Below, piece after piece: positions 1-64,000 of a DNA stretch of 64,000 nucleotides. Both the position numbers and the translations under genes were made by a program. Position 1 is the stretch's first letter, and every line of letters begins with the position of its first letter. Origin of the DNA: Blepharisma japonicum (taxonomy: Eukaryota > Ciliophora > Heterotrichea > Heterotrichida > Blepharismidae). The stretch covers positions 420,741 through 484,740 of the forward strand of contig CATKHK010000025.1 of assembly GCA_949751835.1 (NCBI GenBank), read 5' to 3'. The notes below the pieces were generated by a model, which was not told the origin of the DNA, searched no databases, and worked only from the letters and a program-made list of their open reading frames with translations.

Positions 1-1047
1 TTGCTCCCCTAGCTCCTTAAAACTCTCAATATCAGCTTGTGTCTCTTTTATCTTTTCAAACAAGCTTTCAACATTTTTAATTTTATATTTTTCAAGCCCA
101 AGTTTAAATTCTTCTTCAATATTAATTTCGCTTATTTTATCTGAATCAATTTTTTCATTTTCAAATGTTTCATAATTTATAGAAACTTTTTCAAGATCAG
201 CAAATAATTTGTTCAATTCTGTTAATATTTCTTCTTGCTCTTTTTCTTTTCGATAGTTTCCTTTTTTATTTCAAAGATTAATATATTTTTTGCAATCCTC
301 AATTTTTTTCAATAATTGTTCTTTATTGTTAATCTGATACTTTGCGAAGCCCTCTTGTATTTTTTGTTGTAAATCATATAAATTTTCATTCTGGTAATCT
401 TGAGTAAAACTACTTCTGCATTCAGTGAGCTGATCTAGTGGTGATTGCTCTTTTATATTCCCTAAGTTAGGTGCTTCATTTTTCTGCTCTTCAAAGAGAG
501 GCACTTTGGCTTCATCAATTTTTTGAGAAATAGATTGAAAATCATTATCATCAGGTGTAATTATATTATTATTTATTGGCTTTTCGCCAAAATAGATACT
601 TTTCTCTATTTTTAAATTTAGATCAGCTTTATTTTCTTCAGAATTTTCTAGATCATTAGTTAAGATATCCAATGACTCTTCATTTATCTCTTGGAGAATA
701 ATCTCAATGCCAACATCTATAATTTCTTCTCCATTTTCTTGAATTGAGATCATCTGCTTGATTGGTAAGCCTTGACCGAGATGGATATTGGCGGATCCCA
801 GCTCAATTAAATCTGATGAAAAAGCCTTTAATATTAAGAAATCTCGATCATATTTTTCGACTTCTGAATAAATTCGCCATGCTTTATTTAGAATCTCATT
901 ATCTGATTGGTGAACAAATTTTCCTGTTACTTGATTAATGAGTTGAAATTTGATCTCAAGGCTAGAGTTGATCTTAGCAATATTCTTTATTTCAGCATCA
1001 ATAACTTTGATAACCATCATCACTTCAGGTTTCAATTTCTCCACCAT
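1..1047 (-). CDS. Partial paralog (N-terminus) of the GTPase-SecA-vWA giant protein
   Basis: This gene starts at the ATG at 1045-1047 and runs off the left edge of the window, so only about the first 349 codons are visible. The protein begins MVEKLKPEVMMVIKVIDAE and is almost the same as the N-terminus of the giant protein at 2365-11697, so it is a close paralog. The one visible TGA (271-273) lies where the paralog has CGA (Arg). It reads as Trp in this genome, so the frame stays open. The visible part carries none of the catalytic domains: it is an N-terminal domain of unknown function followed by a Lys/Glu-rich, probably helical region. Whether the full GTPase and SecA-like domains follow cannot be seen. 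The gene sits on a segmental duplication that also includes its upstream region. Confidence 0.7.
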
Positions 1048-1797
1048 TTATATTATTATAAGCTATAAAAATATTGGGGCTCAAGTGGACATAAAAGATG
1101 GAAAATGGCGAAATTTTTAGAGAGAGAGTTATCTATACAAAATTTAGTGCAAAAAATACTAGAAACAAGTAAAACCCCTACTATTTTCTAAAAATTAATT
1201 TGCCTCAATAAATGAGAATTAAAGAAACCATAAAAAAATTAAAAATATTTTAGGAAAGCATGCATGCAGTATTTATATTTCATCCATAAATTATCGTTCT
1301 TGAGACTCTAATAGCAGATTGAAACAATCAAGCTCTAATTGGTAGAAGTTATAGCCCCATTTTTATATGTAAATAAGAGCCTTTCAAGACATAGCCTTAT
1401 TATTATCGTTAAGTATATAATTTAAGACTTGGAAAAGTAAATAAAAATCTAGAAACTTTAACATCTATTTTAAAGTAGCAATTTAAGCTTTATTTGAAAG
1501 AATCAATATTAATAAATAAATAAATATGAAAAATATCTGTTCTTAGAAGTTAAGCGAATTATTAATAATTCTTTATTAAAGCAAGCTTAAAGTCAATTAA
1601 AAACTTATAAAAGTTATAAATTAGTATTTTTAATATCTTAAAATTAGCATATTTCCAATTTTATTATATTCATTAGCTGCTTTTACTGTCTTAACAATGC
1701 AAAATTTCCTGAATCATGCAGGCCTAAGATTTTTGCAATTTAAATTGATTCATATAATATCTATGCATTGATATTATATGAAGCTAAAATTTGATAA

Positions 1798-1836
1798 ATA
1801 GAAGGAAAAGTCCAAGTATTAGAAACTCCAGACTAT
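1798..1836 (+). pseudogene. Truncated start of a dynamitin gene copy
   Basis: This is the duplicated beginning of the dynamitin gene at 12443. The start codon ATG has become ATA (1798-1800). The following codons match for about 13 residues, then the homology ends at the duplication boundary and a TAA follows almost at once. It cannot make dynamitin and marks the breakpoint of the duplication. Confidence 0.75.
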
Positions 1837-2094
1837 TAATTTTATTGTCATTTTAATATAAAAAAAATACCTAAGAAAGCTCATGGGAATTGTTAGCTTA
1901 CCACGATTTAGAGGACTTTTATAATCGATGTCTTCAGCAAGACTCCATGAAATTTTTGGAGATTTAAGATGAAACTTGACATAGTTTCGAGATAGAAAGA
2001 GATCAAAGTAGCCTTTTTTACTAAGAATCGGATTTCAAAAGGGAACTGTAATTTTTATGACTTCAAATTCCTGCTCCCAAGTATATTTACTCAT
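1819..2094 (-). pseudogene. CS-domain (DNAAF4/DYX1C1-like) N-terminal fragment
   Basis: The frame opens at ATG 2092-2094 and runs 91 codons to TAA at 1819-1821, with one TGA read as Trp. The first 65 residues or so look like the p23/CS domain at the N-terminus of DNAAF4 (DYX1C1): MSKYTWEQEFEVIKITVPF, then a strand containing NYVKFHL, then SWSLAEDIDYKSP and KLTI. DNAAF4 helps preassemble axonemal dynein arms. The similarity ends where the segmental duplication begins, and the tail encoded inside the duplication looks random. I infer that the duplication cut a DNAAF4-like gene. A short real CS-domain protein is the alternative. The assignment rests on pattern only. Confidence 0.42.
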
Positions 2095-2364
2095 TTTTTG
2101 AATTATTAAAATAAAGTAATATAGCAATTCGCTATTTAATTTAAATATGATTAATTAGAAATATGTATGCAATATAAAGAGAAAATATAAACCAATTAAT
2201 TAATTTCGATTTACCTGCAATAGGGTAAAAAATAATTAATAATCTCATTAGAAAATTTAAGAATTGCAACATTCAGTAAGAATATATTTAAAATCGTTAA
2301 ATATATACTATATATTATTACAAGTATCAAAAATTTTGATAATCTTTTGAAATTATCTTAAGAT

Positions 2365-5300
2365 TTAGCGATAAATGCTAGAAAAGCCTCTATTAAAGCT
2401 TGCCATTTCATACTGTCTTTGATAAAGGTTCACAGCATCTTCGCCTGAAGTCAATCTCAAGATCTCTTTGCAAATTGCATTACTTAGATTTTCCGCTCCT
2501 GAAGAAGAATTTATATCTAAATAAGTATTAGTTCCTCTTGTCGTTTCACCTATCTCTTCAAAAGCATTTCTTGAGTTTTGGCTTGTATAAAATCCATGAA
2601 TCGGAATGCAATTTCTTGCAGCCTTTGCCAGTTCTTCATGATAGTTTTCCATAGAATTTGGTTGGGAATGTTTATGCTTCTTTTTCTTACCAAATTGATT
2701 ATTAAACGGATTTGGAGGGGGACTATTTTCAAAGTCTCCAATTAGAATTACTTGAGAAATCTTTTCATGCTTATGTCTGTCATTGATATATGTCAATGCT
2801 GTATTGATTGCTTCATTTCCTTTTCCACCTTGAGTACGAATTTCTTTGATAAAGGATTCTAATACTTCTGGTTTATTTGACCAAGAAGATTCTTGAAATA
2901 TTAAATCATGAGGGCAAGAAGACGTTCTATAAATGCAATATTTAATTTGGAAACACCCCGGACTAACTCCTTTTTTACCTAAAATTTCTCGAATGCGTTT
3001 AAAAATAATCCCAACTGTATTCTTGGCATTTTGGAGAAGATGAGACATGGGCTCTGTAGCCTGAAGCAAGATAATGATATTATAGCTATTTTCTGTAAAG
3101 TTTGAAATATTCTGCTCAAGTATGAAACTTTTGAATCCGCCAAGATTTCCGTGAGTGATATTATTTAAGAATTCAATAGACCTATCATGAGACTCTTTAA
3201 CATATTTCACATGCTTATTTTCATTACTATTTTTGGTTTCATAAAATTCATTTCTTTTTTGACACAAAAGTTCATAGATTGTGTTATTATTGCGAGCATT
3301 TAAAATATCTATATCACTGATTTGGAATTTTTGCAGCTCTTCAGCAAGCAATACCATGCTAAACGATCCTTGCTGCCCTTGTCTTGCTGATCTACCCATT
3401 ATTTGAGTTTCTTCTGATGCATCTTCAGATAAGAAAGTTTGAATTACATGAACTCCACCATTATCTTCAACAGTTTTATTTTGGCATTTAAAATCAATTC
3501 CACGTCCGAATACTCTGGTAAATAAGCTAACATATCCAGATATTGTTGCCTGATTAACCAATCTATAGCGGTCTCCTGACCTTAACTCTTCTGTCACTAT
3601 TTGAATGTGATGTCGTTTTCAGCTTGGATTAGAATTATTATAGAAATTCATTAGTTTTTCAGAAGTTTCAAAAAATATTAGAATTGCCCTCTCTCCTCGG
3701 TTTTTTCCAGTAATATGGCTATTAATTTCTTCAATTATCCTTTGAAAATAATTTTCTTTATCATTTTCGACGTGAATATCAGCATTTTCACTGAAAGCTC
3801 TATTGTTGTCTCCAAACACAGAAGGCATGTAGGTGGAATTTCTTATATTATAATCATTTTCAATAATAGTTTTTTCATGATGGCCAAGAGTTTTTAGAGT
3901 CCCTGTTACTCCCATAATATGAGTAAAATTATTTGGCATTTCAGCATAGGAAAAATCTCCACACCTTATGCTAATTCCAATGTGATTTTCAAGGCTTCGC
4001 TTGCTTATGCGACCATTTTCATGCTCTTTATAATAAGCCCACATAGTATAATATCCATAGCTTGTATGGAATGACACTCCATCATGCATTTTGTACCCTA
4101 TACGATCATCTTGCAAAATGTACTCATGCGAATCTAAATATTGAAGATAATATATCATATCTTTTGTTGCTTCAACAATCAATTCTTGATAATTAGAAAA
4201 ATAAGACCGGCATTTCATAAATTCTTGAGATTTAAATATATCTGTTAAATTGAGATTTCCATCTCTTCTACTTCAAATGAGATTAATCAGATTTTTTATA
4301 AAATCATTTTGAATTTTAGTAGCGGGCCTAAAAATTTTACCATAAAATGCTTTGCTGAAGAATACATCGACTTCATCAATCAATAATATTCTTGATCGCT
4401 CACTTTCTGAATGAACTCTAAAATCTGCATCCTCTGAATTCGGATATATTTCATTTTTAACAAATTCTCTTATATCTATTTTGCTATTGATCTCATTCTC
4501 ACATAGTTCATTAAAAGTCCCATATCTGATAAAGTCAGAAATATTTAAGCAGTTAAATAATTGACTAAACTCTTCATAATCTCTTGTGCTTAAGTGCTCA
4601 CTATAGCATGCACATCTTACGCTGAATCCCAATAGAGCTAGCATTGCTGATGTTAGACCTAAAGTCACAGATTTTCCCTCTCCTGTCAAAATTTGTATGA
4701 GGTTATTGGCAAATGTTGTTTGGCCGCTATAGCCAATACCAATCATCCTAAATATTGATAAAACTTGAACAGGGTGAGGCGACAATATCGCTTTATAATT
4801 ATTCTCATTTGAATCAGGGTTAGTTTTTTTAATATTCAAAAGAGTTCACAATGTAGCTAAATAAGCAAGAAGCTTTGGAATAATTTTTTTATCTATTGTG
4901 TCTAATTTTTTCTTAGAAGACATAAAGCCAAAACCAAAGCCAGCAGAGAATTTACTACATATAAGCACTGAAAGTTCATCAATTGCGTTACCTATACTTG
5001 AATCTGTTGTTAATTTTATATATTTACTGCTAATCTTTTTATAAAACTTTTCATACTTTGTAAAGTGCTCGGTTAATACAGTTTTATCTATATTCGATCC
5101 ATCTATTCTTTCCATAACATAAACTATATTGAATTTCTCTGTTCTATCTGACCATAATCTATGCTTTTCGGTTTCAAAAAATTTATGCTCATCAATTATT
5201 ATAAGTCCAGTGTTCTCTTTTTCAAGTTCATCATAAATCGCTCTTACTTTTAAGCTGTTATGGCTCTTAAATTGAACTAAAAGCTTATCAATTAATTTAT

Positions 5301-8300
5301 CAAGTCTTTCCTTCGCTGGAGGAAAGTTTATTGATATAGTTTTTATGCTGATTAGTGATTTAATAGCATCATTAATTGAGGTTGAAGGATTTGAAGCTAG
5401 AATTTTATGACTTTCTACTTTTTGATTAATGGTATCTTCGATTTTATTCAATATTTCTGTTAAATCTATTCCTTTAATATATATTGAATTTTTAAATGAA
5501 CATAAGAGTCTATAGCCAATTCTAAGCTTTGCATAGTCAGCGTCTAAGAAGTCTTCTTTATTAATACACTCGAATGTATTTTGTTTGACATTATCAATTT
5601 CTGCTTTCAATGAGCTAATACATTCATCATAAATTTGAGAGAATTTTAAAATATGGCTTTCAATTTCTCCAAACTTCATCATTGAGCGAAAGTTTTCTTT
5701 TAATGATTTAAAGCTATCATCAAGTATTTTTTCGTGGTTTATTTCATCATCTTGAACTGTGAAATTCTTTAAATAGCTCGCAATGCCAGAAAATTCATTA
5801 TTTAGCTCATCTGAAATTTCTAAATAGTTTTGACAATATGATAATTTCAAATAAAGTTCTATTGGATTACTATCATAATAATATTCTTCTTCAAATTCTA
5901 CATTATCACAATTTTTACAATGCAAGGATTTGAATTCTTTTAAATTCTGAAGTAATATGTCATACTCTCTGATTTTGTCAAGATGATAGTTACTAAATTG
6001 GGTATTATTAGGAGGTTTTGACATGTTATAATTCCTATATATAGTTACAAAGAAATCTGACAAAGAAGAATAAATGTTTTGAGTCGGCCAATCAAGAAAA
6101 TATAACCCGCTTCCATTTGTTTTGTCAATAAGTTTAATATTAAACTCGACTATTCTTCGAAAATCTTTTCAGCTGGATACAATAATATCTACTTTTTCAT
6201 TTTTTATATTTCTTATGCGGTGGCATATGCCTTCAAATTTTTTATTTATTTCTTCTCCTAGCTTTTTATCAATGAGATTTTTTCCATCATTTCCTAAAGC
6301 CTTCCGAATGGTTTGATAATGCTCATATATTGCTGCTTTCTCCAATGCTAATTCTAGATCATTTTGCTTTAAAGCATTGCATGCTTCATCAATAATCAAA
6401 TTCAAAACTTCCTTCAGCTTGCCTTTTGAGTCATTTATTGACTTTGAACCTCTTTTATTAAAAATATCATCAATAATTATTTGACACAATTTTTCTATAT
6501 CCTTGTCTTTAGTAGCAATTTCTAGTAGAATTGCTCTTTCTTCTTTATTTATCTTTAAATTCTTCTTTCATTCTTTAATTTTCAGCTTTACATTATTTTC
6601 AATCTCCTCTGGGAAAAACTGATAAATGTTTTCGATTGATTTAATTTTTTGCTTTTTATCGTAATAATTGCTTTTACTCATTTCTTCTTCAATAATTTCT
6701 ATTTTTTTATACACAATTTGTTTTATTTTTTCAATGCAGTCGGTAAAATTAGGATTTTGTTGCGCTGCTTTTTCAAGCTCTTTAATAATATATTTTGGAC
6801 TAATAAAATCTTTATAAGATTCAATTGGAATTTTGTCGAAATTTTCTGGAATAGATTGTGGAAGATTTTCAATCCTTGTTTTTAATCGTAAAATCTCAGG
6901 TTCTAATGGACTTGTGATTTCTGAATAGCTTAAAATGGGACATATTTTTTCAAGATTTCCAATAAAAGTCTCTGCATCACAGTAGCTATATTTATTAATT
7001 TCATGTTCAATTCTTTTAATCCATTTCTTTATTTTATCTGCAAAGAAATTATAAAAGTTTACTTCTGACTCGACTAGGCTTAATTTAACCTCTTTATCAA
7101 CATAGCTAAAAATTGTTTCTTTAGCACTTTTAATATTCTTTTGATTTTCTACAACCTTATTTATATTTTCATCTTCAATTTTTATGCTTGCCTTATCCAA
7201 GCAAAATTGACTTGCTCCCATAAGATTTACTATAATTGATTGTATTTTATTTGAGATTATTCTGAAATTACTGCGCCTCTTAAGCTTATCCAAATTATTT
7301 ATTAATATTTCTGCTTCAGAAAATTCACAATTATCTATGCAAGTAATGATATTTTTTTCAGTTTCACTAATTTGTTTGCAAAATTCATTTTGAATTTCTA
7401 AAAAACGTTTCGAAAACGTGGTTTTATTAGCTGTGATTTGGTCTATTAAAGATAGTGATTCAAATATTAGAGAAGATAAATAGTATTGATTTATTTGATT
7501 CTCATGCTTATAGTGTTCAGATGTATTAAATAGCTCTTGCTCAATACGATTTATTTTAGTATTGTATTCTTCAAGTATATCTCTACATTCCAAATAGTCC
7601 ATAATAGATTGAGCTTTATTTCTTAGATCAATTCCTTTTTCAAATGCAGAGTATAATCCTTGAGAAGCTTCTTTGCATTGGGATTCTGTCAATGATTCTT
7701 TACTAATGAATCTTTCTATTATAGCGAAATGAGCCTGAAAATTTTGATGGATTTGCTGCCAATTTTTCCTAAGAAACTCAGTAAATTTCATTCATAAATC
7801 TTCAGAGTTTTTAAATGATATTTCTTTGCATATTTTTAAATAATTTAATGAATAGTTTGCTTTTGTTCAGTTAATATTTTCCTTAGGATGAGCACTTTTG
7901 ATTTGCTTTTCTTCTTCTTCTTCTTTTGCAGGTATCTTAAATTCATCCATATCTTCATGATAATTTTCCTTAAGCGCATCAGTTTCCAAGCTATTTTGAT
8001 CCTCAGCAGATGATTTTGATTCTTCTATTTCATTGAGAAATTCAGCTTTAATTTCATTTAAAACTTGATTAATACGGCCTTTAAATTGAATATAATAGCT
8101 TTCTCCTGTCTTTTCTAATGAGGGTATAAACTCTTTTAAAGTTTCAAGTGATTTCATTTGATTTACAATCTCAAAAGCTGTTTTAATTGAACTGGAGTGT
8201 TCAATATTTAAGTCAATATCTTTAAATTTTGAATCAATTTTATCCACGAACTTAATAATTTCGTTATTAATTTTGTCTAATTCTGACTCACAAGCACCGG

Positions 8301-11300
8301 GGCAAATTCTTTCTATTCACTCCCCTTCTTTTAATCCTGCTAACGAATTTGATAATAAATTAAAATCTATTCTTTCAGAGCTTGAAAAATCATTAAGAAT
8401 CTCTTTAATGCTACTCCTAAAGCTCGCCATTTTTCTCTCTATCTCAAATATTAGATTTTTATGCGTAGTTCTCACTTTTGTCTCAACCTCACTGATTTTC
8501 ATTAGTAATTCCATTTCTTCAAAAATTGCTTTAGCAGCTGATAAGCTATGGGCATCTTTATCTCTTATAATATCAAGTATTTTTTCATCTAGTTTATTAT
8601 AATGATCAAGATATTGCTCTATTGCATTTTTGATAGAAGAATCTAAGTTTTCAATGTCAATAATATCTTTGAACACATCTATTTCTTTAATATTGCTCAA
8701 AATTCCGAAATAATTAATTATAGTATCAATATAATTTTCTTCAATTTTACCATTAGTGTATAATGGCGCTAAATTCCCAACTAAAGCCAATATACAAGAT
8801 TTTATTATTTCTAAGAGCTTTTGATATTTTATGTCTAAATCACTCAAATTCAAATATCTCCCAATATTTTTTAAGTAGGCTTTAACTTCTTTGATCTGAT
8901 TAGAACATAAATTAAAATCTTTAATTTCAAAACTCTTTTCTGCTTTCTTTATCATTTCAATAATAAAATTCTCATATATCAGCTTCAATTCAGAATTTTT
9001 CCCATTAAACTCTTCGAAAATTTCAGCAATAAGACTCAAATTTTTCAGCTTAGCTTTCGCAACTTCAATGTCAAAATTTTCAATATCGTTTTTTTCATTT
9101 AATTTGAGCTGTAGTTCAATATTACTCAAGAATTCTTCAGAAGAAGGAGTTTTTCCTTTTAGATGGTCTTCTCTAATTTTTTCTGATTCTTTGATTTCAT
9201 TAAAGCTACGCTTATATGCTTCTACAGTATCTTTGAGTAGCACATTCTTTTCATGAACTGAACTATTGAATAGCATAATAGCAGAATTAAATACTTCTTT
9301 AGTTCCTTCAATTACTGAATTGACACATTTATTATATTTATCTTCATATTCTCTAAATAAGCTAGATAATGTTTTTAAATCATCTAGCCTGTCTTTTATC
9401 ATAAAATAATCTTTTATTCGTAGTGCAGTTTCAATCTCTCCTTTATAGACCTCGATTTGATTTTCTATTCTATCTCTTGATTCTACTGTCAAAAAACAAT
9501 TGAAAATATTTTCAGGATCATTAATAGGGGTTATCTCAAGTATTTTATGGAGAATATCTTCAGGGTCATCAGTCAATGGAGAAATCACATTAATATTATC
9601 TCTTGTTTTTTTCTCAATGTCAGCTATTAAATCTCTTGTGAGGCTATCATGATTTTCATTAATTGAATTATTAATTCTTCCATGAATATTTTTAATTTCA
9701 TTTTTTTCATATCTTGTAAATGCATATGCAAAGGATTGAGAATGATTTTTTAATCCAGGACAAAATTTAGCAAGAGAATGAGCTAAATTTTTGAATCCCT
9801 GAAATCTACCACCTTCATCTTTTCCACTTATTAAAATTATTGGTCTTACGCTTTTGCATTTTTGTATTGCATTAACGATTCCTCTGGTATTTGCTATATC
9901 AACTTCAGCTCCTGCAGTGTCCATAAGTCCTGGTGTATCACATACAAAAATTTCTGATTCTGTAGGAATTTTTACTGCAGTTATATTTTTAGTTTCAGAT
10001 TTATTTAAGTTAGAAACATTAACCTTTTTGAGTACTTCATCATTTATTACTATTGGAACAATATGCTCAACGCCATTCTCTGTTATTTTCGTTAGTATGG
10101 AGCCAGCTAGAAAATGGACTGTCGTAGATTTTCCACACCCAGTTGACCCAATCAGTAAAATTATATCTTTATTTTCCAGATTTTCAGTTGCGATTTTTGA
10201 TTTTTCTATTAATCTAAATAGTTCTTTAAAATTTACAGGGCTTAGGTTTGTAATAATATTTTTGATCAGTCTAACTGCATCGTCCCAACTTTGATTGTTT
10301 GAATAATTTTTCAAATCATCAACAAGTCCATAATCTATCTTAGTATCAACTTTTCGTGCTTGTTCATTCAGAATTTCAAACTCTTGGTCTATATTTATTT
10401 GGTTTATCTTTTGCAAAAGTATTTCTGGAATTATAAATTTAAAGGATTTTAAAGAAAAATAGCACAAAATCTTTGATAAATGCTTTTCTAAACTTCATGG
10501 CATTGATTCAGTGTCTTCGTAAAGATCATCTAGAAACTTTATTTTGCTTTGAATATAATTACTTTCTCTTTCTTTTAGAATCTTGCTTACTAATTGATTA
10601 TAAAGCAAACAAAAATGTTTAAGCTCTTCTAAGGTCTTTTCTTCTTCATCTACTGACTCTTGCTCCCCTATCTCCTGAAAAATCTCAATATCAGCTTTTG
10701 TCTCTTTTATCTTTTCAAACAAGCTTTCAACATTTTTAATTTTATATTTTTCAAGCCCAAGTTTAAATTCTTCTTCAATATTAATTTCGCTTATTTTATC
10801 TGAATCAATTTTTTCATTTTCATAATTTATAGAGACTTTTTCAAGATCAGCAAATAATTTGTTCAATTCTGTTAATATTTCTTCTTTCTCTTTTGCTTTT
10901 TGATAGTTTCCTTTTTTATTTCGAAGATTAATAATTTTTTCACAATCCTTAATTTTTTTCAATAATTGTTCTTTATTGTTAATCTGATACTTTACGAAGC
11001 CCTCTTGTATTTTTTGTTGTAAATCATATAAATCTTTATTCCGGGGATCTTGAGTAAAACTACTTCTGCATTCAGTGAGCTGATCTAGTGGTGATTGCTC
11101 TTCTATATTCCCTAAGTTAGGTGCTTCATTTTTCTCCTCTTCAAAGATAGGCACTTTGGTTTCATCATTTTTTTGAGAAATAGATTGAGAATCATTATCA
11201 TCAGGGATAACTATACTATTATTTATTGGCTTTTCGCCAAAACAGATACTTTTCTCTATTTTTAAATTTAGATCAACTTTATTTTCCTCAGAACTTTCTA

Positions 11301-11697
11301 GGTCATTAGCTAAGATATCCCATGACTCATCATTTATCTCTTGAAGAATAATCTCAATGCCAACTTTAATAATTTCTTCGCCATTTTCTTGAATTGAGAT
11401 GATCTGCTTGGTTGGTAAGCCTTGAACGAGATGGATATTGGCGGATCCCAGCTCAATTAAATCTGATGAAAAAGCCTTTAATATTAAGAAGTCTTGGTCA
11501 TATTTTTCGACTTCTGAATAAATTCGCCATGCTTTATTTAGAATCTCACTATCAGATTGGTGAACAAATTTTCCTGTCACTTGGTTAATGAGTTGAAATT
11601 TAAGCTCAAGACTAGAGTTGATCTTAGCAATATTCTTTATTTCAGCATCAATAACTTTGATAACCATTATCATTTCAGGTTTAGATTTCTCCACCAT
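2365..11697 (-). CDS. Giant AIG1-like GTPase / SecA-type motor / vWA-like protein
   Basis: One uninterrupted frame of 3,110 residues runs from ATG 11695-11697 to TAA 2365-2367, with TGA read as Trp at every segment junction. Residues 1-500 are an unknown N-terminal region rich in Lys and Glu. An AIG1/Toc34-like GTPase follows, with the P-loop GSTGCGKST at about 517-525, DTPG at about 587-590 and a later FTRYEK that may be the base-recognition loop. About 1,600 helical residues separate it from a SecA-type ATPase: LTGEGKS (about 2337), a STRDYEE element like the SecA RD motif, ILLIDEVD (about 2437), GVTGTLKT, then the second motor half with GRGIDFK (about 2731) and MGRSARQGQQG (about 2767). 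A vWA-like domain with a degenerate metal site closes the protein (about 2870-3040). SecA drives protein export in bacteria and plastids. The role here is unknown. The motor motifs are clear; the GTPase subclass is less sure. Confidence 0.82.
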
Positions 11698-12476
11698 TTA
11701 TATTATAAGCTATAGAAATATTGGGGCTCAAGTGGACATAAAGATGAAAAATGGCGAAATTTTTAGAGACAGAGTAATCTAAACAAAATTTAGTGCAAAA
11801 AATACTAGAAGCAAGCAAAACCTCTGCTATTTTACTAAAAATTAATTTGCCTCAATAAATGAGAAGCATTAAAAAAACCATAAAAAAATTAAAAATATTT
11901 TAGGAAAGCATATAGTCTTTATATTTAATCCATAAATTATCGTTCTTGAGAATTTAATAGCAGATTGAAACAATCAAGCTCTAATTGATAGAGGAAATAG
12001 CCCCATTTTTATAAGTAAATAAGAGCCTTTCAAGACATAGTCTTATTATTATCGCTAGATATATAATTTAAGACTTGGAAAAGTTAATAAAAAATCTAGA
12101 ACATTAGCATCTATTTTAAGTAGCAATTTAAGTTAATTTGAAAGGATCAAAAATTAATACATAAATAAATATGAAAAACGTCTTTTCTTAGAAGTTCAGC
12201 AAATTAATCAATATTTCTCTATTAAAATAAGCTTAAAGTTAATTAAAAACTTATAAAAGTTATAAATTAGTATTTTTAATATCTTAAAATTAACATATTT
12301 CCTATTTTATTATATTCATTAGCTTTTTTTACTGTCTTAACAATGGAAAATTTCCTGAATCATGCAGGCCTAAGATTTTTGTAATTTAAATTGATTCATA
12401 TAATATCTCTGCAAGATATTATATTAAGCCAAGATTTGATAAATGGAAGGAAAAGCCCAAGTGTTAGAAACTCCAG
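10660..12476. repeat. Segmental duplication, copy 2 (matches 1-1836)
   Basis: This is the intact partner of the copy at the left edge. It contains the first 345 codons or so of the giant GTPase-SecA gene, the whole divergent intergenic region and the start of the dynamitin gene. Both genes are complete here, so this copy is probably the source. Confidence 0.85.
11698..12442. promoter_or_regulatory. Divergent intergenic region between the giant gene and dynamitin
   Basis: This AT-rich 745-base stretch separates two gene starts on opposite strands, so it should hold both promoters. Its copy at 1048-1797 is well conserved. I see no named promoter element, RNA gene or credible reading frame. Confidence 0.5.
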
Positions 12477-13450
12477 ACTACCAAAAAACAATTGAAGAAA
12501 TAAATGAAGAAATTGAGCCAAAAGTCTTCTCACAAAGTTTAGGAATTGAATCCAAATCTCGAGATAAATCATTGACTGAAATTTTCGATTATTTTAATTC
12601 CTTGGGGAGAAAACAAACTAAATATAATTATGTCAAAGAACAAAAACAAATAATTGATAGATCAGACAAAGTAGATACACTAGAGCAAGAATTGGAATCA
12701 ATAAAAGAAGAGCTTGAAAGACAAGGAACAGATTTAAACGAGAACTCTGAACTTTATAATGAAATATCAGAGCTAGGACTCTTACTTGAAGAAGTTAAAA
12801 GAAAAATGGAAATAGCATCACACATTCAAATTAAAAATTCTAAAATCAATTTTAATACTCCAAAAACACAATTGGAGGCAAGTGGTAATGGAAATTTATC
12901 AGGAGGACTTTCATTTGAAATTCAATTAAATGATTCTGAAGAAAAAAGCAGAACTGCAAGACTTGATAATAAAGTGAGAGAGCTTGAATTTATCGTAGGA
13001 AACTGGAAGCAGTCTAAGCCAGCTAATGAAAGTTTAGCTGATTTTATAGCAAAAACTCGATTTATAAACTCTGATTTACTAGAAAAACTCACAGACCAAG
13101 CTAGACATTTAGGAACTGACCTCGATATTATGCTTTCAGGCCGAACTTCAATTCAAGCATCCCCAAACTCCGTTGAGGCCATCAAAAATTTGCATCGAGA
13201 CACTTTTTCCCATTTAACCGAAATTTACAACCTCCCTCATCTAATTGACAAAATAAAATATTCCGCACCTATTTATGCAGCCCATTTAGAACTAGATTTA
13301 CAGCTGCTAGACTTAGAAACAAATGCAAACTCTTTGCTTTCTGAAATAAACCAATCAAAAGTTGTCATTGAAGACTTATCAGAAGGTATTGAGTGCAATA
13401 GAAACTCAATTTCTAGCAACATCGCAATTTTAAATCAAAAAATAAAATAA
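12443..13450 (+). CDS. DCTN2: Dynamitin (dynactin p50 subunit)
   Basis: This 335-residue protein has dynamitin's layout: a short N-terminal segment with VLETPDYQ, a central Glu/Lys coiled coil (about 70-125), then a C-terminal helical half. In that half, ARLDNKVRELEFIVGNW, SDLLEKLTDQARHLGTDLD, and the stretch from EAIKNLHRDT through DLETNANSLLSEI follow the dynamitin pattern. Dynamitin tetramerises in the dynactin shoulder and links the Arp1 filament to p150, supporting dynein-driven transport. It ends at TAA, only 8 bases before the end of the convergent SPAG1-like gene. It is somewhat shorter than animal dynamitin. No TGA codon or intron is seen. Confidence 0.72.
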   Translation: MEGKAQVLETPDYQKTIEEINEEIEPKVFSQSLGIESKSRDKSLTEIFDYFNSLGRKQTKYNYVKEQKQIIDRSDKVDTLEQELESIKEELERQGTDLNENSELYNEISELGLLLEEVKRKMEIASHIQIKNSKINFNTPKTQLEASGNGNLSGGLSFEIQLNDSEEKSRTARLDNKVRELEFIVGNWKQSKPANESLADFIAKTRFINSDLLEKLTDQARHLGTDLDIMLSGRTSIQASPNSVEAIKNLHRDTFSHLTEIYNLPHLIDKIKYSAPIYAAHLELDLQLLDLETNANSLLSEINQSKVVIEDLSEGIECNRNSISSNIAILNQKIK

Positions 13451-13458
13451 ATATTTTC

Positions 13459-15813
13459 TTAAAGATTATACGAGGAAAATATAATTTTTGTTTTTTCTTC
13501 ATCTAAACTACCTTTTGAAACAATTTCTCTTATCGTTGCTTTTTCTGATTTTGATAAAAATTTAATTGTTGTGTTTATACGACTAGTTGATAATAACTCT
13601 ATTAAAAATCCATAAACCCAATCAAAATCGAGCTCTGTAAGTGTATTAATAGATTTGATTATGGTTGAAAAGACTTCTGGAGACATTTGGTTGTTTTTGA
13701 AAAGGTCACTTATATATTGTGGAGAAAGATTCTAAATATTTCTTACATGGATATATTGATAGAGTTGTTGTGGGCTGTTCTTGAAGGAGTTTATAGTTAC
13801 TTCAAAAGCGGTTGAATTTTTTGGAGTTTCCAAAGATCCTAGCTGTTCAAAAGCTTGTTTCTTTGCTTGTGAGATGGTTTCTTCTGAAAATGTAGTCGCT
13901 TTTGGTTTTGGTAATTTTTTCTCTGCAGGAGGCATTTTAATTTCGCCAGGATTTATCTCTGTAGGAGTTTTAATTTCTTCTGCAACACCACTAAATCCGA
14001 CATGTCTTGGGCTATCATCGACCTTTTTCCCCTCTTTCCCTTCTTTTTCCTTTTCTTTCTTCTTTTCTTCTTCATTTTCTTTTGCTATTTTTTCAGCTTC
14101 AATTGCAGCTTTCATCAAATTATCGAACTCTTTTTTGGCTACTAAATTAGATGGCTCAATTTCAGTGACCATTTTCATATGTTTTGCAGCATTTACAAAC
14201 AATCCAGTGTTTCCTTCAGCTTTAGCAAGCCTATAAAGTGATTTTACGTTTCCTGGGTCTACTTCAAGTACTTTTTCACAGTCTTTGATGACTTCTTTAT
14301 TACAGTCCAATTTAAGATAAGCAAGAGCTCTGTTGTTGTGTAACTGAATAATCAATGAAGTTACTCTAGCATCTTTAAGCTGTGCTTCTTTACTGATATT
14401 GAGCTCAATTTTTTCAATCCCAGTAGAAAATTCAAGAATTGCTTCATCAAATTTTTCTTGTTTGAAATATAGGTTCCCAGCTTCTTTCAGCTTTTCGATT
14501 TGCTGAATAAGCCCTTCAAGTGTTTGCAAATCTTTTAACACTTCTGCTTCATTATTGTTAATCATTTGGCCTGCAAAGCGCTGAAGAGCTTTGCTTGCTT
14601 GAATATTGCTAGGGTCAAGTTCTTTGACACAGATCATATCTGCACGCGCTTTTACAATTTGTTCTTTTTTCTCATAGGCTAGGCCTCTTCTTAAATAAGC
14701 TTTAGATTTTGCAAGATTATCAATTGAAGATTGCTCTAGGGCTAAAGAAGAATATTCAATTGTTTTATCATCATCGCCTTGCTGCATATAGCTTGCTGCG
14801 ATATTATTGTATAACGCTGCTTTTTCATTAGCTAGTAAACTTGAGTTTTCTTTTGTTAAATCAATAAGTTCATTTACAGCCGATAAATAGGTGTCTATAG
14901 CTTTGTCATATTTTCCTTGGCTATAATACTCATTGCCTTGTAATTTCAATTCTTGGGTCCTAGAAAGTATTTGTGAAGACTCACTTCCAGTATCAAGCAG
15001 TTTATCAGCTAATGACTGCTCTTTTGTTTCTTCCTGTTGATTAATTTTAGGTTCAATTTCTTTTTTTTCCTCACTTTCTTCTTCTTCCTCTTCAACTATT
15101 TGGATTCTTTTAAAGCCTCCTGTTTTATTTACTTCGTCTCTGCACTTTTTTAAGTCAGCATTGGCTTCAGCATTTTCTGGTTCTTTTTCTATTATGAACT
15201 CGAAATCTTTTAAAGCTTCTCTGTATTCTTTTAATTCAATATATGCTTTTCCTCTTCTGTTATAGGCTTTAACATAATCAGGATCTAGCATAATAGCTTT
15301 ATTGCAGTCCTCCACAACTTTTTGATATCTTTTTAGCTTTAAGCCTGCTAAGGCTCGGTTGCAATAAATTGCGGCATTGCTAGGGTCTAAAGCTTCTGCA
15401 CGATTATAGCACTCTATAGCTAATTCAAATTCTTTTGAGCGTATATAATCGTTTCCTTTGCTTTTTTCTTCTTCAGCTTTTTGCATATTAATCTGTTTTG
15501 TTTGAGTTTCGACTTTGGAGAGCTCTTCTTCTTTTTTCTTTTGCTCTTCCATCCATTGATCAAGATCTTCTGAGAGCTTTTTCATCTCTTCTGATGAGGC
15601 TTGATTGGTTGGCTTTTTGCTATGTAAAAGTTACAATTTTGGATCTAAAGATTCAAGCTTTGCCTGAATGGCATTTTCCAGAGCCTCAAACCCGCCTTCT
15701 TGCTTTAATGCTTTAAGAGCTTTTTGAAGCTCTTTTGGCTTGTCTGTTTTTTCAACCCATTCAAAATCCACTTTGAGAATATCAAAATCTGGCTTCGTAG
15801 TCCTTGGATCCAT
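13459..15813 (-). CDS. SPAG1: SPAG1-like dynein arm assembly factor (TPR + RPAP3_C)
   Basis: The frame starts at ATG 15811-15813 and is restored by removing two 15-nt introns, 15620-15634 and 13732-13746, each GTAA...TAG on the coding strand. Without splicing, each gives a premature stop. The spliced protein has about 774 residues. It opens with an EWVEKTDKPKELQKALK segment, as SPAG1 does. TPR arrays follow: one with CYNRAEALDPSNAAIYCNRA, a second after an acidic linker, and a third near LEVDPGNVKSLYRLA. The protein ends with an RPAP3_C domain that the second splice reassembles (LYQYIH joined to NLSPQYISDLF). SPAG1 is a cytoplasmic HSP90/R2TP-linked factor that preassembles axonemal dynein arms, as expected in a ciliated cell. 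Confidence 0.82.
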
Positions 15814-16310
15814 TTCTTTTCAATATGAATTATATTATTGATTGGGTTTATGCATAATTAAAGATGTAGACTCAATATATTATACTTTATCATTTTCATT
15901 ATTTAAACATCCAAAAAATTAATCTGGAGTAAATCAAATACGAAAATGCATTTTATTATGCGTAAATTTACTAAATTGTATAGTAAAAGCAAAGCTTCAT
16001 AGATTTTAGCACGCAGCTAACATATATAAGGTCCTTTAATTAAATAGCTAAATAATTTTTCACAAAGTAAATAGATAAGATTAAGTCAAAGATAATATTG
16101 TAAAAATTAAGTTATAGGAAAAAGGAAACTTGTGACGTAATTGCTTAACATATAAGCAATACAGTTAGACACTAAAAATATTATAAATAAAGTTCATTAT
16201 CCTCTAAATAGATAAATCAAGCAATAAAGATGCATCAAAGCTAATATCCCTACCTCAACTGTCATTAATAAATCATTAAATATTTTGTTTGTTTTTAATA
16301 AAAGCCATTT
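15814..16310. other. Intergenic region, divergent
   Basis: These 497 AT-rich bases separate the SPAG1-like start from the start of the cyclic-nucleotide-binding gene. I see no reading frame, RNA gene or clear repeat, so the promoters of both genes should lie here. Confidence 0.5.
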
Positions 16311-17960
16311 ATGATCCCTCATTCTTGTAGTAATATTCCAGACTCTATCCAAACAATCCTAAGTATACCTCCAAATAAACGATCTTTAAGTGATATTGGC
16401 TCTTTAATGAAAGCTACCTCTCATATTAAATTTTTTCAAGATCTCATTGAAAGGGAAAAAAGTAGCAAAATTCACCAATCTCTCTGCAAGGTTTTAAGCG
16501 TTAATGAATATAAATCAGGAAAAAATGTTTTCAAAGTAGGAGATGTAGCAAATGCTGTATATTTTATATTGAAAGGCCAAGTAAGAGTTCTTGTTCCAGG
16601 AGATGCTGAATATCAGTATGATATTAAAACAGATTTAAAAGAAGGCCCAAATTTGGATGAATCATCTCCAATAGAGTTTCATGCAACGAGAACTCGCGCG
16701 AAAACAATAAGCTTACCACCAAGTCACCTGCTACGTAATTTTATCCAAATGAAAATTTTCAATAATGATACTGCTGAACCTAAAAAAAATACTTTTATTT
16801 TTCCAATAAAACAGCCAGGGTATAAAGAAATAGCTACTATTGGTCCAGGAGCTTCTTTTGGAGAATTAGCGCTACAAAGCGAAAAGCCACGAAACGCAAC
16901 TTTTGAATGCTTAAGGCCAACAGTTTTAGCCGTTTTAAGTAAAGAAGATTATCAATCAGCTGCCTCTTTGCACGAAAAAGCAACAAGTGAGAAAATTGAA
17001 TTTTTACAGTCACTTCCAGAATTTTCAGCCTGAACGAGACTATCATTATTCAAACTTTGCTACTGTTTCAGCACGCTTACTTTAAAGCGTGGCAACGTTT
17101 TATTTAACGAAGGAGATTCTATTGATCAAATTTATATCATTAAAGAAGGCGAATTAAAATACACCAAAAAATTTTCTGTTGAAGTCCCAAACTCCTCTTA
17201 TATAGACACTTTAGGCAAGCCTTTTTCAAAATTTAAAAAAATCAATTCGCCACAAGTCCATAGAATGAAAACATTACAAATTGTAATTAAGCAAAAAGGG
17301 GATATGTTCGGGTATGAAGAAATATGGAATAAAAAAAGTAGTAGGCAGTTTACATGTACTTGCGTTTCTAATTCGGCTGAAATTTTTGCCATTAGTGAGA
17401 AGGAATTTTTGAAGAGAATAGTACATCCTGAATCAATAAAAGTGCTAGATGAGCATAATAAAATTTTAAATGACTGAATAGAGAAAAGGACAGAAAATCT
17501 TCAAGATATGGAAAATTATAAAGATAATATAGCTTTTACTCCTGCACATAAATTAAGGCAGTCTTTTAATACTGTTGATATGAGTAGTCAAAAACAGCCA
17601 AAAGCTAATTACCACTCAGTAGAATCAACGCCAAAAAAGGCTAAAAATCTACCAAAAATTTTGATGTCGCAATCTACTTCAACATCAACAAAAAGTCCTA
17701 AGTCTGCAAGTCTCTCAAGACCAAGGATTCGAGATTTAGAAGACAAGCCTGAGTCTTCATATTTTTCTGTGTTCAACACTGAGCTTGCTGAAGATAGTTC
17801 AAGAAGTCCTTACAAGCATAATGGAAACACCAAAAGATTCAATGAGATGTCCAAGACTTGAAAAACAGAAAAAAACCTTAATATGAGTTTCAGTCCTACT
17901 AAATTGTCATCATCTAGGCACAGAAGAATGAGTAATTTGAATAGAAGCTTCATATTATAA
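16311..17960 (+). CDS. Cyclic-nucleotide-binding protein with two cNMP domains, no kinase
   Basis: The 549-residue frame crosses TGA (Trp) at 17031, 17475 and 17859 and ends at TAA 17958-17960. The first cNMP-binding domain (about 55-235) has KSGKNVFKVGDVANAVYFIL and a phosphate-binding cassette FGELALQSEKPRNATF, with the Glu and Arg that hold the cyclic phosphate. A 60-residue insert splits the beta barrel. The second domain (about 250-390) has RGNVLFNEGDSIDQIYIIKEG, but its cassette is degenerate (MFGYEEIW, no matching Arg), so it probably does not bind nucleotide normally. A Ser/Lys-rich tail follows. There is no kinase or channel domain. It could act like a PKA/PKG regulatory subunit or as a stand-alone cAMP/cGMP sensor. 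Confidence 0.75.
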
Positions 17961-18003
17961 TGAAATTTTATCTCTATATAGTCCTTTTAATTAAAATTTG
18001 CTT

Positions 18004-19065
18004 ATGGGTTGTTGCAGTTCCAATTTAAAAGAAAGCCAGCGCCAAAAGTTTTGTATATTTATGAAAGAATGCATAACAAGAAGCGACTTCAAAGGTATAG
18101 AATCTCTTGTTAGATCAAGTAAGGGAGAGACATGACTGGATGAAAAAATTACAAATGTTAAAGGGCTTTCTCTAAATGCTTTAGGGTTCGCCCTCTGGCT
18201 TGGGAAAATAGATATTTTTGTGTTTTTGCATACAACATTCAAAGCTGATTTATTAGCATGTGAATTAATTTTAGAAAAACAGTCTACTAGCATACTTGAA
18301 ATTATTTGTAAGCAGGGCTATGGAGAATTGATGGATTATTATCTACCGATTTATTTAGAAAATTTTCATGACAACGCGCATTCAAGAGCTGTGGAGAGCT
18401 TGACTATTGATTTAGAAAAATCTAAGCTGTATGATTATAAACCTAAAGGAACATATACACCTATCCAAATAGCTTGTGAAAAAGGCTATATTAATATATT
18501 GAGCTCTGTACATACTTTCTTTAAAGAATATCATTATTGTCCGAGCCAACTTGACATTGATTATCAAGATGAAAAAACTGGAGAAAATTGTGCCTTAATA
18601 GCTTGTAGACAAGGAAATTTTCCTATGATAAAATTTTTACATGAAATTTGTTCTGCAAATTTCAAAGTCACTAATAGAAAAAATGAAGGCGCTTTACAAA
18701 TTCTTGCAGCAGCAAGCAAAAAAAAACCTGCACAAGGACTGTATACATGCTTTGAATATTTAGTTGAAAATGTTAAGGTTGACATTATATATATGTATGA
18801 GGAAATACTTTTACTGACTGATAATAAAGCTATTATAAGCTATATAGAAAATAAATTGCTGTCTAAAGGAATCAGAGTGAAAAAGGTAGAAATTGAAGCA
18901 AAAATAATGGGAGAAAACACCTCTCAAGCGAATTTTTCAAATGAAAGTATTTATTTAGATCTAAAAAAATGCTTAGACAATGATGACGATAAAAAAAGTA
19001 TGCCAAGCTCTGTTCAACCTGTAGAAAATGACACAGATTTTTGTAGTTCTATATCTATCATATAA
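18004..19065 (+). CDS. Ankyrin-repeat protein with N-terminal acylation motif
   Basis: I choose ATG 18004 because it gives MGCCSSN, a classical myristoyl-Gly plus palmitoyl-Cys start, and stays in frame across one TGA (Trp) into the long downstream part. The protein has 353 residues. Ankyrin-like units are visible at PIQIACEKGYINILSSV, NCALIACRQGNFPMIKFL and GALQILAAASKKK. The C-terminus is acidic, with DNDDDKK. The motif suggests a lipid-anchored scaffold on the cytoplasmic face of a membrane; no partner can be inferred. It begins 43 bases after the cNMP-binding gene on the same strand and ends 21 bases from the end of the convergent HTATSF1-like gene. Confidence 0.7.
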
Positions 19066-19086
19066 ATCTATAACCTAATTAAAACT

Positions 19087-20255
19087 TTATTCGTTCTCCT
19101 GGTTTTCATCCTCACTATCACTTTCTTCAAGCCAATTTCCGAACTCCTCAATTCTTTTCTTTTCTTCAGCTTCATCTTCTTTTGACTAAATATCTCTTAC
19201 CCTCCTATAGTCACTTTTCCCATCCCAAAACTCACATTGTAAAACTCTTTTAGCATATACTCTCCCATTCAGTATTTGAATACACAATTCAGCTTCAATT
19301 GCTTTTTCAAATTTTATCTCTACCACCCCTTCAGGATTATGTTCAAAAATCCTCATTCTCTGCACTTTTCCAATATTTTCTTCAATTTCCCTCAACAAAT
19401 CTATTCTTAAGTCCTCAAAAAATGTCGCAGCTTTTTTTGCTTCTTCAAGCTCAAATACATTTTTTACGATAACAATCCTCAATCCTTTTGCTTCAGTTTC
19501 GTCTTCATATCATCCTGATTGTCTTTCCTTTAATGTCTTCGCTTTGATTAACTGTAACTTGTCAACGTTGACTTTATTTCTTGGAATATAGTCTCCTTTT
19601 TGTTTAAATTCGGCCTAGAAGTTTAATTTACGGGTTCAAGCTGTAGACGGAATCCTGGCTCAATTTCTTTGCTCTGTAAAATTGATATGGCCATGGCGAC
19701 ACTCTCGTCGTGGGCATAGGACACTAGCCCATCACCTTTAGGCTTCCCTTGACCGTCTTTATATATTTTCACCTTAGGCTGCCCAGTGAATTTATCAAGA
19801 CGTATTGCACCTGCTTTAGAGAAAAATTCGATTATTTTTTCGACTGTAATGTCGGCGGGAAGACCTGAAACGTAAAGGTTGGTGTTCACTTTAGGCTCAT
19901 ATCATTTACTTTTCTTTTTTTGCTGTTGGCGCTTGCGCTTTGCTTTTTTTTGTCCAAGGATTTTCTAAATAGGAATTACTTTTTCTTCTTCAGATAAAAT
20001 CTTCGGTTTTTCCTTGATCGGCTCATCTGGCTTCATATGAAGAGCGAGCTCAGTGTCTTCTTCTGCCAAGCTTTGGACGAATTCTTGGATTTTTCCAATT
20101 GGTGTCCAATCTGCCATTCCATCTTTTCATACAAGGGAAGAAAGTCCAAGCTCTTCAGTTCTCAGAAGTGCATCAATATCTCTAAAAGCAACTGGCCCTT
20201 CACTTTGCCCGTCATCATTAACATAGTGCCAGATTGGTTGAAAATCTTGATCCAT
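19087..20255 (-). CDS. HTATSF1: HTATSF1/Cus2-like U2 snRNP splicing factor
   Basis: Three tiny introns must be removed: 19965-19979 (15 nt), 19615-19631 (17 nt) and 19186-19200 (15 nt). The product has 373 residues, from ATG 20253-20255 to TAA 19087-19089. It starts with a GYF_2-like domain (IWHYVNDDGQSEGP ... MADWTPIG). A basic linker and WYEPKVNTNLYVSGLPADIT open the first RRM, which contains KVKIYKDGQGKPKGDGLVSY. The second, U2AF-homology-type RRM has LRIVIVKNVFELEE and CEFWDGKSDY, with an acidic tail. HTATSF1/Cus2 binds SF3B1 and U2 snRNA to help form the branch-site-competent U2 snRNP. It is notable in a genome whose introns barely have room for a branch site. Confidence 0.88.
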
Positions 20256-20549
20256 GATATAAAAATTAGTAAATCTTAATATTTTCTCAAATAAATAGAT
20301 TTAATAGTGAAAACTGAATATCTCAAGAAATTTTTATAAATTATAATCATTTTTGCTTTTCTAAGCTTTTCTCAATTTAGTTTATCTTCCTTTTGATAAG
20401 AAAATATTTGAATAATAATGTTTTAAGCTAAAATAATTTTCCTCATAATAATATTCTTTTGAATATTTTCTTACCATTACTCAATTACTTTTTTAATAAA
20501 ATTGAAATTTTATGCTATTCCTGACAAGAATTATTTTATCACAATTTAA

Positions 20550-21857
20550 ATGGAGCCTAAGATCCTATACATTATGATCGATGGGCTCGCTGATGTTTCA
20601 AATGCATCAATTAACAACAAAACCTATCTTCAATACTCAAAAAAGCCTACTTTAGACAACTTGGCAAATGCTGGCTTAACTGGACTTATAGATCCAGTTG
20701 AGACTGGCTTAGCTTGTGGTAGCGATGTTGCTCACATGTCTATTTTTGGCTATGAGCCTTTTAAAAATTATCAAGGAAGAGGGTCATTTGAAACGTTAGG
20801 AGCTGGGCTAGATCTTGGATATGACGATATTGCCTTCAAATGCAATTTTGCTACTTTGGATCCAGATAGTGGTTTAGTTACTAGAAGAAGAGTATCAAGA
20901 CAATTTTATAAATGGGGTTTGGATTTATGCCGATACTTAGATGATCGAGAAATCCCTGGTTATCCCGGCTACAAAATTAACGTCTTGCATGCTACTGAGC
21001 ATAGATGTGGCCTGAAAATCGTAGGTCCAAATCTCTCTCACCAAATCGAAGGTACTGACCCATTAAAGGACAATTTACCCTTAAGAGAAGCAAAAGCCAT
21101 AGATCCCAATGACAGAAATGCAGTAAATTCCGCAAATATTGTGAATGCATTAAGCCATTGGATATATGAAGAATTATCAAAACACCCAATTAATCAAGAA
21201 AGAGTAAGAGAACACAAGCCTCCAGCAAATATTCTGCTTCTAAGAGGATGCGGAGTCAAATTAAGAGTTCCAACATTCAGAAATAAGCATAACCTTAAAT
21301 CATTTTTTATTGCACCAACAGCTATTATTAAAGGATTAGCTATGACTCTAGGAGCCGACGTAATAAATGTGCCGGGAACAACTGGAGATATACATAGCAA
21401 TTTTCAAGCGAAATTTGATCGAGCCATTGAGCTGTTTAGAGAAGATTACGAATTTGGATTTGTCCATATAAAAGCAATTGATGATTTAGGACATGATAAA
21501 AATCTTGATGATAGGATCACTATGATAGAAAACATTGACAAAATAATTGGCGGCACCTTAAAAACATTAGGAGAAACTTATAGGGATATGATAGTTGTAG
21601 TTGGCGGAGACCACACCACAAATATACATATTGGAGATCATAGCTTTGAGCCAGTCCCTTTTATAGTAACTAGGCTGGAGATTTATAAAGCTTTAACAAA
21701 TGGAGAAGATATCAGCAGAGAAGCATTAAGAGACAATGTTCAGGCTTTTAATGAAATTGATTGCGCAAAAGGAGTACTTGGGAGATTTCCAGGAAGCGAA
21801 GTTATGGAATTTTTGAAAAATATAAGACAGAGAATAAAACAGATTAATAGTAGTTAA
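20550..21857 (+). CDS. apgM: Archaeal-type cofactor-independent phosphoglycerate mutase
   Basis: This 435-residue protein of the alkaline phosphatase superfamily matches ApgM, which interconverts 3- and 2-phosphoglycerate without 2,3-bisphosphoglycerate. Visible motifs are ILYIMIDGLAD (metal-binding Asp 11), GLACGSDVAHMSIFGY (catalytic Ser at about 58), FETLGAG, HIKAIDDLGHDKN and VVVGGDHTTNIHIGDHSFEP, the last two holding the metal-binding Asp and His residues. The length is right for the family and no key residue is missing. It lies alone on the plus strand between the HTATSF1-like gene and the RCC1-IQGAP gene. This enzyme type is typical of archaea and occurs in scattered eukaryotes, so it is of interest for the origin of ciliate glycolysis. 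Confidence 0.88.
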   Translation: MEPKILYIMIDGLADVSNASINNKTYLQYSKKPTLDNLANAGLTGLIDPVETGLACGSDVAHMSIFGYEPFKNYQGRGSFETLGAGLDLGYDDIAFKCNFATLDPDSGLVTRRRVSRQFYKWGLDLCRYLDDREIPGYPGYKINVLHATEHRCGLKIVGPNLSHQIEGTDPLKDNLPLREAKAIDPNDRNAVNSANIVNALSHWIYEELSKHPINQERVREHKPPANILLLRGCGVKLRVPTFRNKHNLKSFFIAPTAIIKGLAMTLGADVINVPGTTGDIHSNFQAKFDRAIELFREDYEFGFVHIKAIDDLGHDKNLDDRITMIENIDKIIGGTLKTLGETYRDMIVVVGGDHTTNIHIGDHSFEPVPFIVTRLEIYKALTNGEDISREALRDNVQAFNEIDCAKGVLGRFPGSEVMEFLKNIRQRIKQINSS

Positions 21858-21998
21858 ATAGAAATCTTGCCAGATTAAATTTATATAATAAACTCAAATG
21901 TATTATAATATATGCATCAATAAGGCATTCCTATAAGATAAATTGATTTTCTGATTTAAAATATCACTTAAAACGGTTAATCCTCTATTATTTGTAAA

Positions 21999-24900
21999 AT
22001 GCTCAAACAAATCGGATGCGGGCTCAATCACAGTGTCTGCGTTCTCGAAGATGGCAGTGTCTACGTATGAGGCTTATCTAAAAATGACGAGCTCGGAGTG
22101 CCTGAACTAAAAGGTTTTGCCCAATACACGCCTTACTCTTTTGACACCGCATCAGACGAATCCCATTACTCCGCAATTGAAGTAGCAGTCGGAGACACCC
22201 ACACTGCCTTATTGATTAGAGATGTATCATTACCTCCCTTAAAACTAATTTATTCAGCTGAAATACCTATCTCCAAAATCTTCAGTGAAGTTTTACAATC
22301 CGTAAAAGAGGACTGCGGCACTATGTCTGAATATCATACACAGCACTGAAAAGGAGCTAAATCCATAAGTAGACAAAAAATTGTTGCCTTTTTCAATAGG
22401 TTTTTAAGTCATGAAAATGAAGAAATAATCCAAGAAATAACTGATTTATTAATGACAAAGGCTGACCAACATGGAAAAATTTTATATAAAGAATTTAGAG
22501 ACCAATTGTATGGGTTTAGAGTTGATGATGGAAGAGTAATGACTTGGGGCTCTAAAGATAATGGGAGACTTGGAAGAGGTGATCTTAATGAAATAGGAAA
22601 TTCAAAAGAAAGGTTTGCACATCTCCCTGAAGAAATTTCGATTACTAAAATCAGTTGTGGAGGACAACATACTTTAGCTATATCTATGGGGAGAAAATTG
22701 TTTTCATGGGGCGCTAATGCATATGGACAGCTTGGAACAGGCAACACCAAAGACCAAATTGTCCCAGTCCAAGTTACAATAGAAGCTGAATATCTAGTTG
22801 ACATAGCTGGAGGAGGCTCTCATTCACTTGCGTTAGATAATGAAGGAAATGTCTATTCTTGGGGTTTAGGAGAAGGGGGACGCTTAGGGCATGGAGAAAG
22901 CAATCTTGAACTTTTTCCAAGAAAAATTAGGACACTTGACGACGTTGAATCAATCGCAGCTGGACATTCGCATTCTGGATGTATTAGAAGAGGAGAAATC
23001 TACACGTGAGGAGTTGGAACTTATGCCCGATTAGGCCATGGCACCCTAAATAACGAGTTCAGTCCAAGAGCTTTAGACTTTTTTAAAGGCCGCTATATGT
23101 GGAAACTCTGCTTGTCCTTTTTCCATTCAGCTGTATTAGCTATGAACGGAGAAGTCTGGGCATGAGGAAACTCAAAAAATGGAAGACTTGGTGTTCCAAG
23201 CTCAAGTGGAGAAAATCAGCTTATCCCTGTAAGAGTTGGGATGGGAACTATGATGGGAGCAGTCAAAATCGTCGATCTCGCTCTTGGCTATAAGCATGGC
23301 TTAGCTCTATCTAAAAGAGGACAGCTTTTTGCCTGGGGTGATGGCTTAGATGGCAAACTAGGCATAAGCTCCAAAGCTTTAGAAGAGCCAATCCCTAAAG
23401 AAGTAAAACTCCCAAAAATCCACAACAAAAAAAAGGAAGGGAAGTTAGATTTTATGCCTTTGAAGTCTACAGCAGTTGCTTCAGTTTACTGTGGAGACTT
23501 TAATTCTTATTGTTTAACCAACGCAGGAGAAGTACTTTGTTGGGGATCCAATGCAAAAGGACAGCTTGGAAATAAACCTTCAAATGAGCCTGACCAGAGC
23601 GGAGATGAAATAGAAGAAGAGGAGCCTGAATATAAAAATGATATAGAAAGAACAATGCCGAGGCCTGCTTCACAGTTTAAAGGCCGAAATAGTTACACAC
23701 CGTTGCTAATGGATGTGTTTAGAAAAGAAAAGTTCAAACTTCTTTCATCATCAGGAGAATATGTCCTAGCATTAGGGGTAAATGGAAAAGTTTGGGCATG
23801 GGGAACAAATGAGCAAGGACAGCTGGGGATTGGGTATAGCGAAAATACAAGAGTTATTAGAAGACCTGTACAGGTGGCTGCATTCAAAAGAATTGATATA
23901 AAGTTAATTGCAGCAGGCCCTTATCATTCAGCCTTTTTAGCAGACAATGGAGAAGTATATATGACAGGAAGTGCAGAATATGGAAAACTTGGCCTTGGTG
24001 ATGGCGTTTTAACAGGAAAAAGCTCAATTCAATATATACCAAGAATGGTGCTTGGCTTACCTAATGTAAAAAATATCTCATGTGGTGTGACACATACAGC
24101 AGCTCTTGATTACTCCCACCATCTCTGGGTATGGGGAAGTGGCTGGTTTGGAAAGCTCGGACTTTCTGACGCAGTTGACCGTGTTGTTCCTACTCTTGTA
24201 GATTTTAAGACTTTTCAACCCCCATCTCATGCCGGTCTAAAAGAAGTCGCATGTGGAGAGCATTATACTTTAGCTTTATCCCTTGATGGTTATGTATATG
24301 GAGCTGGACTTGCTAAATTTGCAGGTCTACAAATGGTAGGCTCAAATGAAGCTACTTCCTTCCAAAGAGTGTCCAAAATTACTAGTTCTGTGAAAACAAT
24401 ATCAGCTGGAAGAGACCATTCATTAGCTGTTACAAAAAGAGGACAAATTTATGGCTGGGGAAAAGTAAATTCTGGAAAACTCGGCCCAGGGCCATTTGTA
24501 TATATTGCTGATGACCCAACTGTAGCCTTGCCAGGACAGCTGATTATGTCACATGATACAGTGTTTGAAAGGGCAGTCTGCGGAAGTAATCATTCATGCG
24601 CCTTAACAGTAGATGGCGATGTTTTTGTATGGGGTAGCACTGGGTCAGGAAGACTTGGGCTTGCTTATATTGATGACCCTGAAATAAAAGTGCCTCAAAA
24701 ACTGTATGGGATAAATAAATGACTGTCAGAAAATAAAGAAATCGCAGAAACACAAGTTGATGACCTTGAAGAAGGAGATAATGAATACTTTTTGCAGACT
24801 TTAATAAAAAATGAGCCAGTAGAAAACTCTGAAGACGCTTTATTATTGAATGACCAAAAAATCATAACGAAACTTGATAACTTATTAATGATGTTTGACA

Positions 24901-27560
24901 AGGTAAGAGAAGTAGAGCTTGAAAGGACTAATTCTCTAAGTTATCTAGAAAGTCTAATTGTTGCCAAAATTGAAAAAATGCCTCAAGTAGGAACTCCACT
25001 CTTTAAACTTACCTTACCTCCTATTATCTCCAAAAATATCCAGCTTTACGAATATTTATTAGGTTGTCTCCAAAGCCATCCTTGCTATCTAGGCAGTATC
25101 ATTGAAAAAAATCCAAACTTGCCAAGTACCCAGCTCGCAGACATCATTAATGGTATATACGGCAACATGAAAAACGACCCCATAAAAATGCGAAGACTTA
25201 TGCTTCTTTACAAAATCGCTCTCACCATTTCTGTCGGAAAATCTGACTTCAAACGATCATTAAAAGTCAAAGCCAGCGACATCGCCTCAGAAATTTACTT
25301 TAAACTCCTCAGAAGCCAGCCCACCAACATTCAATTCATTGCTGGCCTTGCTGCAGAAATAATGAAACTCGTCTACAAAGCCAGCAAAAAAAGTGTAAAA
25401 AAAGAAAAGCCAAAGGTCGTTAAAGAAGTTTTTGCAAGAAAACCATCTCAAGCTTCTTCAAATAAAGGAAGCAATGAAGACAATAAAACAGATGAAGAGC
25501 ATGTCAGCTCCCCTGAAGCTCCTCCTATAGACGAAATCAGAAGCCAGCCAGAAGAAATTAAAAGCCAAGAAGAGGAAGATCCTCAGCATATCCGCATGAT
25601 GAGCAATGAAAGCAATTATTTTGATAAACACTTGGATGAAAATAGAGCTATTGATGAAAATGTCTCAGAAGTAGAAAGAATGAAAATCAAGGATGCGCTA
25701 AATTATAAACAATTAGAAGAGCTTGGAGAACTTCCATATGAACTACAAATTGTCTTAAAAGAAAGAATTAGCTTGTTTAAGAAAACTGCTGGAAAAGCAA
25801 GAAAACTTATTTATCAAGTTTTGAGTCATAGTCCAAAGGTCAGGAGAAGATTTCCAGCGACACAAAAGCTGTCTAATGAAGTAAAGTTTATGTATAAAGA
25901 TATTCCTTCTGTGTTTTTAGAACATTTTCCTTCACAATGTAATACAATTGAAGGCAGAGCAATTTTAGATTCAAAAATTGTTTCTTTGTTCTTTTTACCA
26001 TTGGTAGAGTTGTTAAAAGAGCCTTATCAATTGAAAAGAATGGGTATTGAAGAATTTAATAACTCTTTTCGCAAAAGTGGGGTGGGGCCAAAAGATGAAG
26101 GCGCGATGAAAATAAGTTTCAATGAATTCATAACACTATATGGGAATAACGTGAAGCTCATTGCTGAAGATTTAGAGAAGGTCGCTGAAAGAGTACAAGG
26201 ATATCTTGTAGAATTTGATGAATATAGAAAATCTTTGGTTGATGAATTAGTTAATGTCCCTGATTTAAATTTGCAAGATTTGTCCTTGGCTGATCTTTTT
26301 AGTCAATGCTTGGCAGCAGAAGACCCAAATCTTACAATAAAAGTCTGCGATATAGCCAGTATTCATTTGCTTTTGCTACAGCATTTAGATATACTAAAAG
26401 AATCTTTTTCTGAGGATGATCCTGTTGTTTTAATTATTGAGAGTTTTGGAGATATCACTGAGCTATACAAGAAAATCCTTAAAAGTGATACAAAAGATAT
26501 AAAAATGAACTTAAATCTGCCAATAAGATGACTATTAAGAGAAAGAGGAATCCAAACATGCTCAAAGTGTAAAAGTCCTCTAACTTATTCTTTACTAAAA
26601 GATAAACCATCTGAAGACCGCTTAGATGAGCCTACTACTGTTACCAAATTGTGAAATTGCTGGAATTGTGGGAATACCCAAGATGGGTGGCACATGAAAT
26701 GCTTAGAGTGTGAAGCTGTCAGGCGAGAATTCCCAATTGGAGCCTTAATTAACTGTTTCAGGCCTTTTTACAATAGTAAAGAGCTTCTTACCTTTGTCAA
26801 CATTTTGCATGGCATACCAAGAATTCCTCCAAAAATCACTCCTTATAAATTTATGAAAAATATTGTGGAAAAGGATAAAAGTGATTTTTCAATGGCTCAT
26901 AAAATAAATGGTTTTTTCAGGTCAATTATAGATAATAAGCCAAAAGAAAAGACAGAAGATGAAGCCATTGAAGATGCTATAAAAGAATTTGAAATCCAAG
27001 CGAAGCACGAATATAACTTGCGAACTGGGCATAGAGCTTATCTAGACTCCATAAATCAAATGCTTATTGAAGTGGAAGAAGAAATAAGGCTTGGATGTAA
27101 CCAATTTCAGCAAAACACAAGAACAATTTTAAAGCAAGCCTCTCTTGCAGTTAAAACAGGGAAAAATACATCTGAGGTAAAATTTAATGATGTGAATAGC
27201 AATAAAAGAGCGCAAGGAAGATTTAATATTGACTATTTGAAGAAGAAAAAAATTTTAATTAGCATGAGTGTGCCACCGGCCGTAATGAAAAACACGATAT
27301 TTTTATTTACAGAAACTGAGACTGGGTCTTTTGATGTTAAAGTAGTCCTTGTAGAAAATAGAAATTATATTTGTTTGCCGAGAGCTCCAATTGAAGTGAA
27401 ATTAATGGGATTTGAAATAGAGCCAGATAAGTTAAAAGCGATGAGAAGAACTATGAATTTTAGAGCTGAGACTTCATTTCTCGATGGGAAAATTAGTTTT
27501 AACGTATTTCAACTTGTGAGACTTCTAGGCAGCCTACTTGGAAAATGCAAACAAGAGTAA
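21999..27560 (+). CDS. RCC1-repeat / IQGAP-type RasGAP-related fusion protein
   Basis: One frame of 1,853 residues starts at ATG 21999 and crosses TGA (Trp) at 22347, 23007, 24720, 26529, 26652 and elsewhere. Several TGAs are the Trp of RCC1 motifs (VYVWGLSKNDELG, YTWGVGTYARLGHG, VWAWGNSKNGRLG). Residues 1-910 form two or so RCC1-type propellers. From about 1020 to 1511 lies a GAP-related domain like that of IQGAPs: LLGCLQSHPCYLGSII at its start and VPDLNLQDL ... IHLLLLQHLDILKESF at its end. Next comes a Cys-rich zinc-binding-like insert (CSKC, CWNC, CLEC, about 1520-1570), then a RasGAP_C domain with YLKKKKILISM and TETETGSFDVK. The FLR-like motif is replaced (SLFFLPLVELL), so GAP catalysis is unlikely; IQGAPs are also inactive. 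The protein may scaffold small GTPases and cytoskeleton. Confidence 0.82.
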
Positions 27561-27902
27561 AAATATTAAAGAATTTTTTAATTAATTATAAATTTTAGAA
27601 AATAAGAATGCATTTATTGATTCATTTAATAGTCAATTTATGATATATTAGCTGCTGCATAGTATATGGAAGCAATTTAAAAAACTTAAAACTAAATTAG
27701 ATAGTAAATAAGCTGGTTGCAGCTTTACTCTATATAGCAGTTTAGTAAAAAATTTAGTTTAAAAGATTAGAAACAAAAAATTATTTATCTAAAATGTTGA
27801 ATATAAATACAAACAATATAATGAATGATATTAACAGAATTAATACACTTATAAAGAATTAATTTAAAAGATAAAATCCAAAATATTAATTTTAAATTAT
27901 CA
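27561..27902. other. Intergenic region, convergent
   Basis: These 342 very AT-rich bases lie between two convergent gene ends. I see no reading frame, RNA gene or repeat. Confidence 0.5.
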
Positions 27903-28613
27903 CTATCGATTTGCAATTTTTTTCAAAAATTGATATCTCTCAGGTGCAATCTTCGCTTCACTTTCTTTTAAATCCAAATTAGAAAGAGAATTTGAAATAA
28001 CCCTATACCTTAATAAGCTGTGACTAGATTTACTATCAATCATTTCCCCTACATCACTATTAAGCGCAGTGATAGCTCGAGGTATTTCATATTCAAAGTA
28101 TACTTTTTTCACGTTTTTATCAGCAGAGGTTTCATTATGTCTCTCTTGGTCAAAAATTTTGGAAAATTCTCTTTTTGGCAGTTTTCTATGTGAGCTTGAT
28201 CTTCCGCTTGATAAAGAAAGTGATGGTTTATGGTTTAAAACATTTTGATGCTCATTAGCATTTTTCATGTCTTTAACTCCATGACCTCTTTCTCCTAAAG
28301 AAATTTGTTTAAGCTCTTTTATTGATAGTGGATCAAATTCTCTTCGTCTAATAACTGATATCACTCTGTTTGAATTTACTCTCCTATATATTATTAATGG
28401 TTTTGGCTCAATTTTATTTGGTTCATCTAATTTTTTTCGTAATTGACTGTTCTTTTTACTAGGTGGCTCTTTAAATCATGGCCCAAAGCTGGATTCCTGA
28501 TTTAGATTATCTTCTTTAAGTTTCGTTAAAAAGCTGTTTCTGAATATATTGATTGACTTATATAAATATGCTTTTTTATCTTCAGCTATTTTTCTTAAGT
28601 TCCCACTAGACAT
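27903..28613 (-). CDS. Uncharacterised basic protein
   Basis: I do not recognise this protein. Starting at ATG 28611-28613 and crossing one TGA (SSFGPW), it has 236 residues and ends at TAG 27903-27905. It is rich in Lys, Arg and Ser, starts MSSGNLRKIAEDKKAYLYKS, and looks mostly disordered with a few charged helices. The serine-rich centre (SLSLSSGRSSSHRKLPKRE) would suit phosphorylation. No membrane segment or domain is visible. The later ATG at 28364 would give a shorter form, but the upstream frame is open and in register, so the long form is preferred. Confidence 0.5.
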
Positions 28614-28683
28614 ATATTTTTTAATATTTAATCAATTGTTGATATTTGATATATAATTGATGTATTAGTCTTAATAAATATGT

Positions 28684-31494
28684 CTATGGCAAAATTAAAA
28701 TACGGCCTTCCCACTTCTTCTCAAACTCAGCTCCTTTTATGACTACTGATGGAAGCTGTAACGTTCCTGCTTCAATGCCAAAAATGTTAATATTAAACAT
28801 TTCTTCTGCTTGTGCTGCTAAAACGAATTTTAAGCTTTCAATCCCTCCAATCATAAAAGATGACACTTGTTCCAATGAGAGCTTTATTTCCATGTCATCA
28901 TTTGTCTTATTTTTTATGATTATTTTCATTTCAAATAGCTGCTGTACTGAAAATATAGAAGGAACTATAACTTTTAAATCAACCGGAGATTCTTTTACTT
29001 CTTTATTAGGCAGTGGAATGCGGCAATAGCTTTTCGGACCTCCAGATCTAATAGAAAACTGATAAGGAGTAAAAACTGGGACATCTAGGTCATAAACTTC
29101 TTCTGATTTATACTGCAAATCGTCTTCCGCTTTTACTGAGTATCTAAGTTTCACCTTCAAATCATAAGTTTTTTCTTCAGTAAATAAAAATTTCAACGGC
29201 AGCACATATTTTTCAGTCAAATTAGGCAAAATGATCCCACCTGGAGTATAATCTTCAGGCTCATCTTTTGCTACGACAACTGAGAAGCTGTTTTCAGTTT
29301 CTCTATCAATGCTAGGCCTCCGGATGGATTTTTCTTGTTCATCGTCAATAGTTTCTTCTACAATGATAAGTTTACCATTAGTAATTTCGGCTTCTCTATT
29401 TAGAATTTACGGGTTAAGGGTAATTGTAAGAGGGTAATATTCAGAAATTAAAGCTGGAGGCGAGTGCTGAAAAGTGGGGAGCAGCTTGGCTGGAGGAGGA
29501 TTCACATACAACTTTGCTAAAGTATCGACTTCTAATGCAATCATGCTCATTGCTACAGGCTCATATGTGAGGACAACTTTTATTAGCTCAATCACAGACA
29601 CCAATCCGCTTTTTACAAGGATCCTATGTGATACTAGTCTAGGCTGTCCTGGCACAAGTGATATTGTCTCTTCAATATCTCTATTAAAAGAGCTATCAGA
29701 AAAAATCAAGCTGATTTTTACAGGCTCTAAAGTCTCAGGAAAGCTGCTTAACAATTTTATTTCCAGAAATGCAGGATGATAAGTTGAGATTTTTTTGGGT
29801 TTAAAGCAGGCTTCCATGTGTATCAAGTTTTCTGGGCACTTCATTCTGACTTGAAGCATCTGTGCAGATAGTATTTTTTTAATTTCTTGAAAGGATTCTA
29901 CTGATTTTGAGCTGTCTACACTTGCACAATGCAAAAGCCACTGTAGATTTTCTTCTGTGTTTTCATTGGAAGAGCTTAATAATCCTTTAATTAATGAAGT
30001 CAAAAGAGTTGTCCATCCATCAAGTTTTTTCCATAACTCTACTTTGATTTTATAGCCAATATCGCCTTGTCCAGTTCTCATATAAAGTTCGGAAAGCCAA
30101 TATGAAATATGTGCAGCCATCCTTGGCATTATAATAATTATTTTATAAAATTTCAGTGCCCTTGTGAAATAATCAGTTGCAATTGAAATATGATCAACTT
30201 CAGCTTCTTCCAGAGTTTTAATAATATTCATTTGGTCAGTTAAGCTGATTCCTTCAATCATTTCATTTTGGTTTGGGTGAGAAATTAAAGTTTTGGCTTG
30301 GCCTACATATTCAGGGTCTTTTACTCTGAGCCCAGTATTTTCTATGAATCCTTTCCAATTTATAACTGATTGCATAAATTCAGGGTCTTCTATAGTGATA
30401 TGAGACCGGTTTAAGAAATAAATGGCTGATGTCTGGAAATAAAAAGCTGGATGTGTCCAGAAATTGTCTTTTTCTAGAATTTCTTGAGGAATATTGTCAA
30501 TAAGAGTACCAAAGCGGCCATACTGCTCACTCAGCCATTTTCATTGTTCAAAGGACATGATATCTTTATGTTTGCTTATTTTATATTGGACTAAATGATT
30601 TTTGAAGACAGTTATCGCTTCTTTGAGCCTAGATATCAATTGAGGCGGGCTTAATAGAATTGATAAAATCCTATGAGCAGTTCAATCTGCTACAGTTCTT
30701 ATTTCCTCAGCATGCGAAATATCATTTGATCCCATTTCTTGCAGCTCAAAATAAGCTTTTTTATAGTGATTTAAAGCGGCTTCTTTATCCTGCTTAAGCT
30801 CACACAAATATCCAAGTTTAAAATTATACCTTATTTGCAGTTCAATGAAATTTCCACTAATTTCTTTCTGTGCTCGACTTTTTAATTTTTTTAATCTTTC
30901 GATTTCGTCCTTATAATGGGCACTTGAGCTCTCCCAAAGGTATTTTTTGAATTTTATCATCCTTGAATCGTTTTCGTCTAAGTTGATTCTTGCAAGAAAT
31001 ATTCCTTTGCTATCTATTTCGCAGGCTTTTTTAATAAGAGATCCTTTATCTTCTAATGGGTTATCATCATTAGGACTCAAAATAACTAAAACAGCGATTT
31101 TAACTAGTCTTCCTCTTAGTTGGTCTTTAAATCTGCGCACATATCTAGCAATGGTAGCTTCTTTGGATTTCCAATCTTGAAAATCCAATTGTGGAGAATC
31201 AGGTGATAACCCTCCCCAATCAAATACAATAAGAAGGACTGAAGGAATGACTTTCTTGCATTTGGTAGTCCAATTAAGCTTAAGTATGCCTTTATTGGTA
31301 TATCTTTCAAATGATTTATTTTCACTTCTTATCTTGAATTCATGGTTGAAGTCAACAAATTCTGATTCCATTCGCTGCTCAATAGTGCTGCTAATTAGTA
31401 CTTTTGAAAGGAGTTCTTGGATCCTTGACCCACCTACAATCGTTGCGACGGGGCGAATATTTGGCACTCGTATTGATTGAGGAAGATCACCCAT
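28684..31494 (-). CDS. TRAPPC11: TRAPPC11-like TRAPP complex subunit (foie gras domain)
   Basis: The protein has 931 residues from ATG 31492-31494 to TAG 28684-28686 after removal of a 15-nt intron at 29396-29410. Two TGA codons (30682 and near 30540) are read as Trp. The N-terminal half holds the foie gras domain: VKIAVLVILSP, then FKLGYLCELKQDKEAALNHY and KKAYFELQEM, followed by helical repeats with HPAFYFQTSAIYFLNRS. The C-terminal half is beta-rich, with immunoglobulin-like segments (VKISLIFSDSSF, LPLKFLFTEEKTYDLKVKL). TRAPPC11 is part of the TRAPPIII tethering complex acting on Rab1 between ER and Golgi and in autophagy. Human TRAPPC11 is about 200 residues longer. The next gene upstream on this strand is PI4-kinase beta, another Golgi trafficking protein. 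Confidence 0.82.
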
Positions 31495-31537
31495 TTATAA
31501 ATTACTTAGAAAGTAAAGATTTACATTGATTATGTGT

Positions 31538-33430
31538 CTATAGAATCCCATTGCTGTATCGTTGAAATGCATCGTATCTTCTTGTTCTCCAGTTATTGGC
31601 TGCACTTGATACTAGATTGTCAATTAAGGTCATGCATTTTTCGTCAGTTTTGCTTAAATGAAACCTTTCTCGGAATTCATTGACTGCTTTGTCGAAATCT
31701 CTAAAGCACGGGAATTTTCTTCCAGCCATCATAATTATTAAGATCTCAAGCTTATCAACGTGCTTTCTTAGTTCTAAAAATCCTTGTAAAAGTAATATTT
31801 TATAGTATCGGAACATTTCGCTATCCATTCCTCCCATTAGCTCAATCATTTCTTTAGTCAGTTTAAATGGTGCAGTCTCAAAATTAATGTTTCCTCCAGG
31901 ACTGTTTGTGAAAAAGAACCCAAAATCTATATGAATAATGTGGCCATACCCATCAATAAGAATATTTCCGTTATGACGATCTTTGATATTTAATATATAG
32001 CAAAGAAGTGAGTAGCCAGCTAAGCTGTCAATAAAATTTTTCTGAGCTTCTTCAAAGTTATTGGGTCATGTTGATAAATAAAAATTCAAAAGTGACGTGT
32101 AATTTTTTGAATTTTTTTTGATGGCATGTATTGAAAGGGTATCAGGGACATATTCTATCATCCCTGTATTGTGAGATATTACCAAAATATCGTATGGTCT
32201 TAAATATATTGATAAGAAGGCTTCATCAAAAATAGCTTTAAACTTTTTAATAAACTGCATTGCAAGATACTCCTGTCTCAGGTCGTCAAGCCCTTTTACA
32301 ATAATGGCTCTTAGTTTCCAGGATTCATAATTTGCAAATTGCGAGGTATTTTTAATTCTTTGAGTGATACCTGATCAAGGTTCTCCTCAAGGATTATCGG
32401 GGGCACTTGAATTGCTTAAGTTATTTTCAGTGTCCTCAATGACATTATTTCCCTCTCTTTCTGTCTTTTGCACTTCTTCAGCATAGTCTTCAAAGCCCTG
32501 AAATCTTTCTTCGTCTTTATTGACCATTTTGTCTACCTGACTCACATCAATATCTTCCACTTCATGCTCCATTGCATTATTAATATCATTAGTCTCTTCA
32601 TGATTATTGTCTATTACTATTGGCTCGATTTCACTCATATCAACTGTCTCTATCAAAAGCTTATAAGGAACCCTTGCCTTGGTACAGAAGCAGCAAGACT
32701 CATCACTAATGATCCTTACTATCTGATATACCCCTTCATCTTTACTTTCTACAAACTTAAAAGGTATAATAATCCCTCTAAACATCCTTCTCGTATACTC
32801 CGAATAAATGCCCTCATGATATTTTTGCTTTGTTTCCTTTATTCAACTATCCATCCCAGACAGCCAATTTTTCAACTTTTCATCTCTCTGCTCCAGCGGA
32901 ATTGTTAAAAGTGCCACAGAAATTTTGCAGAGTAGCCCAATAGCTTTTTGTTGATAATTAAAATAATCGCTCCTAATGCTTTTTCTTGAAAATTTTTCCA
33001 TCTCTGTTTCCTCGATATCAAGATGAAATAAGTGTGGAGTTTCTTCATTGCGATTTTGCTTTGGTAAGGTCGCATTCACGATGACCATTTCTAGATCATG
33101 CCCTATTCGTTCCAGCTTCTCCTGTTTATTAGCAATCCTATCATTTAAAGCGCCATTCAAGAATCAGTAGAATTTAATTGCAAAATCATGCGATTTTATG
33201 CTCGTTTCCAAAAAAAATCTTTCTAAATCCTCAGAATCTTGCCGATTTATCATGAGATTCATAAGCTGAGGGATATAAAAAGAAATATCTTCAATAGGAA
33301 ACGTATATAATTTGTTGACCAAAAAACTGTGGATCCCTGACTCTTCACGTCTATGCAAATAATATAAAAGATGTTCTAGCTGAAAATACTCTGAATTAAA
33401 CAGCCGTAATAGAGAACCATCATTTGACAT
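31538..33430 (-). CDS. PI4KB: Phosphatidylinositol 4-kinase beta-like kinase
   Basis: The 630-residue frame runs from ATG 33428-33430 to TAG 31538-31540, with TGA read as Trp several times (KFYW, DNPWGEPW). The N-terminus contains a reduced PIK helical region (about 1-130). The kinase domain starts near RVPYKLLIETVD, followed by an acidic insert. It contains KGLDDLRQEYLAMQFI, LRPYDILVISHNTGMIEYV, the catalytic loop IKDRHNGNILID and the metal-binding HIIHIDFGFFF. The C-terminal helices end in SNGIL. The enzyme makes PI4P at the Golgi from phosphatidylinositol and ATP and recruits coat and lipid-transfer proteins. It is shorter than human PI4KB, mostly in the N-terminus. Its start lies only 30 bases from the divergent CRYZL1-like gene. 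Confidence 0.87.
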
Positions 33431-33460
33431 GCTAGAGATTAATTAGGAAATATTATTTTC
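33431..33460. promoter_or_regulatory. 30-base divergent spacer with two start codons facing outward
   Basis: Only 30 bases separate the start codons of the PI4KB-like gene (minus) and the CRYZL1-like gene (plus). Any separate promoters and 5' UTRs must fit here or overlap the coding regions. The spacer is AT-rich, with no recognisable element. Confidence 0.55.
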
Positions 33461-34339
33461 ATGATAATTAAAATGGAATTAAATTCTTATTTGATTGAAA
33501 TAAAGACAGCAGCAATTACGTCATATGATATCTTATTTAATACAAACAAAACGGCTTCGCAGTTTAGGATTATTGCAGGGATTATTGTAGAATGTGGAAG
33601 ATGCACGTCAGCTTATACGAGAGGGATGTCAGTGGTTGCATATTTGCCGAATTCATTGAATTTAGAAATGGTAAGGGATGGGGAGTTTGTGTCAGTTTAT
33701 ATACCTGAGCTTTATTTAATAAAGAAACCTGTAGAGCTGTCTTATGAAGCAGCTGTTATTGGAATTGCCAGTGGGATGAGAGCACTCACTGCTTTACATT
33801 ACTGTTTAGGAGTTTTAGAAGGAGAAAGCATTTTAATTATAGGGAGCCCAGATCTTGTCCCAATTCATATAGCAAATTCATTAGGCTTGGTCACTTATTT
33901 TGCAGGAAAAGATGACATAAAGGCAAGATCACATTATATACAAGATTTCCCATTTTCTTTAATACAAGAAACAGGCGGGCTAGGGGTTAATCATATTTTA
34001 GATTTTTCTCTGTCTCATTCTGCTGAAAATAAAATAAATATCATCAGCTGTTTAGGAATCAGAGGAAAGTGATGCATATGTGACCCAAATTTGCAGCTTG
34101 ACCCTCCAGAAAGCTACCAACTTTATATGAGGAATTCAAGCTTGTGCTATTTCAATGAGGATATTTGGACACATAATGGAGTTGAGCACGGGAAATTTGT
34201 TCACCTGATGAATTTAGCTTTAAATAAACTAAAATCAGGCGCGATTGAAGCAAAACCACAGAGAACTTATTTAGTAAATCAATTCCAAGAGGCGTTCTCA
34301 GATTTCACAAGTGATCTTATTTTAATTAAATCTTCATAA
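33461..34339 (+). CDS. CRYZL1: CRYZL1-like (quinone oxidoreductase-like 1) protein
   Basis: This 292-residue MDR-superfamily protein crosses one TGA (Trp) at 34070 and ends at TAA 34337-34339. Its pattern follows CRYZL1 rather than typical zeta-crystallin: ASGMRALTALHYCLGVLEGE, ESILIIGSPDLV as a degraded dinucleotide-binding loop, ETGGLGVNHILDFS and NLQLDPPESYQLYM followed by CYFNEDIW. The Gly-rich motif is altered (GSPDLVP in place of GxGxxG), so NADPH binding and oxidoreductase activity are doubtful. It is somewhat shorter than human CRYZL1. An alternative start is Met 5. The next gene begins 8 bases downstream on the same strand. Confidence 0.8.
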
Positions 34340-34347
34340 TCATAATA

Positions 34348-34752
34348 ATGGAACTTGAAGGACTTGTACCAAAATCTTTCCTTATCATTGCAGGGATTGC
34401 AATCCTCTGCTGCTTAGCAAGACCTGATTTTAACTTGCCGTTATTTGTATTTGCCTGACTTATATGGTCTGAGCCTGACAAAGTAATTTTTACTTAGACC
34501 CAAAGAATCAAGGTATTTTATTTAATGATAATCACCTTTATAGTCGATTTTATTTGGCTTTGCTACTGGGGATCAGTTTGAAATAATGAAGCTGACTCAG
34601 GAAATTGGGAATCTGGAGTCCATCACTTTGTTTTTGCCTTGTGCGTAATCAACTTTATTATAAAACTGGCTTCTATTGTTTTGGCTGGGCTCACTGAAAA
34701 AGAAAACTTCAAGGAAAACCTTCCAAGCGTACTAGGCCGCGTTTTAGGTTAA
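34348..34752 (+). CDS. Small multi-pass membrane protein, possibly AGTRAP-like
   Basis: Removing the 15-nt intron 34483-34497 (GTAATTTTTACTTAG) gives 129 residues from ATG 34348 to TAA 34750-34752. Two TGA codons read as Trp (VFAW, SVWNN). There are three or four hydrophobic segments: KSFLIIAGIAILCCLA, LPLFVFAWLIW, FYLMIITFIVDFIWLCYW and VHHFVFALCVINFIIKLASI. The order and the central VDFIWLCYW segment resemble AGTRAP, the type-1 angiotensin receptor-associated protein family, but the match is by eye only. The C-terminus (ENLPSVLGRVLG) is soluble. It starts 8 bases after the CRYZL1-like stop codon. Confidence 0.6.
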
Positions 34753-35298
34753 AAGTTCTTTTAAATAATCTTAAGCGTTAATATTAATTCAAAATTTAAT
34801 TAAGTTTGTTTATAAGAAATAAATTCTATTAATAAAACTACAACAGAGAAATCCAAATTAGCATATAAGAAGTATCAAATTTGTAAGAATTAAAAGCTAG
34901 AGAAATTTGAAAATAAAAATGATAATAAAGATAATTGCAGACTTTAGAGTCATTTCAGAGAATATTTAATGATAAATAATAATCACTTATGGAAGCTATA
35001 TTCCATATCAGATCTGAATTATTAATAATTTTAAGGTCTGTTGTTTTTTTATGAATCATAAATTCTTATTCATGCGTTTTAATAAATATATACATATCAG
35101 CCTAAATATTTAGAGATTTGATTTAATATAATTAACTTACAAATCTTTTAACAAAATCTGGAATTTTTTATACCGACTTAAATTTTTTGAATTAAAAATC
35201 CTCATATCTTCTTCAATCGCTCAAAATATAAATTTCTTCAGATCGTATGAACAATCAATGAGCACAAAAAATAAGCCATAGCCCACGTGGGATTATAA
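34753..35298. other. Intergenic region
   Basis: These 546 bases are strongly AT-rich. I see no credible reading frame under the TGA=Trp code, no RNA gene and no clear repeat. The part just before 35299 should hold the promoter of the cathepsin-like gene. Confidence 0.5.
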
Positions 35299-37362
35299 AT
35301 GGCAGCTAACGAGGATATTGATTATGATGCCATGAGAGAAAACGCTAAAAAAGGAGCTCTCAAACGAAACAAAAAGACAGAAAAAAGTAACTTAAATACT
35401 TACTTAGCAGTCGGTATTTTTGGAGGAATTATGGCAATTGCAATTGGAATATTTGTCTTCAGTCCTGAAATCCCTCTCCATGAAACCCCAGTAAATGATA
35501 AAGTTTTAATAGATGCTCAAAACTCCTTAAATCTTGGCTTTACTCTCAAAGAAAACTCATATTTCAAAGATTGGAATCTTAGAGATGTAACCCGAGCTTC
35601 ACAATCTTATATTTCTCAACAGGCAAAATCAATGGGTCCTTGTCAGACTTACCTTAGTGAAGGTGGACTTGTCCCTGAACATTATGACGTCAGAGAAGAA
35701 TTCCCCAATTGTATGGCTGATATTTATTTACAAGGAAATTGCTCTTCATCACATGCGTTGTCAGCAGCTTCAAGTTTGAGTGAAAAGTTTTGCATTCATA
35801 GCCAAGGGGCTATTATTGTGAATTTAGGAGGACAGGATTTAGTTTCTTGTGATAAGAAAAATGATAAATGCGAACAAGGAAATATTGACAGTGTTTGAAC
35901 ATATATTAAAGATGTTGGACTTGTTGAAAACAAAGTATTCCCTTACTCCTCTAAAGATTTAACAGCACCTAATTGCCCAGAAAAACTTGAAGGAACTACT
36001 TATAAAGTTAGTGAATTCTGCGCTAGTGCCACTGAAGCTGCTATTATGAGAGAAATAAAGACGAACGGACCTGTAATTGGAAATATGAATATATATACAG
36101 ATTTCTTAGTCTATAGCAGTGGAGTTTATAAGCCTCAAATATCTGCAACTAAGATTAAAGGCTCCCATGCAGTAGAAATTTTAGGATGGGGAACCGATGA
36201 AAACCAGCAAGCATACTGGATTATTAAAAACAGCTGGGGAAGTGATTGGGGAGAAAAAGGTTATGCAAAAGTTGCAAGAAATTCTAAAGAAATTAGTCTT
36301 GAAGATTTTGTTGTTTCTGGAACTCCATTAATTAGTGAAGAGTTTAAGCCTAAAACAGCTAAAGTGGAAGATGATTTGAATACCAAGAAAAATGAGGACG
36401 TGGAAGATCTTAATGGTCAAAGAAAAACTGAGCCTGAAAAAGTTAAAATTGAAGAAAAGCCGAAAGAAACAAAAACAGCAGAGCCAGTAAAGACTGAAAG
36501 CAAACCAAAAGAAACCAAAACTTCAGAGTCAACTAAGACAACAGAGCCAACTAAGACTCCTGAGCCAGTTAGAACTCCTGAACCAGCTAAGACCCCTGAT
36601 CAGACTAAGACTTCTGGACCAGCTAAAACTCCAAAACAGGCTAAGACTTCTGAACCAACTAAAACTCCTGAGCCAACTAAAGCTCCAGAGCCATCCAAGA
36701 CTCCTGAACCAACTAAAACTCCAGAACCAACTAAAGCTCCGGAGCCAGTAAAGCCTCAAGAAAAGGCAAAAGCCACTGAGCCAACTAAAACTCCAGAACC
36801 AACTAAAATCCAAGAGCCTACTAAAGCTCCAGAGCCAGCTAAAACACAAGAGCCAACTAAAACTCCTGAACCAACTAAAACTACTGAACCAGCTAAGACT
36901 CCAGAGCCAGCTAAAACTCCAGAGCCAACCAAGATCCCAGAGACTTCAAAGGTTCAAGAGCCAGTTAAAACTCCAGAACCAGCTAAAACTCCTGAGCCAA
37001 CTAAAACTTCAGAGCCAGTTAAAGCTCCAGAGCCAACTAAAACTTCTCAACCAACTAAAACTCCTGAGCCCACTAAAACTCCAGAACCAGCTAAAGTTCC
37101 TGAGCCAGCTAAAACCCCTGAGCCTACAAAGATCCCAGAGCCAGTTAAAGCTCAAGAAAATGCTAAAGCTCCGGAGCCAACTAAAACTCCTGAGCCATCT
37201 AAAGCTAAAACTCCAGAACCTCCAAAAGCTCCAGAAGCCCCTAAAGAATCAAAGACCCCTGAACAAAAGAAGCCTGAACCACCTAAGGTTGAAAAGCAAG
37301 AACAAAAAGCCCCTGAGTCAGCTAAAGAAAGTACTCCAACTCCTCCACCGCAGCAATCTTAA
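35299..37362 (+). CDS. Cathepsin-like pseudoprotease with membrane anchor and PEPTK tail
   Basis: The 687-residue frame crosses one TGA (Trp) at 35896. A short cytoplasmic N-terminus is followed by a membrane segment YLAVGIFGGIMAIAIGIFVF (about 35-54), giving a type II anchor. The papain-family domain (about 120-345) is cathepsin B/X-like: VPEHYDVREEFPNC, then QGNCSSSHALSAASSLSEKF, GSHAVEILGWG and WIIKNSWGSDWGEKGYAKV. Active papain-family enzymes have GSCW at the nucleophile; here it reads SSSH, so the catalytic Cys is Ser. The His and Asn of the active site remain. The C-terminus is a Pro/Thr/Lys repeat of about 300 residues. Proteolysis is unlikely unless Ser acts as nucleophile, as has been debated for Plasmodium SERA proteins. 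Confidence 0.82.
36475..37340 (+). repeat. Degenerate TKTPEP hexapeptide repeat inside the cathepsin-like gene
   Basis: Roughly 290 codons are dominated by six-residue units of the type TKTPEP, AKTPEP and TKAPEP, with interruptions such as KPQEKAKA and KIPETSKV. The DNA repeats as 18-base units (actaaaactccagagcca-like). It codes for a basic, extended Pro-rich tail, like a linker or surface-binding stalk. Confidence 0.85.
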
Positions 37363-37570
37363 TAAGACAAACAATAAAGTAACTATGAATTTCTTAACCT
37401 GAATGCTATTTTTTTTACACAATAAACTCCATTCTCTTCTAAATTAATATAAAATAAATAATTCCTTACTCCTCAATTATAAATTTAAAACCTGAAAATG
37501 GAAATTATTTCTCTTATTAGAAGTGGGCTATAAACTATTAAAAATTGGGCGACTGTTGAATCAAATAAAT

Positions 37571-39202
37571 ATGATTTCTTTTATTATTCTTCTAGTTTCC
37601 TCAGTCCGAGGCCAACTAGACTGCCAAACTTGTATGGTTGCAGCTCAAACTCTCCAATACCTCTTGTCAAATTCTCAAGTCCAATCAACTTTTAAGAGCT
37701 ATGTGGCTGAGTTCTGCAGCTATTCATCAACTCCAACAGACTGTAACTCTATTGGAGCGGTAGGAATCCAAGAAGTCACTGATGTTTTACAGCGAAGAAT
37801 TGTCAACCCAACTTATCTTTGTTCTGGACTTGGAATATGCTCATCAGCTTCATATGTTCCTGAAGACTTTGACATTTGGGCACAAAAAATATTATTCAAT
37901 GCTCCTGCACATCAGATCCCTGTTAGAACTACCAGCTATTTGTATTTTGCACAGATATCAGATGTAAGGCTTGATTTGAATTATGTCTCAGGGAAGTCGA
38001 ATACCTGCTCATCTGGCCCGTGCTGTCGAGAGGGGGCACCTGCAAGTACTAGTCAAATTGCTGGGACTTATGGAGACTATAATTGTGATTTACCATTGTC
38101 TACTTTTAGAATGGCGCTCGATTCTATACTAGCCAGCAAGCCAAACTTCATTATTTGGAATGGTAATAGCGTCACTCATGATCTAACCTTATCCATAACT
38201 GACCGACTCAATACGATAAAAGCAGCCACACAAGAAATTTTAAACAAGTTTGACTCTTTCCTTTACCCTGTTTTCCCTATTTTTGGGCCTTTGGATTGTT
38301 ATCCTGAGCATCAATATGATTTTTCTAACGAAGCCACTCTTTTGAAAGGCCTTACAAGCCTATGGTCTATATGGCTTGGAAAGCAAGCAGCAGCTCAGTT
38401 TTCTACTAATGGGACATATTCAGTTCAATATAAAAATACGAATTTGAGAATAATTGGATTGAATACAATGTCATGCGATATAAATAATTTTTATTTGTTT
38501 GCTAATATTACAGATCCAAATGGGTATATTTCTTGGCTGAATAGTGAGCTAGAAAATGCAGAGACTAATGGATATAAAGTTTATATCATAGGAAATATTG
38601 CTCCAGGCTCAAGCTCATGTGTAAATAGCTGGAGCAAGCATTATTCAGTGTTAATGGAAAGATACCAAAACACTGTTATGGGACAATTTTTCGGGAACCA
38701 AAATAAAGATCAGTTTAGGATTAATACAGGCTATTTTTCAGGAAAACCAACAGGGATCCAATTTACAGCCCCTTCTCTATCTCCATATAAAAATGCAAAC
38801 CCATCGTTCAGAATATATCAATCTGATAACCTGTCTAAAGTGGTATTAAACTACGTCCAATATAGGCTTGATTTATCAGAAACTTCCCCTTCATTTGCAG
38901 AAGCTTATGATTTCTTAAGCTATTACAGAACTGATGATATGTTGCCTACTACAATTTTAGCACTTGCTACAGAAATGAAAGGCCAAGAGCTGCTTATGAT
39001 GAAATACGCAGCTAATAAATATACAGATGGGCCGGATTCATTGGTAGGATGCAATGATCAATGCATCAATGATCTTTATTGTGAAATTACGAATGACAGA
39101 CAAGAAAAACTTGAGGAGTGCCAAGGAGTAGGGCAATCTCTTAAAGAATTTGCGTTGAATACTCTTTATGGAGAATGGACTTATTTGGTGAAAAGCTCAT
39201 AA
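37571..39202 (+). CDS. Acid sphingomyelinase-like secreted pseudoenzyme
   Basis: I choose ATG 37571 because it gives a signal peptide, MISFIILLVSSVRGQ, directly before a saposin-B-type domain (DCQTCMVAAQ ... CSGLGICSS). The 543-residue protein then follows the acid sphingomyelinase layout, with NTCSSGPCCREG, GTYGDYNCDLPLSTF, a long metallophosphoesterase-like fold and Cys near the C-terminus. The zinc-site motifs are all altered: DxH is SDVRLD, GD is WNGNSVTHD, GNHE is FGPLDCYP, the later GH is IIGNIAPG and GHxH is FFGNQNKD. Active phosphodiesterase chemistry therefore looks lost, while the fold and disulfides are kept. It may be a lipid-binding or regulatory pseudoenzyme in the endolysosomal lumen or outside the cell. 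Confidence 0.85.
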   Translation: MISFIILLVSSVRGQLDCQTCMVAAQTLQYLLSNSQVQSTFKSYVAEFCSYSSTPTDCNSIGAVGIQEVTDVLQRRIVNPTYLCSGLGICSSASYVPEDFDIWAQKILFNAPAHQIPVRTTSYLYFAQISDVRLDLNYVSGKSNTCSSGPCCREGAPASTSQIAGTYGDYNCDLPLSTFRMALDSILASKPNFIIWNGNSVTHDLTLSITDRLNTIKAATQEILNKFDSFLYPVFPIFGPLDCYPEHQYDFSNEATLLKGLTSLWSIWLGKQAAAQFSTNGTYSVQYKNTNLRIIGLNTMSCDINNFYLFANITDPNGYISWLNSELENAETNGYKVYIIGNIAPGSSSCVNSWSKHYSVLMERYQNTVMGQFFGNQNKDQFRINTGYFSGKPTGIQFTAPSLSPYKNANPSFRIYQSDNLSKVVLNYVQYRLDLSETSPSFAEAYDFLSYYRTDDMLPTTILALATEMKGQELLMMKYAANKYTDGPDSLVGCNDQCINDLYCEITNDRQEKLEECQGVGQSLKEFALNTLYGEWTYLVKSS

Positions 39203-39270
39203 ATATATCTAAAATCATTGGATTTTTAAATAAATTGTGCTAATCATATTAAGTAAGCTAATAAATTAAA

Positions 39271-39654
39271 ATGGTAGACACAGATATCATGCTTTTCCAA
39301 AATGAAGAATTACGATATGAGAACAGCCAAATCTCTTTTGATATAATTGATTCTTCAGGTACAAAAATACATAATGGGTTAGGAAAGTTTTATATTACAA
39401 CACAAAGGGTTTATTTTAGTAACCCACAAGGAGTTTGGGAAAAAGCTTTAGAAGAAATCGGTGTCCATGCAATCTCAAGAGATCCAAGAAATTTTGGTGC
39501 GCCTTGCTTATATTGTCAGCTTTTGACTGAAGATATTTGCCAATGAATTTTCATTCCTCAAGATCCAAATGAACTTAAGCTTATGTTTGATATTTTTACT
39601 CAATGTGTATCTAATGCACCATGTGAAAATAATCATATGGAGGAAGATTTATAA
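39271..39654 (+). CDS. CLNS1A: pICln-like methylosome subunit
   Basis: The frame crosses one TGA (Trp) at 39544 and gives 127 residues to TAA 39652-39654. The PH-like pICln fold is visible: GLGKFYITTQRVYFSN, EIGVHAISRDPRNF, PCLYCQLLTED, then WIFIPQDPNELKLMFDIF and an acidic MEEDL end. pICln chaperones Sm proteins and presents them to the PRMT5 methylosome before snRNP assembly. The protein is much shorter than the animal form and keeps essentially only the PH-like domain, with a short acidic tail. It is a second spliceosome-related gene in the window, with the HTATSF1-like factor. Confidence 0.78.
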
Positions 39655-39696
39655 CATTTATAATCTTAAAGTATATTATTCTTAACATTGTAAAGA

Positions 39697-41424
39697 CTAG
39701 TCTTCATTCTCATCTTTTGGCTTCTCCGCCTTCTGGTCCATAAACTTTTGTAAAAATGACTTAAACCCTCTTCCAATGGAGGCATAAGTTTCAACAGAAG
39801 GAGGGACATATTTTTCCTTGTCATACTTAATCAGTTCTTCTACATAGTCGCTATTTGTCTCCAAACTATATAAATCAGCATTCATAAATTTCTTATGGGT
39901 CATGCCGCCAAATACCAAAATTCTTGTCCCGTATGCGCACATGCAATGGCTTCACCTGGCTTCAGGGATATTCCCATGAACCTGAACATTTTCCCATAAT
40001 AGATGCTCTACATTAAAGATATATAAATCACCTAAGCATGAGTCGCCAGTTTCTTTAAATAGTTTGTCATTTCTTCCTCCATATATAAATAGTTTTTCAC
40101 TCATAGAGCAGGCTGAATGACTATATCGAGGCGATGGCGGTTTTCCAAAATATTCAACTTCGATTCATACTAGTTGGCCTTCACGGACATAGAGTCCGTG
40201 CAAAGCATTTGTGGCGTGCCCTTCGATATCTAGACCTCCGAATAAATAAAATCCACTGTTTATAATATTGAGCTCTTGCTTAAGCTTTGGGATATTGAGC
40301 AATAAAACATCAAAATTCGATTTCAAAGTCTCATTGAAGACTGCAGTAAAAGTGCAATGAGATCGTGGGCCTGGATCTCCATGAACTTTAACGTCAGGTA
40401 AAGATCATTCTTTATTCTTTATGTCAAACAGATAAAGATCTGCTAATGGATGCGAATATTGATCTACTCCTCCATAAACCAACATACATTTTCCTAATAT
40501 TGTGCAAGAATGATTCCTTCTTGGACTGGGAGAAGCTCCGCCTCCATGATATCGCTGCCAATTCATAGTATCCATACTGAGCACATAAATTTTACTTGAG
40601 CATCTTCTTATGCCTAGGTTTTGACTATGCCCAGTATACCCTCCAAAAGAAATCATTTTTCTCTTATAAACAACTAGAGAGCATCCCAGTCTTCCATTAG
40701 GTGTATAATTGGAACTGACTCTTCTTCATACTCCTGTAATCATATCTAGTTCATTTAAATCACTTCGATTCAGCCTTGCCCCAAAAATGTAAATTTTTCG
40801 ATTTATCACTACTAGTGTGCTACCTTCACTTGAGTTTGGCTTCGATCCCATAGTAGCCTTAAGACTTCAATGGACCAAGGTAGTTTCTTTTCTTTTTTTC
40901 TCTTTTGGTGACTCATTAATAGCTTTGGAAACATTTTTGTTGTTATTATTCTGAGCTTTTTGCTCTGTATTTTGAGGAAGTAAAAGGGAGTGAATATTAG
41001 ACTTAGGAATGATTGTTTCACCTAGAAGCTGGTCTTGCAGGATTTTTGTGATTGAAATTGACTTCTGACTCGATGCAGAAGGTAAAGAAAGTCTTGGGTT
41101 CAAAGATCGCATCCAATGAAGACCTTGCAAACGGTTGATATTTTCATCAAATGTAGGGCTTAAAACTTTGCCTTGGTCACTTATGTTGGATTTAAAGTCA
41201 ACTAGAAGCTCGCTAGTAGGGCTAATTTTTCCAGATAAATTTGATGAATGTGAAGAATTTTCAATGTGGGGACGGGCAGAGTGGGCTGGAGAAGTTGGCA
41301 CTCGAATTCTGAACTCTTTACGGGAGGTTACAAGGAGCTGGGTTTCTATAGATGGTGTATATGTAACTAATCGAAAAGGCACAACATCACTTCCTTTCTT
41401 TTTTCTTATTTGATTTCTTTCCAT
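39697..41424 (-). CDS. Kelch-repeat protein with disordered N-terminus
   Basis: The 575-residue frame from ATG 41422-41424 to TAG 39697-39699 crosses several TGA codons (LVHW, TGVW, QLVW, EARW), some at the conserved Trp of kelch blades. Residues 1-185 are basic, rich in Ser and Asn, and probably disordered. From about 195 a kelch propeller follows: KIYIFGARLN, RKMISFGGYTG, CMLVYGGVDQYS, GFYLFGGLDIEG, LFIYGGRNDKL and RILVFGGMT, six blades or close to it. The C-terminus is acidic (EKPKDENED). No BTB domain is present, so it is not a classical cullin adaptor. It is probably a cytoplasmic or cytoskeletal interaction scaffold. Confidence 0.75.
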
Positions 41425-41907
41425 ACTTAATAATATATTTATTAAAGAATTATGAAATATAAAAGCGTTAAAAGTAGGTTAAATAGTGAAGCCAATAAAA
41501 AAAATTCTAAGAAATATATTTAAAAATGGATATTCAATAAAGGGAAGATAGGATTTGTTAATCTTATTTCTAAATTTTATTTGTTATAAAATGTTTGTAA
41601 AAAATTTTATATCTTTTTGCAGGTAAATATATTCTTCAATATTTTTTGTATTTAGAATCTTATATTTTATGGGAAAAAATTAATTTGAAAAAAAATTATT
41701 TTGGAAATTTTTCTAGTTGTAATTTTCCAACAAAAAAGAATTTATTTACTGCTTACTTTTCAATGCTACAATTTTCTCTGTCAAATGATTGTATAAGTGA
41801 TAGGATACGAGATACTCCAATTTCCTATGTTCGATGCCTATCCATAAGCTAGTTATTCTCAAACTCCCCAATATATAATTTATTATTCAATTTTTTACAA
41901 AATTATC
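41425..41907. other. Intergenic region, divergent
   Basis: This AT-rich 483-base stretch lies between two divergent starts. A short open frame at 41646-41852 has no ATG start and no recognisable protein. I see nothing else. Confidence 0.45.
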
Positions 41908-42549
41908 ATGTCAATTGCCAAGCCAAATATTCTTTCCCAAATGCATCTATTTCATCAATACCAACTAAACAAATCAAAAATGCTCAAGAATCGTCAAAGT
42001 GTCATAGGCAATAACTATAAATCGCTGCCACTATTAGAATCTGTATCCAAAAAGCCCAAAATAAAATCTGAAATTACAAGAACAAGGAGCAAATCTGTAT
42101 TAAAATCTCATTTCAATGGAGTCGAAAAAGCAGCTGACGCTATTGAAACCAATAGCTCAATTGAAAAACTACCTATCTTTGTTTCTTCTAATTTACTGAA
42201 ACCACCTATTCCAGACGAATCCCATCTTTCCAAAATGCGTCACAAGATCAAAAATGCGATAGGAAATAGACAAAAGCGATTTCCCAGTGTAAAGCTTAAA
42301 AGCAAATCTGAAATCTATGGAAAGCAGGATCAAGGTATTATTGCTGTGGCTAGAAAAATAGTCAACAACAAGGAGTCTGTTAACAATATTGTGAAAGGGA
42401 TAAAAAATACAAATAATCAGAATTATGTATCTCATAATACAACAAATGCATCAATAAGCGCAAAGGAATTCCTATGCGATGGAGAAGCAACTCATTCAAG
42501 TGTTTCAGATTTTGAAGATGATGTTTATTTTAAGTCTATTTATAATTAA
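41908..42549 (+). CDS. Uncharacterised basic protein
   Basis: I do not recognise this 213-residue protein. It starts MSIAKPNILSQMHLFHQYQL, is very basic in its first 150 residues (ITRTRSKSVLKS, KMRHKIKNAIGNRQKRF), and ends in an acidic stretch with SVSDFEDDVYFKSIYN. No membrane segment, Cys pattern or repeat is seen. The frame has no TGA and codon use resembles its neighbours, so it is probably a real gene. It may bind nucleic acid or cytoskeleton, but the sequence does not show which. Confidence 0.5.
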   Translation: MSIAKPNILSQMHLFHQYQLNKSKMLKNRQSVIGNNYKSLPLLESVSKKPKIKSEITRTRSKSVLKSHFNGVEKAADAIETNSSIEKLPIFVSSNLLKPPIPDESHLSKMRHKIKNAIGNRQKRFPSVKLKSKSEIYGKQDQGIIAVARKIVNNKESVNNIVKGIKNTNNQNYVSHNTTNASISAKEFLCDGEATHSSVSDFEDDVYFKSIYN

Positions 42550-42606
42550 TGTACTCAAATAGAAGCAAGTTTAATAAATTTAAGAGTTAAATAAAAGTGA
42601 TTTACT

Positions 42607-43659
42607 TTAGAGTCTTGGCAATTGAAGTTTTCTCCCATTACTATTTAGGAAATAAGGCATAATTGTTGTATCGCCTATAGGAATTATTGAATCTGGGCTT
42701 CATTCAATTTTCTTTTGGTTTTTGCTAATTAATTTATTGTTTACAGCACTGTTGAAATTTGTGGGCTGATGCTTGATAAGTTGTACTGCTAAGTTATATT
42801 CCATAATAAGCGATTCTCTGTAGTTAATATGCAATCCTCTCCTAAATGCTTCTTTTGCAATTCTTAATGATAAAGGACATAACTCACTCATCCTTTTTAA
42901 AGTCTTAAGACTTCATTCACTCCCTACAAGCCTTAACCTATAAATGATAATCTCCAAATTTAAATGCACATCAAAGCAATATCTCATTTCTTTCAAAACT
43001 GGCAATATTTTCGATTTATTTCTATCAGGATCTATATGATATTTTTCTAAAACTTCTATTAAATTCCCAGTGCCTTGCATTTCTCTAATAATTTCGTTTT
43101 TATCTTTTTCTATATAGTATTCAGCAAACCCAAATAGATAGCAGTCAATTCCATTAAGTCTTTCAGCAACTAATGATAAATATAATCCTAGCTCTGGAGG
43201 ATTTACTCTACTTAAAAAATGAGAAGCTCCCACATCTGGGCAATATCCTATAGAAACTTCAGGCATAGATCACAAAGTCTTTGGAGTAGCGACTCTAATA
43301 GAGCAGGATCATGCTAATCCAGCTCCACCTCCAAATGTGATACCATCCATGATAGCGATTCTTATAGTAGGGATTTGAGAAAAAGAGTACCATAATTTGG
43401 ACTCAGATTCAAAAATTTCTTCAACATCGACTTCACCTTTGGTCATGATTACTATATCTCCACCTGCACTTAAAGCTCTTCCTTCACCATACCATAAGAT
43501 ATTTTTATTTTCAAGTTTGGCTCTGCGAGATAGTGAGTGTAAAATATTAAGCATTTCCATGTTGAAAGAGTTTAGAGATTCTGGACGATTCAGTTTGATA
43601 AAAAATGTGTTGTGGACTTCTTCGTAGAGAATGAAGGAGCTATTTATGGTAGATTCCAT
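42607..43659 (-). CDS. HIBCH: 3-hydroxyisobutyryl-CoA hydrolase-like (crotonase family)
   Basis: The 350-residue frame from ATG 43657-43659 to TAA 42607-42609 crosses TGA (Trp) at 43309, at the TLWSMPE motif, at 42913 and at 42700. Crotonase motifs are clear: FIKLNRPESLNSFNMEML at the N-terminus, ALSAGGDIVIM (first oxyanion loop), IMDGITFGGGAGLAW (second) and MPEVSIGYCPDVGASHFLSR, which is the HIBCH-type pattern with its catalytic Glu. CPLSLRIAKEAFRRG in the C-terminal part also fits HIBCH. The enzyme releases 3-hydroxyisobutyrate in valine breakdown, normally in mitochondria. No obvious targeting peptide is visible. Plain enoyl-CoA hydratase is less likely, given the long C-terminus. Confidence 0.85.
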
Positions 43660-44195
43660 AAATTTTAATATAAATCGTTATATATATATTCGCTAATAAT
43701 TTTGTGTCACTATAACTATATAGAGAATTCCCTGAATTGCTATATTAAATAATATAGAGGGTAGAGGAGATCTTGCAATGAATTATGATTCTCTATTCAT
43801 TATCTGGAATAAATGATTATGTAAAGGATATACAAGAATATTGCATTGTATCTGAAGACTTATAAAAAGGGAAAGAATAATAACTTTAATGAATGGATTT
43901 AGTATATGTCTTAGCCAGTCTCAATTGTTTTGTTGAAAGATTAAATTCCCAGAGCTGAAATTGCTCGAAGATCATATATACGCAACCATTATATTCTATT
44001 ACATAGTTGTTGTTGGATAAGAACATATCTGAGTATTATTACTGCCGATCAAGTTTCATTTATTGATACTGCTTTCTTTTAAGAATTCTAGGTATTTAAT
44101 ATCGATATTTATATATATATATATATGTGTCAAAGAGTAATCTTTAAGAATTAGAACTAATCTGATATATTTATTATTTCTATTTATCAGCTTTT
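43660..44195. other. Intergenic region with a dinucleotide repeat
   Basis: This 536-base AT-rich stretch includes a (TA)n tract at about 44110-44126. A frame of 80 codons with TGA as Trp (43778-44020, plus strand) is open, but its product is unlike any family I know, and such frames arise by chance when only TAA and TAG are stops. I do not call it a gene. Confidence 0.5.
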
Positions 44196-44798
44196 TTATT
44201 GAATGCATACTTCCTTTCTTTCTTTCGCTTTGGCTTTAGGTATTAAACTCTCAACATTATTTCCAATTAAATGTACTCAATTTTTGATTTCAACGAGAAG
44301 GTACTCAAACATTTCATTTACATTTATATCATCTTTTGCACTCGTTTCAAAAAATCTAGCTTGTATTTCTTTTGCAAATTCCTCACCTCTTGTTTTTTCC
44401 ACAACTTTATCTTTCCTGTCACATTTATTCCCAGCTACAACTTTTATCACATTTTCATAAGTATATTGATTGATAATATTGTTGATATTTTTAGCACCAG
44501 TAAAAGATTCTTCAGATGTGCAGTCATAAGCCAAAATAACTCCTTGTGCGAACTTGAAATGTGGTTTCATATTGAACTTGTATCTTGAGTTTCAAAGAGT
44601 ATCTCAAATTTGAAACTTAATTCTCTCATTATCCGCCTCAATTGTTTTCACTCTGAAGTCTACCCCAATTGTGTAACATAAATACTCTTGATACATTTGA
44701 TCAGCATATCTGATCATCAGAGAAGTTTTACCAACTCCTGAATCTCCAATTATAACTACTTTAAAGATATAATCGTGCTCATTATCAATAGAAACCAT
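44196..44798 (-). CDS. Rab-like small GTPase with aberrant switch II
   Basis: The 200-residue frame crosses TGA (Trp) at 44604, near 44592 and at 44274. Rab signatures are present: FKVVIIGDSGVGKTSLMIRY (P-loop), YTIGVDFRVKTI (switch I with the conserved Thr), AGNKCDRKDK (NKxD) and FFETSAKDDINVNEMF (SAK). The G3 region, normally WDTAGQERY, reads WDTLWNSRYKFN: the conserved Gly and the catalytic Gln are gone. GTP hydrolysis by the usual route is therefore unlikely, and effector binding through switch II should differ. The C-terminus ends KERKEVCIQ and lacks a standard double-Cys prenylation motif. It may be a constitutively GTP-bound or pseudo-GTPase Rab. Confidence 0.8.
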
Positions 44799-45448
44799 TT
44801 TATTGTAAATTGTTTAGTCAGAGCTATTTAAATTATTTCAGCTTAGTATCCATGGAATTAGTCACAGCCAAAAATTAATTCGATTTCATGCACTATAAAG
44901 CCTTTTAAATGATTTTATTATTGCAATAGAAGATATAATATTTAAACTAAATGCATTAATAAAATTATTTCAGCATGATTTATTCTAATTTTAGAGAACC
45001 TGCCTCCTTGCTGGTTTCTGATGACAAATGTCCTCAAAGAGAAAAAATTGTTGACATTTAAAACATTATAAATCCAAGTTTATTTTTAGGAAATCTAAAG
45101 AAAAGGTATCTGCTAAGATCGAAGAAATAAGCATATGTGTGAGGAACAAAGCTATAATATTTTGGATGTGTGATAGGTAAGAGGGCCAAAAACTGCAAAC
45201 ATATTGAAGAAAGAATCAGAAAATGAGGAGGCACTGGTAACAACACTTGGGATGATTCGGGCCATGAAAGTGTGCAACATCGGAAGAAATTTACAATACT
45301 AAAAAGCATGCGCTCACATTGTTGGTCTTTATGGAGTGGAGGCGGCTTGGCTTACAGAAAGTGGACAGAAGCTTATGAGGCAGCTTGACCAAATACAGAG
45401 ATGATGATCAAGATGATCCTTAAAGTATATAAATATATTTCATTTATA
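44799..45448. other. Intergenic region with an unexplained GC-richer, multi-frame-open segment
   Basis: The first part is AT-rich spacer. From about 45028 to 45420 the base composition becomes clearly less AT-rich and several frames on both strands stay mostly open. In one plus frame, ATG 45028 leads to a Trp-rich product interrupted by two TAA codons and ending near 45420. In another, a short INPSLFLGNL resembles the start of dual-specificity phosphatases. No set of 15-17 nt introns that I tried gives a clean gene. It could be a decayed gene or a structured RNA. Confidence 0.3.
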
Positions 45449-45913
45449 ATGAAAATAGTTATTGTGTGCTTAGCCTTCTTTCCATTTGGATTTTCATATG
45501 AACTAGAAAATGGAAACAGTTGCTCAATAGAAATTTGTAAAACTCGGAAAATTGAAATAGACTCAAAAGGTAAATCATGACCGGTGTATTGCTATCACTG
45601 TACACTATCTGAAAATGAATTAATTTTTCGGAAAATCTATGGGGATAGGTGATGAACTTATTATACAAGTGCTATAGATGGTGATGCAAATTATCAGTAT
45701 AGATTGATTGAAAATATTGATCTATGCCCAGGAGAATCATTTGAAGTAGACGGGAAAGGCAAAATATGGCCGTTGTGATGCTATGATGGCTATGAAATTG
45801 TAAAATTTGAAAAAACTGGGAAAATCTTTTGATCTTATGTGGAAGATAATAGTGCTGGATACCCAAGTCTCCAATATCGAAAGATTGATAAATCATTGTC
45901 TTTGCTCAAATAA
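45449..45913 (+). CDS. Small secreted Trp-rich protein with two tandem repeats
   Basis: The 154-residue frame has five TGA codons read as Trp, including two in a row (GDRWWTYY). The start ATG 45449 gives a signal peptide, MKIVIVCLAFFPFGFSYELE. The mature part consists of two diverged copies of one domain of about 55-60 residues. The first runs from CSIEICKTRKIEIDSKGKSW to DANYQYRLIE. The second runs from LCPGESFEVDGKGKIWPLW to YPSLQYRKIDKS. Each copy has a Gly-Lys-x-W turn, a C-Y pair, a run of strands and a closing YQYR/LQYR motif. I recognise no family. It is probably secreted or vesicle-lumenal and disulfide-linked. Confidence 0.65.
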
Positions 45914-46206
45914 AATAACTCAAATTACTTTATTGATTTTTAACCTAAGAACTACATAAATGCACTAGGTTTTCAGCTGCTTGCAGCTCACTCATCTCTT
46001 CATTCTTCCTTCTTTTTCTATCCTCATAGCGCAAACATTTTTTATTACTAAACCTATCTGAGTTCTCTTATAATCCTAAAAATTTTCACCATTCCTTCGA
46101 ATTTATCAGAATATAGTGAAATTTCAAATGGCCTTAAGCTCAAGCATCCTTGTTTAATTTAAGAATTGATATATATATATATATGTAAACGATTGCATAT
46201 TACGGT

Positions 46207-46569
46207 TTAATTATCTTTTCTGAAAGTAAAAAGCTCGTTTGAATTTTGACATTTTTCTTTGCTAAATGATAAGCTTATATCAGACGAATTAATCTGGCTA
46301 AGTATTTCATTAATCGGGACTAGCTCATGAATAATTCTCTTCGTTGGCTTCGGAAGACCCTGAAAATTGCCTATATTTACATCAAGAATGCTTTTTTCCT
46401 GCAATTTTTCAATCTCTTCATTTTTCCTCGAAAATAGCTTCTCAATTTCTCCTTCGATCTCCTGCAGCTCCGAATTAACTGATTTAATAATCTCAAATTC
46501 CGTTTTTCCTGCTCTATTTGTAAGAATCCTCACAACTTTTTTCTCTTTTGGCTTATTTTTCTTTATCAT
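46207..46569 (-). CDS. Uncharacterised 120-residue coiled-coil protein
   Basis: I do not recognise this protein. It starts MIKKNKPKEKKVVRILTNRA, has a Lys-rich head, a predicted coiled coil in the middle (ELQEIEGEIEKLFSRKNEE) and a Ser-rich tail, and ends at TAA 46207-46209. It has no TGA codon. Its start is 70 bases from the divergent start of the NACHT-coiled-coil gene, so the two probably share a promoter region. A role linked to that neighbour is possible but not shown. Confidence 0.5.
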   Translation of the reverse strand: MIKKNKPKEKKVVRILTNRAGKTEFEIIKSVNSELQEIEGEIEKLFSRKNEEIEKLQEKSILDVNIGNFQGLPKPTKRIIHELVPINEILSQINSSDISLSFSKEKCQNSNELFTFRKDN

Positions 46570-46639
46570 TTATAATAATCTTGCTAGACCTCATAAAACT
46601 TCAAATAATTTGAACTGGTCATTGATATTTAATAAGATA

Positions 46640-49600
46640 ATGAATAAGCATCCAGGAATGAAATGCAGAACAGAGTAATATCTATTAAGTATTGTACATG
46701 AAGCATACTATGAGCATTTAAAATCAAAGTATACAACAGATTTAGAAGAAATAACTCAAGAAATCGACACATGGCTTACGAAAAATAATATTTTTTCTCA
46801 TGAAAGCGCCCAAAAATCCTTGCCGCTAATGATTTGTGGGAATTCTGGGAGTGGGAAAAGCACACTGATAGCCCAATGGATTGATCTCCATGAGAAATCT
46901 CATAAAAGAGATAATGATTTTTTGCTGTACCATTTTGTAAAGATCTCTGCAAGTGATAGAGAGTATTATTTTACGCTATTTCGGCTTTATAACAAAATTC
47001 GAGTAACTTTCTAGTTAGGAAGCTTATCAAATACCAAAGCGTGTAGGACTGATTGAAGACGACCTCAGGATTTATTTTTCGAGATGGTTAGAAACAGCCG
47101 CAGAAAGACGAGCTTTAACAAATTCTGTTAAACAGAATCTGATTTTAGTTATTGATGGAGTTGATAAATATGTCGACCAGCATGGAAGGGAAGAGCCTTC
47201 TGATTGGCTGCCTTGTAATTTACCAGCTGGAGTTAAGATGATATTTACTTGTAATAATGACAGTAAATCTTACCCATTTCTTGAAAAGAAAGTGAGTTAC
47301 ATAATTGAACTAAAACCTTTAACTCCAGAACAGAGACTTGATATTTTTAATGAACATCTATTAGGCCGCACAAGAGATGAGACACCAAGGATTTTAGATA
47401 AGCTGCAGCAGGACATAAAGGCTTATGACTGTTTTGGAAATCCTTTATATTTGAATTTGATGCTGAGCCTTTCTATGCATTGTGTGCATGGGATTGATGA
47501 TTTTGAATATGAATCTCTTGAAAATATGCTGACTCCAGAGAAATTATTTGAATATAGCATTGATTTTTATTCCCAAAAGCATTTTAAAGAAGAAATCATG
47601 TTAAGAATTTTTGGGTTACTTACAGTTACAAGGTCGGGGTTAAGTGAAGAAGAGCTAATTAAGCTGTCAAATTGTAAACCCCAACAAGTTTCTCGCATTT
47701 TAACTATATTTCATACCTGCTTGGTCTGTATTTCAGGGTTTTATATATTCAGCAATGAGTGCTTTAAAAAAGTTGTCTTAGAAAAGCTAGGCACTCTTAG
47801 CAGCCTTCATCATGAAATTTCTCGCGTGCTTGAAGGAAATAAACTTACAATCAGGAAAACGGATGAACTTTTATACCATTTAGAAGCTAGTAATTCCTGG
47901 ATGAAGCTAAAAGACCAGCTCACAAAACTTGATGTCTTTACACTTATGATGACCCCTGACTACAAGCTTGATTTATTTAACTACTGAGCACAGCTAGAGC
48001 AGCAAAGATTTGACCCAGTCCAAGAGTACAACAAAACCATTGAAGAATTTGTTGCCCAGCATAGTCCTTCCCACCATGATTTGCTTATCCTCATGCTTCA
48101 GTTTTGTAGGTTTTTTAAAGAATATAACGATATGGAAGTCCCCTCAGCTTTCAATTTCCGCCATCCTCATCTAAAAGGCTATTACGAGCTAAAAGAAATA
48201 AATTTACTTGAAGAAGTTGAAAAGCTCCCTGAAATGTTTTTCTCAACCCAACAATACCCTCTAAAAGAAGAAGAAAATTTTTCGATAGAAAATAAAATGT
48301 CCAGAATAGCTTTAAAAGAAATGTGCCTAAAAGCTGCCAAAAAAGAGTATTTTAATACGAAGCCACCGAATTTTTATTATTATAAGCGATGATTATGGAT
48401 ACAGTTCCCATGGTGCACGCTGGATTCTAATGCCGATTTTTCACAAATTATGAGGAAGTTTAATGATGAAAATGAAATGATGAATCCGAAAGCCGAAAAT
48501 GATTTATCAATAGAAATGCTGAGCATTTTTAAAAATGCTAATGCAAAAGCTATTAAAAAGTATACACCGGTTACACGCTCAGCATCATCTACTAAGATGG
48601 AAATAAATAAAAAACGGCATGCAAGAAATGAGTCAAATACACAAATATCAAGGGCTGTAGGTATTTTGCCCAAAATAAGATCACAGATGACGCTAGGGCT
48701 GCAAACTCCAGAAGCAAAAAGTAGAAGCCATTCAGTGTCATCACTTCATCATAGTTTTACCACTAATTGTTTTAATAAAAGCTTTACAGTTAAAGAGTCT
48801 TTTGACGTAGAATTTAAAGATCTAAGCCCAGATAATGTGCTTGAGAAAATTGGGTCAAGTTTGTATGAATATTCTAATGCGCAGGTAAATAATAAAAGAA
48901 GAGAAAATTTTGAAATGAAAAAATTTTATAATAAATTGATAGAAGAAACAAGAATTAAAAAACTCAAATTAATAGGCATCAAAAGTCAGCTTGAAAAAAA
49001 TGAAGACAACTTCCGTGAACAATGCGAAATAAAACAAAAAATAGACGAGCTTCAAAAACAAATGGAAAGTATATTAGATAAACTTAATAACGCAGAACTT
49101 GACTCCAGAAGGCTTGAATGCATTATTTCTTGCTGCTTTAAAAACCCTGCAAGAAATGATGAGTGGGTCAGAGGACTCGAAAAAGGTATAGAAAACATGA
49201 AAGATATGATAAAATTCGAATTGGGAGAAATAAAAAGCTGCAATAAAGAAACAGAAATGTTAGAAGAGCAATATTATGCTTATAAGGCGACACAAAAAGA
49301 TAAAGCAATGTATCAGCATGATACTATTGAACGGATTCTCTCACAGTATCAAATAAAAAATAGGATAAATGATACCTTGTCTAAAGGAGACAAAAAGAGA
49401 AAAGATTTGGTAACTAAAATTATGAGCGAACAAAGCAACAGCTATTTTTTTGATAAAATTAAACAAAGAAATAAATTAAAGGTGACAATATCAGATAAAA
49501 TGCAGTATTTAAAAGGGAAACTGGAACATTATAACCAAGTCATGTCTAAGGTTACTAAAATTTTAAATATTTCTCACCCAAGAGAACTAGGGATGGTTCT

Positions 49601-50165
49601 ATTTACTTTTGAAAAAAGTAAAGAACTTAAAGAAAGCATAAAAATCAAAGAAACAAAAATCAAAGAATTGAAATGTGAAAGAGATTTGCTACTCTCTAAA
49701 TTGCAAATATTTAGAAAAAAAGAATCAGAAAACGATAAAAATCAGAAAATTGTATATACACTTGATGAATTACATGACAAAGCAAGGGTAGCTGAGCAGA
49801 GATTTGAACATCTTCATAAGCTATCTAAGCGGCAAGAATATTTATATATATCTTGTATAGGAAGCTTAGAACAGCTATGAGGAAGGTTTGCGGTAGAAAA
49901 AAATTATGATATTGACTCAACGAATATAAAGAAGGTTATTTCAACACTAGATAGTAGGATTTGTGAAATGAAGAATAAGCTTGGAGACTCTTTTAGGCTG
50001 AGAATTAAGTCTGTAAATGAATTTCCAATTCTAAAAAGTTCGGAGAGGTCAATTATTGAAAATTGTGAAAATCATGACGTTCTGGATGTGAAAGAAGTTT
50101 CTCATTTTGAGAGAAAAGGGGAAAGAAAAAATACAAAACTGTTAAGATATATGAGCATGCAATAA
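46640..50165 (+). CDS. NACHT-like NTPase fused to a long coiled coil
   Basis: Removal of a 15-nt intron (46675-46689) and a 16-nt intron (47003-47018), with TGA read as Trp at 47985, 48390 and 49878, gives one frame of 1,164 residues. The NTPase has the P-loop ICGNSGSGKSTLIAQW (about 60-75), a Walker B-like LILVIDGVDKY, a sensor-like VKMIFTCNND, LEKKVSYIIELKPLTPEQ and a winged-helix-like region, as in NACHT/STAND proteins. A helical middle follows. From about residue 610 to the end lie long coiled coils (KIDELQKQMESILDKLNNAE, EKSKELKESIKIKETKIKEL). It has neither WD40/TPR nor leucine-rich repeats as sensor. It may be a STAND switch that assembles through the coiled coil, perhaps cytoskeletal. 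The function is not known. Confidence 0.75.
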
Positions 50166-50775
50166 TATATGCAATTAGTAAATTTTGTTTATCAAGTTTG
50201 TTGTGAGATATTATTTTATTTATAAATGATTATGATAGCTCAGATTTAATTAAGTTTAAAAAGTAATTATAAAATCATAGTTAATTTGTATGATTTTGGG
50301 TATCTCGATAGTGAAAAAGAAAAATTATACCTTTTATAAAATTTAGTTTAGTTTTTAATAATCCTGATTTTATGTATAAAATTACATATATAATTAATTT
50401 TCTGCTTTAAACTATTTCTTCTAAACTTAAATCTTGAAGACAATTATTTTATAATTTAAATTGCTCAAATATTGCTTTCCATATTTTTTACCTTTTTGGT
50501 AAATCCTAATAAGTCCTTAAAACTGAGATTAAGAATTCGGGAAGATCGTTTTTAACAAATTTTGGATTGCATTTTCAGAATTAGGCATATAAATGCTTGA
50601 ATAAAATTATTTTGATTTTTTGATAATCTCATCTAAAATTATATCAATAAATTATCATTTTAATAATATTAAATACGATGAGTTTTGATCTATGCAGTTA
50701 TTCTTTTTTGATATTAACTGATTCTTTTTTATCGCATTTCATTCCTCATTAATTATAAAAATTATATAAATTACT
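50166..50775. other. Intergenic region before the tandem array
   Basis: These 610 AT-rich bases show no credible frame under the TGA=Trp code, no RNA gene and no clear link to the repeated spacers further on. The promoter of the first array gene should lie near its end. Confidence 0.5.
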
Positions 50776-51600
50776 ATGAGTATAGATCGCAGATCATCAA
50801 AGATCAATATCGAATTACAACTCATCCAATCTGGAGGCTCTCAGGATTTTTCCATTTCAACTATAGACTCCAGACTTACAGCTTGTAATCAAAACGGAAA
50901 TTTTCTTATTCAGCCCTTATTGAAATTTATCTCAGATCATCATCACAATCTTGAGCACACAATGGTTTCTTTATTTTCTAGTGTAAAAAAAGTTTTTGTA
51001 TATTCAGGAAATTATCCTTTACCAGTAGAGCTTCAGGCTCCTGCAAATGAATTTATTTCAAATTCAACAATAAAAATACGATGCCGATACACAAGGGATT
51101 ATGAATCATCAAAATCAGCTCAAAGTGAGCAAGGAGCGGAAGAGGAAAATGATTCAGATAGTGGTGTAAGAGGGAATAGTAAAAGGACTAAGGAAAGGAA
51201 GGTCGGCGTCATAATAGAAAAAGTAGCTCAGTGGAGAAATTTGTATAATGGAGTCCCAAATTCTAATGGAGAAATTGTTAGGCTGACTTTAGAAGAAGCT
51301 GCCACAAGAGTCGGAATTTCTAAAAAATCACTTGATGACTACTTGTTACAGTTAAGATTCGGAAGGAAATATGGCTTCAATTTTGAAGAACATAAAAATG
51401 ATAAAGTTGGACTACTAAGGGCTTTTGTAAAAAAGTTCAAAAAAATACAATCTGATCTTTCGAAAATCATGCCTGGTGAGTCGATTCCAAGTGATCTTGA
51501 GCAGCAGATAAGTGAAAAAGGTACCCCATTGTGCAAATCTAAAAAATGTTGTGTGCCGCCTTCTGGAATTTTAAAGGTTCCAGGACAAAGCTCGAATTAA
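50776..51600 (+). CDS. HTH-like domain protein, array unit 1
   Basis: This 274-residue protein is the first of three paralogs. Its N-terminus (MSIDRRSSKINIELQLIQSG ...) is unlike that of the other two. From about residue 88 it shares an acidic Ser-rich linker and then a conserved C-terminal domain: VGVIIEKVAQWRNLYNGVPN, RLTLEEAATRVGISKKSLDD, LLQLRFGRKYGFNFEEHKND and LLRAFVKKFKK. The part around EEAATRVGISKKSLDDYL looks like a helix-turn-helix, so DNA binding is a fair guess. The end has CKSKKCCVPPSGIL, with three Cys. It has no intron or TGA. I cannot name the family, which I believe recurs in ciliates. Confidence 0.6.
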   Translation: MSIDRRSSKINIELQLIQSGGSQDFSISTIDSRLTACNQNGNFLIQPLLKFISDHHHNLEHTMVSLFSSVKKVFVYSGNYPLPVELQAPANEFISNSTIKIRCRYTRDYESSKSAQSEQGAEEENDSDSGVRGNSKRTKERKVGVIIEKVAQWRNLYNGVPNSNGEIVRLTLEEAATRVGISKKSLDDYLLQLRFGRKYGFNFEEHKNDKVGLLRAFVKKFKKIQSDLSKIMPGESIPSDLEQQISEKGTPLCKSKKCCVPPSGILKVPGQSSN

Positions 51601-51766
51601 ATATAATCAAATTTATCTTCTAAATTTTTGGTTTAATATTATGTTAAAGTTATAGTCAAGTCATTTATGCGTTACAAACTATTTTTTATATTTGTAATTT
51701 AGATGAGGCAAAATTTTATTGAGAATTAGTAAGAATAAGAATGAATACTTGGCTTATATTGTTTAA

Positions 51767-52298
51767 ATGGGCAGTGTAATGGTAACTCATAAGAAAAAGC
51801 AGAGAGTAAACTATATATAGACAGCAAAAGCTATAGAAGCAGTTATCTCTAATGATTCTTACTTTCATTATACGACTGAAGATACTTCAATTCTACTTGA
51901 AACAGTAATAATAAATTAGAACAATTGGACGCTCTTGCATTTAGCTGTATGGCTCAATAAACAAATTGCAGTTAAAAAAATTTTGGAACTAAACCCAAAT
52001 ATAGAAGCTTTAGATTCTAATGGAGAAACTCCGCTGCATTTGGCAGAACTTTCCCATAATGATGATATATAGAAACTATTAAAAGTTGTAGGCGCAAATG
52101 ATACAATTAAAAGTAAATATGGTAAAGGAAACTATTCAAACGATAAATTAATTGATATTGATCTCTGCAATGAAAAATCCAAAAAATTGAAGTACCTTCA
52201 ATGATATGCACAGTTAAATCAGCGGTTTGAGCTAAAATTGAAATGTGCTTCAGTTGCGATACAGATGAACTGAATTTCGAAAAAATTGAATTTTTTAA
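51767..52298 (+). pseudogene. Ankyrin protein, array unit 1, broken copy
   Basis: This copy matches the intact ankyrin genes at 53838 and 55833, including their two 15-nt introns (51806-51820 and 51905-51919). It carries an in-frame TAG at 52070-52072, where the others have TAT (Tyr), and a 1-base deletion near 52170-52180 that shifts the frame. Later bases keep drifting. It is therefore most likely a pseudogene, unless a product truncated after the second ankyrin repeat is still used. Confidence 0.75.
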
Positions 52299-52790
52299 AT
52301 TTATAAGCGAAAATGTTCTATGAAAAACCTCTATAATAGATTAAATTTAAATAATTATCTGAAATATAAAAAAAATTGATAATAAAGAGTAGAATGAGAC
52401 TGGCTTCAGCGAAATTTAAAAAATCATTTTAGTAAATAAAATTTCAATTATTTATGATTAATTAAATAGACATATTTATATTTCACATATAATCTTATTT
52501 TATAAAATTTTTCACTTATCTTTTAGCTATAAAAATTTATTTCCATTTTTCAATTAGACCTTACCCGAAATCCTAAAGATTTTCATCACACTTTGGGATC
52601 TCTCAAAATAATTATCATTTCCCTTTACATTTAAGTTTAGTTTCCATTTCTATTGCTTTCTTACCTAGGTTATTTCACATTATTTAATTTCGCACCAATC
52701 CTTTCCTTTATATAAAAATACTTTAACTTTAATCTCGCGAGCAATTATTTCTGCTTATTTAAGCAAAATGAACGGTGGAAATATGATAAT
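52299..52790. promoter_or_regulatory. Repeated upstream spacer of array unit 2
   Basis: This AT-rich spacer is clearly similar to 54372-54897 and 56367-56895, including tracts such as ctattgctttcttaccta and a CT-rich stretch before the start. It should hold the promoter copied from the giant gene. An upstream ATG at 52768 is out of frame with the main start at 52791. Confidence 0.55.
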
Positions 52791-53621
52791 ATGGAAGAAC
52801 AAAGACTTCTTAAGTTGGTTGATCAGATTTTCTCAGTTTCGCCTGATAAACCTCAAACCACCTCTCAAAATCTACAAGCTCTCAATAAAGCTCTTCAAAA
52901 AGCCTCAGAAAGCACTTTACAAGCAGACAGCAACTTGATCAGCGAATTCGAAGCTCAAGAAAAACAAGACTTGCTCAGCAAACTCGAAGCCCAAGAAAAA
53001 TTCTTCATGGATTTCGACTGCATGCACTTCAATCGCCATGGCGAAATCCTAGTAGAGGTTCCTGAAAATCATATCATTTCAAATTCAGCAATAAAAATAC
53101 AATCCCAATGCACAATGGATTCTGAATCATCAAAATCAGCTCAAACTGAGCAAGGAGGGGGAGAGGAAAATGATTCAGATAAGAGTTTAAGAGGGAATAA
53201 TAAAAGGACTAAAGAAAGGAAGGTCGGCGTCATAATAGAAAAAGTAGATCAGTGGAGAAATTTGTATGATGGAGCCCCAAATTCTAATGGAGAAATTGTT
53301 AGGCTGACTTTAGAAGAAGCTGCCACAAGAGTCGGAATTTCTAAAAAATCACTTGATGGCTACTTATTACTGTTAAGATTCGGAAGGAAATATGGCTTCA
53401 ATTTTGAAGAACATAAAAATGATAAAGTTAGACTACTAAGGGCTTTTGTAAAAAAGTTCAAAAAAATAGATTTGGATCTTTCGAATATCATGCCTGGTGA
53501 GTCGATTCCAAGTGATCTTAAGCAGCAGATAAGAGAAAAAGGTACGCCATTGTGCAAATCTAAAAAATGTTGTGTGCCGCCTTCTGGGATTTTAAAGATT
53601 CCAGGACTAAGCTTGAATTAA
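52791..53621 (+). CDS. Chimeric HTH-like protein, array unit 2
   Basis: This 276-residue protein begins MEEQRLLKLVDQIF and shares roughly its first 46 residues (to SESTLQA) with the giant protein at 56896. A diverged stretch with two FEAQE/LEAQE repeats follows. The rest matches unit 1: the linker from about ISNSAIKIQ onward and the HTH-like domain (VGVIIEKVDQWRNLYDGAPN, EEAATRVGISKKSLDGYL) with the Cys-containing tail. It is thus a fusion of a giant-gene 5' end and an HTH-like 3' end. The MEEQ frame is preferred over the overlapping frame from the upstream ATG because it runs through the whole conserved domain. Confidence 0.62.
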   Translation: MEEQRLLKLVDQIFSVSPDKPQTTSQNLQALNKALQKASESTLQADSNLISEFEAQEKQDLLSKLEAQEKFFMDFDCMHFNRHGEILVEVPENHIISNSAIKIQSQCTMDSESSKSAQTEQGGGEENDSDKSLRGNNKRTKERKVGVIIEKVDQWRNLYDGAPNSNGEIVRLTLEEAATRVGISKKSLDGYLLLLRFGRKYGFNFEEHKNDKVRLLRAFVKKFKKIDLDLSNIMPGESIPSDLKQQIREKGTPLCKSKKCCVPPSGILKIPGLSLN

Positions 53622-53837
53622 ATATAATTAAATTTATCTTCTAAATTTTTTGGTTTTAATATTATATTAAAGTTATAGTCAAGTCATTTATGCGTTACAA
53701 ACTATTTTTTATTTTTGTAATTTATATGAGGCAAAATGTTATTGAGAATTAGTAAGAATAAGAATGAATACTCATCCTATGTTTTTATTATCCTCTTTTT
53801 AAATTATGAGTCAAATCTCTTGGCTTATATTATTTAA

Positions 53838-54371
53838 ATGGGCAGTGTAATGGTAACTCATAAGAAAAAGCAAAGAGTAGACTATATATAGACAGCAAAA
53901 GCTATAGAAGCAGTTATTTCTAATGATCCTTACTTTCATTATACGACTGAAGATACTTCAATTCTACTTGAAGCAGTAATAATAAATTAGAACAATTGGA
54001 CGCTCTTGCATTTAGCTGTATGGCTCAATAAATCGATTGCAGTTAAAAAAATTTTGGAACTAAACCCAAATATAGAAGCTTTAGATTCTAATGGAGAAAC
54101 TCCGCTGCATTTGGCAGAACTTTCCCATAATGATGATATATATAAACTATTAAAAGTTGTAGGCGCAAATGATACAATTAAAAGTAAATATGGTAAAGGA
54201 AACTATTCAAACGATAAATTAATTGATATTGATCTCTGCAATGAGCAAACCCAAAAAATTGAAGTACCTTCAATGATAAGTACAGTTAAATCAGCGGTTT
54301 CAGCAAAAAATGAAATGTGCTTCAGTTGTGATACAGATGAACTGAATTTCGAAAAAGTTGAATTTTTGTAA
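53838..54371 (+). CDS. Two-intron ankyrin protein, array unit 2
   Basis: With introns 53877-53891 and 53976-53990 removed (both 15 nt, GTA...TAG), the frame gives 167 residues from ATG 53838 to TAA 54369-54371. Two ankyrin repeats are visible: NNWTLLHLAVWLNKSIAVKK and SNGETPLHLAELSHNDDIYK. A tail with CNEQTQKIEVPSM and CFSCDTDELNFEKVEFL follows. Without splicing, each intron contributes an in-frame TAG. It is nearly identical to the unit 3 copy. It probably mediates protein binding; the partner is unknown. Confidence 0.68.
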
Positions 54372-54897
54372 ATTTTAAGCGAAAATATACTGGTTTTTAT
54401 TTATGCAAAACTACTATAATAGATTAAATTTAAATAATTATCTGAAATATATAAACAATTGATGAAAAAAGAGTAGAATGAGAATTGGTAACAGCGAAAT
54501 TTAAAAATCATTTTAGTATGACTAACTTAAATAAAATTTCAATTATGATTAATTAAATAGACATGTTTATATTTCACATATAATCTCTATTTTCATAAAA
54601 TTTTTTATCACTTATCTTTTAGCTATAAAAAATTATTTCCATTTTTCAATTAGACTTTATCAGAAATTCTAAAAATTTTCTTCATATTTTGGTTCTCTAT
54701 CAAAATAATTATCCATTTTCTATTTCATTTAAGTTTAGTTTCCATTTCTATTGCTTTCTTACCTAGTTTATTTCACATTATTTATTTCGCCTCAATTTGG
54801 CACCAATCCTTCCCTTTATACAAAAATACTTTAACTTTAATCTCGAGAGCTGTTAATAAGTCTATTTAAGAAAAATGAATGGTGGAAATATAATAAT
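54372..54897. promoter_or_regulatory. Repeated upstream spacer of array unit 3
   Basis: This is the second copy of the promoter spacer found before the giant gene, very close in sequence to 56367-56895. An out-of-frame upstream ATG lies at 54875, 23 bases before the main start. Confidence 0.55.
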
Positions 54898-55653
54898 ATG
54901 GAAGAACAAAGACTTCTTGAGTTTGTTGATCAGATTTTCTCAGGTCCGCCTGATGAACCTCAAACCACCTCTCAAAATCTACAAGCTCTCAATAAAGCTC
55001 TTCAAAAAGCCTCAGAAAGCACTTTACAAGCAGTTAGCGACTTGCTCAGCGATCTCGAAGCTCAAGGAAAAATCCCCATGGACGACGCAGACAAGTTCCA
55101 CAATTATCTTGGTGTAATCTCAGAAGGGAACAAACCCTCAATCCCAGTCCTGACATGCTTAGAATCCCCAACTCAAATTGAGCAAGGAGAAGAAAAGGAA
55201 AATGATCCAGATAGAGGTGTAAACGAGAATAATAAAAGGACTAGAGGAAAGACGGTCGGCGTCATAATAGAAAAATTAGCTCAGTGGAGAAATTTGTATA
55301 ATGGAGTCCCAAATTCTAATGGAGAAATAGTTAGGCTGACTTTAGAAGAAGCTGCCACAAGAGTCGGAATTTCTAAAAAATCACTTGATGGCTACTTGTT
55401 ACTGTTAAAATTCGGAAAGAAATATGGATTCAATTTTGAAGAACATAAAAATGATAAAGTTGGGCTACTAAGGGCTTTTGTAAAAAAATTCAAAAAAATA
55501 CAATCTGATCTTTCGAAAATAATGCCTGGTGAGTCAATTCCAAGTGATCTTGAGCAGCAGATAAGTGAAAAAGGTACGCCATTGTGCCAATCTAATATGT
55601 GTTGTGTGCCTCCTTCTGGGATTTTAAAGGTTCCAGGACAAAGCTCGAATTAA
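54898..55653 (+). CDS. Chimeric HTH-like protein, array unit 3
   Basis: This 251-residue protein shares about its first 91 residues with the giant protein at 56896: MEEQRLLEFVDQIFSGPPDE through PVLTCLESPT. It then switches to the HTH-like family part (EQGEEKENDPDRGVNENNKR, VGVIIEKLAQWRNLYNGVPN, EEAATRVGISKKSLDGYLL). The fusion point is further along than in unit 2. The tail reads CQSNMCCVPPSGIL. It has no intron or TGA. The function is not known beyond the probable DNA-binding domain. Confidence 0.62.
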   Translation: MEEQRLLEFVDQIFSGPPDEPQTTSQNLQALNKALQKASESTLQAVSDLLSDLEAQGKIPMDDADKFHNYLGVISEGNKPSIPVLTCLESPTQIEQGEEKENDPDRGVNENNKRTRGKTVGVIIEKLAQWRNLYNGVPNSNGEIVRLTLEEAATRVGISKKSLDGYLLLLKFGKKYGFNFEEHKNDKVGLLRAFVKKFKKIQSDLSKIMPGESIPSDLEQQISEKGTPLCQSNMCCVPPSGILKVPGQSSN

Positions 55654-55832
55654 ATATAATCAAATTTATCTTCTAAATTTTTTGGTTTTATATTTATTAA
55701 AATTATCCTCAAGTCATTTATGAGTTACAAATTATTTTTTATTTTGTAGTTTATTTGAGGCAAAAATGTTATTGAGAATTAGTAAGAATAAGAATGAATA
55801 CTCATCCTATGTTCTTGGATTATATTATTTAA

Positions 55833-56366
55833 ATGGGCAGTGTAATGGTAACTCATAAGAAAAAGCAAAGAGTAAACTATATATAGACAGCAAAAGCTAT
55901 AGAAGCAGTTATTTCTAATGACCCTTACTTTCATTATACGACTGAAGATACTTCAATTCTACTTGAAGCAGTAATAATAAATTAGAACAATTGGACGCTC
56001 TTGCATTTAGCTGTATGGCTCAATAAATCGATTGCAGTTAAAAAAATTTTGGAACTAAACCCAAATATAGAAGCTTTAGATTCTAATGGAGAAACTCCGC
56101 TGCATTTGGCAGAACTTTCCCATAATGATGATATATATAAACTATTAAAAGTTGTAGGCGCAAATGATACAATTAAAAGTAAATATGGTAAAGGAAACTA
56201 TTCAAACGATAAATTAATTGATATTGATTTCTGCAATGAACAAACCCAAAAAATTGAAGTACCTTCAATGATAAGTACAGTTAAATCAGCGGTTTCAGCA
56301 AAAAATGAAATGTGCTTAAGTTGTGATACAGATGAACTGAACTTCGAAAAAGTTGAATTTTTGTAA
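55833..56366 (+). CDS. Two-intron ankyrin protein, array unit 3
   Basis: This is the same gene as in unit 2, with introns 55872-55886 and 55971-55985 (15 nt each) and a 167-residue product ending at TAA 56364-56366. The differences are a handful of bases (for example Phe for Leu in IDIDFC and Leu for Phe in CLSCDTDE). Both ankyrin repeats are intact. The high identity points to recent duplication or gene conversion. Confidence 0.68.
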
Positions 56367-56895
56367 CTTTATAAGCGAAAATTATATGGTTTTCAATTAT
56401 GAAAAACTACTATAATAGATTAAATTTAAATAATTATCTGAAATATATAAAAAATTGATAAAAAAAGAGTAGAATGAGGACTGATTACAGCGAAATTTAA
56501 AAAATCATTTTAGTATGACTAACTTAAATAAAAATTTCAATTATGATTAATTAAATAGACATGTTTATATTTCACATATAATCTCTATTTTCATAAAATT
56601 TTTATCACTTATCTTTTAGCTATAAAAAATTATTTCCATTTTTCAATTAGACCCTACCCGAAATCCTAAAGATTTTCTTCATATTTTGGTTCTCTATCAA
56701 AATAATTATCCATTTTCTATTTCATTTAAGTTTAGTTTCCATTTCTATTGCTTTCTTACCTAGTTTATTTCACATTATTTATTTCGCCTCAATTTGGCAC
56801 CAATCCTTCCCTTTATACAAAAATACTTTAACTTTAATCTCGCGAGCCGTTAATTCAGTCTATTTAAGAAAAATGAACGGTGGAAATATAATAAT
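56367..56895. promoter_or_regulatory. Promoter spacer of the giant repeat gene
   Basis: This AT-rich spacer lies directly before the giant gene and is the presumed source of the copies at 52299-52790 and 54372-54897. The out-of-frame upstream ATG at 56873 is kept in all three copies. Confidence 0.55.
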
Positions 56896-59800
56896 ATGGA
56901 AGAACAAAGACTTCTTGAGTTGGTTGAGAAGATCTTCTCAGGTCCGCCTGATGAACCTCAAACCACCTCTCAAAATCTACAAGCTCTCAATAAAGCTCTT
57001 CAAAAAGCCTCAGAAAGCACTTTACAAGCAGTCAGCGACTTGCTCAGCGATCTCGAAGCTCAAGGAAAAATCCCCATGGACGACGCAGACAAGTTCCACG
57101 ATTACCTTGATGAAATCTCAGAAGGGAACAAACCCTCTTTCCCAGTCCTGACCTGCTTAGAAGGCCCAACAGCTCACAAGAAAGCATTAAACGCAGCCAA
57201 GCTATTCCACGCTATGCACAAGATCCACCTCGTCCGTCAATCGATGCTGCACAACTGCTTCACTGAGCTTAACGAGCACAAATGGGAAGTCAGAACAAGT
57301 GACATGAAAATCCTTCATGAACTTGAAGTAAAAAGGCTTAATTGTTCCCGCTTAGTTGCTCAGCTTAAAGGAGCTTTAGGAATGAACATGGAAAGAACAA
57401 TTAGACTTTGGCATGGAAATGCTTTTACCCAGGACTCAGTCATTGAAGTGGACTCCTATGAAGAAAACTATACAACGACAAGGCATAAAAGGACTTTAAG
57501 TGAATACGAAAAAAGGCAAAAAATCCACAATGCAATTACAGGATTTATTGGAAAAGGCTCAGTGTGCTTTGAACAGCTCGGATTTTGGAGATGGAGACTT
57601 AAAGTTCAAGAAATCTTGGAACATGAAGGAAGGGTTAAGGATGGTCTTGATGTCTGTGATGCGTTCTTCAGAAGAGTTAATTCAAAGAAAGCAATGAAAA
57701 ACTGGAAGTTTATGCTCAAGCCGAGATGGGAGACTAAAAAGGATTTATTAGAAGAAATTCTGAGAAGAGCTGAACTTAGAATGTTTTATGTGAAGAAACT
57801 TGCATCTGAAAAACTGAAGACAGCAGAAAAGCCAAAGGAAGAAGATGAGGAATTGGTGGAGTTAGTAGACAATCTTACAGCTAAATCAAAGCATATCAGC
57901 AATGTGCCAAAGAAGGAAAGAGCACAAGCTATATGGTCAGCCAGAGTAAGTCAGCCAGATTCTAAGAAAAAATTAGGAGACATAGTCAAACATCTTCGTG
58001 AAGTCAGCGAAAATAAAGAAAAACTTCCATTACTCGCTATTTCTCACTGGAAAACCAAAGCTCTTGACAAGCAAAAAGATAAAACTGATGATGCAACCAA
58101 GAATCTCGCTGCTACAGTCGTCAAAGAAATTCTTCAGAAACAGCCTAGAGACAGCTTAAGAAAATGGAGAGACCTTATAATTGGTCCTAGCGATCAGCAG
58201 TCCTCAGTCTTCAAAAACCTTGCAATGAATGCTATTAATATGAAAATTGCTCCAAAAATTGCCTTGCTCAAATGGAAGCTCGCTAAATCTCACAAATCAA
58301 TTGGAGAATTTGCAGATAATGAAGATAAAACAGTTGAAAAGTACAAGAAGTCTTTACTCCGCAGCGTGTTTAAATCAAATAAAGCACTTAAGGACAGCTT
58401 ACGTCTGTGGAACACAAATGCTAAAGCAGAAGGAAGCAGCCAAACACAAGAAAAGGTTACTCATATGATCAATGTCCTTAAGAAAATACTTAACCATAAA
58501 CTAAACAAGTGCTTTAAAGAGCCACCAGAGCAAAAAACTAAAGAAGAAGTATTAGGAGAAGCATTAATTAAAATATATAAGAACATCCATTATGTTCTAG
58601 GAAAAGCCTTCAACAGATGGGCAAGATTCGTGCCAGATCAACCACGTCCTGAGGACAAAGAAAAAATAATGAAACTCGCTCTTACTAACATGTCAAAAGT
58701 TCCAAGAGAAGCTTTGCTTCGTGCATTCTATGTATGGAAAGGCCTTCTCCCACCCCCACAAGAAGAAACAAAGACCCCAACCTCTCGCACCAAAACCAAC
58801 CCTGCCGCTGGCAAAAAAGCTCCAAAAGATGGTCAAGCCTCTGATGATGTAGAAGAGCCAATTGGAAAAAGAATGGCTCCCAGAGATCCTAAGAGCATAA
58901 CCAAAGTACCTGAAGGAAGCGAACAAAACGCCAAAGTTTTCGGTTTCCTTACTACTCTACAAAGAATTATTTCAATAAAGACCAGAAAAGTCCTCAAGCC
59001 AATTTATATTGTAAAAGACGCTGATGCAATTCTTAGAGGCTATCTTAAGAAGCTGCAGCTAGTGAGAAGAGGATTATTAGAGACTGCAGTATTCAGATGG
59101 AAATACGCAGGTCTTGCTAAGAGATTTAGAGAAAAAGCAGGAGCTTTGTTTAGAGCTATTCAGCTTTCTAATGATCCTAGAAAAGACGCAATTAATATAT
59201 GGGGAGAAAAGACCCGTGCAGCAAAATTAATAAAGCAGGTAAGGGCTGCTGAAAGACTTGGATCCACACTTAATAGAAGTGCAAGAGATAATTTGAGAAA
59301 AGGTTTAGATACTATTAAGTCCAAGAAAAGCCTTAAGGATATATTAACTAGGGTTTGGAATCAATTAAACAAGAAATATTTCTCTGATGAGCATTCTTAT
59401 TTCTTGAGATGGGCTATGTGTGTGAACTCAGAAAGAATTAGAATTGATCAATTGCAAAAAGATAAAGCTATTGGAGATATCGTTCACCACTGGTCTGTTA
59501 ACTATAAACTTAGGGTAAGACGCGGATTTAATGCATTTTGCAAGAACTCAAAACCACTTAAGCTAAGGTTTATTAGGGCTCTTGAGAAAGGGCTAAGAGG
59601 TAAAGTCGGCCATGCTTTTGATACATTGAAATTGAATGTTACAGGCTCAGGAAAACACGAGTTACCAGCACTAAAATTGGCAAATGCACTTAGACATCCT
59701 GTGAGACATTCTTTGAGAGATGGATTCCAAAGAATCATTGGAATCAACATGAATATTGTCAAACCTTATATGAGCAGTTTAATTAAAGGACTGGAGCAAG

Positions 59801-62800
59801 ATATGAAAGACGCCTTAAGGCTCTGGAAAGACAATATCAATAAAGATAAAGTCGAAAAAATTAAAGGCAAGAAAAACGCCATCAAAAAAGACTTAAAGAA
59901 AGAAGCTGTCAGAGGTGGCAAAGCAAGAGCTGTCAGCTTAGAAAAAACCTTGCTCAAAGGAGTCATTCACAACAGACTTAACGATGCCTACAAAACAATC
60001 ACTAGAGACCCATATGCAAAGGTAAAACAACCATTGGAAAACTTGAAATCCCAAATAGAGAAAATCCCAAGAGACGCTCTTAAGAAATGGAAAGATTTCG
60101 TTAACTCTGTCAAAGCTGGAGAGCTCCTTGACAACCTCAAAGCTGTCAAACTAAATAACATTTTGCAAGGAATTCCAATCAGAACTTTGAGAGATGCTTA
60201 TATGAGAATCATAGGAGGAGGCGATAAGCTTGCAGGAGTTTTCAAAGCATTAGAGCTCAGAGCCCAAAATAAGCCTAGAGATGCGCTCAACAAACTTAAA
60301 GAGCACGCTTTGAAATGCAAGAATGGAGAACTTCTTGACAACTTAAAAGCAGAAAAACTGAAAAATGCCTTAGCAAGAATTCCATCAAGGACTTTGAAAG
60401 ATGCTAGCCAAAGAATCAAAGGAGACCCTAATACCATTAAGGCTACCTTACTTGATCTTGCTAAAAAAGTGGAAAGAGCTCCAAGAGATGCCCTTAAAAA
60501 ATGGAAAGATTATCTCAAAGAAACTGAAAAAGACAAGCTTAATAATGATCTTCATGGACAAAAACTCTTAAATACCTTAAATAAAATCCCTACTCGAACT
60601 TTGAGAGATGCCACAAAAAGGATTAAAGGGGACGGAAACCCTATTGCTGCTACATTAAATGAACTTGAGAAAAAAGCAATAAAAAGACCAAGAGAGGCAT
60701 TAAGAAGATGGAAAGAACAAGTAGCTTTGGATAAAATCAAAGCAATTCATGATGATAACCTTATCAAGCTTGCACTTAAGGACTCAGTTAAATGCATTAA
60801 TAACGCTCTTCGTAACGCTATGTATAAGTGGAGAGACCATATCTCAGGTATTGAACACAAAGAAAAGAAAGCTTTGTCTAACTTAGAAAATGTCAAACTG
60901 TTTGGAATGATTACAACTTTGCAAAGGATTGTTGCACAAAAGACGAGGAGGTCACTTAAACCTATTGTGATTGTAAAAGATGCTGATGCGATCCTTAGAA
61001 GATACCTTAGAAAGCTGAAATTGGTTAAGAATCAGTTAATGTCAACTGCAATTTTCAGATGGAAATACGCAGGACTTGCAAAACATTTCAGAGAAAGAGC
61101 TGGAAAATTATTCACAGCAATGTTACACTCAACTGATCCAAGACAAGATGCAGTCAATATTTGGGCTGAAAAGACAAGAACAATAAAACTTGTTTTCAGA
61201 ATTAGAGCTGGTGACAAATTAAGCACTGTTCTGAAGAAATGCTCACTAGATAGAATTAATCCAGCATATAAAGACATCACAAGAGATCCACTTGACAAGG
61301 TTAAGCAGCCACTCAGCAACCTTAAAGATGCTATTGAAAAAAGACCGAGAGACGCTGTCAGAAGATGGAAGAATTACGTTGATGACGTAAAGAAGGGCGC
61401 AATCCTTGATGCTCTTAAAGCTGCCAAACTAAAAGATACTCTTAATAAAGTCCCAACTAGAACCTTAAGAGATGCAACCCGAAGAATTAAAGGAGACGGC
61501 AACCCAATTGCAGCAATTCTTAATGAACTTGAGAAAAAAGCTATCAAAAGACCACGTGATGCTCTAAGAAGATGGAAGGATAGAGTCAATGAAGATAAAT
61601 TCAAAGCCATCACTGATACACATCTCATTAAACTCGCTTTGAAAGACTCAGTGAAATGCATAAATCTCGTTCTTCGCAGATCTATCAACAGGTGGAGATT
61701 TGCTATTCATGATATTCAGCATACTGAAAAGAAAGCTTTATCAAACTTAGAAAACGTCAAATTATTCTGTATGATCACAACTTTACAAAGAATTGTTGCT
61801 CAAAAGACTAGAAGGTCACTTAAACCAATTGTTATTGTAAAAGATGCAGATGCGATACTTAGAAGATATCTTAGAAAACTGCATTTAGTTAAGAATCAAC
61901 TGATGTCAACTGCAATTTTCAGATGGAAATACGCAGGACTTGCAAAGCATTCCAGAGAAAGAGCTGGAAAATTATTCACAGCAATCCTACACTCAACAGA
62001 TCCAAGAAGAGATGCTATCAATATTTGGGCTGAAAAACTCAGAACATCTAAACTGGTCAAGAAAATCAGAGCAGCTGACAAATTAAGCACCGCTCTTAAG
62101 ACTTGTGGAAATAATAAACTAAGACCGAGCTACGACGCCATTGTTTCTCAGCATCAGCTCAAAGAAAAACTTGACAAAAATGCTTTAAAGACCAGCAAAT
62201 TAGCTAACGCTTTACTTAATCCTGCTCGCTCAAGACTTCAAGCTGCATATAGAAGAATCATCGGTACCAAGTTTGACATGAAGCCTTACCTAACCAACTT
62301 AGTTAAAGGCTTAGAAAATGACATGAAAGATGCTTTACGCTTATGGAAAGACAACATAAATAAAGACAAAGTTAAAAAAATCCAAGGCGAGAACAAAGCT
62401 ATTAAGAAGAATCTTAAGCGTGAAGCTGTCAGAAGTGGTAAAGCCAGAGCTGCAAATTTAGAAAAAGCTATAATGAAAGGACCAATCCAAAACAGACTTG
62501 CTCAAGCGCTCAAAGAGATTGTTAGAGACCCATTAGAAAAGGTCAGACAGCCATTGAATAACTTAAAAGATGCACTGGAAAAGAAACCAAGAGATGCAGT
62601 GAGGAGGTGGAAGAACTTTGTTGATTCAGTCAAGAAAGGAGAAATCTTGGATCAAGTTAAAGCTACCAAGCTACAGAATGCGCTTGAAAAAGTACCAATC
62701 AGGACTGAAAAAGATGCTTTGGCAAGAATTGTTGGTGGAGGAGATAAAGTTTCAGGAGCCCTTAGATCATTGATCGACAATGCAAAGAAAGTACCACGTG

Positions 62801-64000
62801 ACGCACTTAGAAGACTCAAAGACCATGCAAATGATTGCAAGAACGGAAAGATACTTGATAACCTCAAAGCAGCTAAACTTAAAAATGCCCTTGATAAAGT
62901 TCCTGTTAGAACAGAAAAAGATGCTTTAGCCAGATTGGTCGGAGGAGGAGATAAAGTCTCTGGAGTTCTTAGAGGACTAATTGACAACGCTAAAAAAGTA
63001 CCTCGTGATGCACTTAGAAAGCTTAAAGATCATGCAAACAAATGCAAGAATGGACAAGTACTTGATAACCTCAAATCCGCTAAACTAGCAAATGCACTAG
63101 CAAAGGTTCCAATCCGAACTGAAAAGGATTCTTTGGCTAGAATAATTGGAGGAGGAGATAAGGTTGCTGGAGTTCTTAGAGGATTGATAGACAATGCTAA
63201 GAAAGTTCCACGCGATGCACTTAGAAGGCTTAAAGATCATGCTAACAAATGCAACAATGGTCAAATTCTTGATAACCTCAAATCTGCTAAGCTCGCAAAC
63301 TTACTTGCAAAGATTCCAATTAGGACTGAAAGAGATGCTTTTGCAAGAATAATTGGTGGAGGTGACAAAGTTGCAGGAGTTCTCAGACAACTAATTGACA
63401 ACGCCAAGAAAGTACCTCGTGACGCTCTTAAAAAACTTAAAGATCATGCAAACAGATGCAAGAACGGCCAAGTCCTTGACAATCTCAAATCCGCTAAGCT
63501 CGCAAATGCACTTGCTAAAGTTCCAATTAGGACCGAAAAAGATGCTTTGGCAAGAATAATTGGTGGTGGAAATAAGGTTGCTGGAGCTCTTAAGGGGCTG
63601 ATACACAATGCTAAGAATTTACCACGTGATGCTTTCCAAAAACTCAAAGACAATGTTACTAAATGTAAGAATGGCGAAACCCTTGACAACCTCAAAGCTG
63701 CCAAACTTAAAAATGCGCTTGCTAAAGTCCCAGTCAGGACTGAAAAAGATGCTTTGGCAAGAATTGTCGGTGGAGGCGATAAAGTAGCAGGCGCTCTCAA
63801 AGGACTAATTCATAATGCCAAGAATTTACCACGTGATGCTTTCCAAAAACTCAAAGATAATGTTACTAAGTGCAAGAATGGCGAAACCCTTGACAACCTC
63901 AAAGCTGCCAAACTTAAAAATGCGCTTGCTAAAGTCCCAGTCAGGACTGAAAAAGATGCTTTGGCAAGAATTGTCGGTGGAGGCGATAAAGTAGCAGGCG
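56896..64000 (+). CDS. Giant Sfi1-like repeat protein (partial), possible centrin/spasmin-binding scaffold
   Basis: From ATG 56896 this frame stays open to the window edge, more than 2,360 codons without a stop or intron. A short acidic N-terminal domain (MEEQRLLELVEKIFSGPPDE) and a Trp-rich helical region (FWRWRLKVQEILE, NRWARFVPDQP) precede the repeats. A block with TLQRI, IVKDADAILR and FRWKYAGLAK occurs three times (58920, 60890 and 61750). Units of 69 residues follow, built on PRDALKKWKDF, LDNLKAxKLxNALxKVP and RTxKDAxxRIxGGGDK. These Trp/Leu-bearing helical units spaced at a constant distance are like Sfi1 repeats, which bind centrins. Ciliates use giant proteins of this type with centrin or spasmin in contractile lattices. 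The protein is very basic and Lys-rich. The C-terminus is outside the window. Confidence 0.78.
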   Translation, partial: MEEQRLLELVEKIFSGPPDEPQTTSQNLQALNKALQKASESTLQAVSDLLSDLEAQGKIPMDDADKFHDYLDEISEGNKPSFPVLTCLEGPTAHKKALNAAKLFHAMHKIHLVRQSMLHNCFTELNEHKWEVRTSDMKILHELEVKRLNCSRLVAQLKGALGMNMERTIRLWHGNAFTQDSVIEVDSYEENYTTTRHKRTLSEYEKRQKIHNAITGFIGKGSVCFEQLGFWRWRLKVQEILEHEGRVKDGLDVCDAFFRRVNSKKAMKNWKFMLKPRWETKKDLLEEILRRAELRMFYVKKLASEKLKTAEKPKEEDEELVELVDNLTAKSKHISNVPKKERAQAIWSARVSQPDSKKKLGDIVKHLREVSENKEKLPLLAISHWKTKALDKQKDKTDDATKNLAATVVKEILQKQPRDSLRKWRDLIIGPSDQQSSVFKNLAMNAINMKIAPKIALLKWKLAKSHKSIGEFADNEDKTVEKYKKSLLRSVFKSNKALKDSLRLWNTNAKAEGSSQTQEKVTHMINVLKKILNHKLNKCFKEPPEQKTKEEVLGEALIKIYKNIHYVLGKAFNRWARFVPDQPRPEDKEKIMKLALTNMSKVPREALLRAFYVWKGLLPPPQEETKTPTSRTKTNPAAGKKAPKDGQASDDVEEPIGKRMAPRDPKSITKVPEGSEQNAKVFGFLTTLQRIISIKTRKVLKPIYIVKDADAILRGYLKKLQLVRRGLLETAVFRWKYAGLAKRFREKAGALFRAIQLSNDPRKDAINIWGEKTRAAKLIKQVRAAERLGSTLNRSARDNLRKGLDTIKSKKSLKDILTRVWNQLNKKYFSDEHSYFLRWAMCVNSERIRIDQLQKDKAIGDIVHHWSVNYKLRVRRGFNAFCKNSKPLKLRFIRALEKGLRGKVGHAFDTLKLNVTGSGKHELPALKLANALRHPVRHSLRDGFQRIIGINMNIVKPYMSSLIKGLEQDMKDALRLWKDNINKDKVEKIKGKKNAIKKDLKKEAVRGGKARAVSLEKTLLKGVIHNRLNDAYKTITRDPYAKVKQPLENLKSQIEKIPRDALKKWKDFVNSVKAGELLDNLKAVKLNNILQGIPIRTLRDAYMRIIGGGDKLAGVFKALELRAQNKPRDALNKLKEHALKCKNGELLDNLKAEKLKNALARIPSRTLKDASQRIKGDPNTIKATLLDLAKKVERAPRDALKKWKDYLKETEKDKLNNDLHGQKLLNTLNKIPTRTLRDATKRIKGDGNPIAATLNELEKKAIKRPREALRRWKEQVALDKIKAIHDDNLIKLALKDSVKCINNALRNAMYKWRDHISGIEHKEKKALSNLENVKLFGMITTLQRIVAQKTRRSLKPIVIVKDADAILRRYLRKLKLVKNQLMSTAIFRWKYAGLAKHFRERAGKLFTAMLHSTDPRQDAVNIWAEKTRTIKLVFRIRAGDKLSTVLKKCSLDRINPAYKDITRDPLDKVKQPLSNLKDAIEKRPRDAVRRWKNYVDDVKKGAILDALKAAKLKDTLNKVPTRTLRDATRRIKGDGNPIAAILNELEKKAIKRPRDALRRWKDRVNEDKFKAITDTHLIKLALKDSVKCINLVLRRSINRWRFAIHDIQHTEKKALSNLENVKLFCMITTLQRIVAQKTRRSLKPIVIVKDADAILRRYLRKLHLVKNQLMSTAIFRWKYAGLAKHSRERAGKLFTAILHSTDPRRDAINIWAEKLRTSKLVKKIRAADKLSTALKTCGNNKLRPSYDAIVSQHQLKEKLDKNALKTSKLANALLNPARSRLQAAYRRIIGTKFDMKPYLTNLVKGLENDMKDALRLWKDNINKDKVKKIQGENKAIKKNLKREAVRSGKARAANLEKAIMKGPIQNRLAQALKEIVRDPLEKVRQPLNNLKDALEKKPRDAVRRWKNFVDSVKKGEILDQVKATKLQNALEKVPIRTEKDALARIVGGGDKVSGALRSLIDNAKKVPRDALRRLKDHANDCKNGKILDNLKAAKLKNALDKVPVRTEKDALARLVGGGDKVSGVLRGLIDNAKKVPRDALRKLKDHANKCKNGQVLDNLKSAKLANALAKVPIRTEKDSLARIIGGGDKVAGVLRGLIDNAKKVPRDALRRLKDHANKCNNGQILDNLKSAKLANLLAKIPIRTERDAFARIIGGGDKVAGVLRQLIDNAKKVPRDALKKLKDHANRCKNGQVLDNLKSAKLANALAKVPIRTEKDALARIIGGGNKVAGALKGLIHNAKNLPRDAFQKLKDNVTKCKNGETLDNLKAAKLKNALAKVPVRTEKDALARIVGGGDKVAGALKGLIHNAKNLPRDAFQKLKDNVTKCKNGETLDNLKAAKLKNALAKVPVRTEKDALARIVGGGDKVAG
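62701..64000 (+). repeat. Exact-period 207-bp tandem repeats in the giant gene
   Basis: Units beginning with the codons for RTEKDALAR (or close variants) start at 62701, 62908, 63115, 63322, 63529, 63736 and 63943, always 207 bases (69 codons) apart. Earlier, more diverged units of the same length are visible from about 60190. The last two units in the window are almost identical, which suggests recent unit duplication and a risk of assembly collapse. Confidence 0.9.

What the first reader, a model, noticed from the sequence alone, without database searches (positions are those of the whole stretch)
2365..11697. SecA-type translocation motor inside a 3,110-residue ciliate protein with an AIG1-like GTPase and a vWA-like domain
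The motor motifs LTGEGKS, a STRDYEE element, LLIDEVD, GVTGTLKT, GRGIDFK and MGRSARQGQQG appear in SecA order in one frame. A GSTGCGKST/DTPG GTPase lies upstream and a vWA-like fold downstream. SecA is known from bacteria and plastids, and AIG1-related GTPases include the Toc34/Toc159 import receptors. A single non-plastid protein joining both kinds of module could be a new protein-moving or remodelling machine. The domain order is read from the sequence; the function is inference. Related SecA-like proteins may already be annotated in other ciliates.
Basis: partly seen in the sequence, partly recalled or inferred. Interest (0 to 1): 0.9.

Follow-up and report, generated by a model that had tools for sequence, protein, structure and literature searches.

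The report
Giant GTPase–SecA-motor protein shared with bacteria
A ciliate gene encodes a huge protein joining a GTP switch, a long helical arm, a stripped-down version of the bacterial protein-pushing motor SecA and an adhesion-type tail, and the same four-part design turns up in a few scattered bacterial genomes, which points to an unstudied protein-handling machine that has crossed between bacteria and eukaryotes.

Summary
Confirmed and extended. Window 2365-11697 (MINUS strand, TGA=Trp) is one open 3,110-codon frame. The motor is SecA-type by sequence (B. subtilis SecA E=1.1e-10; five-row profile 1.8e-25, best other helicase 1.6e-4) and fold (first 36 PDB hits all SecA). A TRAFAC-like GTPase precedes it, a vWA-like domain follows. 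Bacterial proteins of 1,818-3,464 aa carry the GTPase and motor in the same order, three also the vWA; five of their loci have bacterial neighbours. They form a clade with the ciliate (100/100) apart from housekeeping SecA and from SecA-like giants of Legionella and Rickettsiales; the ciliate sits in a five-row subclade (99/98), four of which have the vWA. The motor keeps its ATPase motifs and an insertion of SecA length but lacks SecA's C-terminal, SecY-engaging part. Eukaryotic SecA-domain proteins, Tetrahymena's included, were reported in 2013; I found no description of this architecture in ten searches of one open library. Most likely a soluble, GTP-gated polypeptide-remodelling ATPase (inferred). 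The AIG1/Toc34 link is not shown. A tandem second copy begins at the window's left end.

The parts
2365..11697 (-). whole frame, 3,110 aa, TGA=Trp (9 TGA)
   Evidence: one frame without TAA/TAG; relatives with the same module order
10213..11697 (-). N-terminal region, residues 1-495, no Pfam domain found; residues 1-346 are 87% identical to the tandem copy
9418..10212 (-). GTPase domain, residues 496-760 (P-loop GSTGCGKST 10123-10149; DTPG 9928-9939)
   Evidence: blastp to relatives, E from 4e-4 (half domain, L118) to 1e-17 (L144); P-loop, S-x-T and D-x-(P/A)-G present in 8 of 8 aligned; AF2 core blocks of 72-84 pLDDT among weaker ones
4951..9417 (-). long arm, residues 761-2249, highly charged (32% over 761-2200), 3.6% Pro+Gly; predicted helical where modelled (to residue 1000); no strong transmembrane segment
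3280..4950 (-). SecA-type motor, residues 2250-2806: NBD1 (TGEGKS, DEVD), insertion of SecA length, NBD2 (GRGIDF, GRSARQG)
3148..3279 (-). predicted 44-residue helix directly after NBD2, where SecA has its helical scaffold (recalled)
2368..3120 (-). vWA-like domain, residues 2860-3110; MIDAS degenerate (QATEPM where three bacterial relatives have DATGSM)
1..1047 (-). first 349 residues of a tandem second copy, running off the left end
1..1835 (-). duplicated block, 92.3% identical to 10660-12480, including about 790 bases upstream of the start codon

Best explanation
The gene encodes a soluble, very large mechano-enzyme belonging to a cross-domain clade (called GSV here: GTPase, SecA-type motor, in some members vWA). 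Shown: the modules, the clade, intact ATPase motifs and the first GTPase motifs, an insertion of PPXD length, the loss of the C-terminal part with which SecA engages SecY (the role is recalled), and the lack of any strong transmembrane segment. Inferred: the GTPase is a switch or oligomerisation/docking module that brings the machine to a target in the cytosol; the arm is a long scaffold; ATP cycling of NBD1/NBD2 opens and closes a polypeptide clamp that pulls on or unfolds a protein without a Sec channel; the vWA domain, probably metal-dependent in the bacterial forms and metal-independent in the ciliate, holds a partner or substrate. The gene has moved between bacteria and eukaryotes at least once; the direction is not settled. 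In the ciliate it is tandemly duplicated and its N-terminus is only mildly constrained, which suits a role in conflict with intracellular microbes or in clearing ingested material.
For: SecA identity by sequence, profile and fold. Motifs I, II, V and VI recognisable in 9 of 9 aligned motors; L143, whose motor is degenerate, and the short L117 were not in that alignment. Clade 100/100 in three careful trees of 52-55 rows; the ciliate pairs with L007 at 99/98 in the first two and lies in a five-row subclade at 99/98 in the third. Same module order in bacteria: L007 3,006 aa, L142 3,093 aa and L144 3,464 aa with GTPase + motor + vWA; L008, L010 and L116 with GTPase + motor. Profile bits: clade 495-894 (five of those eight rows built the profile), best other row 160, 12 housekeeping SecAs 56-91. 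Neighbouring genes: RuvB, ThiC, PheT, RNase E, GGDEF-EAL, NhaA. DEVD to motif III 157-169 aa in the 4 of 8 clade rows where my pattern found both, against 164-187 in 7 housekeeping SecAs and 290-291 in 2 chlamydial ones; after motif VI 96-108 aa in the 4 clade rows that lack a vWA and have a visible end, against 336-338 in the 2 housekeeping SecAs measured. Highest 19-residue hydropathy 1.73. Tandem paralogue, dN/dS 0.665 over 346 N-terminal codons.
Against: No biochemical or expression data. The substrate could be RNA or DNA: NBD1/NBD2 are a superfamily-2 core. SecA's two-helix finger, thought to push the chain (recalled), is absent, so the coupling must differ. The PPXD Pfam model does not match. 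The vWA part of the model is poor (pLDDT 30-65) and the GTPase model weak (mean 53); the guanine-specificity motif is ambiguous in the ciliate. The vWA profiles find no PDB vWA and Pfam gives only E=0.05-0.12. dN/dS 0.665 rests on 15.5 synonymous and 44.5 non-synonymous changes and is weak constraint. Immunity or clearance is a guess from distribution and duplication.
Confidence: 0.5

Rival explanations
1. Nucleic-acid translocase: an SF2 enzyme of SecA ancestry re-adapted to RNA or DNA, the GTPase and vWA serving recruitment.
For: The best non-SecA matches are nucleic-acid helicases (MSS116; DinG and DDX21). The part of SecA that holds the two-helix finger is missing.
Against: SecA is better by about 21 orders of magnitude in profile E-value and about 10 in fold E-value; the insertion between DEVD and motif III has SecA length.
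Confidence: 0.17
2. A true SecA-like translocase working at an organelle or ER channel in the ciliate.
For: Both NBDs and the PPXD-length insertion are kept; a long helix follows NBD2.
Against: The C-terminal part that engages the channel is gone in the clade rows measured; the clade lies outside housekeeping SecA; no strong transmembrane segment. Targeting sequences were not tested.
Confidence: 0.06
3. A conflict or effector-type gene moving between protists and their bacteria: in bacteria it acts on the host, in the ciliate it is captured or ancestral and used in self-defence; the ATPase moves host or microbe proteins, or the protein is mainly a scaffold.
For: SecA-like domains, and separately GIMAP-type GTPases, are listed among Amoebophilus effectors (PMC3482391, passage); secA-domain genes are shared by Wolbachia and insects (PMC3639933, passages); a Legionella fallonii gene is listed as eukaryote-derived (PMC4256840, passages). 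Patchy distribution: 4 of 232, 1 of 36, 2 of 74, 4 of 369 genomes, the query's own genomes included; 0 of 299 and 0 of 289 in two wider draws. One member (L143) has a degenerate motor (SGQGKS).
Against: No secretion signal was tested; the lifestyles of the bacteria are not known from any call; it does not say what the motor does, so it overlaps the best explanation.
Confidence: 0.2
4. Annotation artefact: neighbouring ciliate genes read as one because tiny introns or stops were overlooked.
For: There are 15-nt intron candidates in the window, so an in-frame one inside the gene cannot be excluded; no transcript data here.
Against: No stop in 3,110 codons; bacterial genes show the same order in single frames.
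Confidence: 0.03

Closest known systems
Bacterial SecA preprotein-translocase ATPase (B. subtilis SecA, PDB 1tf5, 6itc)
   Same: NBD1 with TGEGK[ST] and DEVD, insertion of PPXD length, NBD2 with GRGxD and GRxxRQ; best profile and fold match
   Different: 12-16% identity in the fold alignments; no C-terminal half; embedded in a 3,110-aa protein with GTPase and vWA; outside the housekeeping SecA rows in the tree
Eukaryotic secA-domain proteins of insects, Daphnia, Tetrahymena, Polysphondylium, and Wolbachia wBol1_1091/1092 (PMC3639933, passages read)
   Same: Same kind of motor in eukaryotes.
   Different: The passages read mention no GTPase or vWA; the G576 first frame shows no GTPase P-loop in my motif scan, has TGQGKS in place of TGEGKS, and the gene is split into two frames
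SecA-like giants of Rickettsiales and Megaera/Legionella plasmids
   Same: SecA-like motor in proteins up to 5,225 aa
   Different: Separate 12-row clade (100/96); HEAT repeats in one; no GTPase domain by Pfam at E<=0.01 in P0002 and P0003
AIG1/GIMAP/Toc34 GTPases
   Same: P-loop and DTPG; Toc34 among the fold hits (E=2.3e-3, TMt 0.49); weak P-loop-only sequence matches to the Arabidopsis T7I23.11 protein (E=0.016-0.018; a Toc GTPase, recalled)
   Different: No AIG1 Pfam match; FeoB, mitofusin, Vps1 and IRG have better fold E-values, septin-3 a better sequence E-value (0.0015)
MoxR-vWA conflict systems of bacteria (PMC8195603, passage)
   Same: NTPase + vWA combination
   Different: Those depend on a MoxR-vWA pair with separate effectors (partly recalled); here a SecA motor in one chain

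Membership tests
SecA (housekeeping preprotein translocase) | NBD1 DEAD-like ATPase, TGEGK[ST] and DEVD | tested here: met
SecA (housekeeping preprotein translocase) | NBD2 with GRGxD and arginine-finger motif VI | tested here: met
SecA (housekeeping preprotein translocase) | PPXD substrate-clamp insertion between DEVD and motif III | tested here: inconclusive
   length kept (157 aa) but no Pfam SecA_PP_bind match; the fold of the insertion was not compared separately
SecA (housekeeping preprotein translocase) | Full helical scaffold, helical wing and two-helix finger | tested here: not met
   96-108 residues after motif VI in 4 vWA-less clade rows, 336-338 in 2 housekeeping SecAs; one long helix, then the vWA-like region, in the ciliate model
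SecA (housekeeping preprotein translocase) | C-terminal zinc motif | tested here: not met
   no CxC...C[HC] pattern; many SecAs also lack it (recalled)
SecA (housekeeping preprotein translocase) | Placement with housekeeping SecA | tested here: not met
   separate clade 100/100, stem 2.74 changes per column
SecA (housekeeping preprotein translocase) | Works with SecY/Sec61 | not testable with these tools
   needs biochemistry
GSV clade (named here) | Clade motor with a GTPase upstream | tested here: met
Eukaryotic secA-domain family (PMC3639933) | Monophyly with insect, Tetrahymena and Wolbachia members | tested here: inconclusive
   only via the unnamed G576 frames; no eukaryotic genome was searchable
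AIG1/Toc34 GTPases | Match to the AIG1 profile | tested here: not met
   no AIG1 among the matches of P0001 at E<=1, P0005/P0006/P0008 at 0.1, L142/L144 at 0.01
TRAFAC-type GTPase | P-loop, switch-I Thr, D-x-(P/A)-G, guanine motif | tested here: inconclusive
   the first three in 8 of 8; guanine motif ambiguous in the ciliate (TRYE), TKMD in L009
vWA domain | Significant profile match | tested here: not met
   Pfam VWA-type matches E=0.05-0.12 in three of four sequences, below cut-offs, none in L142; no PDB vWA hit
vWA domain | MIDAS DxSxS-type motif | tested here: not met
   ciliate QATEPM; DATGSM in 3 of 3 aligned bacterial relatives
vWA domain | Alternating beta/alpha fold | tested here: inconclusive
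   predicted strands and helices alternate but pLDDT 30-65

The most novel reading that the evidence does not exclude
The SecA motor has escaped the Sec channel: a clade shared by ciliates and scattered bacteria uses it in a GTP-gated cytosolic machine that grips and unfolds or extracts proteins, for instance from pathogen-containing or phagosomal compartments, and the machine has been exchanged between hosts and their intracellular bacteria.
Probability: 0.25. Interest if true: 0.87.

Novelty: new variant of a known kind. Interest (0 to 1): 0.63.

Why it matters
SecA is usually thought of as inseparable from the SecY channel. A clade that keeps both ATPase halves and an insertion of substrate-clamp length but lacks the channel-engaging part, with a GTPase upstream in 10 of the 11 members whose upstream region is seen, would be a natural experiment on what the SecA motor can do alone. 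Its presence in a ciliate and in bacteria gives a traceable case of machinery shared across domains, and ciliates offer tractable tests of function.

Tried and rejected
Single-protein scans of genome contigs and viral contigs found nothing; the patterns chosen fell outside the conserved motifs. The alignment scan succeeded. Viral scans: A1 gave two contigs with Rickettsiales-type proteins, A2 none. Phage records: no match. Viral fold library: the best match is a giant-virus DUF3638 protein, weaker than SecA. PADLOC: one weak P-loop match for P0001, none for P0005. Eukaryotic contamination as the source of the bacterial hits was tested on neighbouring genes and rejected for L007, L008, L010, L142 and L144 (the L007 and L008 neighbours also include a kinase-like and a GST gene); L009, L116, L117, L118 and L143 were not tested. 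Legionella as source: 1 of 143 genomes at E<=1e-40, and that one lies outside the clade. Order of a Rickettsia genome: 2 of 262, one in the clade (G576), one not. The 'vWA changes' line is discarded: I had labelled L143 as vWA-bearing, and one search shows no vWA match there. Trees: I chose 55 of the 101 hit rows for (dropping duplicates and many distant rows) and then dropped L032, L068 and L022 for the careful trees. In one search the pattern gave a false value for L009 and none for L116, L117 and L118 (DEVD to motif III); among housekeeping rows L127 and L130 gave none and L128 was not printed. The tool itself warns that the empty answers alone show little. Literature: ten searches, of which I saw listings and the passages cited; nothing seen there describes a GTPase-SecA-vWA protein. 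Subscription papers, preprints and unread full texts could.
Full report
WHAT IS THERE. The finding's frame lies on the minus strand, window 2365-11697, 3,110 codons, with nine TGA codons and no TAA or TAG. All quoted motifs are present. The neighbourhood is eukaryotic (dynamitin, PI4-kinase, RCC1, Foie-gras, papain), and two 15-nt intron candidates (29410 minus, 46675 plus) would each join open frames. TGA=Trp with 15-16-bp introns is what is published for Blepharisma stoltei (PMC9942806, passages), so a Blepharisma is likely, but no call names the organism. Of the three TGA codons in the motor, one falls on tryptophan in 8 of 8 relatives, one in 6 of 8, one in 0 of 8: good independent support for code and frame.

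THE MOTOR IS SECA-TYPE. Pfam SecA_DEAD passes its cut-off (E=4.6e-7); P-loop_SecA and Helicase_C are below theirs. phmmer aligns residues 2327-2786 to B. subtilis SecA through both ATPase halves (E=1.1e-10). A five-row profile gives SecA E=1.8e-25 and the next family, MSS116, 1.6e-4. The AlphaFold model of residues 2230-3110 (37-row alignment, mean pLDDT 71.9, most of the motor at 70-95) finds SecA chains at ranks 1-36 (best E 1.9e-17, rank 36 1.4e-11) before the first other chain, DinG, at 1.2e-7. TM-scores are modest (0.32-0.45 by query for the SecA rows); the alignments include low-confidence parts.

WHAT IS MISSING FROM SECA. From DEVD to motif III the ciliate has 157 residues and three other clade rows 163-169; my pattern failed on the other four rows. 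Seven housekeeping SecAs have 164-187 and two chlamydial ones 290-291. So there is room for the substrate-binding insertion (PPXD), but its own Pfam model does not match. After motif VI the four vWA-less clade rows with a visible end stop after 96-108 residues, against 336-338 in the two housekeeping SecAs whose motif VI my pattern found. The ciliate model shows one 44-residue helix there and then the vWA-like region. The helical wing, two-helix finger (domain names recalled) and zinc tail therefore appear to be absent.

THE OTHER MODULES. The GTPase (about residues 496-760) is homologous to the corresponding part of the bacterial relatives (E from 4e-4 for a half domain to 1e-17); P-loop, an S-x-T before the G3 motif, and D-x-(P/A)-G are present in 8 of 8 aligned. 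It matches no AIG1 model in Pfam. Its weak model (mean pLDDT 53) resembles FeoB, mitofusin, Vps1, IRG and Toc34 alike; Toc34 has the weaker E-value but a fairly high TM-score by target, 0.49. The sequence profile's best PDB matches are ABC-transporter P-loops, then septins and Der/EngA. So only 'TRAFAC-like' is justified. Residues 761-2200 are highly charged and the whole protein has no strong hydrophobic segment; the arm is predicted helical as far as it was modelled (to residue 1000). The C-terminal domain matches vWA families only below threshold (E=0.051; E=0.065-0.12 in three of four sequences), but a two-row profile finds the same domain in two further bacteria (E=4e-24 and 2e-22), and all three bacterial domains carry DATGSM, which in the ciliate is QATEPM. 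The ciliate vWA has thus probably lost canonical metal binding.

RELATIVES. With an alignment query, 74 loci in bacterial genome records were returned, four of them at E 2e-69 to 2e-86 and the rest at 2e-19 or weaker (E-values relative to the candidates only). The four are L007 (title: Chlamydiae MAG), L008 (Actinomycetota MAG), L009 (Chlamydiae MAG, partial) and L010 (Gammaproteobacteria MAG). Genome searches added G112 (3,323-aa frame), G063 (599-aa frame at a contig end), G281 (1,596 aa), G810 (3,093 aa), G876 (3,464 aa), G882 (2,792 aa) and the broken frames of G576. L007, L142 (G810) and L144 (G876) have the complete GTPase-arm-motor-vWA order; the ciliate protein aligns to L142 over residues 2115-3042 at 28% identity (E=8e-114) and separately over the GTPase (E=9e-13). 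Counting the ciliate, 10 of the 11 members whose upstream region is at least partly seen have the GTPase, two of them (L009, L118) as the half left on the contig; the exception is G576. Neighbouring genes of L007, L008, L010, L142 and L144 look bacterial (RuvB, ThiC, PheT, RNase E, GGDEF-EAL, NhaA), so these five are not ciliate contaminants; the others were not tested.

TREE. In careful IQ-TREE runs of 52-55 motors the clade is 100/100 with a stem of 2.6-2.7 changes per column, apart from housekeeping SecA, from Planctomycete second SecA_DEAD proteins, from Legionella/Parachlamydia types and from Rickettsiales types. In the last, the ciliate lies with L007, L142, L144 and L143 (99/98; all but L143 have the vWA), and L007, L142 and L144 form a group (99/98) beside it. 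L143 and L010 are long branches, and the ciliate row has an unusual letter make-up (tool warnings). With one eukaryotic row the direction of transfer cannot be read. By profile bits the gap is wide: 495-894 for the first eight clade rows (five of them built the profile), at most 160 for any other row, 56-91 for 12 housekeeping SecAs; the later, more divergent G882 and G876 score 278-283.

DISTRIBUTION. The clade is rare: matches at E<=1e-35 in 4 of 232 (phylum of G001), 1 of 36 (order of G004) and 2 of 74 (phylum of G002); at E<=1e-60 in 4 of 369 (class of G004, which may overlap the 36). These include the query's own genomes: G001 and G003, G004, G002, and G004 again. At E<=1e-40: order of a Rickettsia genome 2 of 262 (one in the clade), order of Legionella nautarum 1 of 143 (not in the clade), phylum of G012 0 of 299, class of G010 0 of 289.

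PRIOR ART. Duplouy et al. 2013 (PMC3639933, passages) reported secA-domain proteins in mosquitoes, an ant, Daphnia, other insects, Polysphondylium, Tetrahymena and Salpingoeca, long homologues in Wolbachia (4,488 and 11,829 nt, adjacent), and transfers which they read as eukaryote to bacterium. G576 has two adjacent SecA-like genes that fit that pair in order, the first also in size; the end of the second lies outside the stretch fetched. Its first frame is in the clade and its neighbour is Rickettsiales-type. Amoebophilus effectors with GIMAP-type GTPase and, listed separately, SecA-like domains are mentioned in PMC3482391 (passage); a Legionella fallonii SecA DEAD-like gene is listed as eukaryote-derived in PMC4256840 (passages). 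Nothing seen in the ten paper searches describes a GTPase-SecA-vWA protein.

MECHANISM. Shown: modules, clade, intact ATPase motifs, missing C-terminal part, no strong hydrophobic segment. Inferred: a soluble GTP-gated ATPase that grips and remodels polypeptides. A nucleic-acid substrate is the main rival. Role (defence, digestion, symbiosis) is open; tandem duplication (window 1-1835 like 10660-12480 at 92.3%) and an N-terminal dN/dS of 0.665 from few changes suggest a gene under weak or changing constraint there.

VERDICT. New variant of a known kind.

Noticed in passing
window 1-1835 and 10660-12480: Tandem duplication: the N-terminal 349 codons and about 790 bases upstream of a second copy (92.3% DNA identity) reach the left end of the window.
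   Followed up: yes
L001/L003 (CP113870.1, Candidatus Megaera polyxenophila plasmid): Two adjacent SecA-like genes of 1,589 and 5,225 aa on one plasmid from a Euplotes-associated bacterium.
   Followed up: partly
L002 (NZ_CP041715.1, Legionella geestiana plasmid): A 13.8-kb plasmid of which 8.8 kb is one 2,947-aa SecA-like frame with HEAT repeats.
   Followed up: partly
L137 5577-19998 (G576): Adjacent SecA-like genes, the first split into two frames and of ciliate type, the second of Rickettsiales type and apparently interrupted too; fits the Wolbachia wBol1_1091/1092 pair in order.
   Followed up: partly
L081 4117-14787, L082 4096-14760: Contigs listed as viral (IMG/VR) carry 3,555-3,557-residue SecA-like frames; L081 groups with Rickettsiales proteins in the trees. 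They may be bacterial.
   Followed up: no
L012, L013, L041: Three Oscillospiraceae/Ruminococcaceae MAG proteins of 1,565-2,981 aa form their own SecA-like clade.
   Followed up: no
L032 1-17463: Omnitrophota MAG frame of at least 5,821 aa with a SecA-like motor.
   Followed up: no
L143 2934-11309 (G882): Clade member with a GTPase but a degenerate motor (SGQGKS) and no vWA match: possibly a pseudoenzyme.
   Followed up: partly
P0001 2230-3110 model: Best viral fold matches are giant-virus DUF3638 and 'ubiquitinyl hydrolase' proteins; DUF3638 giants may share a SecA-like core.
   Followed up: no
window 21999-27560: 1,853-aa protein with many RCC1 repeats.
   Followed up: no
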